A stretch of 64,000 nucleotides of DNA from Enterococcus crotali (GTDB taxonomy: Bacteria; Bacillota; Bacilli; Lactobacillales; Enterococcaceae): assembly GCF_000633635.1 (NCBI RefSeq), contig NZ_AYPQ01000001.1, positions 840,820 through 904,819 on the forward strand, read 5' to 3'. The position numbers and the translations under genes are program-made. Below the pieces are notes generated by a model. It made no database searches. It saw nothing but the letters and a program-made list of their open reading frames with translations, and was not told the DNA's origin. Numbering within the stretch: position 1 is the stretch's first letter; every line of letters starts with the position of its first letter. Positions 1-64,000 of this stretch are shown here, one piece after another.

Positions 1-471
1 ATCTCGTTGGAGGAACTTCACCTAAAACTTACGAATATCAATCATGAAGCGCCAACTTATTCGATTCCGTTACAAATCTTTGCATCTGGGATCGTCAGTT
101 GTACATTGATGTATATTTTTGGTGGGAATTGGAACGATTTTTTTGCGACCTTCTTCATTGGAATGATAGGTTTTAGTGTTGCTTACTTCACTAAAAAATG
201 GCTGAACATCAAATTTTTGGATGATTTTCTGGCGGCTTTTACAATTGGTTTGTTGGCTTATTTAGCAGTGAGGTTTCACTTAGCTGGAAATATTGATAAT
301 ATTATCATCGGTGCTGTCATGCCCCTTGTGCCAGGCGTTGCTATCACAAACTCATTCCGAGATATTTTGGCGGGACATTTACTAAGTGGCACTGCTCGCG
401 CAACAGAAGCGATTTTTATTGCTGGATCGATCGGTATTGGAATCGCGATTGTTTTTAAATTATTTATGTAA
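1..471 (+). CDS. Threonine/serine exporter, ThrE N-domain type subunit (5' truncated by window)
   Basis: The reading frame is open from base 1, so the gene begins before the window and only the C-terminal 156 or so residues are present. The visible part is almost entirely hydrophobic, with about five membrane segments, and contains the MPLVPGVAITNSFRD stretch typical of the ThrE (DUF1212) exporter family, whose members export threonine and serine across the cytoplasmic membrane. In lactic acid bacteria the exporter is often split into this larger part and a small DUF3815 partner, and the partner follows directly here. The TTG at 7 could be mistaken for a start, but no ribosome binding site precedes it. 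Family assignment is from motif memory; substrate is inferred. Confidence 0.8.
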   Translation: MSLEELHLKLTNINHEAPTYSIPLQIFASGIVSCTLMYIFGGNWNDFFATFFIGMIGFSVAYFTKKWLNIKFLDDFLAAFTIGLLAYLAVRFHLAGNIDNIIIGAVMPLVPGVAITNSFRDILAGHLLSGTARATEAIFIAGSIGIGIAIVFKLFM

Positions 472-483
472 GGAGAAGTGAAT

Positions 484-942
484 GTGGAAGTTGTGATTCA
501 TTGTTTATTTAGCTATATTAGTACAGTTACTTTTGGCATCGTTACAAATGTGCCTAGAAAAGCGCTAAATGCTTGTGGTATCACTGGCGCTTTTGGCTGG
601 ATGATTTATTGGTCTACTAAAAATCTCGAAGCAGGAGGGATTTTTGCTAATTTTCTTGGTGCAATCGGTATTGGTCTGTTAAGTATTTATTTTTCACGTA
701 GAAAAAAAATGCCAATGACGATCTTCAATATTCCTAGCCTGGTTCCTCTAGTTCCAGGAGGACCTGCCTATCAAGCTGTTAGAAGTATTGTTTTGGGAGA
801 TTACGTTGGTGGAGCTCATTTCATCATCAAAGTAATTATGACCGCAGGCGCGATTGCTGCCGGTTTTATGGTCACTGGTATTGTTGAACGTTTATTGAAA
901 AATATATTGGATAAAAATAAATCTGTCATCAAAAATCAATAA
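484..942 (+). CDS. Threonine/serine exporter, small ThrE C-domain type subunit
   Basis: This is a small protein of about 152 residues with four to five membrane segments and the conserved IPSLVPLVPGGPAYQAVRS motif of DUF3815, the second half of ThrE-type exporters. It follows the first half by a dozen bases and is surely cotranscribed. Start choice: a GTG at 478 lies only two bases after the AGGAG at 471-475, whereas the in-frame GTG at 484 has an eight-base spacing, so 484 is preferred. A bidirectional terminator follows the stop codon. Substrate specificity for threonine/serine is inferred from the family. Confidence 0.8.
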   Translation: MEVVIHCLFSYISTVTFGIVTNVPRKALNACGITGAFGWMIYWSTKNLEAGGIFANFLGAIGIGLLSIYFSRRKKMPMTIFNIPSLVPLVPGGPAYQAVRSIVLGDYVGGAHFIIKVIMTAGAIAAGFMVTGIVERLLKNILDKNKSVIKNQ

Positions 943-984
943 AAAATCATTCAAGTAGCTCTCTAAGCTCTTGAATGATTTTTT
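941..984. terminator. Bidirectional intrinsic terminator
   Basis: An inverted repeat pairs AAAAAATCATTCAAG (941-955) with CTTGAATGATTTTTT (970-984), giving T-runs on both strands. It lies between the convergent exporter pair and the ABC importer operon and can serve both. Confidence 0.85.
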
Positions 985-986
985 AT

Positions 987-1772
987 TTAGTCAATCGAAA
1001 TCTCTTGCTCTCCTTCTTCAAAGAACAATAGTAAATCTTGCAAGGACAACTTCTCTTTTTCTTCTTTATTTAAATCTTTGATGATTCGTCCTTTTTGTAA
1101 AACAATCAACCGATTTCCGTAGTTTAAAGCATCCTCCATACGATGAGTGATCATTAAACAGGTTAGCTGACCTTCTTTGATTCGCTGATCTGTCAACTGC
1201 ATCAATTGCTTCGAGGTTTTGGGATCTAAAGCGGCAGTGTGTTCATCCAAAAGCAATAGCTCTGGTTTGGTCAGAGTTGCCATCAGCAGACTTAACGCTT
1301 GTCTTTGTCCACCAGAAAGGTTACCCGTTGGTGTATCTAAGTGATTTTCTAAGCCATTTCCAACTTCACTGCAGATCTTAGTAAAAAAAGCTCTTTCTTC
1401 ATTCAATTTGCGTAGCCGAAAGCCTCGTCTTTTTCCTCGATGGAGTGCCAATAGTAAGTTCTCAGCAACAGTCATTCTTGGTGCTGTACCCATTTTCGGA
1501 TCTTGAAAAACCCGCGATAGATATTGGGCACGTTTTTCTTCAGAATAAGTAGTAATATTCTGATTGTTGATAAACAAGTCCCCTTCACTTAAAGATAATG
1601 TTCCTGCAATACTATTGAATAATGTACTCTTGCCAGCCCCGTTGCCACCTAGTACTGTGACGAATTCCCTTTGAGAAATTGTCAAGTTCACATGATTTAA
1701 AATCGTTTTTATCTCATTCATTCCATTATCAATATTTTTCGTTGCATTTTTCAGCTCTAAAACGACACTCAT
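987..1772 (-). CDS. ABC importer ATP-binding protein, TrpZ-like
   Basis: A 261-residue ABC ATPase with Walker A GGNGAGKST, signature LSGGQRQ, Walker B LLLLDEHTAAL and the H-loop THRM. It powers the importer formed with the permease and binding protein upstream in the same operon. The frame stays open to 1841, but the start at 1772 is chosen because it has a strong AAGGAGG site and its ATGA overlaps the permease stop by four bases, a classic sign of translational coupling. The three-gene layout equals the trpXYZ locus of streptococci. A tryptophan role is inferred mainly from the Trp-codon leader upstream of the operon. Confidence 0.85.
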   Translation of the reverse strand: MSVVLELKNATKNIDNGMNEIKTILNHVNLTISQREFVTVLGGNGAGKSTLFNSIAGTLSLSEGDLFINNQNITTYSEEKRAQYLSRVFQDPKMGTAPRMTVAENLLLALHRGKRRGFRLRKLNEERAFFTKICSEVGNGLENHLDTPTGNLSGGQRQALSLLMATLTKPELLLLDEHTAALDPKTSKQLMQLTDQRIKEGQLTCLMITHRMEDALNYGNRLIVLQKGRIIKDLNKEEKEKLSLQDLLLFFEEGEQEISID

Positions 1773-2656
1773 TTGTCTCCCTCCTTTTGCGATAAGAAAT
1801 GCAGATTCAAAGCCTTTTTCAGTTGTGGAATCATTAGACATGCAGCTAGTATTACTGCAGAGAAGATTTTTAGATACGTTGTGTCAAAGCCAAGCTTGAT
1901 TACAAATAAAATCAATAATTGATAGATAATACTTCCAACAACAACAGCCACTAAGCGTTCAGCAAAAGTCAATTCACCAAAAAGCACTTCTCCTATAATG
2001 ATCGATGCTAGCCCGATAACGATCACGCCTGTTCCCTTATTTACATCTGCATAACCATCATTTTGAGCAATAAGTGCGCCAGATAATGCAATCACACCAT
2101 TTGATAAGGTTAACCCTAGTATTTTCATAGAATCTGTTTTTATTCCGATCGATCGAGCCATATGCTCATTATCACCTGTTGCAATGTATGCTTGACCTAA
2201 ATTTGTATTAAAGAAAAACAGTAATAAGCTAATAATGATCGTGAGGACAATCACCCCTAAAAAGATAATGTCATAATAATTAGGTAAATTTAGTTGAAAA
2301 AAGAAGTCCTGAATTTTGGGTTTATTCAATAAAGAGAGGTTTGGTGTCTGCATTACATAAAGAATCACCGAATTCAAACCGGACATAACTAAAATACCCG
2401 CTAAAATTACTGGAATCTTGCCCTTAGTAAAGAGTAATCCTGTCACCAAACCGGCGCACATACCCGCTAAAACCCCCAGTAGAGTTGCTAAAATCGGATG
2501 GATTCCAGATGTGATTGCTGTAACACAAACTGCTCCTCCTAACGGAAATGAGCCTTCTGTCGTCATATCTGGAAAATTTAAAATACGATAAGTCATAAAA
2601 ATGCCTAATCCTAGTATTGCCCATAACATTCCTTGTCCAATTGCTGAAACAATCAT
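1769..2656 (-). CDS. ABC importer permease, TrpY-like
   Basis: A 295-residue integral membrane protein with roughly eight to nine hydrophobic segments, of the branched-chain-amino-acid type permease fold that accompanies ABC_sub_bind binding proteins. The N-terminus MIVSAIGQGMLWAILGLG and the motif NFPDMTTEGSFPLGG are typical. It forms the membrane channel of the importer and lies between the binding protein and the ATPase, overlapping the latter by ATGA. The substrate is not visible in the protein; tryptophan is inferred from the leader at 3889-3951 and from the streptococcal gene order. Confidence 0.85.
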   Translation of the reverse strand: MIVSAIGQGMLWAILGLGIFMTYRILNFPDMTTEGSFPLGGAVCVTAITSGIHPILATLLGVLAGMCAGLVTGLLFTKGKIPVILAGILVMSGLNSVILYVMQTPNLSLLNKPKIQDFFFQLNLPNYYDIIFLGVIVLTIIISLLLFFFNTNLGQAYIATGDNEHMARSIGIKTDSMKILGLTLSNGVIALSGALIAQNDGYADVNKGTGVIVIGLASIIIGEVLFGELTFAERLVAVVVGSIIYQLLILFVIKLGFDTTYLKIFSAVILAACLMIPQLKKALNLHFLSQKEGDK

Positions 2657-2674
2657 TTGATCCTCTCCCTATAC

Positions 2675-3664
2675 TTATTCTATAATAGTCGCTTTTGATT
2701 TAATTTTATCTGAAATTGAAATACCTAATTTTTCTGCTTGCTTTTGATTGATGATAATATCGCCTGTTTTAAAAGTATAAATCGGCGTTGTTGCAGGCTT
2801 GGCTGTTCCTGATAAAATAGCTGCAGCCATTTTCCCTGTTTGAACGCCTAAGTCAAATTGATTGATCCCAACTGTAGCAAGCCCACCTTGTTCAACCATT
2901 GTATCAACAGATGGGATAATCGGTGTTTTGGTTTTGTTGGCTTCATTGACGACTGTTTGCATCGCATTAGCTATCGTATTATCCGTTGGGATATAGATCG
3001 TATCAACTTCACTTGTCATGACTTGAACGGTTTGCGCTATTTCATTACTGGAAGGCACAGCAAATGTTTTCACGGTCAATCCTTTTTTCTCGGCCGCTTT
3101 TTTTGCTTCCTCTACTTGGAATTTAGAATTTTCTTCAGATGAGGCATAAAGAATACCGATCTTTTTACTTTTCGGTAATATTTCTGTTAATAAATCAAAT
3201 TGAGCGTCTACTGGGGACTTATCGCTAACTCCAGTAATGTTTCCTCCTGGTGTTTGGTTATTTTTAACTAAGCCCGCACTAACAGGATCAGTGATAGCAC
3301 CCAGAACAATAGGTATTGCGGTCGTCGTATTTGCCAATGCTTGAGCTGCCGGTGTGGCAATACCAATCAAAACATCTGCCTTTTTTTCTTGGACTAATTG
3401 CTGGCTCATAGTTGCTAATTTACTTTGATCAGCTTGACCATTTTGAAACGCGATCGTCATATTTTTACCATCTTCATACCCTTTTTCTTTCAGTCCAGCT
3501 TGAATTCCTTTATATATCTTATCCAAAGCAGGATGACTAACAAACTGCAACACCCCGACTGTTGGTAACTTTTCTGGAGTAGCTTCTTTTTTTTCTACAA
3601 AAAATGATCCGATTAAAAAAATAACAATGACTGCTACCACGATCGATAAACGATTTTTTTTCAT
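2675..3664 (-). CDS. ABC importer substrate-binding protein, TrpX-like
   Basis: A 329-residue extracellular solute-binding protein of the ABC_sub_bind (PF04392) family. Residues 6-24 form one hydrophobic segment that serves as a signal anchor; no lipobox cysteine follows, so it is probably membrane-anchored rather than a lipoprotein. Family motifs include TVGVLQFVSHPALDKIYKG and the GITDPVSAGLV-like stretch AITDPVSAGLV. It is the first structural gene of the importer operon, with a GGGGGAG ribosome site, and lies directly behind two intrinsic terminators and a Trp-rich leader peptide. Tryptophan or a close analogue is therefore the inferred ligand. Confidence 0.85.
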   Translation of the reverse strand: MKKNRLSIVVAVIVIFLIGSFFVEKKEATPEKLPTVGVLQFVSHPALDKIYKGIQAGLKEKGYEDGKNMTIAFQNGQADQSKLATMSQQLVQEKKADVLIGIATPAAQALANTTTAIPIVLGAITDPVSAGLVKNNQTPGGNITGVSDKSPVDAQFDLLTEILPKSKKIGILYASSEENSKFQVEEAKKAAEKKGLTVKTFAVPSSNEIAQTVQVMTSEVDTIYIPTDNTIANAMQTVVNEANKTKTPIIPSVDTMVEQGGLATVGINQFDLGVQTGKMAAAILSGTAKPATTPIYTFKTGDIIINQKQAEKLGISISDKIKSKATIIE

Positions 3665-3717
3665 ATCTTCTCCCCCTAATTAAACACTGACTTATTTTGT
3701 AAAATCATTAAATTCAA

Positions 3718-3763
3718 ACAAAAAAACAACGACAAATCCTAAAAAGGAGTGGTCGTTGTTTTA
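3718..3763 (-). terminator. Second leader terminator, immediately before the binding-protein gene
   Basis: On the minus strand AACAACGAC (3760-3752) pairs with GTCGTTGTT (3733-3725), followed by a run of seven T. It sits between the attenuator hairpin and the importer start codon, so transcription must pass it to reach the operon. Whether it has its own antiterminator is not evident. Confidence 0.75.
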
Positions 3764-3764
3764 T

Positions 3765-3800
3765 AACAAAAACCACATAGATCATCCATCGTCTATGTGG
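3765..3800 (-). terminator. Attenuator terminator hairpin (segments 3:4)
   Basis: On the minus strand CCACATAGA (3800-3792) pairs with TCTATGTGG (3781-3773), followed by TTTTTGTT. The stem is perfect over nine base pairs. The first arm can alternatively pair with the upstream segment around 3822-3833, which would prevent the terminator. Confidence 0.8.
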
Positions 3801-3821
3801 TCAAAATTCATCTTGAACAAA

Positions 3822-3870
3822 CCGACATAGATACAAATTTTAGAATTTGTCTTCTAAAGTTGCATCTATG
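3822..3870 (-). promoter_or_regulatory. Antiterminator/anti-antiterminator region of the Trp attenuator
   Basis: The segment TATCTATGTCGG (minus, 3833-3822) can pair in at least three exclusive ways: with CATAGAT just upstream (3870-3864), closing a hairpin that also contains TTTAGAA/TTCTAAA; with CGTAGATA overlapping the last codons of the leader peptide (3897-3890, one G-U); or with CCACATAGA, the first arm of the terminator. These are the alternative pairings expected of a ribosome-controlled attenuator. The exact switching order needs folding. Confidence 0.6.
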
Positions 3871-3888
3871 AGAGTATCATACATACAA

Positions 3889-3951
3889 CTATCTACGCCA
3901 GTTTTGCCATGAATTATTCAATTCGCTGATTGGTTTTGATAGTCGGTTCAT
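3889..3951 (-). CDS. Tryptophan leader peptide (20 aa)
   Basis: A short ORF encodes 20 residues, MNRLSKPISELNNSWQNWRR, with Trp at positions 15 and 18 just before the TAG stop. It has a consensus GAGGAG site seven bases before its ATG, and a promoter only about 30 bases upstream. Two of twenty codons being TGG, grouped near the end and followed by switchable hairpins and a terminator, is the hallmark of a ribosome-stalling leader peptide. Low charged tRNA-Trp would stall the ribosome and favour readthrough into the importer genes. The role is inferred; the ORF, ribosome site and hairpins are seen directly. Confidence 0.8.
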   Translation of the reverse strand: MNRLSKPISELNNSWQNWRR

Positions 3952-3983
3952 GTAATCACTCCTCTAGTTTTTCTATTAAAGCA

Positions 3984-4013
3984 AGTTTACACTAAAAAGA
4001 ATTTGTTCGTCAA
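3984..4013 (-). promoter_or_regulatory. Promoter of the Trp importer operon
   Basis: On the minus strand TTGACG (4013-4008) and TAAACT (3989-3984) are separated by 18 bases. Transcription would start near 3977, giving a leader RNA of about 310 bases before the first importer gene. Confidence 0.7.
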
Positions 4014-4057
4014 GCCTAAAAATAGACTAATTTAAGATTTTTTTGATTTTGTGTTCT

Positions 4058-4633
4058 TTATTTTGTTTTTTTTAACTGTCTACGGTAGCTGCAACTGTCT
4101 TTATTTTCTTTAAAAGGATAGAAATCTAAGTTTGTAAACATTTTCTGAGAAGCTTTATTCCAATTGAAAATTTCACTTACCGTAATAAAATCACGGTTCA
4201 TTTTTTTTGATTTATAAATAAAATATTTTGTGACCATTCGACCGATTCGGCGATTACGAAACGCTTGATCGATCACGATAGCATAATCATCTTCTGCTAG
4301 CCAGACGTCTCCAATAATCTGACAATGGTCACCATCGTTGTATTCAATATAATAAAGGAGCCCGTGCTGATTTTGCCATTCATACATTCGTTTGATTTGT
4401 TCTTTGCTGTATATGATTTTTATTCCGACAATATTGCGCATACTTTCTGGATCTTGATACCATTTTAGAGACTCTTTACGCATTTTATCAAAAGGAAGCA
4501 AGCGAACTTTCTCATTGATTCGGACTTTTTTTACTGGTTTACGATTGAAAGAGGACTCAGTATTTCTCTGAGTCCTCTTATTTAATAAGTCAGTTGCCAA
4601 AGTCCGCCATTTAATACTTGTCACGTCGTTCAC
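4058..4633 (-). CDS. GNAT family N-acetyltransferase
   Basis: About 190 residues with the GNAT fold: the N-terminal RLLPFDKMRKESLKWYQDPE stretch, then the acetyl-CoA loop QAFRNRRIGRMVTKY matching the Q/R-x-x-G-x-G/A motif, then EIFNWNKASQKMFTNLDF. It transfers an acetyl group from acetyl-CoA to an unknown amine. The start is uncertain: GTG codons at 4633 and 4624 are the only candidates with a nearby purine-rich site, and the region upstream of the GNAT core is unusually long and contains a perfect 12-bp hairpin (4549-4579). The small ORF at 4611-4709 overlaps it, which suggests translational coupling. Substrate unknown. Confidence 0.7.
   Translation of the reverse strand: MNDVTSIKWRTLATDLLNKRTQRNTESSFNRKPVKKVRINEKVRLLPFDKMRKESLKWYQDPESMRNIVGIKIIYSKEQIKRMYEWQNQHGLLYYIEYNDGDHCQIIGDVWLAEDDYAIVIDQAFRNRRIGRMVTKYFIYKSKKMNRDFITVSEIFNWNKASQKMFTNLDFYPFKENKDSCSYRRQLKKTK
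4549..4579. other. Strong hairpin inside the 5' part of the acetyltransferase gene
   Basis: AAGAGGACTCAG (4549-4560) pairs perfectly with CTGAGTCCTCTT (4568-4579) around a seven-base loop. On the plus strand it is followed by ATTTAAT, on the minus strand by TCAATC. Such a stem is unusual inside a coding region and may be an attenuator or mRNA-stability element. Confidence 0.6.
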
Positions 4634-4709
4634 TTCTCACATAGACCCGCTGTAATTTAGTTCTTTTTATAAAAAGTCCCAATAAAATGAATTGAATAAA
4701 TTCTTTCAT
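4611..4709 (-). CDS. Small hydrophobic-basic ORF (32 aa)
   Basis: ATG at 4709 is preceded by AGAAGGG with suitable spacing. The predicted peptide has a hydrophobic start (MKEFIQFILLGLFI) and a strongly basic tail (RTKLQRVYVRSERRDKY). It lies 27 bases after the frameshifted membrane protein gene and overlaps the start of the acetyltransferase by 23 bases in another frame. It could be a small membrane peptide, a leader peptide for the acetyltransferase, or a coupling device. No family recognised. Confidence 0.45.
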   Translation of the reverse strand: MKEFIQFILLGLFIKRTKLQRVYVRSERRDKY

Positions 4710-4736
4710 ATCAAGCCCTTCTTTCTAAAATTTGAT

Positions 4737-5398
4737 TTATTGCGCTACTGGTTCAGCCTCTGCCGATTGTTCTACTGCTTGCCCATCCACTGCTGTTGAT
4801 TGAGTTGTTTCGGCAGTTGAATCTTTTGGTTCTGTTACTGAAGAAGCTGGCGGTTCAACACTTTGTTCTAGACTAGACAACGGCAACTGATTTAAAGCCA
4901 GAATTAATAAGGTATTGACATCAAAACTTGCATCAATAGGAATCCTATTTTTTCTTTGCCATTTTCAAAGAAAATGACCGTCACTTCATCCCTTTTAACA
5001 GCATATTTCTCTTCGATTTTCTCTGGATCATATACAATAGGATAAACAAATATACTGTGATTAAATTCTTTGATTTTTTTAGAATCTTTTAACACTTGAA
5101 TCACTTGATTGTATGTTTTTCCACTTGGCACTGAAAACAAAACAGTCATAGCAGTTTTTTCACTGATTTCTTTATCTGCCGTTTGGGCATCTAAGTAGCT
5201 TGCTTTTTTTGTTAGTTTTTCTTGACTCACTAGAGATTTGATTTCAGATGAACGAATATTGGCCTGTACCCGAGGTACTACTATAAATAAACTTATAATC
5301 AACACAACAATCACAGCTATAATAATTGCAGTAAGTTTTTTCTGTCTGTTTAAAGAAGCTACAAAATCATCCTTAACATCAATAAAATTTTTCTTCAT
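4737..5398 (-). pseudogene. Membrane-anchored thioredoxin-like protein, frameshifted
   Basis: The first frame (5398-4904) encodes a cytoplasmic N-terminus, one membrane segment (about residues 22-45) and a soluble domain whose TVLFSVPSGKTYNQVIQVL and VTVIFFENGKE strands resemble a thioredoxin fold without a CxxC site. The frame then ends prematurely. Adding one A to the A6 run near 4957-4962 restores a continuous 220-residue protein that continues IPIDASFDVNTLLILALNQLP and ends in a Ser/Thr/Pro/Glu-rich tail to the stop at 4737. The frame change is seen directly; whether it is a mutation, slippage site or sequencing error is unknown. Function not recognised. Confidence 0.65.
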
Positions 5399-5563
5399 TT
5401 GTTCTCTCCTCTACAACTTATATTCTTATTATACTAGTAGTTTATTCCTTTGCCTAGTATAACAAATAAAGCGAGATCTTTTTTTACAAAAAATTAGAAT
5501 ATTTCCGCGAATAAAGTCAATAAATATTAAAAAACAACAATAATAAAAAGGGGATTTCAGCTG

Positions 5564-5592
5564 TTGACAAAACAAAGTACGTAGCCTATACT
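5564..5592 (+). promoter_or_regulatory. Promoter of the MetE-like operon
   Basis: TTGACA (5564-5569) and TATACT (5587-5592) are separated by exactly 17 bases, just upstream of the T-box leader. This is a near-consensus vegetative promoter. Confidence 0.8.
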
Positions 5593-5609
5593 TTCATTAA
5601 TGATGAATA

Positions 5610-5890
5610 TATTAAAATACGATGAAAAGAAGAGTACTATTTTTAGATAATTGATGAGAGAGTCTCGGTTGCTGAAAAGAGATAGTTTGAAAAAATAGGA
5701 AGATGGTCTTTTCGTAAATAGTGGCCAACACTTGTACAGTCATTATTGGGAGCGCCCATTATAGCGCCAAGGTATCGATCATAATATTTGTACCTATAGA
5801 GGAAAATCTTGTGAGAGATTTTTGAATTAAAGGTGGTAACACGATTAGTCGTCCTTTACTTTTGCAAAAGTATTGGGCTTTTTTTGTGTT
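5610..5890 (+). ncRNA. T-box leader, probably methionine specific
   Basis: The conserved T-box sequence AAGGTGGTAACACGA is at 5830-5844 and is followed by AGTCGTCCTTT, which completes the antiterminator, and by the terminator stem ACTTTTGCAAAAGT (5858-5871) with a T-run at 5880-5886. Upstream, AGTA in the 5' side of stem I (5631-5634) faces GAAGATGG (5700-5706) on the 3' side, giving the specifier-loop E motif with ATG (5703-5705) as the specifier codon, i.e. Met. Uncharged tRNA-Met would stabilise the antiterminator and switch on the two MetE-like genes downstream. Specifier choice is by eye. Confidence 0.85.
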
Positions 5891-5922
5891 CTTTAATAAA
5901 TCAACTAAATGGAGGAATCAAT

Positions 5923-7041
5923 ATGCCTAACAGTAACCCAAAAATCCCTTTTCGCTATGATATTGTTGGAAGTTTTCTACGGCCAGATTCGTTGAAAAAG
6001 GCTCGTAGCGCTTTCGCCAATGGTCGCATTTCCAAAGAAGAATTAACAACCGTTGAAGATCAAACAATCATTACTCTCATTGAAAAGCAAAAAGAAGCTG
6101 GTCTTCACGCAGTAACCGATGGTGAATTTCGCCGTCGTTGGTGGCATTTGGACTTTATTGCAGGTCTAAATGGCATCACTGTATACGACTTTCAAACAAC
6201 TGCCTTTGGTCTCACAACTGATGCTCAAGGAAGCTATGTCAGCGGACCGTTATCGTTTTCAACTGATCATCCATTTCTTGATCATTTTCGATTTACACAA
6301 AAACATGCATCGCCTATTTTAGCGAAACAAACGATCCCTGGACCGAATATGATTTTCTTAGATTCATTGATTTTATCAAAACAATACAATGAAAATCCTA
6401 TTTATGACTCCTTAGAAGCGTTCAAAAACGACTTGATCACAACCTATCAAGAAGCGATCCAAGCTTTCTATGACGCAGGCTGTCGCTACCTACAATTAGA
6501 CGATACAAGTTGGGGTGGATTATTCGATGACCGATTCCGTGAAATGATCAAAACAAATGGGTTTGATGCCGATGTCCTCTTAGATGACTTTCAAGAGGTG
6601 ACCGAAAAAGTTTTAGCCAATAAACCAGATGACCTTGCCGTTACCTTCCATTTCTGTAAAGGTAATTTCCAATCTCACTGGCTGTATAATGGTTCTTATG
6701 AAAAAATCGCCAAAAATTTATTTTCGATCGAAGCCTTCGATGGCTTTTTCTTAGAATACGACGATGAACGCTCTGGCAGCTTTGAGCCGCTTAAGGATTT
6801 AAAAGATCAACGAATTGTTCTAGGTTTAGTGACAACGAAACATGGTCAACTAGAAGAACCTTCTGAAATCACAAAGCGCATCAATGAAGCCAGTAAATTT
6901 GTGCCATTGGATCAAATTTGCCTCTCCCCTCAATGTGGATTTGCTTCCACTCATGAAGGAAATCATCTAACAGAGGTTGAACAATGGGAAAAAATCGAGC
7001 TTGTAAAAACGATTGCCGAAACGATTTGGCAAGACGCTTAA
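5923..7041 (+). CDS. MetE C-terminal-domain-like methyltransferase (YxjG/YxjH family), copy 1
   Basis: A 372-residue protein with only the catalytic half of cobalamin-independent methionine synthase. The zinc ligands can be read: His and Cys in TFHFCKGNF, a Glu in FLEYDDERSG and Cys in LSPQCGFAST. The family makes methionine by methyl transfer to homocysteine; lack of the N-terminal MetE domain means the methyl donor is uncertain. The frame extends upstream through the T-box, but the ATG at 5923 with GGAGG is the proper start. It is followed at 20 bases by a paralogue and is controlled by the Met T-box. Confidence 0.9.
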   Translation: MPNSNPKIPFRYDIVGSFLRPDSLKKARSAFANGRISKEELTTVEDQTIITLIEKQKEAGLHAVTDGEFRRRWWHLDFIAGLNGITVYDFQTTAFGLTTDAQGSYVSGPLSFSTDHPFLDHFRFTQKHASPILAKQTIPGPNMIFLDSLILSKQYNENPIYDSLEAFKNDLITTYQEAIQAFYDAGCRYLQLDDTSWGGLFDDRFREMIKTNGFDADVLLDDFQEVTEKVLANKPDDLAVTFHFCKGNFQSHWLYNGSYEKIAKNLFSIEAFDGFFLEYDDERSGSFEPLKDLKDQRIVLGLVTTKHGQLEEPSEITKRINEASKFVPLDQICLSPQCGFASTHEGNHLTEVEQWEKIELVKTIAETIWQDA

Positions 7042-7061
7042 AATAAAAAGGAGGCAATAAT

Positions 7062-8183
7062 ATGACTATTATTAAAGAAATTCCATTTCGCTACGATCAA
7101 GTAGGTAGTTTTTTGCGACCAGACGTGCTAAAAAAAGCCAGAGTAGATTTTCAAAATCAAACAATCTCGGCTGCTGAATTAAAAGGAGTTGAAGATGCTG
7201 CGATCATCGACTTGATCAACAAACAAGTTGAAAATGGCTTAAAAGCTGTAACGGATGGTGAGTTTCGCCGTAGTTGGTGGCATCTAGATTTTCTTTGGGG
7301 ACTAAACGGCGTGGAACAAACCACTCCTGAACACGGCTATCAGTTTAATCAAGTTGAAACGAGAGCCGCATCTTACCAAATAACTGATAAAGTTACTTTT
7401 AACGCTGAACACCCGTTCTTTGACGCTTTTACATTCTTAAAAGAGCACACACCGGAAGGAGCTGTCCCAAAAGCTACAATTCCTTCTCCTACCTTACTTT
7501 TTAATCGTAAAAGTGATACATTTACTTATGCAAGTTATACAGATGAAGCTGTTTTTATCGATGATTTAGCTAAAGCATATCATCAAACCATTCTAAAATT
7601 TTATGACTTAGGTTGCCGTTATCTACAATTAGATGATACTTCTTGGGGAATGTATACAGGTTTTATTGAGAATGCTAAGACACAAGAGGAAATCAAGCAC
7701 TGGCAACAACAATGTGAAGCAGGCGTTGCTGTTATAAACAAGTTACTTAAAGATTTGCCCGAAGATTTAACAATTACAATGCATGTTTGCCGTGGGAATT
7801 ATAAGTCTGACTGGGCAATTGCTGGACCCTATGACCACGTTGTTGCTTATTTAGCGCAATTAAATATCGATGGCTACTTTTTAGAGTATGATGATGATCG
7901 CTCTGGTGGATTTGAGCCATTAGAGCGAATTTACAAAAACGGACCAGCAAAAAAAGTCGTCCTTGGTTTAGTAACGTCTAAATTTGCTGCACTGGAACCA
8001 GTTGCTCGTTTGACAAGTCGAATCAATGAGGCAACGTCCTTCATTCCACTGGAAAATCTTTGCCTTTCTCCTCAATGTGGTTTTGCTTCTACAGAAGAAG
8101 GAAATCATTTAACAGAAGATGAACAGTGGGCAAAAGTCCGACTAGTTGTCGACACAGCTAAAGCTGTTTGGCAAGATGCTTAA
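7062..8183 (+). CDS. MetE C-terminal-domain-like methyltransferase (YxjG/YxjH family), copy 2
   Basis: A 373-residue paralogue of the preceding gene, sharing the start IPFRYDQVGSFLRPDVLKKAR, the zinc site (TMHVCRGNY, FLEYDDDRSG, LSPQCGFAST) and the LQLDDTSWG motif. AAGGAGG precedes the ATG. The pair arose by tandem duplication and both are expressed from the same T-box-controlled message. The copies have diverged mainly in the middle, so they may use different methyl donors or acceptors. A bidirectional terminator ends the operon. Confidence 0.9.
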   Translation: MTIIKEIPFRYDQVGSFLRPDVLKKARVDFQNQTISAAELKGVEDAAIIDLINKQVENGLKAVTDGEFRRSWWHLDFLWGLNGVEQTTPEHGYQFNQVETRAASYQITDKVTFNAEHPFFDAFTFLKEHTPEGAVPKATIPSPTLLFNRKSDTFTYASYTDEAVFIDDLAKAYHQTILKFYDLGCRYLQLDDTSWGMYTGFIENAKTQEEIKHWQQQCEAGVAVINKLLKDLPEDLTITMHVCRGNYKSDWAIAGPYDHVVAYLAQLNIDGYFLEYDDDRSGGFEPLERIYKNGPAKKVVLGLVTSKFAALEPVARLTSRINEATSFIPLENLCLSPQCGFASTEEGNHLTEDEQWAKVRLVVDTAKAVWQDA

Positions 8184-8185
8184 AT

Positions 8186-8223
8186 AAAAACAAGAAATGG
8201 TCGAATAACCATTTCTTGTTTTT
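8186..8223. terminator. Bidirectional intrinsic terminator
   Basis: AAAAACAAGAAATGGT (8186-8201) pairs with ACCATTTCTTGTTTTT (8208-8223), with T-runs on both strands, between the convergent MetE-like operon and the TIM-barrel gene. Confidence 0.9.
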
Positions 8224-8225
8224 AT

Positions 8226-9170
8226 TTATCGATTAACTGAACGAGCCATCCGGTTGATTGTATGGCGCATGCCTCTAATCGCAACTGACATTTCATAAAT
8301 ATTTTCTACAGGAGCTAATCCACCATATCCTGCATCACCAATATGCTGGATATCCACTCCACAAATTTTATTTGTCAAGGCGATTTGGCGAATCGTCTCT
8401 TTACTTGCACTTTCCTGGCTGGTACCAATTGCAGACATAGTCAATAAATCGTATTTTTTCGCAATTGCGACAGCAGCTTTCATATCATCTTCTGTAAAGC
8501 CTTGGACAGTTCCTACAGCAGGCAATAACAAAATATCCGCACCTGCTTTGGCATAGGCTTCTACTGCTTCTGTCGACACAACTGGTTCATCAGAGCCTGC
8601 ACTGTGCATTTTTCCAGCAATGATCAAGCCAGAGAAATTTTCTTTGGCGACTTTAACTGCTTTAGCTATTTCTAGATTGGTCACACCAGTCCCAGGATTT
8701 CCCGTTAAACAAATAAAATCCACACCCATTTTTTCCGCTTTTTGTATCGTTTCTTTTGAACTTGTCCGACCATTACTGATGGTTAGCTTTTCACTAAACA
8801 TCGCTGAAGATTCATCTACTGGTTCTAAATTTACACCGATTGGACGACCTACAAGCTCCTTTAAAATAGGAATCGGGTTGATGTTATTTCTTTCTGGATG
8901 CTGCCAATAGGTCATAACTTCTTCTAAAGACATTCCAGGAATTCCTTGCACGACTGGATTGAAACAGTCGAAAACATTCAGTAAAATCAAGTCTGCCCCA
9001 AAAGCAGCAGCCACTTCTGCATTGCTGATGTCTCCGGCTTGTGGTGAGGCCACTACTACATTTTCAGACAAAATCGTCCGCCCTTCACTAGCCTTGATCG
9101 ACTGCTTTAATTCTTCGGCAGTCATTTTTGCTACTTCGCTATAGCTTGCACTAATTAATCTTTTTACCAT
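8226..9170 (-). CDS. Uncharacterised TIM-barrel protein
   Basis: A 314-residue soluble protein with repeated beta/alpha signatures of a TIM barrel: NVVVASPQAGDISNAEVAAAFGADLILLN near the start, PIGVNLEPV, GVDFICLTGNPGTGVTN, LIIAGKMHSAG and ADILLLPAVGTVQGF. It belongs to a widely distributed bacterial family that is often mis-annotated as a haloacid dehalogenase-like or PEP-mutase-like protein. No reaction can be named. It is a single gene with AGGAGG, convergent to the MetE-like operon and divergent from rqcH. Confidence 0.7.
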   Translation of the reverse strand: MVKRLISASYSEVAKMTAEELKQSIKASEGRTILSENVVVASPQAGDISNAEVAAAFGADLILLNVFDCFNPVVQGIPGMSLEEVMTYWQHPERNNINPIPILKELVGRPIGVNLEPVDESSAMFSEKLTISNGRTSSKETIQKAEKMGVDFICLTGNPGTGVTNLEIAKAVKVAKENFSGLIIAGKMHSAGSDEPVVSTEAVEAYAKAGADILLLPAVGTVQGFTEDDMKAAVAIAKKYDLLTMSAIGTSQESASKETIRQIALTNKICGVDIQHIGDAGYGGLAPVENIYEMSVAIRGMRHTINRMARSVNR

Positions 9171-9377
9171 GACATTTCCTCCTCGTATATTCTATAATAA
9201 TCAGGTTTTGCCTGTGCAACAGACTCACTCCTCTTTACCTAAACCGCAGAATAAATAACACTTTATTGATTATACCAAAAATCTTAAGAAAGCGCAGTCA
9301 TTTAATCATTTGCTTAATCAATTTCACATTCTACCACTTTTATTTTCCAGTTCCTTTATAATTAAAAAGAACTCCGT

Positions 9378-9383
9378 TATAAT
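9378..9383 (+). promoter_or_regulatory. Probable -10 box of rqcH
   Basis: TATAAT lies 35 bases upstream of the rqcH start. The -35 region (around 9355-9360, TTTATA) is poor, so only the -10 element is well supported. Confidence 0.5.
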
Positions 9384-9417
9384 GATACTATTATGTATAT
9401 AGAATTGAGGGATGTTT

Positions 9418-11124
9418 ATGTCATTTGATGGCGTATTTACTCATGGAATGGTTTCAGAACTATCTGAAACGTTAGTCAGCGGTCGAATTTCAAAAATTCA
9501 CCAACCGTATGAAAATGAAATTATTTTAGTTATCCGTACAAAAGGGAAAAATCATAAATTGCTCTTGTCAGCTCATCCAAGTTATACTCGCGTACAACTG
9601 ACGGAAATTGCCTATGCTAATCCTGAAACACCACCAAACTTTGTGATGATGTTGCGCAAGTTTCTTGAAGGAGCTATTTTAGAGCAGATTCATCAGGTCA
9701 ACAATGACCGTGTGATCCATTTTACTTTTACTAAAAGAGATGAGTTGGGCGACTTACAAAACATTGTGCTGATCGTTGAATTGATGGGCAGACACAGTAC
9801 GATCGTCTTAATAAACAAAGAAAATGGTAAAATTTTAGATGCAATCAAACATATCGGTAGTTCTCAAAACAGCTATCGTTCTTTACTACCTGGTGCTGAA
9901 TACATCGATCCACCAAAACAAGAACAAGAAAATCCTTTTTTGACGAGTAATGAAAAAGTTTTTGAAATCCTTTCAAAAGCGACAGAACTAAATGGCAGCT
10001 ACTTACAAAAGAATTTTCAAGGTCTAGGTAAAGATACTGCGGACGAATTGGCCTTTCAATTAAATGGGCGACCAAATGAAAAAATGCTGGTGTGGCAATC
10101 TTTTTGGACTTCAATTGAAACTAGAACTGATCCAACACTAACAATAACAGAGAAAAAAGAATACTTTACCCCACTGCCATTTGCTTCTCTTGAAGGAAAA
10201 CAAGAGCACTTTGAATCATTAAGCCAACTGCTAGATGCTTTTTATGGCGGAAAAGCCGAAAAAGACCGAGTAAAACAGCAAGGCGGCGAGTTGATCCACA
10301 AAATCGAAAATGAATTGAAACGAAATCAAAGTAAAGTCGTGAAGCTTCAACAAACATTAGCTGATACCGAACATGCTGAAAACTATCGTCGTGATGGGGA
10401 GCTGCTCACAACCTTTATGGCCCAAGTCCCAAAAGGAGCTGAATTTGTTGAGCTGCCAAATTATTATGAGGAAGATCAGCTATTAAAAATAAAATTAAAT
10501 CCCGCCCTGACACCCAACCAAAATGCCCAAAAATATTTCCAAAAATATCAAAAACTTAAAAATGCAGTAAAGGTCGTACATGGACAGATTGAACAAGCAA
10601 CTCAGGAAATCAGCTATTTGGAATCTGTTTTAGCTCAGCTGGAAATCGCTGGTCCTATGGATATTGAAATGATTCGTGAGGAATTGATCGAACAAGGATA
10701 TGTAAAGAAACGTGGTCCTAAAAAACAAAAACAACCGAAAAAAAGTAAACCAGAAGAATTTTATTCCAGTGACGGCAGCTTGATTCTTGTCGGTCGTAAC
10801 AATCTGCAAAATGATCAACTTACCCTTAGAACAGCTAAAAAGACAGATATTTGGTTACACGCAAAGGATATTCCTGGCTCTCATGTGATCATCAAAGCAA
10901 GCGATCCATCTGATGAAACATTACTAGAAGCAGCCAATCTTGCAGCATATTATTCTAAATATCGATTATCTGCACAAGTCCCTGTTGATTACGTCCAAGT
11001 AAAACATGTTCACAAACCGAATGGTGCAAAACCTGGGTATGTTATTTATGAAAATCAAAAAACAATTTATGTTACACCAGATGAACAATTATTAGATACA
11101 TTAAAAAAGAACTTTCCTCAGTAG
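9418..11124 (+). CDS. rqcH: Ribosome quality control factor RqcH (NFACT / fibronectin-binding-like protein)
   Basis: A 568-residue NFACT protein. It carries the N-terminal NFACT-N domain with the Asp-Arg pair in NNDRVIHFTF, a central helical coiled-coil region (about 270-420) and the C-terminal NFACT-R domain (GRNNLQNDQLTLRTAKKTDIWLHAKDIPGSHV). In Bacillus, RqcH binds stalled 50S subunits and recruits tRNA-Ala to add C-terminal alanine tails to nascent chains, marking them for proteolysis; orthologues were earlier described as fibronectin-binding proteins. Two ATGs occur; the second (9418) is chosen because GAGGG lies six bases before it, whereas it abuts the first. A terminator overlaps the stop codon. 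Confidence 0.92.
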   Translation: MSFDGVFTHGMVSELSETLVSGRISKIHQPYENEIILVIRTKGKNHKLLLSAHPSYTRVQLTEIAYANPETPPNFVMMLRKFLEGAILEQIHQVNNDRVIHFTFTKRDELGDLQNIVLIVELMGRHSTIVLINKENGKILDAIKHIGSSQNSYRSLLPGAEYIDPPKQEQENPFLTSNEKVFEILSKATELNGSYLQKNFQGLGKDTADELAFQLNGRPNEKMLVWQSFWTSIETRTDPTLTITEKKEYFTPLPFASLEGKQEHFESLSQLLDAFYGGKAEKDRVKQQGGELIHKIENELKRNQSKVVKLQQTLADTEHAENYRRDGELLTTFMAQVPKGAEFVELPNYYEEDQLLKIKLNPALTPNQNAQKYFQKYQKLKNAVKVVHGQIEQATQEISYLESVLAQLEIAGPMDIEMIREELIEQGYVKKRGPKKQKQPKKSKPEEFYSSDGSLILVGRNNLQNDQLTLRTAKKTDIWLHAKDIPGSHVIIKASDPSDETLLEAANLAAYYSKYRLSAQVPVDYVQVKHVHKPNGAKPGYVIYENQKTIYVTPDEQLLDTLKKNFPQ

Positions 11125-11138
11125 GAAAGTTCTTTTTT
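11103..11138 (+). terminator. Intrinsic terminator of rqcH
   Basis: AAAAAAGAACTTTCC (11103-11117) pairs with GGAAAGTTCTTTTTT (11124-11138). The stem begins within the last codons of rqcH and ends in six T. Confidence 0.9.
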
Positions 11139-11153
11139 AGGTTCATTTTCATT

Positions 11154-12961
11154 TTATTCAGCCACCATAGCTCGCTGAACAAGTTTATTAGATACTTCAG
11201 AGATAATCGTGTTTGCTGAAACACCTTCTAATGCTGGTTTTTTGAGCGTCATATAAAAAATATACTTTGGATCTTCAGTTGGCGTAATCGTAACAACCGA
11301 ATGTAAGTATTCCTGTTTTTGATAACTGCCATTTTCAAAAAACTCAGCTGTCCCAGTCTTAGCTGAAACATTTAATCCTTCTATTGCATATTCTTTTCCC
11401 ATTCCATACTTAGGATCAACGGTAACGTCTTTCATGTATTCCAAGACTTTTCCAGCTGTGTCAGCAGAAATAGGTGTTCCTACAACTTCTGGCTGCATTA
11501 GTGTTTCCTCTCCATTTTCTGAAACAATTTTACTAACGATACTAGGTTTTAGCATTTTCCCACCATTAGCAATCGCAGTATAGGCTTGAAGCATTTGTAA
11601 ATGTGTGACAGAAATCCCCTGTCCATAAGACGTCATCGCTCTATCCACTGTGGTCTTATTTTGGATCTCTCCAGCAGCTTCGCCAGCTAAGCCAATGTTG
11701 GTACTTTTACCAAAGCCAAATTTGTTCAGATACTCTTGCCATAAGTCCGGCATTCGTTCTTGAAGTGTAACCATCCCAACATTACTTGACCAAGCTAAGC
11801 CTTGTCTAAAAGTCATATCCCCTTCTCCAACACCATTGTTCCAATCGCTGATCACTGTATCATCGATTTTAATACTTCCTGAGGCAAATTGTTCACTTTC
11901 ATTAAACTTATTTTCTTGAAGGGCACTTGCTACCATCATGCTTTTCATCGTTGAACCTGGTTCATAAACATCTTCTACAAGAATATTTCGCCAGCTATTG
12001 TCAACCTCACCCAAACCTTTTTTTGTATCTAATTCAAAAGTTGGACGTTGGGAAGTCGCAACTATCTTGCCGGTTTTGGCCTCCATCAAGTTGCGGTGAT
12101 ATGCTCTGGTCGATATTTTTCCTCCGCATTGTCTAATAGCTCCTCTAGATAAAACTGGAGATTACTATCTAATGTGGTGTAGACATCACTTCCATCAACT
12201 CGCTTATTTTCTTTTACACTACCAGGTTTTACGTCACCCAAGGCAGAGTTTTTTTCGTAGCTACGAGAACCATTTTTGCCAGATAGGGTATCATTATACG
12301 CTTCTTCGATCCCCATTTCTCCCTGTTCTTTACCTTGGTCATCTTGCTGAGTATAGCCAATAAAATAAGAGGCGAATTTTCCAACTTGGTAAGCGCGTTT
12401 TTTTTCTTCTTTAAAATATATGCCAGAAATTTTTTGCTTATCTAATTCTTCTTGAATACTTCGTTTTGTTTCAAAATTCAAATTTTTACCATTTGTACCA
12501 AATTCAACAGTTGTTACAGTCTCTCCTTCTTCATTTACACTAGGTTTTAATTGCTTTAATGTGGTATTTTCATCTATTTTTACATATTTTTTAAAAATAT
12601 CCGCAATCGCTGTCCAATCTTTTTCTTGTACATATAATTTCTTGCCGTCTAAATCAGTATAGTTTTTATCTAAAATCGCATAAAGTGAAAATGCACTTGA
12701 ATCTTCAACTAATATATTGCCATTCCTATCAAAAATCGATCCTCGTTTAGCTTCCAATGTTTCGTGTACTTCGTAGAGCTCTTTCGATTTTTCAGAAAGA
12801 GAAACTCCTGCAACTTTCCCTGTAATCAAGATGCTCGACAATCGAATCGTAAATAATAAAAAAATCAAAATGGTTAAAAATAAAACAATAATGCCGACTC
12901 GTTTTCGATTTTTGATGGTTGTAAGATTATGCTTATTCATTATCTCTTTAAATTTTTTCAT
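11154..12961 (-). pseudogene. Class B penicillin-binding protein (transpeptidase), frameshifted into two halves
   Basis: Part one (12961-12086) has a basic N-terminus, a membrane segment (about residues 22-46) and the PBP dimer domain with AKRGSIFDRNGNILVEDS. Part two (12089-11154) has the transpeptidase domain with all three active-site motifs: STMK, SSN and KTG. The first frame stops at TGA, which overlaps an ATG of the second frame (TGATG at 12086-12090). One extra base would give a single 602-residue protein reading HITATLMEAKTGKIVA across the joint. There is no PASTA repeat. Class B enzymes crosslink peptidoglycan at the septum or sidewall. Either a mutation, a coupled split protein or a sequence error; I favour the last. 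Confidence 0.8.
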
Positions 12962-13132
12962 TCTAAGGTATCTCCAAATTGTATTTTACTGTTACCACTG
13001 CTAAAAATAACTATTTATAAGCAGAATTTTTACTACTTTGACTTCTTCATTTTACCTCTTCTATACATCATTTTTTTGCTCTTGATTGGTTTCTTAAACA
13101 AAAATTAGAGTATTGTAACAATAAAAATACAT

Positions 13133-13537
13133 TTAATGATTTATCTTAGGATTTCTATAATCAATCCCTTCTTGTGAAAATATTTCTTCGTAATATTGTT
13201 CCTTTTCTTCTAAAATCCGAATTTTTCTCTTTAATTTTATTAATTCTTTTTCAGCATTTTCTCGTTGTTTAGTAATCAGCTGTGAACGTTCATTAATCGT
13301 TGTATTCCCAGCTTCACAAAAATCTATGTACCGTTTTACCTCAGTTAAACTCATTCCTGTTGTCCTTAATGTTTGAACGATTTGCACCCAGTCTAAGTCT
13401 TCAATTGAAAATTGGCGTACATTGTACTCATTTCTAGTGACATGAGGAAATAATCCTTGGTTTTCATAAAACCGTAATGTATGGGGTGAAATGTCCATTT
13501 TTTTTGCTACTTCGTTGACTGTATACAGCTTTTTCAT
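13133..13537 (-). CDS. MerR family transcriptional regulator
   Basis: A 134-residue regulator with the MerR winged-helix start KLYTVNEVAKKMDISPHTLRFYENQGLFPHV, a middle helix region and a C-terminal coiled coil (about 80-118). There are no cysteines arranged for metal binding; the single Cys (DFCEAG) is at about residue 73, so it is of the TipA/AdhR type that responds to organic or carbonyl stress. It is divergent from a short-chain dehydrogenase, and the shared region contains a 19-bp-spacer promoter with a palindrome that is almost certainly its operator. Confidence 0.9.
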   Translation of the reverse strand: MKKLYTVNEVAKKMDISPHTLRFYENQGLFPHVTRNEYNVRQFSIEDLDWVQIVQTLRTTGMSLTEVKRYIDFCEAGNTTINERSQLITKQRENAEKELIKLKRKIRILEEKEQYYEEIFSQEGIDYRNPKINH

Positions 13538-13548
13538 CTTCTTTCCAT

Positions 13549-13579
13549 TTGACTGAGAGTTACTCTCAAGGTTTATAGT
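13549..13579 (+). promoter_or_regulatory. MerR-type promoter/operator for the SDR gene
   Basis: TTGACT (13549-13554) and TATAGT (13574-13579) are separated by 19 bases, the overlong spacer typical of MerR-activated promoters. The spacer holds the perfect dyad GAGAGT-T-ACTCTC (13555-13567). The divergent MerR gene begins 12 bases upstream of the -35. Confidence 0.85.
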
Positions 13580-13642
13580 TTGATTGTACCATGATAAAGC
13601 GCCTTAAAATGTTGCTATGAAAAAAGTATTAGGAGGAAAAAA

Positions 13643-14479
13643 ATGACAAATAACGAAAAGGTTTGGTTTATAACAGGAGCCTCAACAGGCTTTGGAAAAG
13701 CACTTACTTTAGCATTGCTTGAGCGCCATTATCGAGTGGTCGCTACCGCACGAAATCCCCAAGATATTGAACGTTATTTAACAAACGAGACTGATGTGTT
13801 AGTCTTGCCTTTAGATGTTACCGACAAAGGACAAATCGAACACGCGGTCAAGCGTACGATTGACTATTTTGGTCAGATTGATGTGCTTGTAAACAACGCA
13901 GGAATTGGGTATTTTTCCTCAATTGAAGAAGCCGATGAACAGGAGGTTTGGAAATTATTTGATGTTAATTTTTTTGGCCTGGCGAACGTAACGAATGAAA
14001 TCTTACCAATAATGAGAAATGCACAAGCAGGGCATATTTTAAATATCTCTTCAGTTGGCGGTCTTGTCGCGTTTTCCGGATTTGGGTATTATCATGCCAG
14101 TAAATTCGCTTTAGAAGGCTACTCAGAAGCACTTTATCAAGAAGTAAAACCACTTGGAATTTATGTCACGTTAATAGAACCAGGTGATTTTACCACTGAT
14201 TTTGCAGGTCGTTCCGCCAAAGAAAATACAAGAAAAATTGTTGATTATGAAGAAACTGCTGGAAAAAATATTCGTGGTCTTCGTCAATTAAGCGGTCATC
14301 AACCAGGAAATCCAACATTGGCAGCGAATGCGATGATCAAAATGACTGAAAGTTCAATGACACCACCCTTGCGGTTATTGTTAGGAAGCGATGCTTATAC
14401 GTATGCAACTGAGAAAAATAAAGCCGCCCAAATAATGATTGAAACCTGGAAAGAGCTAACACTAACAACCGACTATTGA
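13643..14479 (+). CDS. Short-chain dehydrogenase/reductase
   Basis: A 278-residue classical SDR with the cofactor loop TGASTGFGKAL (residues 11-21), NNAGIGYF, the catalytic Ser in ISSVGG and the YHASK motif (Tyr/Lys). It reduces or oxidises a carbonyl or hydroxyl substrate with NAD(P)H in the cytoplasm; the substrate is not evident. The gene has AGGAGG and is driven by the MerR-type promoter described above, so it is probably induced by the ligand of the divergent regulator, plausibly a reactive carbonyl. Confidence 0.9.
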   Translation: MTNNEKVWFITGASTGFGKALTLALLERHYRVVATARNPQDIERYLTNETDVLVLPLDVTDKGQIEHAVKRTIDYFGQIDVLVNNAGIGYFSSIEEADEQEVWKLFDVNFFGLANVTNEILPIMRNAQAGHILNISSVGGLVAFSGFGYYHASKFALEGYSEALYQEVKPLGIYVTLIEPGDFTTDFAGRSAKENTRKIVDYEETAGKNIRGLRQLSGHQPGNPTLAANAMIKMTESSMTPPLRLLLGSDAYTYATEKNKAAQIMIETWKELTLTTDY

Positions 14480-14497
14480 AGAGGATTGATTCAACAT

Positions 14498-14542
14498 AAA
14501 AAAGTACGTAACTCAGAGATCGATTGAGTTACGTACTTTTTT
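14498..14542. terminator. Bidirectional intrinsic terminator
   Basis: AAAAAAGTACGTAACTCA (from 14497) pairs with TGAGTTACGTACTTTTTT (to 14542) between the convergent SDR and dbpA genes, with T-runs on both strands. Confidence 0.9.
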
Positions 14543-14545
14543 AGA

Positions 14546-15994
14546 TTATTTTTTTCTAGCAACATGAACTTTCAATTGCTTACCTTTGATCGTTCGTTCT
14601 TTCATGGCTTGGATGACGAGTTGGCCTTTTCCATTTAAAATATCAACATAGGTCACATTCTCTTGAATGGTAATAATTCCGATGTCCTCTGAAGCAACTC
14701 CTTCAATTTTTGAAATAGTTCCTACAAAGTCAAGCGCTCGTAATTTCTTTTTCTTACCACCATTGAAGTAAACTTTTGTGATTTCCTCATTTACTCGTTT
14801 TGCTTTTTGATGTTTTAGTTTTTGTTTTGTTGTGATTTTGGCTTCAAATGCAGTTTTGCTTCTCGCAACTAATTTAGCATTTGGTAATGTGATGTGCGTC
14901 ATGCTCAGTTCTGCAAAATGTTCGATTTCTTTTTTCAGCGTTTCTTCCTTCGGTGTGACAAAAGTTAGCGCAAATCCTTCTTTTCCAGCCCGACCTGTTC
15001 GTCCTACACGATGGATGTAGCTTTCTTTTTCAAAAGGAACATCTAGATTGATGACATGTGTGATATTTTCGATATCAATACCACGAGCCGCTACGTCTGT
15101 CGCTACAAGATAACGAAACTTCCCTTTTCTAAAAGCATCCATTACGTCAAATCGATCTTCTTGCATCATACCACCATGCAATTTGCCAACAGGATAACCT
15201 GCTTCAACCAAGAAATCGTACGTATCGTTGACTTTTTCTTGTGTATTCCCAAAAATAATGCAAGTATCCGGATTTTCAACAATTGTCACAGCTTCTAAAG
15301 CGTCCATTTTACTTTTTTCAGTAACAGCTAAAAAAGCATGTTGGATTTTTGGCGTTGTTTTTTCTGTCGCAGCAATTTTTATCACCGTTGGTTCATGCAG
15401 ATAGGAACGGCTCATTTGTTCGATAGCATTTGGCATCGTTGCAGAGAATAACAAGGTATTTTTGTTTTTTTGCAGAGCTGCGATAATTTCTTTTACTTGA
15501 TCGATAAAGCCCATATTCAGCATTTCATCCGCTTCATCAATAACGAGACAATTGATTTTTTCAAGTGGTAGACTTCCTTTGATTATATGATCTAGTACTC
15601 GTCCAGGTGTTCCTACCACAATATGACTTTTTTGTTTTAATTCTGATTTTTGTTTGATATACGATGCTTTTCCATAAACTGCAGTTGCTTTAATTCGTTT
15701 ATAGCGACCAATATTGATCAAATCTTCTTGAACTTGCTGCGCTAGTTCTCGGGTGGGTTCCAATACAAGAACTTGCGGTTTGTTTTCAGCCCATTCTACT
15801 TTTTCACAAAGCGGGATGCCAAAACTAGCGGTTTTTCCACTCCCTGTCTGTGACTGAACCAAAACATCTTTTCCGTCCAATACGGCTGGAATAACGGCTT
15901 GTTGAACAGCCGTAGGTGTATTATAGCCTAAATCTGATATTGCTTTTACGATTACATCACTTAATCTATCATCAACAAAATATGTTTTATCCAT
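14546..15994 (-). CDS. dbpA: DEAD-box RNA helicase DbpA/YxiN type
   Basis: A 482-residue ATP-dependent RNA helicase. The motifs appear in order: Q motif region ([11 protein letters not shown]), Walker [26 protein letters not shown], and HRVGRTGR. The last 75 residues ([26 protein letters not shown] to the end) match the DbpA RNA-binding domain, which in E. coli DbpA and B. subtilis YxiN recognises hairpin 92 of 23S rRNA. The role is late 50S subunit assembly. The upstream region up to 16180 holds an unusual noncoding sequence discussed in the findings. Confidence 0.92.
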
Positions 15995-16039
15995 GTTTCC
16001 CTCATTCTTCTATCTATTCGATTATTTTTTTAACGAGCA

Positions 16040-16175
16040 TTTAATTGATAAAATAGAAACAGAGAACGAGGTTAGGATAGAAACTTATTTCTAAAGAGTT
16101 GCTTCTACCGTTTATTCGAATTCCAAGTAACTGGTTATAACGCTTAGAGTTATAGACCCGCGCCTCTTCTTTTTT
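16040..16175 (-). other. Possible structured leader or small RNA upstream of dbpA
   Basis: The 130 bases have several self-complementary parts on the minus strand: TATAAC/GTTATA, TAGAAG.../CTTCTA-like arms and flanking GAGG/CCTC, and no convincing ORF. The run of T at 16169-16175 on the plus strand suggests a terminator if transcribed that way. I do not recognise a known RNA family; it may be a 5' leader of dbpA or an independent small RNA. Confidence 0.3.
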
Positions 16176-16289
16176 ATACTTATCACTCAATTGCTTATTA
16201 TCTACGAAAAAGCATTGAACTGCAAGCTTTCAAGAATTCTTTTTCTAAATTTTTATTTTTCATTCGATTATTTATCAATCGTTTGCTCC

Positions 16290-16566
16290 ATATTTGAGGG
16301 AAATCGCTCACCATATACTTTGAAGTCAGAGAGTTTGCTCATTTCAGCATTAGACAAGTGGTGGTCCGAACATGATATTGCTAGTGAACATGAGTTGACT
16401 AAAACCATTATTCATCCCCAGCTTGGTGAATGAATGTTTGAACATACTAGCTATACCCTTTCTGATAAAAATAATCTCAAAATGTATGTCAGCCTACCTA
16501 AAAAAGGCAGTGCTACAGAAAAAAAGATTGCAAACTTTTTAAGTAAACGCGACCGCAGTCTCTAGA
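16290..16566 (+). pseudogene. Remnant of a regulator with MmyB-like ligand-binding domain
   Basis: Translated pieces WWSEHDIASEHELTKTIIHP and QLGE, then MFEHTSYTLSDKNNLKMYVS, then the GSATEKKIANFL stretch line up with the C-terminal part of XRE regulators with an MmyB-like domain (pattern W..HDV...K.I.HP..G...). A TGA interrupts the frame at 16431-16433, and the A7 run around 16500 shifts it. The helix-turn-helix half is absent. This is therefore a decayed 3' fragment with no expected activity. Confidence 0.5.
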
Positions 16567-16659
16567 CAAAAAGAAAGCAAAATTTTAGCCAAAAGCCACA
16601 TAAAAAGCTAAAATTAAATTTGAAATAGACTGATGACAACATATAAAGAAGGTTTTTTT

Positions 16660-17298
16660 ATGAGATTTCTAAAGAAATATGGTTTTTTTATCATGATTTT
16701 GGTTATTTTAAGCGAGCTTATTGTGCCGTTTATCTTGATTGCTTTTTATCCTAATTATGATCCACTCTCAATGTTGATCAGCGACTTTGGTGAAGATGGC
16801 AGCCCAACAAAAACGTTTTTTAAAATATGGCAACTGGTTGACGGTAGTCTCCTTCTCTTAACCATCCCTAGTTTTTATGAACGATTCAAAAAAACATCCA
16901 AACAATTGGCTGTTTGGTTTAGCGTTATGATAGCCATTTTTGCAGTAGGTGACTGTCTTGTTACTAGCCTATTTGACCGCTCGCCTAGCGTAGCAACTAT
17001 TGATATTGAAGCTGTGATCCATGATTATGCATCCGGTGTTGGTTTTGTAGCACTACTTATTGCGATTTTTCTTTTAATCAGGCTTTATATTTTAGAAGAA
17101 AACCAGTTAGCTATTCGTGGACTTTTCATTGTTTTTATCATTTCAGCTTTTTTTATGTTTCTATTTGCAGCACCAAAAATCCCCGTTGTAAGAGCGCTTC
17201 ACATTCCTTATCGTGGGCTTTGGCAGCGAGCCAATTTATTATTTCTTTATCTGCCATTCTTCTTTGTGGCTATTGAAAATGTACATTCGAAAAAATAG
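16660..17298 (+). CDS. DUF998 family membrane protein
   Basis: A 212-residue protein with six hydrophobic segments and the DUF998 signature near the N-terminus (PNYDPLSMLISDFGEDGSPT), which follows the first membrane helix. The function of the family is unknown. The ATG at 16660 is preceded by AAGAAGG at suitable distance; an in-frame ATG at 16633 lacks a ribosome site. It stands alone, next to a decayed regulator fragment, and is convergent with the UvrA-like gene. Confidence 0.75.
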   Translation: MRFLKKYGFFIMILVILSELIVPFILIAFYPNYDPLSMLISDFGEDGSPTKTFFKIWQLVDGSLLLLTIPSFYERFKKTSKQLAVWFSVMIAIFAVGDCLVTSLFDRSPSVATIDIEAVIHDYASGVGFVALLIAIFLLIRLYILEENQLAIRGLFIVFIISAFFMFLFAAPKIPVVRALHIPYRGLWQRANLLFLYLPFFFVAIENVHSKK

Positions 17299-17320
17299 AA
17301 TCAAAAGACTGGAACAAAAA

Positions 17321-17357
17321 TGACTGGGAGATAGCCTTATCAGCTATCTCCCAGTCA
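17321..17357. terminator. Hairpin between convergent genes
   Basis: TGACTGGGAGATAGC (17321-17335) pairs perfectly with GCTATCTCCCAGTCA (17343-17357). There is no long T-run, but the stem is strong and lies between two convergent stops, so it probably acts as a terminator. Confidence 0.6.
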
Positions 17358-17382
17358 CAGTTCCTACATACCCTACATAACA

Positions 17383-19626
17383 TTACAAATATGGTTTAGT
17401 AATCAAGTCACTTGAAGTTGCTAACTCTTGTGGAGTGCCGCTAAACATTAACTCGCCCCCCTTATTCCCCCCCTCTGGTCCCATCTCAATAACCCAATCT
17501 GCTTGCTTAATAATACTTAAATGATGCTCTAAAAGAATCAAACTACTACCTTCATCGACCATTTGATTAAACAATTTCAACAACTGACCAATATCTGATA
17601 AATGTAAGCCATCCGTCGGCTCATCCAACAAATAAATCATGCCTTTCTTATGAAGTTGGTTTGCTAATTTCAAACGCTGTTGCTCGCCTCCTGAAAGTGT
17701 TGTTAAAGATTGGTTCAAACGTAGATAGCCCAATCCTACCTCTATTAACGTTGATAATTCCTTTTTGAAAACTTGATCAATAAAAAACTCACAACTCTCA
17801 TTAACAGTCATCGCTAAAACATCCACAATTGTTTTGCCTTTATACGTGTATTTTAATAGTTCAGGATCATAACGTGTGCCATGACAAACTTCACAAATGG
17901 TCACGATATCTTCCATAAAAGCCATATCAGAAACAATCACGCCTTTTCCGTGACATCTTTTACAAGCACCTTTTGAATTATAGCTAAATAAGGCAGCACT
18001 TACGCCATTTTCTTTAGCGAACAGTTCACGAATTTTTCCAAAGATGTCCAAATAAGTTAAAGGCGTAGAGCGTAAATTGATCCCAATACTTTTTTGTGAA
18101 ATGGCTACAATCTCTTGATTATTCTCAATGGCAGTTTGACGAATAACCTCGCCTAACGAAGATTTTCCTGAACCAGCAACGCCACAAATCACAGTTAATA
18201 TACCTAAGGGAATTTCTACGGAAAAGTTTTTTAAGTTGTGGCGAGTCGCATTCTTTATAACAAAAAAATCTTTTGGTTTACGCGGTTTTACTTTTATAGG
18301 AGTTGTCGTCTTTAACGCAGTGCTCGTTATTGTCTTTGTTTTAAGAAACTTAGTATAATCGCCAGCAAATTGAAGTTTTCCACCCTCTTCTCCTGCACCA
18401 GGTCCCAAATCAAGAATATAGTCAGCGGAACGAATCAGCTGCGGATTATGTTCCACTAAAATCACAGTATTCCCTTTGATCTTTAAAGAAAGTAAGGCAT
18501 TATTGATACGTTCAACATCTTTAGGATGTAAACCTGCGCTTGGCTCGTCTAAAATATACATCATGTCATTTAATGCGCTGTTAATATATTTTGAAATTCT
18601 AATACGTTGTGCCTCCCCACCAGAAAGACTACCGGTCGATCTACCTAAAGTTAGATAGCTTAAGCCAATATCAATTAAAGCGTCTAATCGTTTTTGAATT
18701 TCAGGCTTAATATCTACAGCTAGCGGGTCATTGATTTTCTCAATGAAAGACATTAATTCATCTAGCGAGTACATCACAGCATCGGCAATACTTTTCCCAA
18801 AAATTTTACAGCTTCTCACTCGCTCATTTACTCGAGTGCCATGACACTCTGGACACGTTTCAACTGTCACAAAACGATCCAATTGCTTTTGATGTCTTTT
18901 TCCTTCATCTGATTGAAGAATACTCCGTTTCATTCGAGGTATCAGCCCTTCAAATAGTGCTGTATGCGGCCATTTTTCAGATGGATTTTTCAATTTTTGT
19001 TGTGGTGCATATAAAAATGATTCTAGTTCTTTTTTTGAATAGTCCTTTATCTTTTTATTCAAATCAAATAGACCACTATCTGCATAACGTTTCCAGCGCC
19101 AAAAGCCAGGCTGAAAAGTGGGAAAATCAATTGGTCCTTCGTTCAGTGATTTATTAAAATCGACTAACTTATGAATATCGATAGTTGTTATAGTTCCAAT
19201 ACCATCACATTCTAGACATTTGCCGTCAGGATGATTGAAAGAAAAAGTATCGGAATAACCAACAAATGGTTTCCCTACTCTTGAAAAAAGTAACCGTAAA
19301 AAAGTATAAATATCTGTATAACTTCCCACCGTCGACCGAGAATTTGCTGACAGTTTCTTTTGCTCAATGACAATTGCAACAGGTAAATTTTCTATATTTT
19401 CAACAGTTGGTCTACCGTATTTAGGCAAATATTTTTGTAAAAAACTTGGAAAAGTATCATTCAACTCTCTACGCGACTCAGCAGCCAAAGTATCAAAAAT
19501 CAAAGAAGATTTACCTGATCCAGAAACACCTGTCACAACTGTTAATCGGTGTTTAGGAATTTGAGTCGTCACATGTTTTAAATTATTTTGGGTAGCATTT
19601 TTTATCTTGATCCATTCATTTTCCAT
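17383..19626 (-). CDS. UvrA-like ABC ATPase (UvrA2 type)
   Basis: A 747-residue protein with two ABC modules in the UvrA arrangement: Walker A GVSGSGKSS (about 33) and GVAGSGKSS (about 485), signatures LSGGEAQR and LSGGEQQR, and zinc-binding CxxC pairs (CLEC, CPEC, CKRC, CEVC). It is about 200 residues shorter than housekeeping UvrA and so belongs to the UvrA2/drug-tolerance group, in which the UvrB-interacting region is lost. Members bind DNA and some protect against intercalating antibiotics. The gene is isolated and has AGGAGG. The exact role here is unknown. Confidence 0.88.
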   Translation of the reverse strand: MENEWIKIKNATQNNLKHVTTQIPKHRLTVVTGVSGSGKSSLIFDTLAAESRRELNDTFPSFLQKYLPKYGRPTVENIENLPVAIVIEQKKLSANSRSTVGSYTDIYTFLRLLFSRVGKPFVGYSDTFSFNHPDGKCLECDGIGTITTIDIHKLVDFNKSLNEGPIDFPTFQPGFWRWKRYADSGLFDLNKKIKDYSKKELESFLYAPQQKLKNPSEKWPHTALFEGLIPRMKRSILQSDEGKRHQKQLDRFVTVETCPECHGTRVNERVRSCKIFGKSIADAVMYSLDELMSFIEKINDPLAVDIKPEIQKRLDALIDIGLSYLTLGRSTGSLSGGEAQRIRISKYINSALNDMMYILDEPSAGLHPKDVERINNALLSLKIKGNTVILVEHNPQLIRSADYILDLGPGAGEEGGKLQFAGDYTKFLKTKTITSTALKTTTPIKVKPRKPKDFFVIKNATRHNLKNFSVEIPLGILTVICGVAGSGKSSLGEVIRQTAIENNQEIVAISQKSIGINLRSTPLTYLDIFGKIRELFAKENGVSAALFSYNSKGACKRCHGKGVIVSDMAFMEDIVTICEVCHGTRYDPELLKYTYKGKTIVDVLAMTVNESCEFFIDQVFKKELSTLIEVGLGYLRLNQSLTTLSGGEQQRLKLANQLHKKGMIYLLDEPTDGLHLSDIGQLLKLFNQMVDEGSSLILLEHHLSIIKQADWVIEMGPEGGNKGGELMFSGTPQELATSSDLITKPYL

Positions 19627-20021
19627 ATCGTTCCTCCTATTTAATCAATAAAGTCTTCTCCATAGTTTAAATAATGACTGCGGCTATTCTCCCTTAACTA
19701 TTTATTATAGAACTATAGATAGTCTATTGCGAATAATGCGATGTTCTACTCTTATTGATCATACGTTTACAAAAAACATTCACTTCAGGATATTATCATT
19801 TATGAAAAAGATTGCACTTAGATTCAAATCAAACTAAACTTTCTAGAGTTGTCTGTTCAAACCCTTTTCACACAAGACTTGTTCCCAACAGATAATCAAG
19901 CGACATCTATAAAAAGACTTTTAGTATCATCTGAAGTTTCTCCACGCGACACTAAAAGTCTTTTTGATATTCAGTTTTTTTATTTCTCTTTTTTAAGACT
20001 TTTGCTCAAATATGTCTTTTT
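19627..20021. other. Intergenic region, 395 bp
   Basis: No convincing ORF is present. The only structure seen is a terminator close to the aldo-keto reductase gene; the remainder presumably carries the promoter of the UvrA-like gene. Confidence 0.6.
19911..19965 (-). terminator. Intrinsic terminator of the aldo-keto reductase gene
   Basis: AAAAAGACTTTTAGT (19911-19925) pairs with ACTAAAAGTCTTTTT (19951-19965). It lies 57 bases after the stop of the minus-strand gene and is symmetrical, so it could work both ways. Confidence 0.8.
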
Positions 20022-21005
20022 TTAACGCCCAGTACGTTTTTTCTCTGCATCTGGATATCGATCGCCCACAATGTTAATTCTTTGTAGAGCTTTGGTAATG
20101 ATCGCTTTTTCTTCTGAAGTAAACGTAATGTCTAATGCATGGATATTCTCTAAAATACGTGCTTTTTTAGTTGTCCCTGGTATTGGAACGATCCAAGGCT
20201 TTTGATCAAGTATCCAGGCAATCGCAAGTTGTGCTATTGTAACATTCTTAGCCTGAGCAAGTTCTTGCATAAAATCAAGTAAGACTTGATTAGCCTTCAT
20301 TGCTTCTAGGGTAAATCTAGGTAGCTCTCCCCGATTGTCATTTTCGTTAAACTTAGTATTTTGGTTCAACTTACCTGTGAGATATCCTCGGCCAAGTGGG
20401 CTATATGAAACCAAGCCAATTCCAAGCTCTTCTAATACTTGAAAAATTTGTTTTTCAGGTTCACGCCACCAAATTGAATACTCACTTTCCACAGCTGCCA
20501 AAGGCTCAACGCTATGCGCTTTCCGTATCGTTTGGGGTCCTGCCTCTGAAAGACCCCAGTGTAAAATTTTCCCTTCTTGTTTAAGTTTTTGAATTGTTAG
20601 TGCCACTTCTTCAATCGGAGTATTTGGATCAATTCGATGGATATAATATAAATCGATATAATCTGTTTTCAATCGCTTTAATGAGCCTTCTACAGCTGCC
20701 ATGATTGTTTTTGAACTACTATCTGGTTCATTTTTCAATCCATTAATTTTAAAACCGCCCTTCGTTGCGAGCTGTATCTGATTTCTTTTTCCAGCGATTG
20801 CTTCTCCGACTAATTCCTCATTTGTGTAAGGACCATATACTTCTGCGGTATCAAACATTTGGATTCCTGCATCAATTGCGGTGTGAACGACTTCGATCAT
20901 TTCATTTTTGTCTTTTGCAGGACCTCGATGATAATTTAATCCCATACAGCCAAACCCGATTGCTGACGTTTCTAATCCACTTGTGCCAAGTTGTCTTTGT
21001 CTCAT
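20022..21005 (-). CDS. Aldo/keto reductase
   Basis: A 327-residue NADPH-dependent oxidoreductase of the AKR superfamily. The catalytic tetrad can be read: Asp/Tyr in DTAEVYG, Lys in LATKGG and His in YYIHRID; the cofactor end VPIPGTTKKARILEN is also present. It resembles the AKR13/YhdN group acting on aldehydes and ketones. It is monocistronic with its own terminator. The physiological substrate is unknown. Confidence 0.9.
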   Translation of the reverse strand: MRQRQLGTSGLETSAIGFGCMGLNYHRGPAKDKNEMIEVVHTAIDAGIQMFDTAEVYGPYTNEELVGEAIAGKRNQIQLATKGGFKINGLKNEPDSSSKTIMAAVEGSLKRLKTDYIDLYYIHRIDPNTPIEEVALTIQKLKQEGKILHWGLSEAGPQTIRKAHSVEPLAAVESEYSIWWREPEKQIFQVLEELGIGLVSYSPLGRGYLTGKLNQNTKFNENDNRGELPRFTLEAMKANQVLLDFMQELAQAKNVTIAQLAIAWILDQKPWIVPIPGTTKKARILENIHALDITFTSEEKAIITKALQRINIVGDRYPDAEKKRTGR

Positions 21006-21150
21006 AAATCATTTCATCCTTTCTGAATCACGTTTTGATACGGAACTAATTTAACTTATTTTATCTGTTAGAGTACACTATAAGTCAAGCACTATATCAG
21101 CTAAAAATCAGCAAATGTAGTGATTCTGTGAAAGTTTTATTGAATTAATA

Positions 21151-21339
21151 TGAATAAAGAAACTACACAATCATTTACAGATAGATAAAAAGCACTGTAC
21201 CATAAATTTAAACAAAATTAGAAAGAAGAATCTCAGAAGGATCAACGAAGAATTAGCCTTCATGATTCCTTAGGTCATCGGTTCCTTCTTAGCCATAATA
21301 ACAATTATAATTTTTGTAAAACATTTAAGAAAAAAGTAA
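21151..21339 (+). pseudogene. Broken small membrane protein ORF
   Basis: An ATG at 21151 opens a short frame that ends after 12 codons; in the next frame a coding-like stretch continues (KKNLRRINEELAFMIP, stop, VIGSFLAIITIIIFVKHL, RKK) to TAA at 21337. Joined, it would be a 60-residue protein with a single membrane helix near its C-terminus. No ribosome site is evident. Low confidence. Confidence 0.3.
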
Positions 21340-21360
21340 CGATAATTGATAGACTTACCA

Positions 21361-21400
21361 AAAAGATCAGACAAACTCCAGAAAGTTTGTCTGATCTTTT
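21361..21400. terminator. Intrinsic terminator of the PTS/aldolase operon
   Basis: AAAAGATCAGACAAACT (21361-21377) pairs perfectly with AGTTTGTCTGATCTTTT (21384-21400). On the minus strand it ends in five T and lies downstream of the YjbQ gene. Confidence 0.85.
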
Positions 21401-21525
21401 CTATTCAACCAACATTGTCAGGTTAGTACTCTTCTTTAGAACTCATTACTAACAATTCGTCTCTTTCGGCTACATTCAATCTATACACATATCCATGTTT
21501 TCCTATCTTGGCTTTTCGGTTAAAC

Positions 21526-22041
21526 TTATTCCCCCAAAATCATTAACAGGCATTTTCTGCTTCGTTTACGATTTTGATCAAAATCTATAAAATATATAGA
21601 ACCAACCGAACCAATTTGAATACTTGCATCTTTGACAATGAATGTTTCGCTAGCACCAAATAGCGAAGCTCTAATATGGGCATCACCATTTAAGATTGTT
21701 CCTGGATCACAAGGATAATTGGGATCGTCCAAGCTCATTAGAAACTCAAGATGTTTAGCGCCTGGATAACGATAGTTTGTTTCTTCTGACAACTCCCTTG
21801 GAATGATCTTATCTAGAATTCGATTTAAATCCACTTGTAGAAATTCGTCGCCATTAAAATCCACATCATGGACATACTCCTCAAAAATCACTGAACAGGT
21901 GGTATGTGGTGATTGAACCATGCAGATACCATTTTGAAGTCCACTTTCTTTCACAGCTTGCTTTACTTCCTCAGTGATATTGTGATAACTGACACGTTGT
22001 CCATTAGACGTTAAATCTAACTCCGTCGTATATGTTTTCAT
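21526..22041 (-). CDS. YjbQ family protein (UPF0047)
   Basis: A 171-residue protein of the YjbQ/UPF0047 fold, with the signature HTTCSVIFEEYVHDVD and GDAHIRASLFGASETF (His and Glu/Asp clusters). Databases often call this family secondary thiamine-phosphate synthase, but the real reaction in most hosts is unproven. Here it is the last gene of a PTS sugar operon, three bases after a TIM-like isomerase, so a role in handling a sugar phosphate is more plausible than thiamine synthesis. It is slightly longer than usual family members. Confidence 0.75.
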   Translation of the reverse strand: MKTYTTELDLTSNGQRVSYHNITEEVKQAVKESGLQNGICMVQSPHTTCSVIFEEYVHDVDFNGDEFLQVDLNRILDKIIPRELSEETNYRYPGAKHLEFLMSLDDPNYPCDPGTILNGDAHIRASLFGASETFIVKDASIQIGSVGSIYFIDFDQNRKRSRKCLLMILGE

Positions 22042-22044
22042 CTC

Positions 22045-22749
22045 TTATTGCTCCTTTACCTCTGTTCTGATTTTAACAACTTCTCTCACCAGATCACGCA
22101 ACGTTTGAAGAGGATCTTTTGCGCAGACGATCCCACTTGTACCACCTGTTCCATCCGCGCCAGATTCTAAGGCCTGACGAACATCCTCAACAGTGCTGAT
22201 TCCTGCAGCTTGAAGTACAAATGTCTTAGGTGAAACAGATTTGACCGCTTGATTTGTTTGTCTCATATATGAAGTGTCACTAATATTTCCAGTACCGATC
22301 AATTCGGTCGGCTCACAAACCATTACATCAGGGGTGAGCATTGCAATTGCTTGAGCTTCTGTAATCGAATCTGCACAGGCAATAACTAAAATTCCTTGTT
22401 CTTCTGCTCTTTTCATAATGGTAACTAACTGATTGATCCCTATAGGATGTTCAGCATGGTTCAAAAATGTTGCTTGTACGCCTGCTTCCACAAGCCCTTC
22501 TGGTAAAATATACCCCATACCTGGACCAACAGTTAAACCGTCCATATGTTGCACCGTAATAATCAAATGGTTTGTTGCTTGAGCAATGCGATACGCATCT
22601 ACATACTGAACTGTGAAAAAAATATCTAGGTCATATTTTCCAGCCAATTCATCTGCCTCTTTTGCTAAATTTAACGCTGCATCTCCATATAAATATGCTT
22701 TGGGGTTTACACAGAAAAATGGCGCTCGAACCGTTCTTTTTTTCAACAT
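22045..22749 (-). CDS. Triosephosphate isomerase-like sugar-phosphate isomerase
   Basis: A 234-residue TIM homologue distinct from glycolytic TpiA. The three catalytic positions of the family are kept: Asn/Lys in FFCVNPKAYLYG, His in FLNHAEHP and Glu in VCEPTELIGTG. Such paralogues in sugar operons isomerise other ketose/aldose phosphates, for example erythrulose phosphates. The frame starts with a GTG at 22755, but the ATG at 22749 has AGAGG five bases ahead and is preferred. It lies between the aldolase and YjbQ genes of the PTS operon. Confidence 0.8.
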   Translation of the reverse strand: MLKKRTVRAPFFCVNPKAYLYGDAALNLAKEADELAGKYDLDIFFTVQYVDAYRIAQATNHLIITVQHMDGLTVGPGMGYILPEGLVEAGVQATFLNHAEHPIGINQLVTIMKRAEEQGILVIACADSITEAQAIAMLTPDVMVCEPTELIGTGNISDTSYMRQTNQAVKSVSPKTFVLQAAGISTVEDVRQALESGADGTGGTSGIVCAKDPLQTLRDLVREVVKIRTEVKEQ

Positions 22750-22760
22750 ACTCACCTCTT

Positions 22761-23588
22761 TTATTTAGTTGCAAATACTGTATAGTAATGTTCCAATGTA
22801 TTTTCCAGTGCTTGATTGGTTAGCTTTTTTAACTGAAAATAATCTGTTGGAGACTCTCGTTCAATTGCTTTCATTGCAGCCGTAATAAAATCAGTAAATA
22901 TATTGATTTTACTTATTCCTTCTGTTGCACATCGATGCAAGTTCTCATCACCTGAAGATGAACCTCCATGTAAGACGAGCGGTGTTTGTACAGCTGCTTT
23001 AAGTTCTGCTAAACGCTCAAAACTAATTTTAGGTGTTCCTTTGTAAAAACCATGAGCTGTCCCAATCGAAACGGCTAAAGAATCTACATTTGTCATTTCA
23101 GCAAAACGCACTGCATCCATTACTTTTGTATAAATGGAATCGCTATGATCATGATTTTCATAATTCACACCAGAGCCCACAAAACCGATTTCTGCTTCAA
23201 CGACAACTTCTCTTTCATGGGCATAATCTGCTATTTCTTTGGAACGACGAGCATTTTCTGCAAATGAATCAAGGGACGCATCGATCATAACAGATGAAAA
23301 ACCTAAATCTATCGCTTGCTTTATGATTTTTTCATCTTGTCCATGATCTAAGTGTAATACCACGGGTACATTTGCTTTTCTTGCAAAATAGTTTCCAATC
23401 AAGGCCGCCTCTTCTAATGACATCATATCCATATGCGCTTGCGCAAAGGCCAGAATCAATGGCTTATTCAGACGTTCAGCCACAGTTACATATGAACGTG
23501 CTGAATCTAAATCAAAGAAATTAGCAGCAGGAATGGCATATTGATCTTTTTGAGCATTTTCAAATAATTCTTTAGATGTAACTAACAA
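22761..23588 (-). CDS. Class II ketose-bisphosphate aldolase
   Basis: A 275-residue zinc aldolase of the fructose/tagatose-bisphosphate family. Metal and catalytic motifs are visible: HLDHGQDEKII, VVEAEIGFVGSG, VSIGTAHGFY and LVLHGGSSSGDEN. It would cleave a ketose 1-phosphate or bisphosphate into two three- or four-carbon units. It follows the PTS IIB gene and precedes the isomerase, so it acts on the sugar phosphate delivered by the PTS. The exact sugar cannot be read. Confidence 0.88.
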   Translation of the reverse strand: MLVTSKELFENAQKDQYAIPAANFFDLDSARSYVTVAERLNKPLILAFAQAHMDMMSLEEAALIGNYFARKANVPVVLHLDHGQDEKIIKQAIDLGFSSVMIDASLDSFAENARRSKEIADYAHEREVVVEAEIGFVGSGVNYENHDHSDSIYTKVMDAVRFAEMTNVDSLAVSIGTAHGFYKGTPKISFERLAELKAAVQTPLVLHGGSSSGDENLHRCATEGISKINIFTDFITAAMKAIERESPTDYFQLKKLTNQALENTLEHYYTVFATK

Positions 23589-23599
23589 AATAATTCCTC

Positions 23600-23887
23600 C
23601 TATTCTTTGATTTTAGCTTCGATTTCTTGATACATTTCTTCAGTTCCCATTCCCGTCAATAATGGCAATCCCATAATTATTTTATCCTTTATTTTATCTG
23701 GTACGACAGTTGTGCTAACGATAATATCGTAATCATCTATTCGGTTCATCTCATCTGCGACTTTTGATTGATATAAACGCACATCATTTTCATACCCCTT
23801 TTCTTTCAACCATTCTTTCACTTTGTTTGTGACGATTGTAGAAGTAGCTACACCTGTGCCACACATGATCAACATTTTTTTCATCAT
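23600..23887 (-). CDS. PTS enzyme IIB, galactitol type
   Basis: A 95-residue IIB domain with the phosphorylatable Cys in MLIMCGTGVATSTIV. It passes phosphate from IIA to the sugar bound by IIC. It is located directly after the IIC gene. Its size and P-loop are those of GatB/SgcB-type proteins. A GGAAGGA site precedes the two adjacent ATG codons. Confidence 0.88.
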   Translation of the reverse strand: MMKKMLIMCGTGVATSTIVTNKVKEWLKEKGYENDVRLYQSKVADEMNRIDDYDIIVSTTVVPDKIKDKIIMGLPLLTGMGTEEMYQEIEAKIKE

Positions 23888-23909
23888 CGATCCTTCCTCT
23901 CATTTCTAT

Positions 23910-25247
23910 TTATTTAGTTCCTTGTCTTCTAGGTAAAATTTTATTCACATAGATCATTCCGCAAAGTACAACTACACCTATGATCGCTAAACCACCCCAG
24001 CTCAATAGTTTTGTCAAGCCAACATACATCCACGTCGTCCATAAACCACCCTCAGCTAGTGCCGTAATACTTGAATTCCCTTGTAAGTCAAAGTTTGCTG
24101 CCTTTGCTGACATCGTCACTAAAGGTGCGACCCAAGAAGTGATATAAAGAATACTTACCATATAAATTGAACCTGCGATAACCGTTCGAACGATGTTTCC
24201 AGCAAAAACGGCAGCCATTAAACAAACTAAGAAAGGAATCGTTGCAAGGTCTCCAAACGGTAGGGTTGTATTTCCTGGTAAAATAACGGCTAATAAAATT
24301 GTAATTGGTACCAATAACAGAGAAGATGACAACACTGCTGGATGTCCTACTGATAGTGCTGCATCCATCCCAATGTATAATTCTCTTCCAGGAAAACGCT
24401 TCTTCACAAATTCATTTGCCGCTTCTGATATTGGTGTCAAGCCTTCCATCAATAAAGCAACCATTTTCGGCATCAAAACCATCACAGCACCTGTTTTAAC
24501 TGCAAGTTGTAAAACTCCAGCAACATCATATCCTGCAAAAAGTCCAATCACTAAACCAATTAGAAAACCCATCACAGTCGAATCACCGAAAATACCAAAA
24601 CGTTTTTGGATCGTTTCAGGATCTGCTTTCCAGTTTTTGATTCCAGGAATACGATCAAACAACCAATTCATTGGAATCGCAAAGATAAAACCAGGTGCCG
24701 CAGTCCCATGAGGAAAGGTAATATTAGGAAAGCCATAGAATTTTTTCACGATGGGTCCTAAAATATCACCGAATAACAAAATCATCATCATATAAACAAC
24801 AGTTGCTGCGATTCCAATCGCAAAATTGCCAGTCAAGGCATAGACCAACGATGCAATAAATGCACCATGCCAAAAATTCCAAATATCAACATTCAATGTC
24901 TTAGTTAACCCTAAAATGATCAACACCACATTTAGTAATACACCTATCGGAATTGCCAAACTTCCTAAAACAGTTCCATATGAAATTGCCGCAGCTGCAG
25001 GCCACCCTACATCGATCGTTGTCAAATTTAGACCAAATCGTTCTACCATAGCTTGTGCTGCAGGTCCTAAACTGCTACTTAATAAATCAATCACCAAATT
25101 TAACCCTACAAATCCAACACCGACCGTCAAAGCAGAAGTAAAAGCTTTAGCTGGTTTTGTTCCAAGAATCATACCAAACACAAATATCAAGATCGGTAAA
25201 ACGACGATTGCTCCTAAGTCAACAAACCACTGTAATGCATCTAACAT
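23910..25247 (-). CDS. PTS enzyme IIC, galactitol type
   Basis: A 445-residue membrane permease with about ten to twelve hydrophobic segments and the GatC-type motifs FPHGTAAPGFIFAIPMN and ELYIGMDAALSVGHPAV. It imports and phosphorylates a polyol or ketose together with IIA and IIB from the same operon. It overlaps no gene and is spaced 18 bases from IIA. The substrate is unknown; homologues handle galactitol and related compounds. Confidence 0.9.
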   Translation of the reverse strand: MLDALQWFVDLGAIVVLPILIFVFGMILGTKPAKAFTSALTVGVGFVGLNLVIDLLSSSLGPAAQAMVERFGLNLTTIDVGWPAAAAISYGTVLGSLAIPIGVLLNVVLIILGLTKTLNVDIWNFWHGAFIASLVYALTGNFAIGIAATVVYMMMILLFGDILGPIVKKFYGFPNITFPHGTAAPGFIFAIPMNWLFDRIPGIKNWKADPETIQKRFGIFGDSTVMGFLIGLVIGLFAGYDVAGVLQLAVKTGAVMVLMPKMVALLMEGLTPISEAANEFVKKRFPGRELYIGMDAALSVGHPAVLSSSLLLVPITILLAVILPGNTTLPFGDLATIPFLVCLMAAVFAGNIVRTVIAGSIYMVSILYITSWVAPLVTMSAKAANFDLQGNSSITALAEGGLWTTWMYVGLTKLLSWGGLAIIGVVVLCGMIYVNKILPRRQGTK

Positions 25248-25265
25248 ATTCTTTCCCCCATTTCT

Positions 25266-25721
25266 TTACGCTAAGCCAACATGATGAATAATTTCAATAA
25301 ATTCTGATTTTGTTTGGCAATGATATAATTTTTCCATTATTTCTGGTTGTTGAATCATACCAATCAGTTTTTGCAACATTTCTAATTGTTCATGCGGTTC
25401 TTTCAAAGCCAGCATAAAAATCATCTGAACATCGACTGGCTTATCTGCTGTTCCCATTTCAAAAAATGTGATCGGTTCTTTTAATGACATAAAAGCAATC
25501 TGAGATTTTTTTACATACTCACTGTCCGTATGTGGAATTGCAACGCCAATATTATTAACTGGAAGTCCTGTTGGAAAACGTTCTTCTCTTTCAATAATAT
25601 GTTGGAGAAAACTATCTGTAATAAACTGTTTCTCTCTTAATTCTTTTGTTAATCGTTGAAATGCTTCATTTCTGTCTTTAACTTCTACCTGAAATTCTGC
25701 AATCTCACTATTAAAATACAT
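25266..25721 (-). CDS. PTS enzyme IIA, fructose/galactitol type
   Basis: About 151 residues with the phospho-His motif NNIGVAIPHTDSEYV and FMSLKEPITFF of EIIA type 2 domains. The frame runs to 25748, overlapping the regulator gene; AAGGAGGG at about 25733-25740 supports a start at 25721 or 25730, of which 25721 is used here. It receives phosphate from HPr and donates it to IIB. Confidence 0.85.
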   Translation of the reverse strand: MYFNSEIAEFQVEVKDRNEAFQRLTKELREKQFITDSFLQHIIEREERFPTGLPVNNIGVAIPHTDSEYVKKSQIAFMSLKEPITFFEMGTADKPVDVQMIFMLALKEPHEQLEMLQKLIGMIQQPEIMEKLYHCQTKSEFIEIIHHVGLA

Positions 25722-25723
25722 CG

Positions 25724-27697
25724 TCAACATTCCCTCCTTTTCAAACAAGCTATCAGTTCTTCCACACTTTGACTTTGGATGATCTGTTCAACACGCTCTT
25801 TTGAATCGATTCTGTCATATAAAGCTGAAACTAAGTCTTTTGCTATGACCATATCCTTTTCTGCAATTGCTATGGTGACGATCAGACGAACCTGATTGAC
25901 TCCCCACTGAATCGGTTGCTTAGTCGTCATAAAAGATAACTTCGTTGCTTTAACTGTATCTGGTGCCCCGTGTGGAATCGCTACTCCACTAACAATACTG
26001 GTATTACCTAGCTCTTCCCTTTGAGCTATTGACTCTTTAAATCCTTCATTCACCAACCCTAATTCTTGATATTGTTGAATTAAATAGTCTAAAACCTCTT
26101 CTTTTTGATAAAAGTCTTGGTCTAAAAAAATTAATTCTTTTTGAATAAATGGGATCAAAGAGATTGTGCTATTTTCATTTGAATACGTAAACGTTTTTTC
26201 ATGTTCACTGATGTTGGATAAATAAGTTGCAATCATTGCCACTTCTTCTGCGGTGGGTAAAGCTGATACGTGAAGAACTGGAATTTTCTCCATTTCAAGT
26301 GGAATTGCGGCAATGATCAAGTCGATATCATCCACTGGATTTTCCAAGAGCTGTTTTTCTGTTCCAATTTCGACAACGACACTTGCAGGCAAGTTTTGTT
26401 TGATGCGATTAAAAATCAACTCAGATGTTGCTAATCCATTGCCACAAACAATCAGCACATGTTTCGTCAATTGAATTTTTTCAAAAGCAACTTGAAAATG
26501 AATCGTCAAAAAGGATACTTCATCTTCATTTAAAAAGAGTGAGTAGTATTTTTCAAAAACCACAGACGCAAATTGCGTTAAGGTGAACATCGTAGTGTAT
26601 TGCTTCTTTATACTATCCTTAAGTGGATTTCTCACATAAATATCATTTTTCAGTCTGTGGAGCATCGGCATGATATGGGCAATCAACGACTGAAATAGCT
26701 GCTCATCTTTATCCACTTGTACATCAAGCAAATGTGTCATATCATTGATCAAGGCATTCGTGACATCCTTCATTTTTTGATCCGTGGGTAGATCTGATAC
26801 TCCGGGCATAACACTGTGCGCAAACAATAATGAACATACATATTGGATATCATTTTTGGAAAAAAGGCACTTTAATTCTTGATTGATTTCTTCTGAGAAG
26901 TTTAGAGCAACCATGTAAAGCTGCATTTTCTGTAAATCCTTAAAAACAAACTCATTTTGTTTTTCCACATGATGTCCAGCTTTAAGCCTCGTTAGAAAAA
27001 TAATCAGGGACATTTTTAAAGAGTGAACAAAATAATCATTAAGTATTTTTCCGGTATGAATCATTATTTTTTCAATAAACTCGTGCACTAATTTAATGAT
27101 TTGTGGGTCGATAATTTCAGAAAGAAAATTCAAACTATCTTTTTGACTTTTTTCAGCATATGGATGGTATCTTTTGCTGTAGCGTATTAAATATTTCTTA
27201 TAGACTTTTTGAATCACCGTTTCTTTTTCCAAAGCATTCGTTTTACGTTCATGAAGTTCAAGAAGCTCAGTCTTTTTTAAATAATGTAGCACTTCATCCA
27301 TATCTTTTTTGATCGATTGTTTACTGACTAAAAATTGCGTTGCATAATCGTCATACGTTATTTTTTCATCGTAAAGTAAAATAGCTGAAATCATGCTCAA
27401 TTGCCGGTAAACAGGCGAAAATGCTTCCTCTTCTAACACAAGAATGCGATTTTGTTGCAGCATTCCTTTTAAACGTTCTTTTGCTTCCTTGGTTCCACTT
27501 AAATAAATTCCTTTTCTTGGCGCTCGATCAATCGTTAAGTCATTTTCACTAAGGTAAGCCTCAATATTTTTTAAGTCTCCATAGGTCGTCTTATTTGATA
27601 CAGAGAGCTTCTTACTGAAAAAGTTGGTTGCTTGATATTCTTGTTGCTGCAGTAGTAAACGAATCAACTCATTTTCTCGTTTTGTTCGTTTTTCCAT
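25724..27697 (-). CDS. PRD-containing transcriptional activator (MtlR/LicR type)
   Basis: A 657-residue multidomain regulator: N-terminal helix-turn-helix (about 1-60), a second HTH/Mga-like part, two PRD domains (about 180-400), a IIB-like domain with Cys in VLIVCGNGLATSELIF and a IIA-like domain with His in GVAIPHGAPDTVKATKLSF. Phosphorylation by HPr and the PTS partners tells it whether its sugar is being transported. It has a DNA-binding, not an RNA-binding, N-terminus. It heads the operon it presumably activates, and a palindrome just upstream of its promoter is the likely binding site. Confidence 0.9.
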   Translation of the reverse strand: MEKRTKRENELIRLLLQQQEYQATNFFSKKLSVSNKTTYGDLKNIEAYLSENDLTIDRAPRKGIYLSGTKEAKERLKGMLQQNRILVLEEEAFSPVYRQLSMISAILLYDEKITYDDYATQFLVSKQSIKKDMDEVLHYLKKTELLELHERKTNALEKETVIQKVYKKYLIRYSKRYHPYAEKSQKDSLNFLSEIIDPQIIKLVHEFIEKIMIHTGKILNDYFVHSLKMSLIIFLTRLKAGHHVEKQNEFVFKDLQKMQLYMVALNFSEEINQELKCLFSKNDIQYVCSLLFAHSVMPGVSDLPTDQKMKDVTNALINDMTHLLDVQVDKDEQLFQSLIAHIMPMLHRLKNDIYVRNPLKDSIKKQYTTMFTLTQFASVVFEKYYSLFLNEDEVSFLTIHFQVAFEKIQLTKHVLIVCGNGLATSELIFNRIKQNLPASVVVEIGTEKQLLENPVDDIDLIIAAIPLEMEKIPVLHVSALPTAEEVAMIATYLSNISEHEKTFTYSNENSTISLIPFIQKELIFLDQDFYQKEEVLDYLIQQYQELGLVNEGFKESIAQREELGNTSIVSGVAIPHGAPDTVKATKLSFMTTKQPIQWGVNQVRLIVTIAIAEKDMVIAKDLVSALYDRIDSKERVEQIIQSQSVEELIACLKRREC

Positions 27698-27710
27698 TTA
27701 TCACACCTCC

Positions 27711-27724
27711 GGAAAGCGCTTTCC
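27711..27724 (-). promoter_or_regulatory. cre site (CcpA) in front of the PTS operon
   Basis: GGAAAGCGCTTTCC is a perfect palindrome matching the cre consensus. It lies immediately downstream of the predicted transcription start and overlaps the edge of the ribosome site, so CcpA would block elongation when glucose is present. Confidence 0.85.
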
Positions 27725-27732
27725 ATAAATGA

Positions 27733-27761
27733 AGTATACGAATATTTTAATAGATAGTAAA
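27733..27761 (-). promoter_or_regulatory. Promoter of the PTS/aldolase operon
   Basis: On the minus strand TTTACT (27761-27756) and TATACT (27738-27733) are separated by 17 bases. The weak -35 suits an activator-dependent promoter. Confidence 0.7.
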
Positions 27762-27770
27762 TCATCTTCT

Positions 27771-27792
27771 AGTTCCACATTAATGTGGAACT
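27771..27792. promoter_or_regulatory. Operator palindrome of the PRD activator
   Basis: AGTTCCACATT and AATGTGGAACT form a perfect 22-bp palindrome centred about 55 to 60 bases upstream of the transcription start. It resembles MtlR-type operators (TTG.CACA....TGTG.CAA), which supports activator binding upstream of the -35 box. Confidence 0.7.
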
Positions 27793-27831
27793 CGTTATTA
27801 TGCTCGTTATTTTATGCATTAAGAAAGAAAC

Positions 27832-27870
27832 AAAAAACAGTATCGGGAATCATTTCCCCATACTGTTTAG
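27832..27870 (-). terminator. Intrinsic terminator of corA
   Basis: On the minus strand CTAAACAGTAT and ATACTGTTTTTTG flank an inner GGGGAA/TTCCC stem. The hairpin lies 16 bases after the CorA stop codon. Confidence 0.8.
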
Positions 27871-27885
27871 CGATTTGTCTCTCTA

Positions 27886-28791
27886 TTATTTTAAAATCAG
27901 ACGTAAGATAAATGATAAACCAAACCAACCGATCATACTTATACCAATGGCAATCACCCAGCCTAAAAGGTTATGTTCTAAAGGTAAAGGCATATTCATC
28001 CCAAAAAAGCCAGTTACTATTGTTGGAATTGTTAATAAAATAGAAAGGACAGTCAAAATTTTCATCGTATCATTCAAATTATTATTTAAAATATTATTAT
28101 ACGTACCAGATAATTGCTGTAAAACTTGTGCTGTTAACTGCGCCATTTCAACTAGTTGTTTTGCCTCGATCAATGTATCTTCCCACTGTTCTTTTTCAAC
28201 TTCATCCAACGATTGGAAAATCGCGTTCATTTTGATTTGTTTTAATAAAACCGCATTTTGTTTGGTCGCAGATATAAAATAAGCAACGCCTGTTTCTACA
28301 TCTGATAGCGCTAATAAATTCTTTTTAGTTGTTTTTTCTTTCAACATCGCATTAATATGATTTCGCTCTCGATTCATTTCTTCTATCACAGGGAAAAATT
28401 TGTCTGTAATCAAGAATAAGCTTGAAAATAAGAATTTAAACACAGAAATTTCTGGATTACTTTGTAGATACTTTTCCATATGTTGAGTAATATAAGCATT
28501 TGCATGATTCGTTATCGTCAATAATTGTTTATTTTTAATTAAAAATGTCATTGGTACAGCTTCATAGTGATTATCATTCTTTTTATTTTGCGGGACATTG
28601 TAAATCAAGATAAAAGCATCCAGTTCATTATCATACTCTATACGGGCCCGCTCATTTTTATCTAGTGCATAAGAGATAATCTCACTATCAATACCATATT
28701 GTTTATATAAATCCGAATCAGTTGCAATCTGATCGGAATCAATGTTGATCCAAATATTTTCACCCTTACCAAATTTTTTTTCCATTATCAT
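27886..28791 (-). CDS. CorA family divalent cation transporter
   Basis: A 301-residue CorA-type magnesium transporter. A long cytoplasmic alpha/beta and helical N-terminal domain (1-240) is followed by two membrane helices, with the diagnostic GMN motif at the end of the first (FFGMNMPLP). It forms a pentameric channel for Mg2+ or related ions. AGGAGG precedes the ATG at 28791 by seven bases. It is monocistronic. Whether it carries Mg2+, Co2+ or Zn2+ cannot be told. Confidence 0.9.
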   Translation of the reverse strand: MIMEKKFGKGENIWINIDSDQIATDSDLYKQYGIDSEIISYALDKNERARIEYDNELDAFILIYNVPQNKKNDNHYEAVPMTFLIKNKQLLTITNHANAYITQHMEKYLQSNPEISVFKFLFSSLFLITDKFFPVIEEMNRERNHINAMLKEKTTKKNLLALSDVETGVAYFISATKQNAVLLKQIKMNAIFQSLDEVEKEQWEDTLIEAKQLVEMAQLTAQVLQQLSGTYNNILNNNLNDTMKILTVLSILLTIPTIVTGFFGMNMPLPLEHNLLGWVIAIGISMIGWFGLSFILRLILK

Positions 28792-28939
28792 ATGAAAACC
28801 TCCTAATTATAAATACATACTGGGTTCCAATCCCCCTTGATAGAAAAAAGTTTATAGTCTCAGGGCTTATTTATTATCTTATTTTTTGAAAACGAGAACA
28901 TGCAACCTGATAAGGTTATTTACAAGCAAAGAAATCTTC

Positions 28940-29368
28940 TTATTTCTCTTCAAAGTTCTTTCTAGCTTTCATTATGTTGCTTTCCAGTTGTTCTTGTTCT
29001 TCTTTAGTCAACCCATTACGAACTTTCTTATCTAACTGTTCAAAAATTAGATTGACTTGTTCAACCAACTGCTTACCTTCATCAGTAAGGAAAATATTTT
29101 TCTGTCGCTCGTTGTCTTTAGGTATTTTGCGATAAATCAGATTTCGTTCTTCTAAGCCTTTTAAAATATTTGTGACTGTTGCTTGTTTTTTACCTAAATA
29201 ATCTGCTATTTCTCGTTGAATGGTTCCCGGATGAAGAAAAATGTAACTAAGACTACGGGCTTGTAAACTATTTAATTGTAATGTTTTCAATCTCGTCCCT
29301 ACATATGTTTGTTGTAGCATAGCTAGTAAATAAACTTTTTCTGCTAGACCGTCTCGATTTGAAATCAT
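28940..29368 (-). CDS. MarR family transcriptional regulator
   Basis: A 142-residue MarR regulator with the winged helix TIQREIADYLGKKQATVTNILKGLEERNLIYRKIPKDNERQ and the typical DERQ-like turn. It has no partner gene that is clearly cotranscribed. A 12-bp palindrome TAGTTTAAACTA lies 21 bases upstream of its start and probably mediates autorepression. The ligand is unknown. Confidence 0.88.
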   Translation of the reverse strand: MISNRDGLAEKVYLLAMLQQTYVGTRLKTLQLNSLQARSLSYIFLHPGTIQREIADYLGKKQATVTNILKGLEERNLIYRKIPKDNERQKNIFLTDEGKQLVEQVNLIFEQLDKKVRNGLTKEEQEQLESNIMKARKNFEEK

Positions 29369-29389
29369 TTCTCATCACCTCTTCCTTAA

Positions 29390-29401
29390 TAGTTTAAACT
29401 A
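29390..29401. promoter_or_regulatory. Probable MarR autoregulatory operator
   Basis: TAGTTTAAACTA is a perfect 12-bp palindrome just upstream of the MarR gene, followed by a related AAACAGTTT half. Location and symmetry suggest an operator. Confidence 0.5.
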
Positions 29402-29452
29402 AAACAGTTTATTTTACAACTATTTAAAAAGCATCTATTTATATATAAAAAG

Positions 29453-29491
29453 GTGAGCGAGATATAACTCTTCGAGTCATATCCCACTCAC
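29453..29491. repeat. Long imperfect hairpin between MarR and LacI genes
   Basis: GTGAGCGAGATATAACTC (29453-29470) pairs with GAGTCATATCCCACTCAC (29474-29491) with two mismatches. It lies downstream of the LacI stop and may be the terminator of the glucan operon or a dispersed intergenic element. The T-run is lacking. Confidence 0.45.
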
Positions 29492-29571
29492 ATGGAATCC
29501 GGATAAATGGCGGGAGCAAAAGCAATCCTTTCGGAAATGAACATCATTTTAGAATGTATTAGTTGCAAGCT

Positions 29572-30540
29572 TTAAGTCCTTTTAGAAAACGAGTCACCCT
29601 CAATAAAACTGGTATAAATATGTTCATCTTCGGTTTGTTCTCCAGCAATCAACTGAATAATTTTTTCAGCAGCCAACATCCCCCAACGGTGTTTAGAATA
29701 AGAAATCGTGGCTAAGCGTGGCTGTACAAAAGCGCTAATATCAATATTATCGAAACCAATCAAACGAATATCCCGACCTATTTTATAATTGGCTTCTTTC
29801 GCATATTTATAGATACCGATCGCCATCTCATCATTCAATGCAAAAATATCGACTGGCAATTCTGGTTGTTTCTCCATAATTTGTTTCGCTGCTCGATAGC
29901 CTGACGGCTCAGTAAAATCTCCTGAGACGATCTGATACTCAACACCGAAGCGCGCCAATTCCTTGATGCTTGCCTCTAAGCGCTCTTGTCCGTCATAACT
30001 TTTTTTAGGGCCTGAAACGATAAATATTTTTTTTGTTTGACTAGCTACTGCCTTCTCAATCGCTAACGTGGCCCCTCCTTTATTATCTAACAAAACCTTG
30101 CGGACGTTTTGATGGGTGATTACTCGGTCTAATATCACAAGAAAATGACCGCGATCCGCAAATTGCTCAATTTCTTGATTTTTAAAGGTCCAATCCAGTA
30201 CAATTGCCCCATCGATCATCCGTTCGGGAATAAATAGATGCGATTTATTGCCACTGCAGACAATCATTTCAAAGTCATGAGCTTCCAACCCTTTTTTGAT
30301 CCCATCAAGTAATTCACCATAAAAACTACCACCATAATCAGCAAGGTACACTCCAATAATATTCGTTTGTTGCCTTTTCAGCGTACGAGCAGCCATGTTA
30401 GGAACATAATCCAATTCATCTGCAATCGCTTGAATTCTTGCTCTAGTTGCTTCAGTGACTTTTGGACTACCGTTTAGTGCATAAGAAACAGTTGAAATTG
30501 AAACCCCTGCTTTTTTTGCAATTTCCTTGATTCCTACCAT
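29572..30540 (-). CDS. LacI family repressor of the glucooligosaccharide operon
   Basis: A 322-residue LacI/GalR regulator. Residues 2-24 (VGIKEIAKKAGVSISTVSYALNG) form the DNA-binding helix-turn-helix, VPNMAARTLK the hinge helix, and the remainder a periplasmic-binding-type sensor domain. It is the last gene of the operon it probably controls. Two palindromes with GAAACGTTTC cores flank the operon promoter and fit a LacI-family operator. The inducer is likely a beta-1,2-linked glucooligosaccharide. Confidence 0.88.
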   Translation of the reverse strand: MVGIKEIAKKAGVSISTVSYALNGSPKVTEATRARIQAIADELDYVPNMAARTLKRQQTNIIGVYLADYGGSFYGELLDGIKKGLEAHDFEMIVCSGNKSHLFIPERMIDGAIVLDWTFKNQEIEQFADRGHFLVILDRVITHQNVRKVLLDNKGGATLAIEKAVASQTKKIFIVSGPKKSYDGQERLEASIKELARFGVEYQIVSGDFTEPSGYRAAKQIMEKQPELPVDIFALNDEMAIGIYKYAKEANYKIGRDIRLIGFDNIDISAFVQPRLATISYSKHRWGMLAAEKIIQLIAGEQTEDEHIYTSFIEGDSFSKRT

Positions 30541-30553
30541 GTACGCTCATCTC

Positions 30554-33500
30554 CTAACAAAAAATATCTAGTTGGTTTTCTTTTTGATTTAAATGCGTTC
30601 TCAATTTATCTATAGAAACAATTAATCCACCTTGACGATATGGATTGCGTTCTCGCGTTGCGGCTAGTTCTTTACCATTCACTAAGATCATTTCTTTTGG
30701 ATCACCCAAATGAAAAATGATCGTTACTTCTTTACCTGCTATTTGATAAATCATCTCTAATCCGTCTAGTTCAATTGGCAATACTGGATCAAGCACCAGT
30801 TGCTCTTTATCTTCTCTGATCCCTAAAACATTCGACAGCAGTTGATTCATGTAAATACCTGGTCCACTGGAATAAATCCGCCAACCGCCTTTCACACCAA
30901 CACGCCCCTCTTTTAGTTGGCTAAACTGTTCCTGCGCATCATATCTGGTTTTGAAATCGCCGTCAGAGCTACTAAAGTAAGCATTTGCTTGGCGTATTTC
31001 AGCATTTTTGACATGTGTCTTGATTTGAATCGGGTTGATTCTGTTTAATGCTTGCCAAGTTTCCTCAACATGCCCTAGCTTAGCCATTGCCTCAGTATAA
31101 CGAATGTGGGCATGCACATATTGTAAACCAATTTCCCGACCAAAATTCGCTGCTTGTTCCGCTCGTTTAAAGTTTGTGCTTACACCGCCTCGATAAGTCG
31201 CCGGATGATTCATCAGACGAACACCATCTGGAAATTCTAAATATTCTTTTATAATACCATAATGGTGCTCAACTTGCTCAATCGTTAACAATTCAGCAAT
31301 TATACTACGAGTCATAGGCAGTAGACGATACTGGATTCCTGTCTTTTTGTCGGTTGGGTGAATCATTAATTCAACATGCTCGGTATCTTCCATGTAAACA
31401 AACCCTGGAATCGTTTCTGTTGATAACATGTATTTTTCAAAATCTGCTTTAATGTTTGCAGCTAGTTCCTGTAAATGCTCACCATAGACACTATCGATTT
31501 CTACAAGCAAACCAGATAGTTTTTCAACTACTTGATAGGTTAATGCCACAGTCCAGCTACTTGCCATATACTTTTTCAGTTTGTTGTCATACGGCTGTAG
31601 CGTATCATCCCAATCCCCATCGCTATAACAAGATAAATAGGTTCCTTGTAAGAATGATCTTCAATGAACTGAATTTCTTTTTTTACATGTTCAAGTAATG
31701 GATACGCTTCAGTTGTTTTTGTGAAAGTTATGCGGTCAGTATACGGAACTTTTTCTTTTAAAATCTCAAAATCTTTTGTTTTAGCCAAATAATCAGCTAT
31801 AATTTTCATCGGCCAGACTATGATATCGCCATGGCTCTCATCTGCTTTTTGCTTTTCATAGCGATCGAACATGAACCACTGCGGCCAATTTCCATCATCT
31901 TCAAATTGATTAGCATACACATTTTTGATGATCGAGCCCACAACTTCTGGTCGATTGACTGCAAAGAAATACTCTGTAGGTCCTTGGGACACATCTCTAG
32001 TTCCCCAAGCAGCACCGCCGTATTGTTCCAATCCGTGTGGTGAAAGATAGTGCACCAGCATATTATGTGTATACCATCGAGATAAAACATTCATTGATTC
32101 TACGGCTTCTGTTTTGTGGGAGAGTTGAAAGTTATTCAACAGTCCATTAACAAAGGCCAGATACTGAACATTTTCCTGTTCTTGAGTTGTTCTTATTACT
32201 TGAAACGGCGAGCCAGTGATGTTGCCTTGAATCTGCATCGAAAATCCTTGGCTTGCTTCAATAACAAATGTCGTTAGAACACCTTCTGATTGACTAGATA
32301 AAAACAATCGTTCGTCCGTCAATTCAAAAGGCTGATCAATTGCAAAATAATACGTCAAATCTGGATAATTTTCATGAATCACAGAATCAGTTGACGCTTT
32401 CACCGTAACCAACTGGCTTGTTTTCGTTACTTCGTATGCAGGTTCTTGCTCATCTGCATTCATTACTAGCTGATTCGTTACAGCAAAAGTACGTTTTATG
32501 CCCTTGAGACTCGTTACTTCTGTGCGAACTTCTCGTGTATCACACAAAGTAAAAGTTTTCACTATGATTATATCATCCTCTAATTTATAATACCATGCAG
32601 CATTGTTCAATCCCATCTCAAAGGCAGAGGGCATCGTTAGTATACGCCAATTTCCACCTTCTTTAATATAGATTCTTTGCCCTGATTGCTTCAAGATATT
32701 TAAAGAATTACGGCTATTACTCATTAATTTGTTCATCGATGTATTTCCCAAGACGATTTGAGAATTGAACAGACCGTACATATAAACTGTTGTACTCAGT
32801 ATGGGCTGTTCCACGCTTAATTCTGTTCCACTTAAAAGAATATGTCCATGCGCTCTTTCCATCGCAACTTCTTTTTCTTTCAAGACAACATGATGATAAT
32901 CCTGAGTAAAAAACGAAGCAACCTTACCATCGATTCGCTCAACTAAATGTTGATACGGAAACAGCTCAACTAATTCTTCTTCAGTAAATGTGTCTCCTGT
33001 AATTGGTGTACCTACTTTTTTTTCAATGCAAGTTCCTTTTCCATCAATTACTTCTTTTTTTAAGCTCTCATAACTTTTTTTGATATCTTCCCTCAAAACC
33101 AAAGGCTGTTTGATCACTGCTTCTTGATTTTTTAGCGGAGCGCCATAAAAAACTATGGTTGTTTCTTGTTCTGTTACGTTATATTTTTCTGTTTGCAAAG
33201 CAATATAAGCAAACTCATATTGGTAAACTTCATTTGCTAAAAAAGCTTGACTCAGAGCCTTCACTTGGTTTGTTTCTTTGTAATCACGTCCAAAAAATTG
33301 ATAGCCATCTGTCGAAAAACTGACGATTGGATTTAAACTACCTTGCTCAACAACCGGGAAATTGCCCTCTTGCGGTTGGTTTTGTCTAGACGAAATAACA
33401 ATACTTCCATTCTCTTTTGTTACATGATGATCCACATATTGTGACATATAGGCTTCGTTTGAACGAACAGCCCCGGTTGTTGCATTACCGATATCTTGAC

Positions 33501-33858
33501 CGTAGATGACATCGACTTTTTGCCCAGTTCCTGCTAATTCCACTTGCCAAAACCAAATGCCTGATTCTGCTACTTGAAAATCAACTCGATAGGTCACGTC
33601 TAAAAAATTTCCTTGCCAAGATATTTGCTCTTTGCCGATATAAAGTTGACTAGTTGCATTAGAACCAATCATCGGTACCGACTGAATGCCATTTTCATCG
33701 TGAACTCTTAAATAAAGCTGATTTAAACTACCATCTAACGCATTTCCATTTAGTTGATTGATCATTATATTTTCATGCAGGATTTCGTAAAGGTCGCCAT
33801 TTTCTAAAAAGGAGACCGTTGTTCCGTTATGCTTAAATAATTGCTTATTATGCGTCAT
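30554..33858 (-). pseudogene. GH94-type 1,2-beta-oligoglucan phosphorylase, frameshifted
   Basis: The large part (33858-31576) and the C-terminal part (31567-30554) together span 3305 bases; one added base near 31632-31640 yields a single 1101-residue enzyme reading EPIY then SCYSDGDWDDTLQPYDNK, which holds the GH94 catalytic aspartate region, and then MASSWTVALTYQ. Size, the motif AWGTRDVSQGPTEYF and the gene neighbourhood match the Listeria 1,2-beta-oligoglucan phosphorylase (SOGP). This enzyme converts beta-1,2-glucooligosaccharide plus phosphate to glucose 1-phosphate in the cytoplasm. The frameshift is real in this sequence; its biological reality is uncertain. Confidence 0.75.
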
Positions 33859-33872
33859 ATTTCTCTTCCCAT

Positions 33873-36023
33873 CTACTTTAATAATTTGAATGTTTTTGTT
33901 AATACATCTTTACTACTTGATCCGATCATTACATCAAACATTCCAGCATCACTGGTATTTTGTTGATTGCTATGAACATAACGTAACAATTCCTCGGTAA
34001 TTTTAAACTGGACGGTCTTTTTACCACGTGCAGGAATTAATACTTTTTCAAATCCTTTTAATTCTTTTACCGGGCGAACAACTTCACCGATTTGGTCTCG
34101 AATGTATAATTGAACCGTTTCTTCACCAGCGATGTCCGACTGATTTTCAATTGTAACGGTCGCTGTAATGGCTTCATTCAAGGTTAACTCGCTAGCATCT
34201 AGCTGCAAATCAGAATAAACAAATGTACTGTAGCTTAAACCAAAACCAAAGGGATATTTTGCAAAATTGGAAACATCCAAATATTTTGTTTCATATTTCT
34301 CTTGTGAGCCAGGTTTATACGGTCTACCTGTGTTATCGTAATTGTAATACACTGGCACTTGTCCTACCGTTTCAGGAAATGACATACTTAAACGCCCACT
34401 CGGATTGTATTCACCATATAAAATATCTGCTAAGGCTGCGCCGCCTTCGGTTCCTGGAAACCAAGCCTCTACGATCGCTTTTGCAGAATCGATCCCTTGA
34501 AGATCTAACGGTCGGCCATTGTAAAGCGTCACGATGAGATTATCATTTACAGCTTGTATCTCTTTGAATAAATCCAATTGAGCTTGAGGTAAGCGAATAT
34601 CACTACGACTTGAGGCTTCACCACTCATCCAGTCTTCTTCACCAAGAGCTAAGACGACTTTATCTGCCTTTTTAGCAAGAGAAACTGCTTCGTCAATCGC
34701 TGCTTGACTGGGTTCAAAATAATCAAACGCTTCTTTTCCAATCACATAATCTCCGCCAAGCTGAGCAACACCTTGTATCAGAGAAACCGCTTCTGCTTTT
34801 TCCCCTTGCCAAGACCAAACGCCTAAGACATCATTTGAAGCTGCTGCAGGTCCCACAATCGCCACTTTCTCTTGCTTAGATAACGGTAAACTATTTTCAT
34901 TTTTCAGCAAAACGATCGATTTTCTAGCAACTTCTCTAGCTGCTGCACGATGCTCTTTTGATAGGACAACTTCTTTTTCTAAAGCAACATCTGCTCCCCG
35001 ATGAGGATTTTCAAACAATCCTAGGTCATTTTTCAATGTCAAGATACGTAAAACAGCTTCATCCAATAGTGACTCGTCTACACTATTTTCTTCTATCAGT
35101 TCTTTCAAATTTTCTGTAAAACATGTCGTCATCATTTCAATATCAACACCTGCTTCAATCGCAAGTTGGGCCGCTTGTTTTTTGTCTTGGGCTACACCAT
35201 GAGGAATCAGCTCGATCACAGCTCCCCAATCAGAAATAACAACACCGTCAAAACCAAATTCTTTTCGTAATACCTCTCTAAATAGCCATTTATTTCCTGT
35301 TGCAGGAACTCCGTCAACTGTATTAAAGGATGTCATGACTAATTTAGCCCCTGCATCAAGAGCCGCTTGATAACTAGGTAGGTAACTCTCCCTTAGTTGT
35401 CTTTCCGACATATTTACAGTGTTGTAGTCACGCCCACCGATCGCTGCACCATATGCCGCAAAATGCTTGACACAAGCCGCCACACGAAAGAAATCATTTG
35501 TTAAATCTTCTCCTTGATAGCCTTTAACAAACGCTTCTGCAAAGCGACTATTTAAAAAAGGATCTTCACCCGTTGATTCCATGACACGTCCCCAGCGAGG
35601 GTCACGAACCAAATCAACCATCGGTGAAAACGTCACATGTAAACCAGACACTGCTGCTTCTTTTGCTGAGACTTCCGCCACTTTTTTAGCTGCCTCTAAA
35701 TCCCACGAACTGCCTAAACCAAGGGGAATTGGAAAGATCGTACGAAATCCATGAATAATATCAGCCATCAGAATCGTAGGAATCCCTAGCCGATTGTTCT
35801 CCATATAAGCTTTTTGTACCCGAATCGCTTCTTTTGCTCCTGAAATGCCGAGTGTTGTTCCAGCATTGTTGATGTCATCGTGGGTTAAACCAAGATTGGT
35901 CATGGGTCCTGTTTTTTCTTCTGCTTTTTCAGAATAGAATTCTGCTGCTAATTGCAAGAGTTGTCCTACTTTTTCATCTAATGTCATTTGCGTCAATAAT
36001 TCAATCAGTTGCTTTTGCTCCAT
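33873..36023 (-). CDS. GH3 family beta-glucosidase
   Basis: A 716-residue glycoside hydrolase family 3 enzyme without signal peptide, so cytoplasmic. It has the N-terminal barrel with KHFAAYGAAIGGRDYNTVNMS, the nucleophile Asp in GFDGVVISDWGAV (around residue 265), the C-terminal sandwich domain (IVGPAAASNDVLGVWSWQG, EEDWMSGEASSRSDI) and a fibronectin III-like end. It splits beta-glucosides; in the equivalent Listeria cluster the GH3 enzyme prefers sophorose and short beta-1,2-glucans. It lies between the phosphorylase and the ABC permeases. Confidence 0.9.
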   Translation of the reverse strand: MEQKQLIELLTQMTLDEKVGQLLQLAAEFYSEKAEEKTGPMTNLGLTHDDINNAGTTLGISGAKEAIRVQKAYMENNRLGIPTILMADIIHGFRTIFPIPLGLGSSWDLEAAKKVAEVSAKEAAVSGLHVTFSPMVDLVRDPRWGRVMESTGEDPFLNSRFAEAFVKGYQGEDLTNDFFRVAACVKHFAAYGAAIGGRDYNTVNMSERQLRESYLPSYQAALDAGAKLVMTSFNTVDGVPATGNKWLFREVLRKEFGFDGVVISDWGAVIELIPHGVAQDKKQAAQLAIEAGVDIEMMTTCFTENLKELIEENSVDESLLDEAVLRILTLKNDLGLFENPHRGADVALEKEVVLSKEHRAAAREVARKSIVLLKNENSLPLSKQEKVAIVGPAAASNDVLGVWSWQGEKAEAVSLIQGVAQLGGDYVIGKEAFDYFEPSQAAIDEAVSLAKKADKVVLALGEEDWMSGEASSRSDIRLPQAQLDLFKEIQAVNDNLIVTLYNGRPLDLQGIDSAKAIVEAWFPGTEGGAALADILYGEYNPSGRLSMSFPETVGQVPVYYNYDNTGRPYKPGSQEKYETKYLDVSNFAKYPFGFGLSYSTFVYSDLQLDASELTLNEAITATVTIENQSDIAGEETVQLYIRDQIGEVVRPVKELKGFEKVLIPARGKKTVQFKITEELLRYVHSNQQNTSDAGMFDVMIGSSSKDVLTKTFKLLK

Positions 36024-36079
36024 ATTTATTCACCTTTTCCTTTTTATTTGGAAGATACTCGTAGTTTTAACTTGAATTG

Positions 36080-36910
36080 TTATTTAATTCCTGAAACATT
36101 GAACCCTTGTAAAATATATTTTTGAAAAATCGAGAACACGATCAAAATTGGAATAACCATAAAAGTTGCACCCGCCATCTGTAACGCATAGTTTGTCCCA
36201 TGTTGGCCTTGTAGCAGCTGTAGCCCAACAGATAGAGTATAATATTTTTCATCATTAGCGATGATCAACGGCCATAAGAATGAATTCCATCCACCAATAA
36301 AGGTCAAAATACCCTGAACCGCTAAAATAGGACGACTTACAGGTAAAATGATTTTAAAGAAGATATACCATTCACTCGCACCGTCTAGTCGTGCGGCTTC
36401 AAGCATTTCATTTGAAATAGTATTCATAAATTGTCGAAATAAAAAGATCCCAAAAGCGCCTGCTAACCCGGGTAAAACAATGCCTATCAACGTATTGGTA
36501 AGACCCACTGAATTCAACAGGAGATAAACTGGAATCATTGTCACTTGTCCTGGAATCATCATAGTTGCTAAAACCATCATGAAAAGCCAGTTTTTGCCTT
36601 TAAAATCAAACTTGGCAAAACCATAACCTGCCATAGCATTCAATAAAAGCCCTACAAACGAACAAGCCGTAATAATCAACGTATTTTTAAGATAGGTCCC
36701 AAAGTTTAATCTGATAAATAGTTCTTTAAAATTATCGAATGTCGCTGCCTTTGGTAATAGACTAGGAACGATCTGGTTGATTTCTGCATTGGTTTTAAAT
36801 GAAGAAAAGATCATCCACAAAAACGGGAAAAAGGTCATAACACCCAGAACGCCTAAGAGGATACCTATAAAAAGCTTGAAACTCATTTGAGCATTTTTAT
36901 GTGACTGCAT
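36080..36910 (-). CDS. Sugar ABC transporter permease (MalG/CUT1 type)
   Basis: A 276-residue CUT1 permease with six membrane segments and the EAA loop EMLEAARLDGASEWYIFFKIILPVS. Together with the other permease and the binding protein it imports oligosaccharides. No ATPase gene is in the operon, so it must share a multi-sugar MsmK/MalK-type ATPase encoded elsewhere, as is usual in Gram-positives. Confidence 0.92.
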   Translation of the reverse strand: MQSHKNAQMSFKLFIGILLGVLGVMTFFPFLWMIFSSFKTNAEINQIVPSLLPKAATFDNFKELFIRLNFGTYLKNTLIITACSFVGLLLNAMAGYGFAKFDFKGKNWLFMMVLATMMIPGQVTMIPVYLLLNSVGLTNTLIGIVLPGLAGAFGIFLFRQFMNTISNEMLEAARLDGASEWYIFFKIILPVSRPILAVQGILTFIGGWNSFLWPLIIANDEKYYTLSVGLQLLQGQHGTNYALQMAGATFMVIPILIVFSIFQKYILQGFNVSGIK

Positions 36911-36924
36911 ATCGTTCCCTCCTT

Positions 36925-37808
36925 TTATCCTTCATTTTCTTTTTGCTTTGTTTGAATTTTCATTTGAATGCCTGTCACGATAATGATCGCAATAAATAAA
37001 ATCACTGAACCCGCAGCTGCATAACCAAATTTATTATATTGAAACCCTCTTTGATAAATGAATAATGCGACTGATAAGGTACTATCAAGCGGACCACCTT
37101 TGGTCATGACGAATGGTTCATCAAAGAATTGGAACCAGCCAATCAAAGTTGTCACGGTTACAAAGAAAATCGAAAATTTCAGTAATGGAATGGTAATTTT
37201 TAGAATCTGTTGCCATTTGTTAGCACCATCGATTTCTGCCGCTTCATAATATTCTTTGGGGATTCCTTGGATCGCTGCTAAAAAAATCAGCATATTTAAG
37301 CCAATCGCTTTCCAAACAGCTATGATGATCAACGAAGTTTCGATGTACCGGGATCTGTTAGCCACATGATGGGACCAACATTTATATAGGATAATAGATG
37401 ATTTAATAACCCAATCGTTGGATTGTATAAGTACATCCAAACAACCGATACTGCCACTGTATTTGTGATCGAGGGACTATAAAATACTAAACGCATAAAA
37501 GAAAAAAATTTGTTTTCTCCAAAATTGATCATAATTGCTAAAGCTAAGGAAGCAATAATCACCAGTGGTACGCCGATAATGACATAATAAGCAGTATTGA
37601 ACATTGCTTGACCGAATACCTTGTCATTAAATATGTTCAAATAATTATCCAAACCGACAAAATTGATCCGGGAAAAATCAGCTAAACCAGCCAAACTCAT
37701 ATCCGTAAAACTAATGGTTACTGCTATAAAAATGGGGATAATCGAAAAAACAAGTAATAAAGCAATAGCTGGAGCTATAAAAAAATAAGGTGACTTTGAT
37801 TTTTTCAT
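36925..37808 (-). pseudogene. Sugar ABC transporter permease (MalF/CUT1 type), frameshifted
   Basis: The N-terminal half (37808-37329) and the C-terminal half (ending 36925, with EAA loop EYYEAAEIDGANKWQQILKITIP) are in different frames. One extra A in the AAA run near 37344 joins DPGTSK to TSLIIIAVWKAIGLN and restores a normal 294-residue permease with six membrane segments. The rest of the operon is intact, so a single-base sequence error is likely. It is the partner of the permease at 36080. Confidence 0.85.
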
Positions 37809-37839
37809 TTTTTTCTTTCCTCCTTATAAATAACCAAAA

Positions 37840-37910
37840 GGAATAAAAACAAGCATTCTAGTAGTTGTACACCTATTTAAAATGAACAACTTATTCTATG
37901 TTTTTATTCC
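37840..37910 (-). other. Intercistronic stem-loop between binding-protein and permease genes
   Basis: GGAATAAAAACA (37840-37851) pairs with TGTTTTTATTCC (37899-37910), with an inner AGTTGT/ACAACT pair (37863-37868, 37886-37891). In the mRNA it would form a long hairpin after the binding-protein stop. Such elements typically raise the level of binding protein over permease by stabilising the upstream message or causing partial termination. Confidence 0.6.
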
Positions 37911-37926
37911 CTTCGCCTCATTACTA

Positions 37927-39168
37927 TTACTTGATCAGCGTCTCTGTTTGCTCATTTAGTTCATCCATAGCATCTTGAAGATTCTTGCCACTTACAACAA
38001 CTTGTTCCCATTGCTTCATGAAGTTTTGTGAAATCTCATCCCATTGCTTTAATAAAGGCATTGGTTGTGATTCATTTAGTTGTTTTCCAAATACTGAAAT
38101 CAATGGATCACTTTTGAAAACCTCAGCGTCCCATGATTTCTTGTTTGTTGGGAGTGAGTTGGTGCTTTCAAAAAATTTTGTTTGATTTTCAGGTTTTGAA
38201 AGGTATTCGATCAGTTTCAGTGCATCAGTTTTTTTCTTAGAGCTGTTAAATACAGCCAAGTTTGCTCCACCAGTAACAGACATATTGTTTACAGGTCCCT
38301 TGGGTAATTCAGCAACACCCCATTTTCCGTCAATATCAGGAGCGGAATCCTTGATACTATTGATCATCCATGGACCACTGATAAACATCGGAACAACTCC
38401 TTCGCCACCAAAACTTTGACCGATTTCCAAACCTAAATCTGTTTTAGGAGCCGAGCCATCTTGAACTAGTTTATCCAAGAATTTTAAAGCATCTACCATT
38501 TCTGGCTGATTAAAAAGCGGTCTATCTTTCTTATCAAATAATTCCGAGCCATTTTGTCGAGCAAACATGAACCCAAAAGTCGGCTCTTTCAGCTCCACTC
38601 CAAATCCATATTTATTATCACCGCGTGCCGCTAGCTTTTTAGCTGCCTCAGCTAATTCATCCCATGTTTTTGGCGCTTCTTTATACCCCACACTTTCTAG
38701 TAAATCTTTTCTATAATATAATCCACGAGTTTCTGTATACCAAGGAACGGCATATGTTTGCCCGCTGAATTCAGTTGTTGCGACAGAACCATCAAAGAAG
38801 TTATCTGCTTTCATCACATTACTTTTCTTTACATCATCGCTTATATCCATCAATGCGCCCGCATCAACAAATTCGCTCATATACGTTGTCCCCATTTGGA
38901 CTACATCAGGGCCTTCTTTAGAAGCAACTGCTGTGAGTAACTTATCTCTTGAAGTAGCCCAAGGAATGCTTTGAATCTTGACTTTGATTCCTGATTCTTT
39001 CGTAAATTCATCCACAATCGGCTTGATTCCTTGATCCCCATCACCCATATACCAAAATATCAATTCGTCTGAAGCGCTTTCTTTATTTCCTGAAGAACAG
39101 GCTGCCATAACACCTACAGTTGCAAATAAAGTAGTACCTAATAAGCAAAGCTTTTTCCAAGATTTCAT
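37927..39168 (-). CDS. Sugar-binding lipoprotein of the glucooligosaccharide ABC importer
   Basis: A 413-residue extracellular binding protein of the CUT1 cluster. The N-terminus has a signal peptide with lipobox VMAAC, so the mature protein is lipid-anchored at Cys23. The domain shows SELIFWYMGDGDQGIKPIVDEFTKESGIKVK and later GGANLAVFNSSKKKTDALKLIEYLS. The first gene of the operon, with GGGAGTGG as ribosome site. The ligand is inferred to be beta-1,2-glucooligosaccharides from the downstream phosphorylase and GH3 enzyme and from the homologous Listeria cluster. Confidence 0.88.
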   Translation of the reverse strand: MKSWKKLCLLGTTLFATVGVMAACSSGNKESASDELIFWYMGDGDQGIKPIVDEFTKESGIKVKIQSIPWATSRDKLLTAVASKEGPDVVQMGTTYMSEFVDAGALMDISDDVKKSNVMKADNFFDGSVATTEFSGQTYAVPWYTETRGLYYRKDLLESVGYKEAPKTWDELAEAAKKLAARGDNKYGFGVELKEPTFGFMFARQNGSELFDKKDRPLFNQPEMVDALKFLDKLVQDGSAPKTDLGLEIGQSFGGEGVVPMFISGPWMINSIKDSAPDIDGKWGVAELPKGPVNNMSVTGGANLAVFNSSKKKTDALKLIEYLSKPENQTKFFESTNSLPTNKKSWDAEVFKSDPLISVFGKQLNESQPMPLLKQWDEISQNFMKQWEQVVVSGKNLQDAMDELNEQTETLIK

Positions 39169-39192
39169 ACTTCCACTCCCTTAATAATATTT

Positions 39193-39208
39193 AGTGAAAC
39201 GTTTCTAC
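39193..39208. promoter_or_regulatory. LacI-family operator O1
   Basis: AGTGAAACGTTTCTAC with the palindromic core GAAACGTTTC lies just downstream of the -10 box, where bound repressor would block transcription. The same 16 bases recur in reverse orientation at 39307-39322. Confidence 0.8.
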
Positions 39209-39215
39209 AAAAATG

Positions 39216-39244
39216 ATTATATTCTCTAGAGAAATAAAAAGCAA
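39216..39244 (-). promoter_or_regulatory. Promoter of the glucooligosaccharide operon
   Basis: On the minus strand TTGCTT (39244-39239) and TATAAT (39221-39216) are separated by 17 bases, 48 bases upstream of the first gene. Confidence 0.8.
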
Positions 39245-39253
39245 GCGTTTTCT
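39240..39253 (-). promoter_or_regulatory. cre site overlapping the -35 box
   Basis: On the minus strand AGAAAACGCTTGCT matches the cre consensus with one deviation and overlaps the -35 element, allowing CcpA repression. Confidence 0.65.
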
Positions 39254-39306
39254 TTCGCTTTATAGACATTTTATGAACAGTAATAAAAGCTTCATCAAGA
39301 ATTCTA

Positions 39307-39322
39307 GTAGAAACGTTTCACT
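39307..39322. promoter_or_regulatory. LacI-family operator O2
   Basis: GTAGAAACGTTTCACT is the exact reverse complement of O1 and lies about 90 bases upstream of the start site. Centre-to-centre distance to O1 is 114 bp, compatible with repression by looping. Confidence 0.75.
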
Positions 39323-39428
39323 GAAAATTCAATAAAGAAAACAGTTTATTCAACAGAATTTAAATGGAATGTTGCGTAATATAGTTCTTTGATCAACTTA
39401 TCAATACAGGAGAAAAATAACACAACTT

Positions 39429-39481
39429 AAAAAAGCAGCTCAGATATCCAGTCTTTTGACTGACATCTGAATTGCTTTTTT
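39429..39481. terminator. Intrinsic terminator downstream of the oxidoreductase gene
   Basis: AAAAAAGCA and TCAGAT pair with ATCTGA and TTGCTTTTTT; the inner AGTC/GACT closes the loop. It is nearly symmetrical and lies between the oxidoreductase gene and the upstream region of the glucan operon. Confidence 0.7.
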
Positions 39482-39602
39482 GAGACTCATCCTCTATTTT
39501 CTTATCTCCTTGAATTATCATAAAGAGAGCGGTATAAATAACAGGAAAGAAATAGTGCCTTTAGAATTATAAGGAGTTGAATACTGCTAACTCGGCCGCT
39601 TT

Positions 39603-40628
39603 TTATTGAAAGTCAGATAACACAACTTTTCCAATAGAATTACCTGATTCAATCAACGCATGTACCTTTCTCATATTTTCAGCATTGATTGGTGAAAATT
39701 CTCTTTTTAAAGTGGGGGTTAATTGATTTGTTTCAATTAAGTTGGCGATCTCATTTAATATTTCATGTTGTCTCACCATATCGGAAGTTTCGTATTTTTC
39801 TCGAGTAAACATCAATTCCCAATGGAAAGAAACACTTTTATCCATTAATGCGCCTAAATTTACTGGTTTGTTCAGTCTGGTGATTTAGGTAATGTGTCCT
39901 TCTGGATTAATGATCTTGCACATTTCATCCCAATTTTTTTCTGTACTATATAAATTTAAAATATAGTCAGTCCCGGATAATCCAAGTTCAGCTAACTGCT
40001 CAGATAAAGAAAAATGATGATTAATGACTTCATCTGCTCCTAGTGATTTTATCCATTCGATACTCTCATCTTTTGAAGCTGTTGCGAGAACCTTTAAGCC
40101 ACTCATTTTAGCAAGTTGTATCGCAACTGATCCAACTCCACCTGCACCATTGATAATCAAAATTGTTTTTCCGGCATCCTTAGATTTATCAATATTCATC
40201 CGATCATACATTGATTCCCAAGCAGTTAAAGAGGTTAAAGGTAAGGCAGCAGCGTTAGCAAAATCCAGATTTTTAGGTTTTCTTCCGACAATTCTTTCAT
40301 CTACAATATGATATTGTGCATTGGTTCCGCTACGTTCTAGAGCACCTGCATAAAAAACTTCATCACCAATTTCAAATAAAGAGCAATTTTCTCCCACCTC
40401 TGTTACAACCCCTGAAGCGTCCCAGCCTAAAATACGATAATCCTTAATAGTACTATCTTTAGGACTCCTTGCACCAATGTCCACTGGATTAACAGACACT
40501 GCCTTGACTTCCACTAAAAGATCTCTTGGTTTTAGATCATGAGGTTTTTCAATTTCCAAATCTAAAAAACTATTTCTATCGTCTATCGGTAAATATTCTT
40601 TTAACCCAACGGCCTTCATCATAATCAT
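39603..40628 (-). pseudogene. Zinc-type alcohol dehydrogenase/quinone oxidoreductase-like protein with in-frame stop
   Basis: A 341-codon MDR-superfamily gene. The cofactor-binding stretch ILIINGAGGVGSVAIQLAKMSGLKVLATAS is clear, as is GWDASGVVTEVG. A TAA (39885-39887) interrupts the frame between PEGHIT and ITRLNKPVNLGALMDKSVSF; both sides are in the same frame, and the C-terminal 80 or so residues follow the family. A TCA to TAA change would explain the interruption, since homologues carry Ser there. Product, if corrected, would be an NADPH-dependent reductase of unknown substrate. No regulator is adjacent. Confidence 0.75.
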
Positions 40629-40847
40629 AAAATCATCCCTTTCCTTCTTATTCGCTTATTGTACACCTCCTATATTCTTTATGTAAGAACGCACATTTTT
40701 GTGCATTAGGAAGGAATCAATAGTACATCTGAAGAGAAAGGGAAAGCAGTGGAAGCAAAATACATCTTCTTTTTATTTGTAGTAGTCAACATCAAATTAA
40801 TCTTGTTTCTTTGGTAAAAGCGTCATTATAGTAATAGGATCGTTATT

Positions 40848-41189
40848 TTATTCACCGAAAATTTCTTTTGCTAGAGCAAACGCAGACCACGCTTTTGGCC
40901 ATCCTGTATAAAAAGCTAAATGAGTGATTAATTCCACCATTTCTTCTTTTGTCACGCCATTTTGTTTGGCCATTTTCATATGAGCTTCTAATTGCGGTAC
41001 ACCTTGCGTTAATAAGCTTGAACAAGTAATCAAGCTACGATCACGTGGTGAAAGTTGTTCTTCTCTCGACCAAACTTCCCCAAATAACACGTCATCATTT
41101 AATTCTGCAAATTTTGGTGCAAAAGCACCTAATTGATCTCTGCCAGCAGTTTGTTTTTTCATTAGGTAGGACTCCCATCTTTTATTCAT
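40848..41189 (-). CDS. Carboxymuconolactone decarboxylase family protein
   Basis: A 113-residue CMD/AhpD-like protein with the helical core EQLSPRDRSLITCSSLLTQGVPQLEAHMKMAKQNGVTKEEMVELITHLAFYTGWPKAW. It keeps one Cys but not the CxxC of AhpD, so peroxidase activity is unlikely. It overlaps the cupin gene by ATGA and belongs to the aldo-keto reductase/cupin/CMD operon, which is controlled by a MerR-type promoter. Probably detoxifies or modifies a carbonyl compound; reaction unknown. Confidence 0.85.
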   Translation of the reverse strand: MNKRWESYLMKKQTAGRDQLGAFAPKFAELNDDVLFGEVWSREEQLSPRDRSLITCSSLLTQGVPQLEAHMKMAKQNGVTKEEMVELITHLAFYTGWPKAWSAFALAKEIFGE

Positions 41190-41599
41190 TTTTTTAATTG
41201 ATCATATGATTCATCAGAAACAGGTTCTAACCATTCAGGCGTGCCCGCTGTAATCGCTAAATGTTCAAACCAGCTATCGCTTGTCGCTCCATGCCAATGC
41301 TTCACGCCATCGTGAGTGACGATCACATCACCAGCAGTTAAAAATTGAGCAGCCTTCCCCTCTTCTTGATACCAACCTTCGCCACCAGTTACTAATAACA
41401 GTTGAAATCCATCATGGTGAATATGCCAATGATTACGACAGCCAGGTTCAAAGGTAACATTGCCCACACCTACATTGACCTTGGGATCTGCAATTAAATT
41501 GTTTAAATAACTTTGACCGATAAAATATTGCGCATACGCCTCATTTTTTTCTCCTACAGGAAAAATCACACCGTTTTTTACTTCTTCAAATTTTGCCAT
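41186..41599 (-). CDS. Cupin domain protein
   Basis: A 137-residue single-domain cupin with the metal-binding His cluster GCRNHWHIHHDGFQLLLV and, later, VIVTHDGVKHWHGA. Such small cupins bind a metal and often act as isomerases or dioxygenase-like enzymes; they commonly sit next to CMD proteins and aldo-keto reductases in carbonyl-stress operons. Here it is coupled to the CMD gene by a four-base overlap. Function not established. Confidence 0.88.
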   Translation of the reverse strand: MAKFEEVKNGVIFPVGEKNEAYAQYFIGQSYLNNLIADPKVNVGVGNVTFEPGCRNHWHIHHDGFQLLLVTGGEGWYQEEGKAAQFLTAGDVIVTHDGVKHWHGATSDSWFEHLAITAGTPEWLEPVSDESYDQLKK

Positions 41600-41635
41600 T
41601 CGTTATTCCTCCACTTTTTATTCGTTTATACAAAT

Positions 41636-42619
41636 TTATTTATGACCAATGATGACATGGGGAACATAAGGTTCTTCTAAGAACTGCACCTCAGCTTCAG
41701 TTAAAATCAAATCCAGAGCAGGAATTGCATTCATCAAATGACTTTCTTTTGTTGCCCCAATAATAGGTGCCACAACAGGCCCTTTTTGAAGCAACCAAGC
41801 TAGAGCAACTTGGACACGTTCCACACCTCGTTTTTCAGCGATTTCAGCTACTCGTTCAACGATGATTCGATCTTGATCAGCCGTGGTATCATATTTTGAC
41901 CTCGCTGTTTTATCTGTTTCAAAACGCTTCGTTTGTGCACTCCAATCACGAGTCAAGCGACCAGATGCTAATGGACTATATGGTGTAACGGCAATTTTTT
42001 GATCTTCGCACAAAGGGAGCATTTCTCTTTCTTCCTCACGGTATAGCAAATTCAGATGATTTTGCATCGATACAAATTTTGTCCAACCATTTTTTTCAGC
42101 CACTGCTTGTGCTTTCGCAAATTGCCAGGCAAACATCGCAGAAGCGCCAATATAACGGACTTTTCCAGATTTGACTACATCATACAAAGCTTCCATCGTT
42201 TCTTCGATCGGTGTATTGTAATCCCAACGATGAATGATATATAAATCAACATAATCCATCCCTAAACGTTCTAAACTAGCATCAATTTGATGGAAAATCT
42301 CTTTTCTTGAAAGTCCGCCACTATTGGGAACATTTTTTTTCATCGTAGTAAACAATTTGGTTGCAACAACGATTTCATCACGATTCGCATATTCATTTAA
42401 CGCTTTACCAAGAATGCGTTCACTGGCACCATATGAATAAACATTGGCTGTATCAAAAAAATTGATTCCTAAATCCAAGGCCTTTTTAATCACCTTTTTG
42501 CTTTCTTCCTCTTCCAATACCCATTCGTGAAAGCCACTATTAGGATCACCAAAGCCCATTGCACCTAAACAGATTCTTGAAACTTCCATTCCCGTATTGC
42601 CAAATTTTACATAGTTCAT
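41636..42619 (-). CDS. Aldo/keto reductase
   Basis: A 327-residue AKR with the catalytic residues in FDTANVYSYG (Asp, Tyr), VVATKLF (Lys) and LYIIHRWDY (His), and the C-terminal cofactor motif APIIGATKESHLMNAI. It is the first gene of a three-gene operon (AKR, cupin, CMD) with a 19-bp-spacer MerR promoter. AGGGAGG precedes the ATG. It is only distantly related to the AKR at 20022. Likely role in reduction of reactive aldehydes. Confidence 0.9.
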   Translation of the reverse strand: MNYVKFGNTGMEVSRICLGAMGFGDPNSGFHEWVLEEEESKKVIKKALDLGINFFDTANVYSYGASERILGKALNEYANRDEIVVATKLFTTMKKNVPNSGGLSRKEIFHQIDASLERLGMDYVDLYIIHRWDYNTPIEETMEALYDVVKSGKVRYIGASAMFAWQFAKAQAVAEKNGWTKFVSMQNHLNLLYREEEREMLPLCEDQKIAVTPYSPLASGRLTRDWSAQTKRFETDKTARSKYDTTADQDRIIVERVAEIAEKRGVERVQVALAWLLQKGPVVAPIIGATKESHLMNAIPALDLILTEAEVQFLEEPYVPHVIIGHK

Positions 42620-42663
42620 TTTATTTCCTCCCTATTATAAATTACTTTTTTACCACTACATAC

Positions 42664-42694
42664 ATTTTACTTCTTAAAGTGAACTCTAAGTCAA
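42664..42694 (-). promoter_or_regulatory. MerR-type promoter of the AKR/cupin/CMD operon
   Basis: On the minus strand TTGACT (42694-42689) and TAAAAT (42669-42664) are separated by 19 bases, and the spacer begins TAGAGTTCACTTTAAG, the inverted repeat typical of AdhR-like MerR regulators. A MerR gene lies 1 kb upstream. Confidence 0.8.
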
Positions 42695-42710
42695 GGACTA
42701 GAAGCAATAA

Positions 42711-42776
42711 ATAAAAAAAATTCTGAATCATGCTCCCCTTCTTAAATACTTAGAAGTAGAGGATGATTCAGAAATT
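42711..42776 (-). terminator. Intrinsic terminator of the 42784 gene
   Basis: On the minus strand TTCTGAATCAT and ATGATTCAGAATTTTTT form an 11-bp stem with a T-run, eight bases after the stop codon. Confidence 0.85.
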
Positions 42777-42783
42777 TATTCTT

Positions 42784-43590
42784 TTAATCATTTAATATAT
42801 CAGAAATCCAATGACCAAATTCACATGCTAAATGCAATTGATGCTGTTGAATCATGTAGTTTGGTAAAATACTAGGAAATTCAACTAGCGCTTTAAAACG
42901 AAACCCATTTTCTTCTTTTTTAACTTGATGACGAACACCGCCAATAATTGTGCCATTTTCCAAGCGTGCTGAGCCAGCTGCTTGAACCTCGTAGCCAGGA
43001 GTCAATTTCGATTGTAACCCTTCTTCATCGCCATAATGTGCAAAAAAATGTGTAGGTAATGGTGAGCCACCAGTGACTTCAACAACTTCTTGAATGGTTG
43101 GTGTAATACTTTGCAGCACATAATGATCTGGATTTGATCCAAGATTCATTGCTAAATGAACTTGATTGTTTTTCATCATGATTTCTGTAATGCGCTGCAT
43201 AACCTCATGAGGTTCCAAATCACTATTTGGCACAACAATTTCTGTCATACTATATTTTCGCTTGCCCTGTGAGATTTTTGTTGCGATAACAGAGCCAAAA
43301 TTGCCAAGGGCAGATTTTTTCTTTAAATGATTGCGAAGCTGATCAAGCCCTATATTCATTTTAATTCTTAACACTTCGTTTTGCATTGCTTCGACATTTT
43401 TTTGCTTCATCCATTCGTCAAATGATGAATCATCAGAAATATTTGCAATATTTTTTAAAACTTTATACGTTTTGATCAACCGTTTGTATTCCCACTCAAT
43501 CACTTTTTCAGATGGAACAACCAGCCCATCTATTTCAAATATCAGTTTATCTGTTTTGATCATTGGTATTCCACTATCTAAATCTGACAA
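42784..43590 (-). CDS. Protein of unknown function (268 aa)
   Basis: The protein is soluble, 268 residues, without signal peptide or membrane segment. Middle region MQNEVLRIKMNIGLDQLRNHLKKKSALGNFGS gives way to a mixed alpha/beta part with VHLAMNLGSNPDHYVLQSITP, EVTGGSPLPTHFFAHYGDEEGL and GFRFKALVEFPSIL. I do not recognise the family. The frame opens at TTG (43590) with GAGGG ten bases ahead; ATG at 43563 is the alternative. It lies between the MerR gene and the MerR-controlled oxidoreductase operon, and has its own terminator. Confidence 0.65.
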   Translation of the reverse strand: MSDLDSGIPMIKTDKLIFEIDGLVVPSEKVIEWEYKRLIKTYKVLKNIANISDDSSFDEWMKQKNVEAMQNEVLRIKMNIGLDQLRNHLKKKSALGNFGSVIATKISQGKRKYSMTEIVVPNSDLEPHEVMQRITEIMMKNNQVHLAMNLGSNPDHYVLQSITPTIQEVVEVTGGSPLPTHFFAHYGDEEGLQSKLTPGYEVQAAGSARLENGTIIGGVRHQVKKEENGFRFKALVEFPSILPNYMIQQHQLHLACEFGHWISDILND

Positions 43591-43660
43591 TTTTTATTTT
43601 CCCTCTGTAGTGCTTGAAGAAATACGGTATAACATGTAACATAATGGCTCAATTTCTCTT

Positions 43661-44059
43661 TCAGATTATCTTATTCATATTAAAATCTCTTAGTGTGTTT
43701 TCAACAGGAATCATATGTTCATCATAATTGGCTAATTTAAACTCTAGCCGTTCAATAGCTGTATTTAATTCTGATGCTTTTTCTTTCAGTTCTGCAATCT
43801 GGTCAGCAATGATTTCTTTACGAGCTGGAACTGTTTCATTTCCAACTTGAAATAGTGTCAAATATTCCACTAACGATTCAATAGATAAGCCAGCATTTCT
43901 CATCTGTCTGCTAAAAACGATCCAGCGTAAATCTTCTTCATCAAAATTACGAATCCCATTAGCACTGCGTTTTACAGGTGGAATCAAACCAATTCGTTCA
44001 TAATATCTGATCGTATCTGCAGAAACCCCACTTAATTCACTTACTCTTTTTATATTCAT
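43661..44059 (-). CDS. MerR family transcriptional regulator
   Basis: A 132-residue MerR regulator starting NIKRVSELSGVSADTIRYYERIGLIPPV, with the second wing region IRNFDEEDLRWIVFSRQMRNAGLSIESLVEYL and a C-terminal coiled coil (about 85-118). No metal-binding cysteines occur. Two promoters with the same 19-bp-spaced dyad (44146-44176 and 42664-42694) flank it, pointing to AdhR/TipA-type control of the neighbouring reductase operon and a small divergent gene. The ligand may be an aldehyde. Confidence 0.9.
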   Translation of the reverse strand: MNIKRVSELSGVSADTIRYYERIGLIPPVKRSANGIRNFDEEDLRWIVFSRQMRNAGLSIESLVEYLTLFQVGNETVPARKEIIADQIAELKEKASELNTAIERLEFKLANYDEHMIPVENTLRDFNMNKII

Positions 44060-44145
44060 GTCCTGTTCCTCCTCTACGCAATCCTTGATAAGCCTCTTTC
44101 TTCTTCATTATAAAACAAGTTTCTTCTCTTTTACAAACTTTCTTA

Positions 44146-44176
44146 CTGACTTAGAATTCACTTCAAGAGATAAATT
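44146..44176 (+). promoter_or_regulatory. MerR-type promoter of the small divergent gene
   Basis: CTGACT (44146-44151) and TAAATT (44171-44176) are separated by 19 bases with a spacer beginning TAGAATTCACTTCAAG, nearly identical to the promoter at 42664-42694. It lies upstream of the gene at 44202, in the divergent region next to the MerR gene. Confidence 0.75.
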
Positions 44177-44201
44177 AGCCTCACAATGAACCATTGGAGG
44201 A

Positions 44202-44496
44202 ATGACAAACGTTAGTGTTACACTTGTTGAATCTGGTGACATTCGCACAGAATTCCATTATGATAGTGCTCAAGTCACTGAACCGATGCCTGAATATATG
44301 ACGATAATCCATTTTGACTACGTTAGACCCAGCAAATAAATTAGCCGCTGGTGAACTTGTCAGAATGGCAACAAGAATTATTGAAAGTGTAGCAATTGAA
44401 CCTACGCAATTACGAGATAGTATGATTCAAACATTGGCAAAACGCGTGGTGGATTTTAAAAAGCAAACTGAATTGGCTGCTTCGACTGATTTTTAA
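44202..44496 (+). pseudogene. Small protein gene, frameshifted (about 97 aa)
   Basis: An ATG at 44202 after TTGGAGG opens a frame reading TNVSVTLVESGDIRTEFHYD; it ends at TAA shortly after MTIIH. Removing one T from the TTTT at about 44308-44311 continues as LTTLDPANKLAAGELVRMAT, RIIESVAIEPTQLRDSMIQT, LAKRVVDFKKQTELAASTDF to the TAA at 44494. The restored product is about 97 residues, soluble, of unknown function. It is driven by a MerR-type promoter. Confidence 0.6.
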
Positions 44497-44621
44497 TGGT
44501 TTATTTTAAAAGAATAATCGATTGATGGATGGATGGCGTAATTTTTTTAGCATAAAGTGAAAAACTTATCTTCCGGTCTGTGCTTTATCAATTTCACATA
44601 ACTGGTACAACAAAAGTGAAT

Positions 44622-44671
44622 AAGAGGTGAGAAACAAGTAGCTTATACTACTCATCTCTCGACCTCTTTTT
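44622..44671 (+). terminator. Intrinsic terminator of the small gene
   Basis: AAGAGGTGAGA pairs with TCTCGACCTCTT, with an inner AGTAG/CTACT stem, followed by TTTTAAT. Confidence 0.75.
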
Positions 44672-44736
44672 AATCGATTCACCAAAATTAGTAGTTCTTT
44701 CATAAGTGAATAAACCATGAAAAAACAATCTTTTAA

Positions 44737-45441
44737 TCAAATATGAAAAATTCGATCTGCATAGCGTTTCTCAATTTCCAAATTGTATTCCATTCCTCCA
44801 TCAATATTAGCACTCCTATACACAGGAGGAACAAAGCCACGTTGCACCATAAGCTCAAATGCTTGATACATCGTTTGCTGCAATAACAATGTCGCTGCAA
44901 ATGAAGACGTCCCGCAAACCTTTGTATCCAATCCTGGAATACTCAAAGCAGCATCTCCTTCAATTGAATGGTTATCTAATACTACATCAGCATATTCGTA
45001 CAACAATTTACCATTACTATGTCGTGAAGTAGACTGTTTAGACACAGAGAGCGCTGTCACTACAATCAGCTTATTTCCATGCTCTTTGATTCTTTCTGCT
45101 AATTCAATGCTCATTGGATTACGCCCAGAATTGGAAATCAGGAAAAAGACATCATTAGGACAGATCATCATCTTGTGCCCTAACATTTTCCCCACACCTT
45201 CGAATTGTTCATACATCCCACCGGCAGGGTCCATAATTGTTTTTGAAGGAATTAATCCACCCGCACGGCCGCTGATTTCAAGAGCCCCAGCGTAAGAATG
45301 ACCACTTCCAAAGGCTTGCGTAACGCCCCCCTCGATGATTCCATCTGCAACGATTTCTGCCGCTTTAGCAATATTTTCACGTTCTTTTATTTCTAAAAGA
45401 TCCGTTAATTTTCGACATTCATCAAAAAAAGTAAGGCTCAT
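44737..45441 (-). CDS. SIS domain sugar-phosphate-binding protein (UPF0309 type)
   Basis: A 234-residue SIS-domain protein with the phosphosugar motifs [22 protein letters not shown] and [26 protein letters not shown]. It is of the UPF0309 group, which lacks the extra domains of glucosamine-6-phosphate synthase. It is the last gene of the fucosyl-saccharide operon, after fucA. Its place suggests it isomerises or deaminates the amino-sugar phosphate released together with fucose, but this is inference. Confidence 0.8.
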
Positions 45442-45465
45442 AATTACTTGCTCCTTTCGTTTCTA

Positions 45466-46107
45466 TCAGATTTGACCATATGTTTCAAACTTGGTAGCCA
45501 TCCGCAACATTTCAGCATCGTCCAAAACAACAGGTTCTCCAACACTTTTAGCCCGGTAATAGATGTTTGAACAATACTCGACTTCTTCTAAAACATTATA
45601 GGCATTTTCAAGATCTTTATGTCCCACTAAAACACCATGATTTGCAAGTAAAACAGCCTTTCGGTCCTCCATCGCCGCATAAGCATTTTCGGCTAATTCT
45701 TTTGTTCCATAACTCGCATATTTTGCACAGCGCACGTCCGGTCCTGCCACAGCAATCATATAATGAGTAGCTGGCAAGGTCCAACGTAATTCAGCCAGTA
45801 CCGTCGAATAAATCGTATGTGCATGAATCAAACTATTTAAGTCCGTTCTTTTTTCATAAAATATTTTATGCATAAACCATTCACTAGAAGGCTTCTTATC
45901 GCCTTCAACAACTGTCCCTTCCAAAGTCATTAAAACTAAATCAGCTTCTGATATTTCTTGAAAAGGAATACCTGAAGGCGTAATCAGCATCAACTTGTTT
46001 TCCCGATCAAAGATGCTAAGATTGCCGCCGGTTCCCAAGGTATAGTTGTCTTGAAGCAATTTTTTCCCATAAGTAATAAGTTTTTTTCTTTCTTCGATCA
46101 TTTGCAT
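45466..46107 (-). CDS. fucA: L-fuculose-phosphate aldolase
   Basis: A 213-residue class II aldolase of the AraD/FucA family. The zinc ligands are visible: HAH in LIHAHTIYSTVL and His in LLANHGVLVG, with the acidic residue in PSSEWFMH. It splits L-fuculose 1-phosphate into dihydroxyacetone phosphate and L-lactaldehyde, the last step of fucose catabolism. It follows fucI and fucK in the same operon, which supports FucA over the related pentose-phosphate enzymes. Confidence 0.88.
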   Translation of the reverse strand: MQMIEERKKLITYGKKLLQDNYTLGTGGNLSIFDRENKLMLITPSGIPFQEISEADLVLMTLEGTVVEGDKKPSSEWFMHKIFYEKRTDLNSLIHAHTIYSTVLAELRWTLPATHYMIAVAGPDVRCAKYASYGTKELAENAYAAMEDRKAVLLANHGVLVGHKDLENAYNVLEEVEYCSNIYYRAKSVGEPVVLDDAEMLRMATKFETYGQI

Positions 46108-46125
46108 ATATTTAACTTCCCATCT

Positions 46126-47903
46126 TTATTTATATAAGGGTCCATAGAATTGACAAGCAGCAAAATCTGCACCTTCTAAATTGTCCGTGCCAAAACCGGA
46201 AAAAGCATGAGGTCTAAAAATTCGATTTTTTGCTACATTGTGGAATGATACAGGGATTCTTAACATACTAGCCAGAGTGATCAATTCAGCTCCTACGTGT
46301 CCATAAACAGAAGCACAGTGATTGGATCCCCAGTAATTCATGACTTCATATACATCTGTAGACTCATCTGCTAAGCTGGGCGCAAACCAAATGGTCGGCC
46401 AGGTTTGGTCCGTTCTTTGATCTAGTACTTCATGTATTTCACTTTCCAGTTCACAGGTAAAGCCTTCAATGAGTTGAATCGTTGGGCCAACCCCCTCTAC
46501 AAGATTGATTCTAATCATCGTCAAGGGCATTTCACCTTCTGAGGCATATTGTGAAGAAAAACCGCCGCCCCGAAAATATTCATAATTTGCTCGACACCAC
46601 TTTGTTTTCTCTAAGCACTTTTGAATATCCGCTTCTGTCATTTGCCAAAACTCTTTCATAATAGAAGAACCCTTCTCATCTTTTACAGCCCCAGTTCCAT
46701 CTAGTGCCGATGCTCCCGAATTTAGCAAATGAAGAATACCACCTTTAGCTTTGCCTTGTAATTTTTTGCCCGTGATTCGCTCAACAGCTTCTGGTGACCA
46801 GTAGGTTCGAACATCGGAAAAATTGGTGCCTTATTCGTTAAAAGAGTTGCCAATAGCATTGAAGCGCCATTTAGCGAGTCATTTTCTGTTGCAAAAGCAG
46901 TCGGTGTTCTTCGACCATTCCAATCAAAAGTTGACGTCATGATTGCTTCAGCAAAATCACCATTTGGTAACCAATCAGTCCATTGACGTTGACCTTGAAA
47001 TCCTCCTGCTATGGCATTTCTGCCTCTGGCTTCTTCCAACCAGCCACGTTCTTCTAATTTTGGATTACCAAATAAAATATCACGAATGATCACTGCTTGT
47101 TTGGCAATAAATGACCAGTCCTCTGATTCTGGAATCACTTTGGATTTAGTAATGACATCGGAATAGTTTTTTCCTTGATTTATATCGATTCCTTCATGGC
47201 AATTCATTTCGATCCACTTTAAAGCCTTCTCGTACTCAACTGGATCATAGATCGTTAACTGCATTCTCCTTAATATTTCTGTCATATCAACAAATTCCAC
47301 ATTCATACCAAGATAGTCATTAAAAAATTTACTGTCGATTTGTGAACCTGCGATTCCCATAGACGAAGATCCGATATTGACATAAGATTTATTTTTCATT
47401 TGCCCAACAGTGATAGCTGCCCGAGCAAAAGATAAGATTTTTTCTTGAACATCTTCTGGTACCGTCTGATCATCTAGATCTTGCACATCCTGTCCGTAGA
47501 TTTTAAACGCTGGGATCCCCTTTTGTGCATAGCCTGACATCGCAGCAGCTAGATAAACTGCTCCTGGGCGTTCGGTCCCATTAAAACCCCAAATCGCTTT
47601 AATATGAGTTGACTCCAAATCCATTGTTTCTGTTCCGTAACACCAGCAAGGAGTAACTGAAAGAGTAGCTACTATGTTTTCTTGTAAAAATTGTTCACGT
47701 ACAATTCCAGCATCCCCTTGACCGCCGATTGTACGGTCGGCTACGATACATTGAACAGAAGTCCCGTCCGCATAATGTAGATTTTTCTCAATTAGTTCTT
47801 TAGCAGCCATTGCCATATTCATTGTTTGTTCTTCAAGACTTTCTCTAACGCCCCCTTGTCTGCCATCAATTGTTGGGCGAATACCGATTTTAGGATAATT
47901 CAT
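46126..47903 (-). pseudogene. fucI: L-fucose isomerase, frameshifted
   Basis: The N-terminal 393 codons (47903-46722) begin NYPKIGIRPTIDGRQGGVRE, as in FucI, and run to TENDSLNGASMLLATLLTNKAPIF, then leave the family frame. Adding one T to the five-base run at 46818-46822 continues SDVRTYWSPEAVERITGKKL and then the block at 46728-46126 (SGASALDGTGAVKDEKGSS, FRPHAFSGFGTDNLEGADFA). The repaired protein has 592 residues, the normal size. It isomerises L-fucose to L-fuculose. All neighbours are intact, so a sequence error is more likely than gene loss. Confidence 0.88.
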
Positions 47904-49380
47904 TGGTTCTATCCTCCATTATCTTTTTATAAATAAGATAATCAGCGTTCCATTTACTGACCTCTTTTGGCTCGTAGTGTTCAAATACTACATTCTTGCT
48001 GATTAATTGTTCTAACTGCCTTCTTGATGCAGCTTTATTGGCTTCAAATTGCATTAAACAGTTACCAATTGCTGAAGCTTCAGATAAGCCTGCCTTCACT
48101 CTTTTATTCAGACAATTAGCCGTATACTGACATAATATCGTCGATTTAGCGCCGCCTCCAACGATTATTATTTGCTTGTCCTCGATCCTTAGATCAGTGT
48201 TAACATTTAATTCATCTATGGTATGTCGATATTTAAAGGCTAAGCTTTTATATATACTTTCAAAAATTTCAGTAGCCTTCTGTGGTACATTTTGATGCGT
48301 TTTCTCTGCGAACTGCTGAATTTTTTTGACGATATTTCCAGGCGTTGCAAAATCCGGAGCATCTGTATCGAAGAAGCAAATATTCTCTTCATTTTTATCA
48401 TGTTGACCAATCATGCTTGTTATTTTTGAGTAATGATATCTTTCCCCAATCGTTTGATAGTCTCTTATTGCTTCTTCGATCAGCCATAATCCAGTAAGAT
48501 TCTTTAATAATAGCGTTTTGCCAGAAGCACTTTTTTCATTAGAAAATTCTAAATCCATTATTTCTTGTGTGATCATCGGTGTTTCCACTTCTAAACCAAG
48601 CAAAGACCAAGTACCCGATGAGATAAACAGGTGATCTTTTAGCTCCGGAATACTATATACGGCACTGGCAGTATCATGAGCAGCAACATTGATCACTTTT
48701 ACATTATCCAGTGATAACTCTGGCACGATATTCGGCTTCACTTTTCCTAAAACAGTCCCTGCTGCAACGAGCTCTGGAAAAATGCGATCTGGTAAATCCA
48801 ATTTCTCAATCAGTTCTTGATCCCATTGCTTATTATATGGATTTATTAATTGTGTAGTGGATGCAATACTCAGTTCTGTTCGTGCGATTCCTGTTAGAAA
48901 ATAGTTCAGTAAATCGGGAATCAGCAGGAAATGTTGTGCTTGATCGAGCACTCCAAATTCCTTTTGTGCTACTAATTGAAACAAGGAATTGATCGCTAAC
49001 GTCTGCAGTCCAGTTCGTTCAAACAAGTAATCTTTACTTAGCTCTGATTGAACCCTACTATAGGTTTGATCTGTATAATTATCCCGATAAGAATAGGGTA
49101 AGGTAACCAAACCTTCTTTACCAACCAAGCCAAAATCCACTCCCCAAGTATCAATTCCAATACTTTGAAAATCCGGTACACTGGAATGTGCTAGTTGAAG
49201 TCCAACTATTATTTCCTTAAAAATCTTGTTGATATCCCAATAGATATGATTATTCTTATAAATGTTATACGCTTTAAAACGGTGAATTTCTCTAAATGTA
49301 ATGGCTTCATCTACTAATTCCCCTAAGACTACGCGCCCTGAAGAGCCACCTAAGTCAATTGCTACAACCGTTGTGTTCAT
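47890..49380 (-). CDS. fucK: L-fuculokinase (FGGY family)
   Basis: A 496-residue sugar kinase of the FGGY/rhamnulokinase group: phosphate-binding loop AIDLGGSSGRVVLGEL at the N-terminus, the catalytic region IGIDTWGVDFGLVG, ISSGTWSLLGLE and the C-terminal ATP site IIVGGGAKSTILCQYTANCL. It phosphorylates L-fuculose at O-1. Sequence alone could also fit rhamnulokinase, but the position between fucI and PTS genes and next to fucA settles it. It overlaps the start of fucI by 14 bases. Confidence 0.85.
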   Translation of the reverse strand: MNTTVVAIDLGGSSGRVVLGELVDEAITFREIHRFKAYNIYKNNHIYWDINKIFKEIIVGLQLAHSSVPDFQSIGIDTWGVDFGLVGKEGLVTLPYSYRDNYTDQTYSRVQSELSKDYLFERTGLQTLAINSLFQLVAQKEFGVLDQAQHFLLIPDLLNYFLTGIARTELSIASTTQLINPYNKQWDQELIEKLDLPDRIFPELVAAGTVLGKVKPNIVPELSLDNVKVINVAAHDTASAVYSIPELKDHLFISSGTWSLLGLEVETPMITQEIMDLEFSNEKSASGKTLLLKNLTGLWLIEEAIRDYQTIGERYHYSKITSMIGQHDKNEENICFFDTDAPDFATPGNIVKKIQQFAEKTHQNVPQKATEIFESIYKSLAFKYRHTIDELNVNTDLRIEDKQIIIVGGGAKSTILCQYTANCLNKRVKAGLSEASAIGNCLMQFEANKAASRRQLEQLISKNVVFEHYEPKEVSKWNADYLIYKKIMEDRTNELS

Positions 49381-49384
49381 CTCG

Positions 49385-50185
49385 CTACCCTAAAATGTTC
49401 AAAGCTCGTAATAGAATCGCTAACACAACAATAAACAAAATCGCCCTAGTAGAATTAAAATGCTTTGTTCCAAGCAAATAATAAACCAGTGCTACAACTA
49501 ATACTGGTACTAGCATTGGCATAATTTGATCCAATGTTTCTTGCAGTTTTAATGTGACTTCTCCAGATTTAAATTCCCAAACAATCGGGGCTTTTACAAC
49601 AGAAGGAATCAGCGCACCGATCACAGTGATCCCAAGAAGTGTTGCAGCGTCGGTTAAAGCTGATAGACGACCAGACATGGCGCCAACTAATTTCGCTCCT
49701 TGTTTATAGCCAATAAACACAGTATGATAGCGAAAAATCAGAATAGCTATATTCACTAAAATCCATATCAACACACCGATTGCATTGCCATTCAAAGCCA
49801 TATATGACGCAACAGAACCGAAGACCGTTGGGAAAAGTACGCCGAAAATCGTATCTCCAACGCCAGCAAACGAACCCATTAACCCTGTTTTAATACTTGA
49901 GACGGCTTCTTTAGATTCAATGCCTTCGATTTCTTCTGCTGCGATATCGATACCTAAAATAAACCCACCCATATGTGGCGTAGTATTAAAAAACTGATTA
50001 TGAACGAGCATCATCTTTTGCAAATCCTCTTGTTCTGGATACAATTTTTGCAGGGCAGGCAGCATCGCATAAAGATAGCCTGGCGCCATCATTTTTTCAT
50101 AGTTCCAAGCCATTTGACTGCCGTATAGCCAATTGATACTAACTTTTTTCAAATCTTGCTTATTAATCTTCGTATTCTCCATCAT
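49385..50185 (-). CDS. PTS enzyme IID, mannose class
   Basis: About 266 residues of the mannose-family IID permease, with KMMLVHNQFFNTTPHMGGFILGI and SIKTGLMGSFAGVGDTIFGVLFPTVF, both characteristic, and C-terminal membrane segments. With IIC it forms the membrane channel. The frame reaches 50197, but GGAGG lies five bases before the ATG at 50185. It overlaps the IIC stop region. Transports a fucosylated saccharide by inference from the operon. Confidence 0.9.
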   Translation of the reverse strand: MMENTKINKQDLKKVSINWLYGSQMAWNYEKMMAPGYLYAMLPALQKLYPEQEDLQKMMLVHNQFFNTTPHMGGFILGIDIAAEEIEGIESKEAVSSIKTGLMGSFAGVGDTIFGVLFPTVFGSVASYMALNGNAIGVLIWILVNIAILIFRYHTVFIGYKQGAKLVGAMSGRLSALTDAATLLGITVIGALIPSVVKAPIVWEFKSGEVTLKLQETLDQIMPMLVPVLVVALVYYLLGTKHFNSTRAILFIVVLAILLRALNILG

Positions 50186-50975
50186 GAAGACCTCCATTCA
50201 TATTTGCTGAATAGACAACGGTTTGTTGTTCCTTTTGATTTTGTTCCTTGATCGTGTCTTTAAAGGCTTTCAAAGCTAAACCAAAACCAATCAATGCGAC
50301 ACCAAACATCGGAACACTTAAATAAGCCACTGCCGCAAATCCCACAATAAAATAAGTAATATAATTTTTTACTGGTAGATACCTGAGTAAAATTGCAATC
50401 CCTACGGCTGGAAGTAATCCCCCCGCTGATGCCAATCCATTCGTTAGCCATGCCGGAATGTAGTTCAACATTAGATTTACTAACCCTTCTCCAAACACCA
50501 ACATGACAAAAACAGGCAAGGACCGTGAAAGTCCCCATGATAACACACCTAAACGATTGTTTAATTTAACCTTCTTAACATCTGTTTTAGCGATAGCTTT
50601 ATCAATTCTCTTTTGGAAAAATACATTACAAAATCTTGCCAAAATATCTAACTGGACCATCAACAATCCGACTGGAATAGCTAAACTTAAGCCAAATTCA
50701 ACCCCTTTATTCGACAAAATAGCAAACGTTGTTCCAATGATCGAAGCTGTCATATAATCAGGAACTGATGCGCCTCCGTACGCCTGTATCCCTAACCCCA
50801 TTAGTTGAAGCGTTGCTCCAACTGCTAACCCTGTTTTGATATCTCCCATAATGATTCCCGCAAGCATTCCGATAATAACTGCTTGTCCAGCTAGAATATT
50901 TGTCCCCAACATTTCAACTACACCGATAAACGCTAAAAGCGTCAATAGAATGATTTGCCATATTTCAATGTTCAT
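50163..50975 (-). CDS. PTS enzyme IIC, mannose class
   Basis: A 270-residue membrane protein of the ManY/IIC type with GTNILAGQAVIIGMLAGIIMGD, LQLMGLGIQAYGGASVPDYM and several hydrophobic helices. It is located between the fused IIAB and the IID gene. The mannose class is known for amino sugars, mannose and, in Lacticaseibacillus, fucosyl-alpha-1,3-GlcNAc. Confidence 0.9.
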   Translation of the reverse strand: MNIEIWQIILLTLLAFIGVVEMLGTNILAGQAVIIGMLAGIIMGDIKTGLAVGATLQLMGLGIQAYGGASVPDYMTASIIGTTFAILSNKGVEFGLSLAIPVGLLMVQLDILARFCNVFFQKRIDKAIAKTDVKKVKLNNRLGVLSWGLSRSLPVFVMLVFGEGLVNLMLNYIPAWLTNGLASAGGLLPAVGIAILLRYLPVKNYITYFIVGFAAVAYLSVPMFGVALIGFGLALKAFKDTIKEQNQKEQQTVVYSANMNGGLHDGEYED

Positions 50976-51038
50976 TTATGTTCCTCCTCGATTTAAAAGT
51001 TGAGCGAGCCTTGTTTCATTTTCAATAGAAAAAGCCAA

Positions 51039-51932
51039 TCAGAGATAATCAGAGATTTTTTTCTTTTCTTCATTTGGCACCATTTGAACATTTACGTTGA
51101 TGTTTTGATGTTCAAGATATAGTAAATCGTTTAATTCCTCTTTAGAGATATAAACAGACTTCTTCAACAACTCCCTATGTTCCTTTTTAGACATATTACC
51201 GACCGTAACACTGGGCATTTGCACACCAAACTCAAACAATTGCTTCACTATCGAAGGATTTTTTACGATGATCAAAAGCCTTTCTTCGCTGTAAAAACCT
51301 TCATTGATTCGTTTAGCTGCATTGTCAATTGTTAAGATACTTAATTTGATATTTTTAGGACAAGCCGCTCGTAAGGCAGACTTTTCCATGTCACTTTTAA
51401 CAATTGTATCGTCAATGATCATGACCCTTGTAGCTGATAAATGACCGATCCAAGAAGTTGCAACTTGTCCGTGAATCAGCCTTTCGTCGATTCTTATCTG
51501 AATAATTCCATTTTTTTCTACATTTACTGGAATAATTATTTTTTTCTCCACGGCCTTATCCTCTGTTTGTTTTCCTTCATAGCTAAACAGCTGATCTGTT
51601 TTAGCAAGAACATCAGAAATTCTTTCTCCTAGAGCGATTGGAATGAGGAATTGCAACGAAATTCCTGTTAAAATCCCTACTGTAGAGGTTCGATTTTCAT
51701 AAACCATTTTTGACGCGTTATACGGCGTTCCACCATAAATATCTGTTAAGAAAATAAACTCTTGGTCTCGGCGACTATCCAAAATTGCATTGATTTTTTC
51801 GATTAGATCATCTCTGGACAACTCCTCTGTAAACGACACGGCAAAAATATTATCGTGTTTTCCAGTAATCATTTCACAACTTGAAAGGCACGCTTCAGAA
51901 TATTGCCCATGAGCAACAATGAGATAATTCAT
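51039..51932 (-). CDS. PTS enzyme IIAB fusion, mannose class
   Basis: A 297-residue protein joining a IIA domain (1-130, phospho-His in LIVAHGQYSEACLS and DIYGGTPYNASKMV) through a linker to a IIB domain (about 140-297, phospho-His in IRIDERLIHGQVATSWIGHL). It relays phosphate from HPr to the imported sugar. Its start codon overlaps the fucosidase stop (TAATG), so the two are translationally coupled. The linker EDKAVEKK is short. Confidence 0.9.
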   Translation of the reverse strand: MNYLIVAHGQYSEACLSSCEMITGKHDNIFAVSFTEELSRDDLIEKINAILDSRRDQEFIFLTDIYGGTPYNASKMVYENRTSTVGILTGISLQFLIPIALGERISDVLAKTDQLFSYEGKQTEDKAVEKKIIIPVNVEKNGIIQIRIDERLIHGQVATSWIGHLSATRVMIIDDTIVKSDMEKSALRAACPKNIKLSILTIDNAAKRINEGFYSEERLLIIVKNPSIVKQLFEFGVQMPSVTVGNMSKKEHRELLKKSVYISKEELNDLLYLEHQNINVNVQMVPNEEKKKISDYL

Positions 51933-53272
51933 TACAATTCCTCCTTTAAAATCAATTCAATAACAGGAACAGTACTAAAAGGTTTTCGAATCGGTAAGTT
52001 TAAGATGACTGACTCTGGATCTAACGATTCTTTGATGTTTACCTCCGTAATTTCTTTACGCAAGTCTTTATAGGACGGCCGTACTCCTGTAATTGTTTTC
52101 GAATCTTTAAATTGTATTTCAGACCCATCACTCATTAAACGTGCGAATTTGATTTTACCTCCTAATCCGTTAAGCAAAATCGTACGATAAGGCCATGAGA
52201 AACAGTGTAAATAGATGCGATTCCCCTTTTGAGTATATCGGCAATCTTGTGGCGCTTCATAGTCACTACGTCGACAACCATAAATCGCTTCTGAATGATA
52301 TTTCATCCAGTCTTGTATTTCACTTAATATTTCTAAACTAGTTTTATCCCACTCCCCTCTGCCATTTGGACCAACATTAAGCAGCATGTTGCCATTTTTC
52401 GAGACATTATCAACTAATAATTGAATGATCGTATCTGCGCTTTTCCAGTCTAGATTATTCCGGTCATATCCCCAACTGCCATTTAATGTCTGACAAGCTT
52501 CCCAAATCAATTCCTTTCCATTTTTTTCCATTCCGTTGGTTCGTTGGTATTGTTCTGGTGTCCCTATACCTCTGTGAAGGTCTAATCGATCATTGATGAT
52601 TATTTGAGGTTGCAGCTCTAAAATAAGTTCTTCTAGTTTTTCAGAATCCCACTCTGCTTTTCCTTTTCCAATAGAATTTCCCCAATCCCTCGTAGGATAA
52701 GAAAAATCAAACCATAGATAATCAATCGTTCCATAATTCGTTAACAGCTCTCTAATTTGGTCTTTCATAAATTGCTGATAGGTAACCATATCTCCTGGAT
52801 GCGTTTTAATATATTCCAGATTATTCCGCTCCGGATGATACCCATCAACTAGAAAATCAGCACGCTGCCAATCCAGTAAAGAATAATAAAAGCCAACTCG
52901 AAGCCCTTCTTTTTTAAAAGCCGTCACTAATTCATCCAGCAAATCTTTCCCATACGGTGTATTCGTGATTTTATAGTCAGAATAATCCGTGTCCCATAAG
53001 GCAAATCCGTCGTGATGTTTCGCTGTAATGACAACATATTTAAAGCCAATGTCTTTTGCTTGTTTTGCCCATTCTTCCGGCTTTAACAAATCAGGATCAA
53101 ACACCTCAAAATATTTCCGATATTCCTCTACGCTTTGTTCCTCCAGTGTCATTCCCCACTCATGGCGTGCTGCTACCGAATACAAGCCAAAGTGGATAAA
53201 CAAGCCAAATCGATCATGGACAAACCATTTCGGATCCCCATAATTTTCTGGCCACTCAATTTCTCTTACCAT
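51932..53272 (-). CDS. Intracellular alpha-L-fucosidase (GH29)
   Basis: A 446-residue GH29 enzyme without a signal peptide. Typical GH29 stretches are PKWFVHDRFGLFIHFGLYSV, FKYVVITAKHHDGFALWDT and the nucleophile region IDYLWFDFSYPTRDWG. It removes alpha-linked L-fucose in the cytoplasm from the saccharide imported by the PTS. GGAGG seven bases before the ATG at 53272 fixes the start although the frame extends to 53293. It is coupled to the downstream IIAB gene. Confidence 0.9.
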   Translation of the reverse strand: MVREIEWPENYGDPKWFVHDRFGLFIHFGLYSVAARHEWGMTLEEQSVEEYRKYFEVFDPDLLKPEEWAKQAKDIGFKYVVITAKHHDGFALWDTDYSDYKITNTPYGKDLLDELVTAFKKEGLRVGFYYSLLDWQRADFLVDGYHPERNNLEYIKTHPGDMVTYQQFMKDQIRELLTNYGTIDYLWFDFSYPTRDWGNSIGKGKAEWDSEKLEELILELQPQIIINDRLDLHRGIGTPEQYQRTNGMEKNGKELIWEACQTLNGSWGYDRNNLDWKSADTIIQLLVDNVSKNGNMLLNVGPNGRGEWDKTSLEILSEIQDWMKYHSEAIYGCRRSDYEAPQDCRYTQKGNRIYLHCFSWPYRTILLNGLGGKIKFARLMSDGSEIQFKDSKTITGVRPSYKDLRKEITEVNIKESLDPESVILNLPIRKPFSTVPVIELILKEEL

Positions 53273-53289
53273 CTTAATTCCTCCATTTA

Positions 53290-54009
53290 TCAAAACGATT
53301 TCAGCGTCAGCTGATAATGTTTATAATCCAAAAATGTTTCAATGATTTCATAAATTTTTCCATCAATAAAACTTTTCTTATAAAATTTAATTACAGGCGT
53401 TCCAATACTTAAATTGATTTTTGCCAAATCTTCGCTAGAAATATCATCAACAATTTGGATTGTCTCTTCAAATTCAGTGTTAAATGTATTGATTTGGAAA
53501 TGTTGATAGAAATTTTTTGACACAGAAAGGCCATCTTTTGCTGTAAGAAAATCGAAACTTGAAAAATATCTCTCTGGTATAAAATTTCGTTGTAACGTAA
53601 ATGCTTGCCCATTAACATACTTTATTCGCTCGACCACATAGACTTTTTCTACCTCTTTTATTTTCAATAGCTGATTATTGACATGATCAACACTTTCATA
53701 GATGTTGACGAGCTCTGTTTTTTGAGTATCCATTTTTGAAAAGCAGTTATTTTCAGTGAAATAGACTTTTCGATCCACCATTGATTTTGTGACAAAGGTG
53801 CCTGCTCCTTGTTTTCTATAAATCAGATTCATGTGTTCTAAAATTGAGAATGCTTTGGTAATCGTTGTTTTACTAACTCCATATTTTTCCATCAATTCTT
53901 TTTCTGTAGGGAGTTTATCTTCTGGAAATACTACCTTCTCTTGAATCTGCTTTTTTAGATCATTCACAATATGTTCATATTTGTTCACACCGCCACCACT
54001 TTCCCTCAT
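53290..54009 (-). CDS. GntR family repressor of the fucosyl-saccharide operon
   Basis: A regulator of about 232 to 239 residues with the winged helix KLPTEKELMEKYGVSKTTITKAFSILEHMNLIYRKQGAGTFV and a C-terminal UTRA ligand-binding domain (about 80-235). It heads the operon and corresponds in position to AlfR of Lacticaseibacillus. The start may be ATG 54009 or, more likely, GTG 53988. A cre site lies 22 bases upstream of the first possible start. The ligand is probably a fucosyl-saccharide phosphate. Confidence 0.88.
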   Translation of the reverse strand: MRESGGGVNKYEHIVNDLKKQIQEKVVFPEDKLPTEKELMEKYGVSKTTITKAFSILEHMNLIYRKQGAGTFVTKSMVDRKVYFTENNCFSKMDTQKTELVNIYESVDHVNNQLLKIKEVEKVYVVERIKYVNGQAFTLQRNFIPERYFSSFDFLTAKDGLSVSKNFYQHFQINTFNTEFEETIQIVDDISSEDLAKINLSIGTPVIKFYKKSFIDGKIYEIIETFLDYKHYQLTLKSF

Positions 54010-54030
54010 TCACCATGATAAATTTAATAA

Positions 54031-54044
54031 GTAAATCGCTTACA
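54031..54044 (-). promoter_or_regulatory. cre site of the fucosyl-saccharide operon
   Basis: On the minus strand TGTAAGCGATTTAC fits the cre consensus well. It lies between a TTGTAA-like -35 and the operon start, consistent with catabolite repression. Confidence 0.75.
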
Positions 54045-54163
54045 CACATGTTACAATAGTCTTATCGCAAATTCTATAAATAAAAAAATATTGAATTTTA
54101 TTCACAAAAACAGAATAAATTATCCATTTTTATTCAAATAAGTTCACAACGGAGGAATGTTAT

Positions 54164-54912
54164 ATGCTTGAAAATGAACGACAAGAGGAGATACTTGCAG
54201 TTATCAGAAAGAAGAAATACATTAAACCAAAAGAATTAAGCCAATCACTATTTGTCAGCCTTTCCACTATTAGAAGAGATCTTATTCATCTTGAAAAACT
54301 AGGTCTGATCCATAAAAATCACGGACAAGTATCTCTTTTTGAAAACAATGAACCCGCTCATGAATTAAGAGAAAAAGACCATTCTATCGAAAAAAATTAT
54401 ATCGCTAAACTCGCCTCCAATTATTTAGAAAATGGAAAAACTATCTTTTTAGATTCAAGTACCACGACAAATGCTTTATGTCCTTATATCAATGAATTCA
54501 GTAATTTGACCATAATTACGAATAGCTTGAAAAATTCCCTTGACCTCTCCACTAATCCCTCTAATCAGGTAATCGTTACAGGTGGCACTTTAAAACCATA
54601 TTCAGTGTCTTTATTAGGAGAAAAAGCCTCTTCTTTTATCCAGGAATTCAATGCAGATTTAGCTTTTTTTTCATGTAAAAGTTTTGATTTATCTGGGGTT
54701 TACGAGGAGGACTTTCAACAAGGGTATTTAAAAAACAATATGATTTCACAAGCAAAAACAGCGATATTACTAAGTGATCTCTCTAAGTTGTATAAAAAAA
54801 TTTTTTTACGTTTTCAACCTATGCAGCAATTGACACGATCATTCTTGATCAAAAACCAGATAATAAGTTTATTGAAAGCTGTCATTCTCTTGGATGTGAA
54901 TTAGATTGGTAA
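54164..54912 (+). pseudogene. DeoR family transcriptional regulator, frameshifted near the C-terminus
   Basis: The N-terminal DeoR helix-turn-helix (RQEEILAVIRKKKYIKPKEL, then LSTIRRDLIHLEKLGLIHKNHG) and the sensor domain IFLDSSTTTNALCPYI and VTGGTLKPYSVSLLGEKAS are normal. After SDLSKLYKKIF the frame leaves the family. One extra T in the seven-base T run near 54801-54807 continues FTFSTYAAIDTIILDQKPDN and KFIESCHSLGCELDW to TAA at 54910, giving 249 residues. Divergent to the fucosyl operon and preceded by GGAGG; may respond to a sugar phosphate of that pathway. Confidence 0.8.
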
Positions 54913-54918
54913 TAAAAA

Positions 54919-54978
54919 ATCGATAACATCGTGTATTAAACTGCTGTAAAAAGCACTTCAATACACGATGTTATCGAT
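54919..54978. terminator. Bidirectional terminator
   Basis: ATCGATAACATCGTGTATT (54919-54937) pairs perfectly with AATACACGATGTTATCGAT (54960-54978), with A- and T-runs outside, between the convergent deoR and mvaS genes. Confidence 0.9.
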
Positions 54979-54992
54979 CGTTTTTAATTAAG

Positions 54993-56144
54993 TTAATTTT
55001 CCTTGTAAAATCTTACTGTATTTAAAACAGAGGTAATACTATATAAAAGTGGGTCCTCATAATCTTGATCTACATTAATTTCCAGGTGATCATTAAACAT
55101 CTCTTCATACGCTGAAATCGACAACTTTTCTCGTTCCTGTAACTGTTTTTGATGAAGATCCGTTAATAAATATTTTTGATAACCTTCAACCAGTGTGCCA
55201 CTAAAGAATTCGGCTACCGCACCAGATCCATAGCTAAATAAACCGATTTGGTCTCCTGCATTCAACTGACCATTTTCCAACAATGAAATCAAACCAAGAT
55301 ACAATGAACCAGTATAAAGATTGCCGACTTGTCGACTATAAATAATACTTGCTTCATATTTCGCCAAAATTCGTTCTTGCTCTTCTTGCGATTCCTCTTC
55401 CAACGCAGCTAATAAGGCTTTTTTCCCCATTTTTGTATAGGGAATGTGGAAAGCCAACGCATGAAAATCCGCTATCGTCTTTTTTTGTCGTTCTTGATAT
55501 TCATCCCAGACTTTTTGAAATGCTTGGATATAGGTCTCATTTGATAAATGTCCGTCCACCATTGGATAATCATGTCCGACTGGCCGCCAAAAATCATAGA
55601 TATCTTGTGTTAACGCCACACTATCATCGTTCAATTCCAACATTCTTGGATTACTTGATATTAACATAGCAACAGCCCCGGCACCTTGCGTTGGTTCCCC
55701 ACCAGAAGCTAATCCATACTTAGCAATATCAGAAGCAATCACTAATACTTTGCTGTCTGGATGACGATAAATATGAGCTACGGCAAACTGTAAAGCCGCG
55801 GTTCCCGCATAACAAGCTTCCTTTATTTCAAATGCACGCGCAAATGGTTGAATCCCTAATAAACGATGTAAAACAACCGCCGACGCCTTCGATTCATCGA
55901 TGCCAGACTCCGTTCCTACGATTACCATATCGATTTGTGCTTGATCTTCCTCTGTTAAAATATTTTTTGCGGCATTTGCAGCAAACGTCACAATATCTTG
56001 TGTTTTTTTGTTGACCGCCATTTTGTCTTGTCCAATACCAATATGAAATTTATTTGGATCTACCCCTCTTGCCAAAGCTAAATCGGTCATATCTACATAG
56101 TATGGTGGAACAAAAAAACTAATTTTATCGATACCAATAGTCAT
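54993..56144 (-). CDS. mvaS: Hydroxymethylglutaryl-CoA synthase
   Basis: A 383-residue bacterial HMG-CoA synthase, beginning TIGIDKISFFVPPYYVDMTDLA, with the catalytic Cys in FEIKEACYAGTAALQFA, the His of FHIPYTKMGKKAL and the acidic EESGID-like turn VGTESGIDESKA. It condenses acetyl-CoA with acetoacetyl-CoA, the second step of the mevalonate pathway of isoprenoid synthesis. It is divergent from mvaE, an arrangement well known in enterococci. Expression is constitutive housekeeping. Confidence 0.95.
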   Translation of the reverse strand: MTIGIDKISFFVPPYYVDMTDLALARGVDPNKFHIGIGQDKMAVNKKTQDIVTFAANAAKNILTEEDQAQIDMVIVGTESGIDESKASAVVLHRLLGIQPFARAFEIKEACYAGTAALQFAVAHIYRHPDSKVLVIASDIAKYGLASGGEPTQGAGAVAMLISSNPRMLELNDDSVALTQDIYDFWRPVGHDYPMVDGHLSNETYIQAFQKVWDEYQERQKKTIADFHALAFHIPYTKMGKKALLAALEEESQEEQERILAKYEASIIYSRQVGNLYTGSLYLGLISLLENGQLNAGDQIGLFSYGSGAVAEFFSGTLVEGYQKYLLTDLHQKQLQEREKLSISAYEEMFNDHLEINVDQDYEDPLLYSITSVLNTVRFYKEN

Positions 56145-56329
56145 TGTTTATCTCCTCTATCATTTTTCTCAATTCGTTACCTACTATAATTTATCATAAA
56201 TTCGAACAAGATTGGTAGAAAAAAGAACAATTTAAAATTTGTTAAAGAATTTTAGAACTTCTATTAATATGATTTATAGAGTATTCTTTTTTCACAAACC
56301 ATGGTATATTTCATATTGGAGGTGACGTC

Positions 56330-58749
56330 GTGGAAATCGTAATTATCGACGCCTTGAGAACACCTAACGGCAAGTATCGAGGACAATTAAAATCATTATC
56401 TGCAGTAGAACTAGGTACAATCGCTGCAAAAGAGTTACTTAAACGAAACGAAAAAGCAGTAAAACATATACAAAGAGTCGTTTTTGGAAACGTGCTACAG
56501 GCTGGCAATGGGCAAAATCCAGCAAGACAAATAGCACTTAATAGCGGATTAAACTTTGAGGTTCCGGCTTTTACCGTCAATGAAGTTTGTGGTTCAGGCA
56601 TGAAAGCTATCAGCTTAGCAAGACAAGCTCTACTGTTAGGTGAAGCTGATATTGTTTTAGCAGGAGGAACAGAAAGCATGACTACTGCTCCTGCAATCAC
56701 TTACAAAGAACAAGACACCTACACAAAACCTGTTCCAACCATGATGGTAGACGGACTAACTGATGCTTTTAGCGGTAAAGCTATGGGATTGACCGCAGAA
56801 AACGTGGCTGAACAATTTGCCATTTCACAACAAATGCAAGATGAATTTGCGGCCCAATCACAACAAAAAGCAGCAATAGCTCAAGAAAAAGGTAATTTCA
56901 TCGATGAGATAGTCCCTATCACTATTGAAGGTTCTATTTTGAAAGAGGATGAAGGGATCAGAAAAGATACCACAGTCGAAAAATTAAGCACCTTAAAGAC
57001 TGTCTTCAAAGAGAATGGTTCTGTTACTGCGGGGAATGCTTCCACAATCAGTGACGGTGCTTCAGCCATGCTGTTAACAACCAAAGCCTTTGCCGAGCAA
57101 CATCACATGCCTTACATTGCCGTTATAAAAGATGTCACTGAGGTCGGTATTGATCCTAGTATTATGGGTATTTCACCGATCAAAGCCATTGAAACCTTGT
57201 TAGAGCGCAATAACATGCGCGTTGAAGACATTGATTTATTTGAAATCAATGAAGCCTTTGCTGCTTCTTCAATCGTGGTTAAAAATGAATTAAACATCCC
57301 TGACGAAAAACTCAATATTTGGGGCGGAAGTATTGCCCTAGGTCATCCTATTGGCGCTTCTGGAACAAGGATCGTGTCTACTCTAGCTCGCCAATTAGAA
57401 TCAACTACTAGTCACTTTGGCATCGCTGCACTTTGTGTTGGTGGTGGTTTAGGACTCGCTATGCTCCTTGAACGACCTCTTAAGCCTAGCGCTGATAAAA
57501 AATTTTATCAGTTATCACAAGAAGAACGATTAACATTTTTACAAAAAACAGGAACGCTTTCTCTCAAAAACAGATTAGAGTTAGAGAATATGTCTTTAGA
57601 TGAAGATATCGCAAGTCACTTGATTGAAAATCAAATCAGCGAAATGGCTTTGCCACTTGGTGTTATAACAGACATTTTAGTAAATGAAAAAAACTATCAA
57701 GTACCCATGGCGACTGAAGAACCTTCAGTGATTGCAGCATGTAGTAATGGTGCTAAAATATTAAGAAACGCCGGTGGAATTCACAGTGAACTATCCGAAG
57801 GTCTTTTAAGAGGCCAAATCGTTTTCATGAATGTTTTAAATGGACTCTCTATAGAAGAAAAAATCAACCGATCAACAGCAGAAATTTCGCACATGCAAAA
57901 AAAAGCTATCCGTCTATTGTAAAACGCGGCGGTGGCTTAAAAAAAATCCAAGTCCGCCATTTTCCTGAGGATACTAGTTATCTATCCGTAGACCTACTCG
58001 TTGATACAAAAGATGCTATGGGCGCCAACATTCTTAATTCTATTTTAGAAGGGGTTGCTGATTTATTCAGGCAATGGTTTGATGAAGAGATTCTATTCAG
58101 TATCTTAAGTAATTATGCGACAGAATCTTTAGTAACTGCCACTTGCTCGATCCCATTTGCCAATTTAAGTAAAAATAGAGATTTAGCGGCTGGCAAACTG
58201 ATCGCAGAAAAAATTACTGCAGCTTCAACATTCGCTCAGCTAGACCCCTATCGTGCTGCTACACATAATAAAGGAATCATGAACGGTGTAGAAGCTGTTA
58301 TTTTAGCTACAGGTAATGATACTCGTGCAGTAGCAGCTGCTGCCCATGCCTATGCAGCTAACAATGGAACATATCACGGGTTAAGCCAGTGGCAACTTGT
58401 AGATGGAGCCTTGCAAGGAAAAATCGAGCTTCCTTTAGCAATAGGAACTGTTGGAGGGGCTATCGGTATTTTACCTAAAGCACAGGCTGTATTAGAGATT
58501 TTAAATGTCGCAAGCGCCAAAGAGTTGTCAGAAGTGATTGCAGCTGTAGGTTTAGCACAAAATTTAGCGGCATTACGAGCGTTGGTCACTGAAGGAATCC
58601 AACAAGGTCACATGTCCTTACAGGCACGTTCATTGGCGATGTCGATTGGGGCAAAAGGCACAGAAATCGACGTGATTGCCGAAAAATTAAAACAAGGAAC
58701 AATGAATCAAGAACAAGCTTCAGCCTTTTTAATAAAATTAAGACAATAG
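56330..58749 (+). pseudogene. mvaE: MvaE: fused acetyl-CoA acetyltransferase / HMG-CoA reductase, frameshifted at an A8 run
   Basis: The first frame (56330-57922) encodes the thiolase (Cys in NEVCGSGMKAI, His in GGSIALGHPIGASGTRI, Cys in ALCVGGGLG) and enters the reductase domain. At the A8 run (57897-57904) the frame leaves the family. One added A continues [20 protein letters not shown] and then the block at 58018-58749 with [17 protein letters not shown] and [14 protein letters not shown]. The repaired protein has 806 residues, close to the usual MvaE size. It makes acetoacetyl-CoA and reduces HMG-CoA to mevalonate. Since the pathway is essential, a sequence error or slippage is most likely. 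Start is GTG after GGAGG. Confidence 0.9.
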
Positions 58750-58751
58750 CA

Positions 58752-58789
58752 AAAAAAGAATCTAGAGGAAATTCTCTAGATTCTTTTTT
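58752..58789 (+). terminator. Intrinsic terminator of mvaE
   Basis: AAAAAAGAATCTAGAG pairs with CTCTAGATTCTTTTTT around a short loop. Confidence 0.9.
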
Positions 58790-58856
58790 GTCCTGCGTTA
58801 AAATGCCTTTACACAATTTGTAAATGAAGCAAGAAACGACTTATTCTTATTGGTAA

Positions 58857-59402
58857 CTATTTAAAATTAGAAACGAATTGGCTGAATTTTTCTCCAGCCC
58901 CAGCTAAAAAGTCTTTTGTACCCTCATTATTTGGTTCAAGATTTTCATTAAACAATTTATCAGATTGACCAATATATAACTCAGGTTGTTGCATAGTCGG
59001 CATATCTAAAAATACCAATGATTGACGCAACACATGATTAGCCAAGACTCCTGAAATACCAGAGATCGATTGAGAAGCTACTAACGCAGGTTTACCTGCC
59101 CAAACATTTTCACCCCAAGGACGAGATGCAACATCTAATGCATTTTTTAATGCGGCTGAAATACTTCTGTTGTGTTCAGGTGTAACAAAAATAAATGCAT
59201 CTTGAGCTGCAACGTCTTTTCTAAAAGTCGTATACTCTTCTGGAGAATTTGCATCATAGTCCTGATTGTACAATGGTAAGTCTTTAATGTTTAAAAATGT
59301 TACATCTGAATCTGCTGGCAACCCTTTTACAATTGCTTTTGCGACTGCCTCTGAATAAGAATTCTTTCTTGTAGATCCTACAATTACACCATATTTTGTC
59401 AT
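58857..59402 (-). CDS. NADPH-dependent FMN reductase
   Basis: A 181-residue flavodoxin-like reductase: phosphate loop VGSTRKNSYSEAVAKAI at the N-terminus, LPLYNQDYD, and FVTPEHNRSISAALKNALD typical of the FMN_red family (azoreductase/quinone reductase type). It uses NADPH and FMN to reduce quinones or azo dyes. A 17-bp dyad lies just ahead of its ribosome site, which suggests control by a HxlR-type redox repressor. It is monocistronic. Confidence 0.9.
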   Translation of the reverse strand: MTKYGVIVGSTRKNSYSEAVAKAIVKGLPADSDVTFLNIKDLPLYNQDYDANSPEEYTTFRKDVAAQDAFIFVTPEHNRSISAALKNALDVASRPWGENVWAGKPALVASQSISGISGVLANHVLRQSLVFLDMPTMQQPELYIGQSDKLFNENLEPNNEGTKDFLAGAGEKFSQFVSNFK

Positions 59403-59419
59403 AATAGATACTCCCTTTC

Positions 59420-59436
59420 ACTTACTTTTAGTAAGT
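59420..59436. promoter_or_regulatory. Palindromic operator in front of the FMN reductase
   Basis: ACTTAC-N5-GTAAGT is a perfect dyad 18 to 34 bases upstream of the start codon. It resembles HxlR-family (YodB/CatR) operators, which control quinone and azo reductases in Bacillus. The regulator is not in this window. Confidence 0.6.
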
Positions 59437-59587
59437 TAATGTAATTTCATATTATCACATCTATTTAGAGAATGCAAGTCAAAAATATTATCTCAACTAA
59501 TACCTCGCTCAACCAACTGTTCAATAAACGTTTTTAAGAACGTTACAACTTGTCTCAAGAAATAATTTTTCTACTAATTAAACACAA

Positions 59588-59640
59588 ACAACCACCATGA
59601 CTTCCTTGATATTATGCACAGGAAAGTCATTGATGGTTAT
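59588..59640. terminator. Imperfect hairpin downstream of the papain-like hydrolase gene
   Basis: AACCACCATGACTTCCTTG pairs with CAGGAAAGTCATTGATGGTT with small bulges. On the plus strand a TTTTTT run follows shortly. It lies in the 379-bp gap between 59403 and 59781, in which no gene is seen. Confidence 0.55.
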
Positions 59641-59781
59641 TTTTTCACTCACTTATTTGCTAGAATCACCATAACGATCTATAGTCGATTCCCTTATCCT
59701 ATCGATCAATATTATTTCGATCTGACATTTACTAAAATTCCACTCTAAGTATACGCCTTATTCCTTAAGAGCAGTAGTCAT

Positions 59782-60354
59782 TTATCCGATTAACTCATAC
59801 TCAGGTGAAATCTGTGAAGCACTAAGATTCTCAACTAATTCGCTAACCTTTCCTTTAAACAAGCAATTCCCCGCTGCTAAACTTGTATAATCTATTGGTC
59901 TTATCAACTCTGCCGGTTTCGGTAACACAACAGCCCGACTCTTTTCTAATATCTCTGCTACAAATTGAGAACAAAAATAATATTTTTCACGTTGATATTG
60001 AATTGAGAGCTTACAACAAACTAATCCAATGATATTGTATCGGTACTGTTGCTTTTGCATGATCATTCGTTGGACTTCGGACAGCGCTTGTGTAAAGACA
60101 GATTTGGATACTTTCAGTTCGTATAAGGCACAAGGCATATCTTTATGGTAGTCAAAAAAACAATTAGTCAAGCTCTCTTGAATAAGTCCTGCGGGTAGAG
60201 GAAAGTGCGGCTGCTTACGACCAAAACTATAGAATTGCGATAACGTATCGTCAAAGGCAATGGAGACATGTGTGTAATCATCTGTCGTAGCCATTTGGAT
60301 TAATCTTGAAATATATGTTGTAGAACGAGTTAAAAGAATATAAATACTTTTCAT
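59782..60354 (-). CDS. Permuted papain-like hydrolase (NlpC/P60 superfamily, YiiX/DUF830-like)
   Basis: A 190-residue protein with the permuted papain-like layout: His in TDDYTHVSIAFDDTLSQFYSF near the N-terminus and Cys in KYYFCSQFVAEILEKS at about residue 130. It has no signal peptide, so it is cytosolic. The family includes amidases and hydrolases of lipid or peptide substrates. It is monocistronic. Function not known; assignment is by motif and fold pattern. Confidence 0.75.
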   Translation of the reverse strand: MKSIYILLTRSTTYISRLIQMATTDDYTHVSIAFDDTLSQFYSFGRKQPHFPLPAGLIQESLTNCFFDYHKDMPCALYELKVSKSVFTQALSEVQRMIMQKQQYRYNIIGLVCCKLSIQYQREKYYFCSQFVAEILEKSRAVVLPKPAELIRPIDYTSLAAGNCLFKGKVSELVENLSASQISPEYELIG

Positions 60355-60793
60355 GGTAACCTCCCTTTTGCTTGTCAGCGCATCATTTATCTACTGTACC
60401 ACTCATCTGATACAGAGGTGATGTTCTTATTTTATTAAATATAATTGATTTGTGTTATACCGTTGATATAACGTAAAGAATGATTTAATGTCTTTTTAGA
60501 AACTTACTGATTGTTATGCTTTCATTTTAATCTATGGTAATTCTCACATGGTATACGCTACATTAAAAATTAAAAACAAATTGCTTCGGACTATTCAAGC
60601 ATCTTTTTTACGATAATAGATGGACTGTAATCGTTTATATTTTCATTCTTTTAATAAATTTTACCCTTTGATAGCTTTTATATTTAGCTGTTCCATTTCT
60701 TTCATTAAACAAATCATTCTTTTTTCAATCATCACTTTTAGAACTATAATTTTTTCATGACCAAAAAAAGTTCAATATCATTTTTTTGTAAGC
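60355..60793. other. Intergenic region, about 440 bp
   Basis: No ORF of note. The weak dyad GTTATA-N7-TATAAC is at 60454-60472, and the very AT-rich remainder presumably carries the divergent promoters of the hydrolase and MarR genes. Confidence 0.5.
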
Positions 60794-60823
60794 TTGACGT
60801 ACAATAAAATTGTATGCTACGAT
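60794..60823 (+). promoter_or_regulatory. Promoter with MarR operator
   Basis: TTGACG (60794-60799) and TACGAT (60818-60823) have an 18-base spacer that contains the perfect inverted repeat TACAAT-AAA-ATTGTA (60800-60814). This placement suits autorepression by the MarR regulator that follows. Confidence 0.7.
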
Positions 60824-60859
60824 GACAATATACTTGATATTACTAAGGAGGTTTTTTCT

Positions 60860-61312
60860 ATGTCTACAACACAACAAAATATCGTAACATCTTTTATCAC
60901 TTTGACCGAAAAAATAGCAAATAGTAAAACTAACGTTCTTGACTTTGGTAGTCCAGAAATGACTTTTTACCGTGGAGAAATCCATATGATTAAAATGATT
61001 GGTGATTTTCCTGGGATATACAGTTCTGAACTTGCCCGTAAGTTAGGAATTACTCGATCGGTGGTTCATCGAACTATAGGAATTTTACAAAAAAGAAAGT
61101 TACTCTTTAAAGAACCTAATGTAGACGATAAGAAAAAAGTTCACCTTTTCCTAAGTGATGCAGGTCAACAAGCCTACCACTTTCATGAAGAATACCATAA
61201 AAAATACGATCAAGAGCTTTTTGATTACCTTAATCAACTCTCTCCTGATCAATTAGACGTTGTTGGCGGATTCCTAAAGCATGCGACTGAATTGATCGAT
61301 CATCATGCTTAA
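60860..61312 (+). CDS. MarR family transcriptional regulator
   Basis: A 150-residue MarR regulator with winged helix YSSELARKLGITRSVVHRTIGILQKRKLLFKEPNVDDKKKVHLF. The frame is open from 60794, but the ATG at 60860 with AAGGAGG is the start. The gene is followed at about 25 bases by a TSUP permease and is probably in the same transcript. A palindrome in the promoter indicates autorepression. Confidence 0.9.
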   Translation: MSTTQQNIVTSFITLTEKIANSKTNVLDFGSPEMTFYRGEIHMIKMIGDFPGIYSSELARKLGITRSVVHRTIGILQKRKLLFKEPNVDDKKKVHLFLSDAGQQAYHFHEEYHKKYDQELFDYLNQLSPDQLDVVGGFLKHATELIDHHA

Positions 61313-61339
61313 ATCAGTGATAGAAATGAGGTTATGATA

Positions 61340-62164
61340 ATGACAACTTACATTTTAGGTGTTTCAATTTTAGGAGTATTTGTCGGGGTGGTATCTGGCA
61401 TGTTTGGGCTCGGTGGCGGTGGAATCATTGTTCCCGCATTACTTCCTTTACTTCCATTAATTGGAGTAACACAATCAGAGCTAATGTTTATGGCTATGGG
61501 CACATCCTTTGCCACAATGATTATAAGTACTTCTGCGACTGCCTATAATCAGTATCGAAATCAAAATATTGATTTTACTCAGGTTAAATCATTTTTACCA
61601 TTACTGTTATTAACTGCTTTAGTTACCAGTCAGATCATCACTACAATCAATCAAAATTTTCTGAAGCTCTTTTTCTCCTTTTTTTTAGTTTATTTTGGCT
61701 CTAAAATGCTCATTCAAAGTAAACAAGAAATCAGGCAGATTAGAGAAAAACCAAATTTTTCTAAAACTAAAAATTATCTTGCAGCAATTGGTATCGGATT
61801 GATTGCAACTTTAGGAGGTGTTTCTGGCTCCGGTTTAATTGTTCCCTTTTTCAATAAAGCAGGCATGAATATCAAAAAAGCAATTGGAACTGCTACTTTT
61901 TGCGGGGTTTTCTTAACCATCTTTGCTACAATTGGATTTATTATTAGTGGTCTAACATACCCTAATTTACCATCTTATTCATTAGGCTTCATTCATCTCC
62001 CTACTGTTGCCATCATTTCAATATTATCTGTCCCTATGTCAAAAGTTGGTGTTAAATTAATGCTAAAAATTTCTGATAATAATATCAAACGTTATTTTGC
62101 GTCGTTCCTAATTACTCTTAGTCTCTATATGATATTCATGGCTGTAAAAGCGTTACTTGACTAA
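61340..62164 (+). CDS. TSUP family permease (TauE/SafE)
   Basis: A 274-residue membrane protein with eight hydrophobic segments and the repeated TSUP motifs GVVSGMFGLGGGGIIVPALL and ATLGGVSGSGLIVPFF. The family transports sulfite, sulfonates, sulfoacetate or related organic anions. GAGG lies eight bases before the ATG at 61340, which is preferred to the ATG six bases earlier. It is regulated with the MarR gene just upstream; the substrate is unknown. Confidence 0.88.
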   Translation: MTTYILGVSILGVFVGVVSGMFGLGGGGIIVPALLPLLPLIGVTQSELMFMAMGTSFATMIISTSATAYNQYRNQNIDFTQVKSFLPLLLLTALVTSQIITTINQNFLKLFFSFFLVYFGSKMLIQSKQEIRQIREKPNFSKTKNYLAAIGIGLIATLGGVSGSGLIVPFFNKAGMNIKKAIGTATFCGVFLTIFATIGFIISGLTYPNLPSYSLGFIHLPTVAIISILSVPMSKVGVKLMLKISDNNIKRYFASFLITLSLYMIFMAVKALLD

Positions 62165-62201
62165 TCACAACAATTTGGTATTCATCCTAAATTGTAAAAG
62201 C

Positions 62202-62250
62202 TTTGAGCACCTATCGGTCGCTAAATAATTGATTAGTGCTCTAATTTTTT
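62202..62250 (+). terminator. Intrinsic terminator of the TSUP gene
   Basis: GAGCAC (62205-62210) pairs with GTGCTC (62236-62241) with further AT pairing, followed by TTTTTT. Confidence 0.65.
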
Positions 62251-62459
62251 AATAGTCGTATGATAAACAATCTTGTATATATACCATTTAGATTGCAGTA
62301 AACTGAAACCTGTATTTTATATGGACAAATGTTTCTTCATAAGAAAATAAGAAAAATGAAACTCTTGATAACTTCAATTAAATTGAATTTCTTCTGGATT
62401 TATATTTTATTCAATGCCTTGCTCATATTTAATCATCCTTTTTGATTGTTTCGATTTTC

Positions 62460-62830
62460 TTAATTGTTAGTTTTGGAGTATGTTTCTAGTATTGCTAATT
62501 CTTTACGTAGTTTCATAGCTACGAAAACTGTAATAACATCAGCAATTGGCTGTGCGAAAATAATGCCATTTTTTCCAAAAATATATGTAAAAATCAAGAT
62601 AATTGGTATAAAACAAATTCCTTGTCTACAAATCCCTAATAAAAAGCCCTCTTTTACCTTACCTATTGCTAAAAGAAGTGATGAATATATTGTATAAAAG
62701 CCAAATATCATAAATGATAAACCATTTTTTGAAAAACATCAGATCAGGCGAGCAAATATAAACGACGAAAGATTTTGTAGCAAAGTTAAATATTAACGAG
62801 ACGATATTCGGGGAAAAATCTGATTGAAAT
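62460..62830 (-). pseudogene. 3' fragment of a MATE efflux transporter
   Basis: The open part (62711-62460) reads MIFGFYTIYSSLLLAIGKVK and ends GKNGIIFAQPIADVITVFVA, the last two to three helices of a MATE transporter. Upstream, traces of the same gene (FNFATKSFVVYICSPDLM, SKNGLSF) are seen in shifted frames to about 62830. The first three quarters are missing. It is a remnant in a decayed segment next to a broken integrase. Confidence 0.7.
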
Positions 62831-62927
62831 TAAAAAGTACGATTCTGCAATCTGCATAGTTCGTGCCTCTTATTTTGTGATATAATCAATTTGTTACAAA
62901 TATTAATTTGTGAAATGGGGAGAAATA

Positions 62928-63257
62928 TTGAAAAGATTAAGTACTATATTAGTAGCGTTGTTTGTAGTTATTGCATTGGTGGGTTGTGGAACTAAAGAAG
63001 TAAAACCAGATTACACTGAAGCAAAAGCAGAAGAAGCTTTAAACAACGGTGAGGATTTGGAAGGTAAAACAGTGAAAATTAAAGTATTAGAGTATGTCCC
63101 AGATGGACCGCTAGGTTATACAATTCAAGCTGGAGAACACCTCAATTTTATTTCTTCGGATAACCCTAAAATAAAAAATGGGGACGAATTAGTAGTCAAG
63201 ATCAAAAAAGTCGAGAATCTAATGGGTTCTTTCATAATCACCTATGATAAAGTATAA
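62928..63257 (+). CDS. Small lipoprotein with OB-fold-like domain
   Basis: A 109-residue protein. The start is TTG at 62928 after GGGGAG; the signal peptide KRLSTILVALFVVIALVGC ends in a lipobox, so the mature protein is anchored at that Cys. The remainder (EDLEGKTVKIKVLEYVPDGP, GEHLNFISSDNPKIKNGDEL, VVKIKKVENLMGSFIITYDKV in pieces) resembles small tRNA_anti-like OB-fold lipoproteins of Firmicutes. Function is unknown. A TATAAT-like box lies about 45 bases upstream, and a terminator follows. Confidence 0.75.
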   Translation: MKRLSTILVALFVVIALVGCGTKEVKPDYTEAKAEEALNNGEDLEGKTVKIKVLEYVPDGPLGYTIQAGEHLNFISSDNPKIKNGDELVVKIKKVENLMGSFIITYDKV

Positions 63258-63267
63258 TTAAAAGATT

Positions 63268-63297
63268 GTGAACACTCTATATTTTTAGAGTGTTTTT
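63268..63297 (+). terminator. Intrinsic terminator of the lipoprotein gene
   Basis: AACACTCTA pairs with TAGAGTGTT, followed by a TTTTT run. Confidence 0.85.
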
Positions 63298-63361
63298 TAT
63301 AGATTTCAATAAACTATGAAATAAATAAAAAAAGAGTGATACAACAAGGTGGAGAGAATAA

Positions 63362-63858
63362 TTGCCGAACGGTAATTTTAAATACTTTGAGCATTACAAA
63401 GATTCATATAGAGATAAGTAAAAAGGTTCCGTTAATCTAACTAGCAAATCAAAGGTAGCTCAGAAAGAAGCTCACTCTTGAGTACTGTGGACTTGCTAAT
63501 GGCGTGAAAATATAATTGGAAATGATACCTTGTTAGTAAAATAGATACTATTCTAGTTAATAATATTTTGAAGGATTTTCACTACAGTGAAAGAAACTTG
63601 TCAAATAAGTATGTCTCCATTATTAAGTCAAAGCTTAAAAATATTTTTAGCTATGCAGCAAAAAAAAAGGTTACCTTATTGATAATCCCATCGATAAAGT
63701 CGAAATACCATATAAAAGAGATCAAAACTCTTCTAAAAATTAGAGATAAATTTTTAGAAACTGAAGAGTACGAAGAAATTATAGCCATTTCTATGGACCA
63801 CAATAGGCGTTACAGGCTATTGTTCCAGTGGTTATACCTTACAGGAACGAGAGTCTGA
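63362..63858 (+). pseudogene. Decayed tyrosine recombinase (phage-type integrase)
   Basis: From a TTG after GGTGGAG the sequence reads PNGNFKYFEHYKDSYRDK, then stop, then GSVNLTSKSKVAQKEAHS, the AP2-like arm-binding start of Tn916/phage-type integrases. After several stops the frame at 63568-63858 reads the core-binding helix region and then IRDKFLETEEYEEII and RYRLLFQWLYLTGTRV, where the catalytic domain should begin (GTRVGE) but ends in TGA. The catalytic part is missing. Inactive relic of an integrated element. Confidence 0.7.
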
Positions 63859-64000
63859 TCAAACTATATCAAAGGAATTAAAGATAAATAAAAAAAAGAC
63901 ATCGAACTTTTGTAGCCCCCTTGCCCCTTTTCTGCCTCCTTTTACTTTTAAAAAAAATTATTATCAAATCCATATATCAATTAATAAAACAAAGCAAAAA
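63859..64000. other. Window end, no gene seen
   Basis: The last 140 bases are AT-rich with a pyrimidine-rich patch around 63909-63945 and no ORF. They may belong to the flank of the decayed integrase element. Confidence 0.4.

Follow-up and report, generated by a model that had tools for sequence, protein, structure and literature searches.

How transcription of the tryptophan importer operon of Enterococcus crotali is controlled is the question raised by the DNA upstream of trpX. The window analysed here is a stretch of 64,000 nucleotides (RefSeq assembly GCF_000633635.1, contig NZ_AYPQ01000001.1, positions 840,820 to 904,819). The leader occupies its minus strand from 4013 to 3665, where a short upstream ORF (uORF) and a series of complementary segments ending in a terminator are followed by trpX, a permease gene, and an ATPase gene (Table 1). 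A preliminary description of this DNA had read the leader as a Trp leader-peptide attenuator, and the elements it listed, i.e., the promoter boxes, the Shine-Dalgarno (SD) sequence, the 20-codon uORF with Trp15 and Trp18, and three sets of complementary segments, are all in place on the minus strand. On a computational basis, made up of sequence comparison and folding models, we regard the leader as a ribosome-mediated transcription attenuator of the trpX importer operon with a probability of roughly 0.88.

Table 1. Features of the trpX leader and importer operon in the window.
Feature	Positions	Strand	Basis
-35 element TTGACG	4008..4013	-	sequence; kept in 18/18 close-relative leaders aligned
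Extended -10-like element TGTAAACT	3984..3991	-	TGTAnACT in 18/18 leaders aligned
Shine-Dalgarno core GGAG of the uORF	3959..3962	-	sequence
Leader ORF (uORF), 20 codons, MNRLSKPISELNNSWQNWRR and stop	3889..3951	-	sequence and orthologues
Specifier codons Trp15 (3909-3907) and Trp18 (3900-3898)	3898..3909	-	Trp in last 8 codons, 182/194 loci
Segment 0: stop region with specifier codons; complement of segment 3 plus its extension	3890..3913	-	
Segment 1 GTTGTATGTATG; first base is the last base of the stop codon; partner, segment 2	3878..3889	-	
Segment 2 CATAGATGCAAC; 5' arm of P1 of the trpB motif	3859..3870	-	
Segment 3; 3' arm of P1 and antiterminator arm	3821..3834	-	
Segment 4 GACCACATAGA; partner, segment 3 or 5	3792..3802	-	
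Segment 5; 3' arm of terminator hairpin, then U-rich tract	3772..3781	-	
Extent of Rfam RF04312 (trpB motif) match	3761..3872	-	covariance-model match
Second terminator-like hairpin, in tandem with the attenuator terminator and immediately 3' of it; T run	3720..3760	-	sequence
trpX, tryptophan ABC transporter substrate-binding protein	2675..3664	-	Pfam PF04392, NCBIfam NF041285
Importer permease	1769..2656	-	Pfam PF02653
Importer ATPase; start of the longest ORF, true start may be later	987..1841	-	Pfam PF00005

The TrpX protein scores 472 bits against NCBIfam NF041285 (cut-off 390), and the leader folds with a z-score of -5.5, a value that none of 100 shuffles reached. A generic promoter scan was not significant alone (2 found on 701 bases versus 3.1 expected), and a generic terminator scan listed none in the leader, the segment 5 hairpin included. 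Nearly identical leader peptides are encoded in Enterococcus ureasiticus (L294), E. quebecensis (L304), and E. rivorum (L233). The present analysis extends the preliminary description by the homology to RF04312, segment 1 (3889-3878), the complementarity of the specifier region (3913-3890) to the antiterminator arm, and the hairpin at 3760-3720. The unusual footprint geometry remarked on there, in which the first stem starts about 28 bases after the last Trp codon, is real: 27 nt separate the end of that codon from the first arm, and the gap is explained by segment 1, which sits inside it. The plus strand just past the importer operon carries two neighbouring small ORFs (window positions 7-471 and 478-942) whose products have the character of membrane proteins.

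By its sequence, the RNA is not unique to the trpX locus but is a homologue of the published trpB motif. The RF04312 'trpB' model matches the window leader over its full length (1-107) with 54 bits and an E-value of 8.5e-5 in a search of the whole window. With this score, under the Rfam gathering cut-off of 59, the window copy falls short of the curated threshold and is treated here as a homologue, not as a curated member of the family; at the gathering threshold Rfam gives zero matches in the window, and the motif is visible in E-value mode only. Copies above the RF04312 cut-off occur in 42 of 105 genomes of the same family, several of them in the same genus and before the same downstream gene. 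At E ≤ 1e-4, 101 of these 105 genomes have a match, and matches were found in 173 of 395 genomes of the order (own genome counted in both figures) and in 3 of 398 genomes of a phylum-wide sample, the own genome being among the 3. After this sparse sample, searches were made at the level of orders, and 40 of 194 genomes of one clostridial order gave a match at E ≤ 0.001. Similar DNA was not found in the plasmid collection.

A 2024 paper (Narunsky et al., PMC11109978) described more than 900 representatives of the trpB motif and presented it as a strong riboswitch candidate, most often found upstream of a gene for an uncharacterised ABC transporter related to those for amino acids, and now and then upstream of trpB; the authors state that they 'cannot rule out' a protein factor or a classic attenuator. 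The motif shares with the window leader the P1 hairpin, the terminator, and the antiterminator in the right shoulder of P1, as well as a downstream gene that is an amino-acid ABC transporter or trpB. In the consulted sections of PMC11109978, the motif is presented without a uORF, without segment 0 or 1, and without amino-acid specificity. Within the open-access journal literature searched, the 'trpB motif' is treated only in PMC11109978, and neither a uORF for it nor a link to His, Phe/Tyr, or Leu leaders was found.

At each locus the uORF was picked by the best start codon and SD match, blind to the encoded amino acids. A Trp codon lies within the last 8 uORF codons at 182 of 194 RF04312 loci (among the matches listed; six sites from the family search were added only later), compared with a mean of 13 and a maximum of 18 in 20 rounds of dinucleotide shuffling and with 14 of 194 for the reverse complements. 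Since the RF04312 model begins downstream of the uORF, the uORF provides independent evidence. The 12 loci without a late Trp codon comprise L104, where little upstream sequence is available and no ORF was found; L118, L191, and L198, which are hits without the RNA core and, like L104, are counted within the 194; L053, L082, L085, L108, and L122, in which Trp is encoded upstream of the last 8 codons; L199, where two ATGs score equally and the alternative one opens a uORF with WRNWRR at its C-terminus; and L041 and L197, which carry Phe or Phe/Tyr codons. An ATG uORF with an SD match of at least 5 bases is present in 117 of 144 non-redundant leaders, versus 2 to 11 in 10 shuffle rounds. At the sequence level, a short ORF with codons of the regulated amino acid, as in an attenuator, is therefore present. 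The preliminary description had named orthologous leaders lacking the Trp codons or the ORF as evidence against its reading; that comparison was run, and the orthologous leaders keep the SD sequence, the uORF, the Trp codons, and the mutually exclusive stems with covariation, which supports the attenuator. The C-terminal WQNWRR is strongly conserved. In one family of the order (L042, L067, L093, L098, L109, L110, L115, and L117), the uORF has a single Trp codon and ends in WQSR or WQNR before the stop; good 1:2 pairing is absent from this group, which is perhaps a reduced form of the switch.

The comparative analyses rest on 370 loci, which were reduced to 144 non-redundant representatives. 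A duplicate of the window (L001) and weak own-genome hits with E-values of 0.009-0.14, judged to be non-members (L004, L005, L007, L008, and L009), were dropped, as were the RF04312 hits L118, L191, and L198 and the pattern hits L314 and L350, once the best uORFs of these five proved to be without specifier codons. The CATAGAT...ATCTATG core is absent from L118, L191, and L198; these three and L350 have no 1:2 pairing beyond chance in mononucleotide shuffles, and for L314 the corresponding value is 5 of 100 shuffles. L307 and L308 have insufficient upstream sequence, and the clostridial match G1011 was left out of the loci. Five of the 370 loci are without a matching uORF pick, i.e., L104 (little upstream sequence), L371 (match out of register), L199, L381, and L382; in the last three, an equal-scoring second ATG gives MNLSIQFLSEHKNNWRNWRR or a near copy, so Trp codons are present. 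For the folding, segment 0, swap, and specifier analyses, the uORF of L040 and L296 was set by hand to the ORF ending in WQNWRR. The folding analyses cover 137 of the 144 representatives, 7 being lost to missing alignment columns or codons. L339 (...RHHHR...) is a His leader that the classifier placed with Phe. Gene families were named with Pfam on ten examples only, and the other members were assigned by BLAST clustering.

In the consensus, the uORF stop is followed by segment 1 (gGtTTGTATTTATG), segment 2 (CATAGATACAA..), segment 3 (TTGTATCTATGnTGGcT), segment 4 (agCCaCATAGAT), segment 5 (atCTATGtGGtT), and a U run; segment 1 is similar to segment 3, and segment 4 is similar to segment 2. 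In 131 of the 144 leaders, no more than 5 of 100 shuffles give a 1:2 duplex as good as the native one or better, and 9 of the 13 representatives without good 1:2 pairing have a single Trp codon. Alignment cells in which both sides of a pair have changed number 90, 41, 81, and 222 for 1:2, 2:3, 3:4, and 4:5, respectively, against maxima of 45, 16, 65, and 81 in 300 shuffles. When the partners are slid by 1 or 2 columns, pairing falls to 19-52%, with the exception that 3:4 slid by -2 columns retains 65 both-changed cells. The percentage paired is barely above that of the shuffles except for 4:5 (88.7 versus 84.5 for 1:2 and 83.4 versus 80.9 for 3:4), and the number of pair types in 3:4 (25) is not above the shuffled value (25.8). 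When segments are exchanged between species (136 leaders), the 1:2 pairing becomes weaker, from -16.2 in the native leaders to -12.1 for exchanges inside a specifier class and -9.6 for exchanges across classes. In the alignment of 144 leaders, the P1 hairpin and the terminator covary, and the right shoulder of P1 contains the antiterminator. Neither the P1 loop (median 20, up to 34) nor the linker (15-50) has a fixed length. Sequence and comparison together establish the uORF, its Trp codons, the helices 1:2, 2:3, 3:4, and 4:5 with their covariation, the 0:3 complementarity, and the geometry of the leader. A second copy of a CCACATAG-type repeat is also seen 3' of the first hairpin in some clostridial leaders (e.g., L206 and L213).

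The effect of ribosome position was modeled by folding transcripts that end just before segment 5, with an imposed ribosome footprint reaching 11 nt past the A-site codon, a value assumed from general knowledge. Where 1:2 pairing is good (124 leaders), the footprint hides 79% of segment 1 when the ribosome is at the stop codon and 1% when it is at the first specifier codon. Over 137 leaders, the predicted probability of the 3:4 helix, P(3:4), averages 0.80 and 0.53 with the ribosome at the first and last specifier codons, respectively, 0.13 with it at the stop codon, and 0.33 without a ribosome. Between the first specifier codon and the stop codon, 112 of the 137 leaders shift by more than 0.2 as predicted and 25 do not; the single opposite shift belongs to L371, whose match is out of register. 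The shift is smaller with the ribosome at the last specifier codon (74 of 137 up, 2 down), and the His leaders flip weakly (mean 0.42 versus 0.19, n = 11). The outcome is similar for a footprint of 8 nt, with 103 leaders up and 1 down, and for one of 14 nt, with 107 up and 6 down, whereas shuffling of the segment 1 stretch abolished the flip (10 up, 8 down; 11 up, 12 down). For the window copy, P(3:4) is 0.95 at Trp15, 0.93 at Trp18, 0.03 at the stop codon, and 0.02 without a ribosome. The ribosome-free state is partly OFF, with P(3:4) below 0.5 in 94 of 137 leaders. In these computations the antiterminator and the terminator are mutually exclusive, and the position of the ribosome decides between them. 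The minimum free energy structure of the full-length window transcript contains the terminator with the ribosome at Trp18 and at the stop codon alike; equilibrium folding leaves co-transcriptional kinetics out, and the model therefore requires 3:4 to form before segment 5 is made.

The specifier region also appears to act as an RNA strand. Of 81 Trp leaders, 66 have CAA directly after the first Trp codon and none has CAG; conservation at this position is at the nucleotide level, for which pairing with segment 3 is a likely cause. The 0:3 pairing has a mean of -13.8 kcal/mol, compared with -8.7 for synonymous recodings; the native pairing exceeds the recoded mean in 132 of 137 leaders and at least 90 of 100 recodings in 88. 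In the window copy, 0:3 reaches -18.5 kcal/mol, which 3 of 100 synonymous recodings equal. Only 2 of 11 His leaders and 0 of 3 Leu leaders pass the test of at least 90 of 100 recodings. Swaps weaken 0:3 from -15.6 to -13.1 within specifier classes and to -9.7 between them, and the native 0:3 of the Leu leaders (-10.2) is weaker than their within-class swaps (-11.3). The greater losses between classes argue that the downstream strand changes with the amino acid, so that the downstream partner of segment 0 may be seen as an 'anti-specifier'. In the predicted ribosome-free fold of the window copy, the 0:3 helix encloses 1:2 and dominates. A general rule that the ribosome-free leader is off was rejected, with P(0:3) above 0.5 in only 24 of 137 leaders.

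The amino acid read by these leaders is not always tryptophan. The evidence on codon swaps comes from the clostridial order and from a pattern scan of named genomes, in which the pattern consisted of segments 2 and 3 only and at least 119 stretches were found. Runs of His codons occur in uORFs that precede the same RNA core before genes of the histidyl-tRNA-synthetase family and SBP_bac_3 binding proteins, one of these leaders being in Fusobacterium mortiferum (L245). The core also follows uORFs like FFFSFFR, YYYNYYR, and YYFSYFR upstream of transporters of the NSS and BrnQ types, ABC permeases, TrpX-like binding proteins, and aroE, and a Phe/Tyr-type leader precedes a DAHP synthase gene in Aliicoccus persicus (Staphylococcaceae). 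LLLLANLR uORFs precede a separate NSS group; the mean identity of Leu-type to Phe/Tyr-type NSS proteins is 31%, and that among the Leu-type proteins is 82%. The spread covers Lactobacillales, Clostridia including Peptostreptococcaceae, one member of Staphylococcaceae, and one Fusobacterium.

Among the 144 representatives, the specifier is His for all 12 HisS/HisZ-like genes and both SBP_bac_3 genes, and Trp for all 4 TrpB genes. The 78 TrpX-like genes divide into 74 with Trp, 2 with Phe, 1 with Phe and Tyr, and 1 without a uORF; the 25 NSS genes into 18 with Phe/Tyr, 2 with Phe/Tyr and Trp, 3 with Leu, 1 with Trp, and 1 other; the 9 BrnQ-type genes into 7 with Phe or Phe and Tyr and 2 with Trp added; and the 7 ABC permease genes into 5 with Phe and 2 with Phe and Tyr. 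The single aroE and DAHP synthase genes both have Phe and Tyr, and 5 representatives have another gene or none. The label HisS/HisZ-like was chosen because the histidyl-tRNA-synthetase family comes in two sizes (431-452 and 295-324 aa) and an anticodon-binding domain is present in L227, the sole member scanned. The BrnQ-type genes, which Pfam assigns to branched-chain amino acid transport, carry non-branched-chain Phe/Tyr specifiers in 9 of 9 cases, so gene name and codon do not always agree; these loci (e.g., L206, L213, L218, L248, and L303) hint at a substrate other than the one the family name indicates. Two paralogues in the genome of E. crotali outside the window (L003 and L006) have uORFs ending in YYFSYFR before aroE and in AYFSYFR before a second TrpX-like binding protein; from its codons, the latter leader predicts a Phe/Tyr importer. 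In two loci, L042 and L360, the attenuator is followed by a first long ORF that resembles, by eye, a group II intron reverse transcriptase, suggesting an insertion between the leader and its target gene.

In the proposed mechanism, a ribosome supplied with ample Trp-tRNA would proceed to the stop codon and cover approximately 11 nt beyond it, i.e., segment 1, whereupon segment 2 would pair with segment 3, freeing segment 4 to form the terminator with segment 5. When Trp-tRNA is scarce, the ribosome would stall at Trp15 or Trp18 and leave segment 1 exposed; segment 1 would then pair with segment 2, so that segment 3 would pair with segment 4 and RNA polymerase would read through. For the trpX leader, we infer the stalling, the termination, and the response to tryptophan from these structures. 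In the window copy and a minority of its relatives, an untranslated leader would also be OFF, because the 0:3 helix is predicted to dominate without a ribosome, and the ON state would occur only with a ribosome on the codons. A wider reading has, in our estimate, an even chance of being right: a single homologous chassis, programmable by codons for Trp, Phe, Tyr, His, or Leu, in which the codons serve both as specifier and as the segment 0 strand, three partners contest segment 3, and the operon is ON only with a ribosome on the specifier codons and OFF if translation finishes or never starts. This three-state form is kept apart from the main claim because 0:3 is predicted to be dominant in only 24 of the 137 leaders. 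Because the same chassis recurs with codons for His, Phe/Tyr, and Leu, and the genes behind it mostly match, it is most likely that the trpB motif belongs to this attenuator class and is not a riboswitch.

Other forms of control have to be weighed against a tRNA-sensing attenuator. TRAP and T-box RNAs are the usual control of Firmicute Trp genes, which is a point in favor of a Trp-responsive, TRAP-like protein or a T-box acting on the leader. The trpX of Streptococcus suis has a T-box (PMC9382623). In the E. crotali genome, however, TRAP (PF02081) has 0 matches, in a search whose control was positive in Bacillus subtilis, and no T-box was found in the leader at E-values up to 1 (stretch 3500-6000 searched), which renders this form of control extremely improbable here. 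T-box matches at E ≤ 0.001 number 25 in the whole genome, which thus relies on T-boxes at other loci and on the present leader at trpX. The only T-box match in 3500-6000 is RF00230 at 5613-5859 on the plus strand (92.1 bits versus a gathering cut-off of 93, E 8.2e-19); it precedes two tandem ORFs (about 5923-7041 and 7062-8183), which resemble genes for MetE-type methyltransferases.

A metabolite riboswitch that binds tryptophan or a related ligand directly was the first proposal of the trpB-motif authors, who presented the RNA as a strong candidate (PMC11109978). The variable lengths of the P1 loop and the linker leave no conserved aptamer core apparent, and one core serves Trp, His, Phe/Tyr, and Leu leaders whose specificity lies in the uORF codons, so that we consider direct ligand binding very improbable. 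TnaC is a nascent-peptide arrest switch, and arrest of this kind, with free tryptophan holding the ribosome at the uORF stop, segment 1 covered, and the operon off, would suit the geometry equally well and would account for the highly conserved WQNWRR C-terminus. Relatives with His, Phe, Tyr, or Leu runs at the same place, however, fit tRNA sensing, and the conservation after the first Trp is at the nucleotide level (CAA) and stems at least partly from the pairing with segment 3; peptide arrest is accordingly rated as very improbable. Because specificity swaps by codon at a fixed place, sensing of tRNA by the translating ribosome is favored over both peptide arrest and ligand binding.

Attenuators of the E. 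coli trpL type have an SD sequence, a short ORF with codons of the regulated amino acid, and mutually exclusive antiterminator and terminator structures, with segment 1 masked by the stalled ribosome. The trpX leader shares the SD sequence, the short ORF with cognate codons, and the exclusive structures with the proteobacterial trp, his, and phe attenuators, whereas its segment 1 would be masked by the ribosome at the stop codon and exposed by the stalled one, the inverse of the E. coli arrangement, and its chain has one more segment than that of the E. coli trp leader. The contrast that the preliminary description drew between such attenuation and the T-box and TRAP control of Firmicutes is softer than presented, because leader-peptide attenuation in Firmicutes has already been reported or predicted for His and branched-chain amino acids (PMC9413887, PMC2965389, PMC5794164). 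The Firmicute His-leader attenuators, described for genes of the his/hisS family (PMC9413887; PMC2965389), likewise combine a His-codon uORF (runs of three to five His codons in PMC9413887) with attenuator and terminator hairpins; in their consulted sections these papers connect them neither with the trpB motif nor with leaders for Trp, Phe/Tyr, or Leu. The Peptostreptococcaceae His leaders of Clostridioides and Terrisporobacter (PMC9413887) very probably overlap the His members found here, of which L279 and L299 are from Terrisporobacter. The ilv-leu operon of Staphylococcus aureus shares translation-dependent attenuation in a Firmicute and has a Leu-rich peptide, and differs, as described, in that an upstream motif pairs with the poly-U tail of the terminator (PMC5794164). 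The T-box of S. suis trpXYZ has the kind of importer and the predicted signal, uncharged tRNA-Trp, in common with the present leader but binds the tRNA directly, and a leader peptide is not mentioned in the consulted sections (PMC9382623). The His members and Firmicute leader-peptide attenuators in general are thus already known; what appears to be new, judging from comparison and folding models, is the inverted masking of segment 1 relative to the E. coli trp leader and the conserved chassis with exchangeable codons.

If this reading is true, the more than 900 published trpB-motif RNAs (PMC11109978) would be ribosome-read attenuators, which would explain an orphan family, and hunts for a ligand of the motif would for that reason fail. 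The chassis would be a codon-programmable counterpart of the T-box in Firmicutes, in which the amino acid is written in plain codons. The leaders would then allow substrates to be predicted for poorly annotated transporters, such as the Leu-type versus the Phe/Tyr-type NSS proteins, the BrnQ-type proteins, and the second TrpX-like protein.
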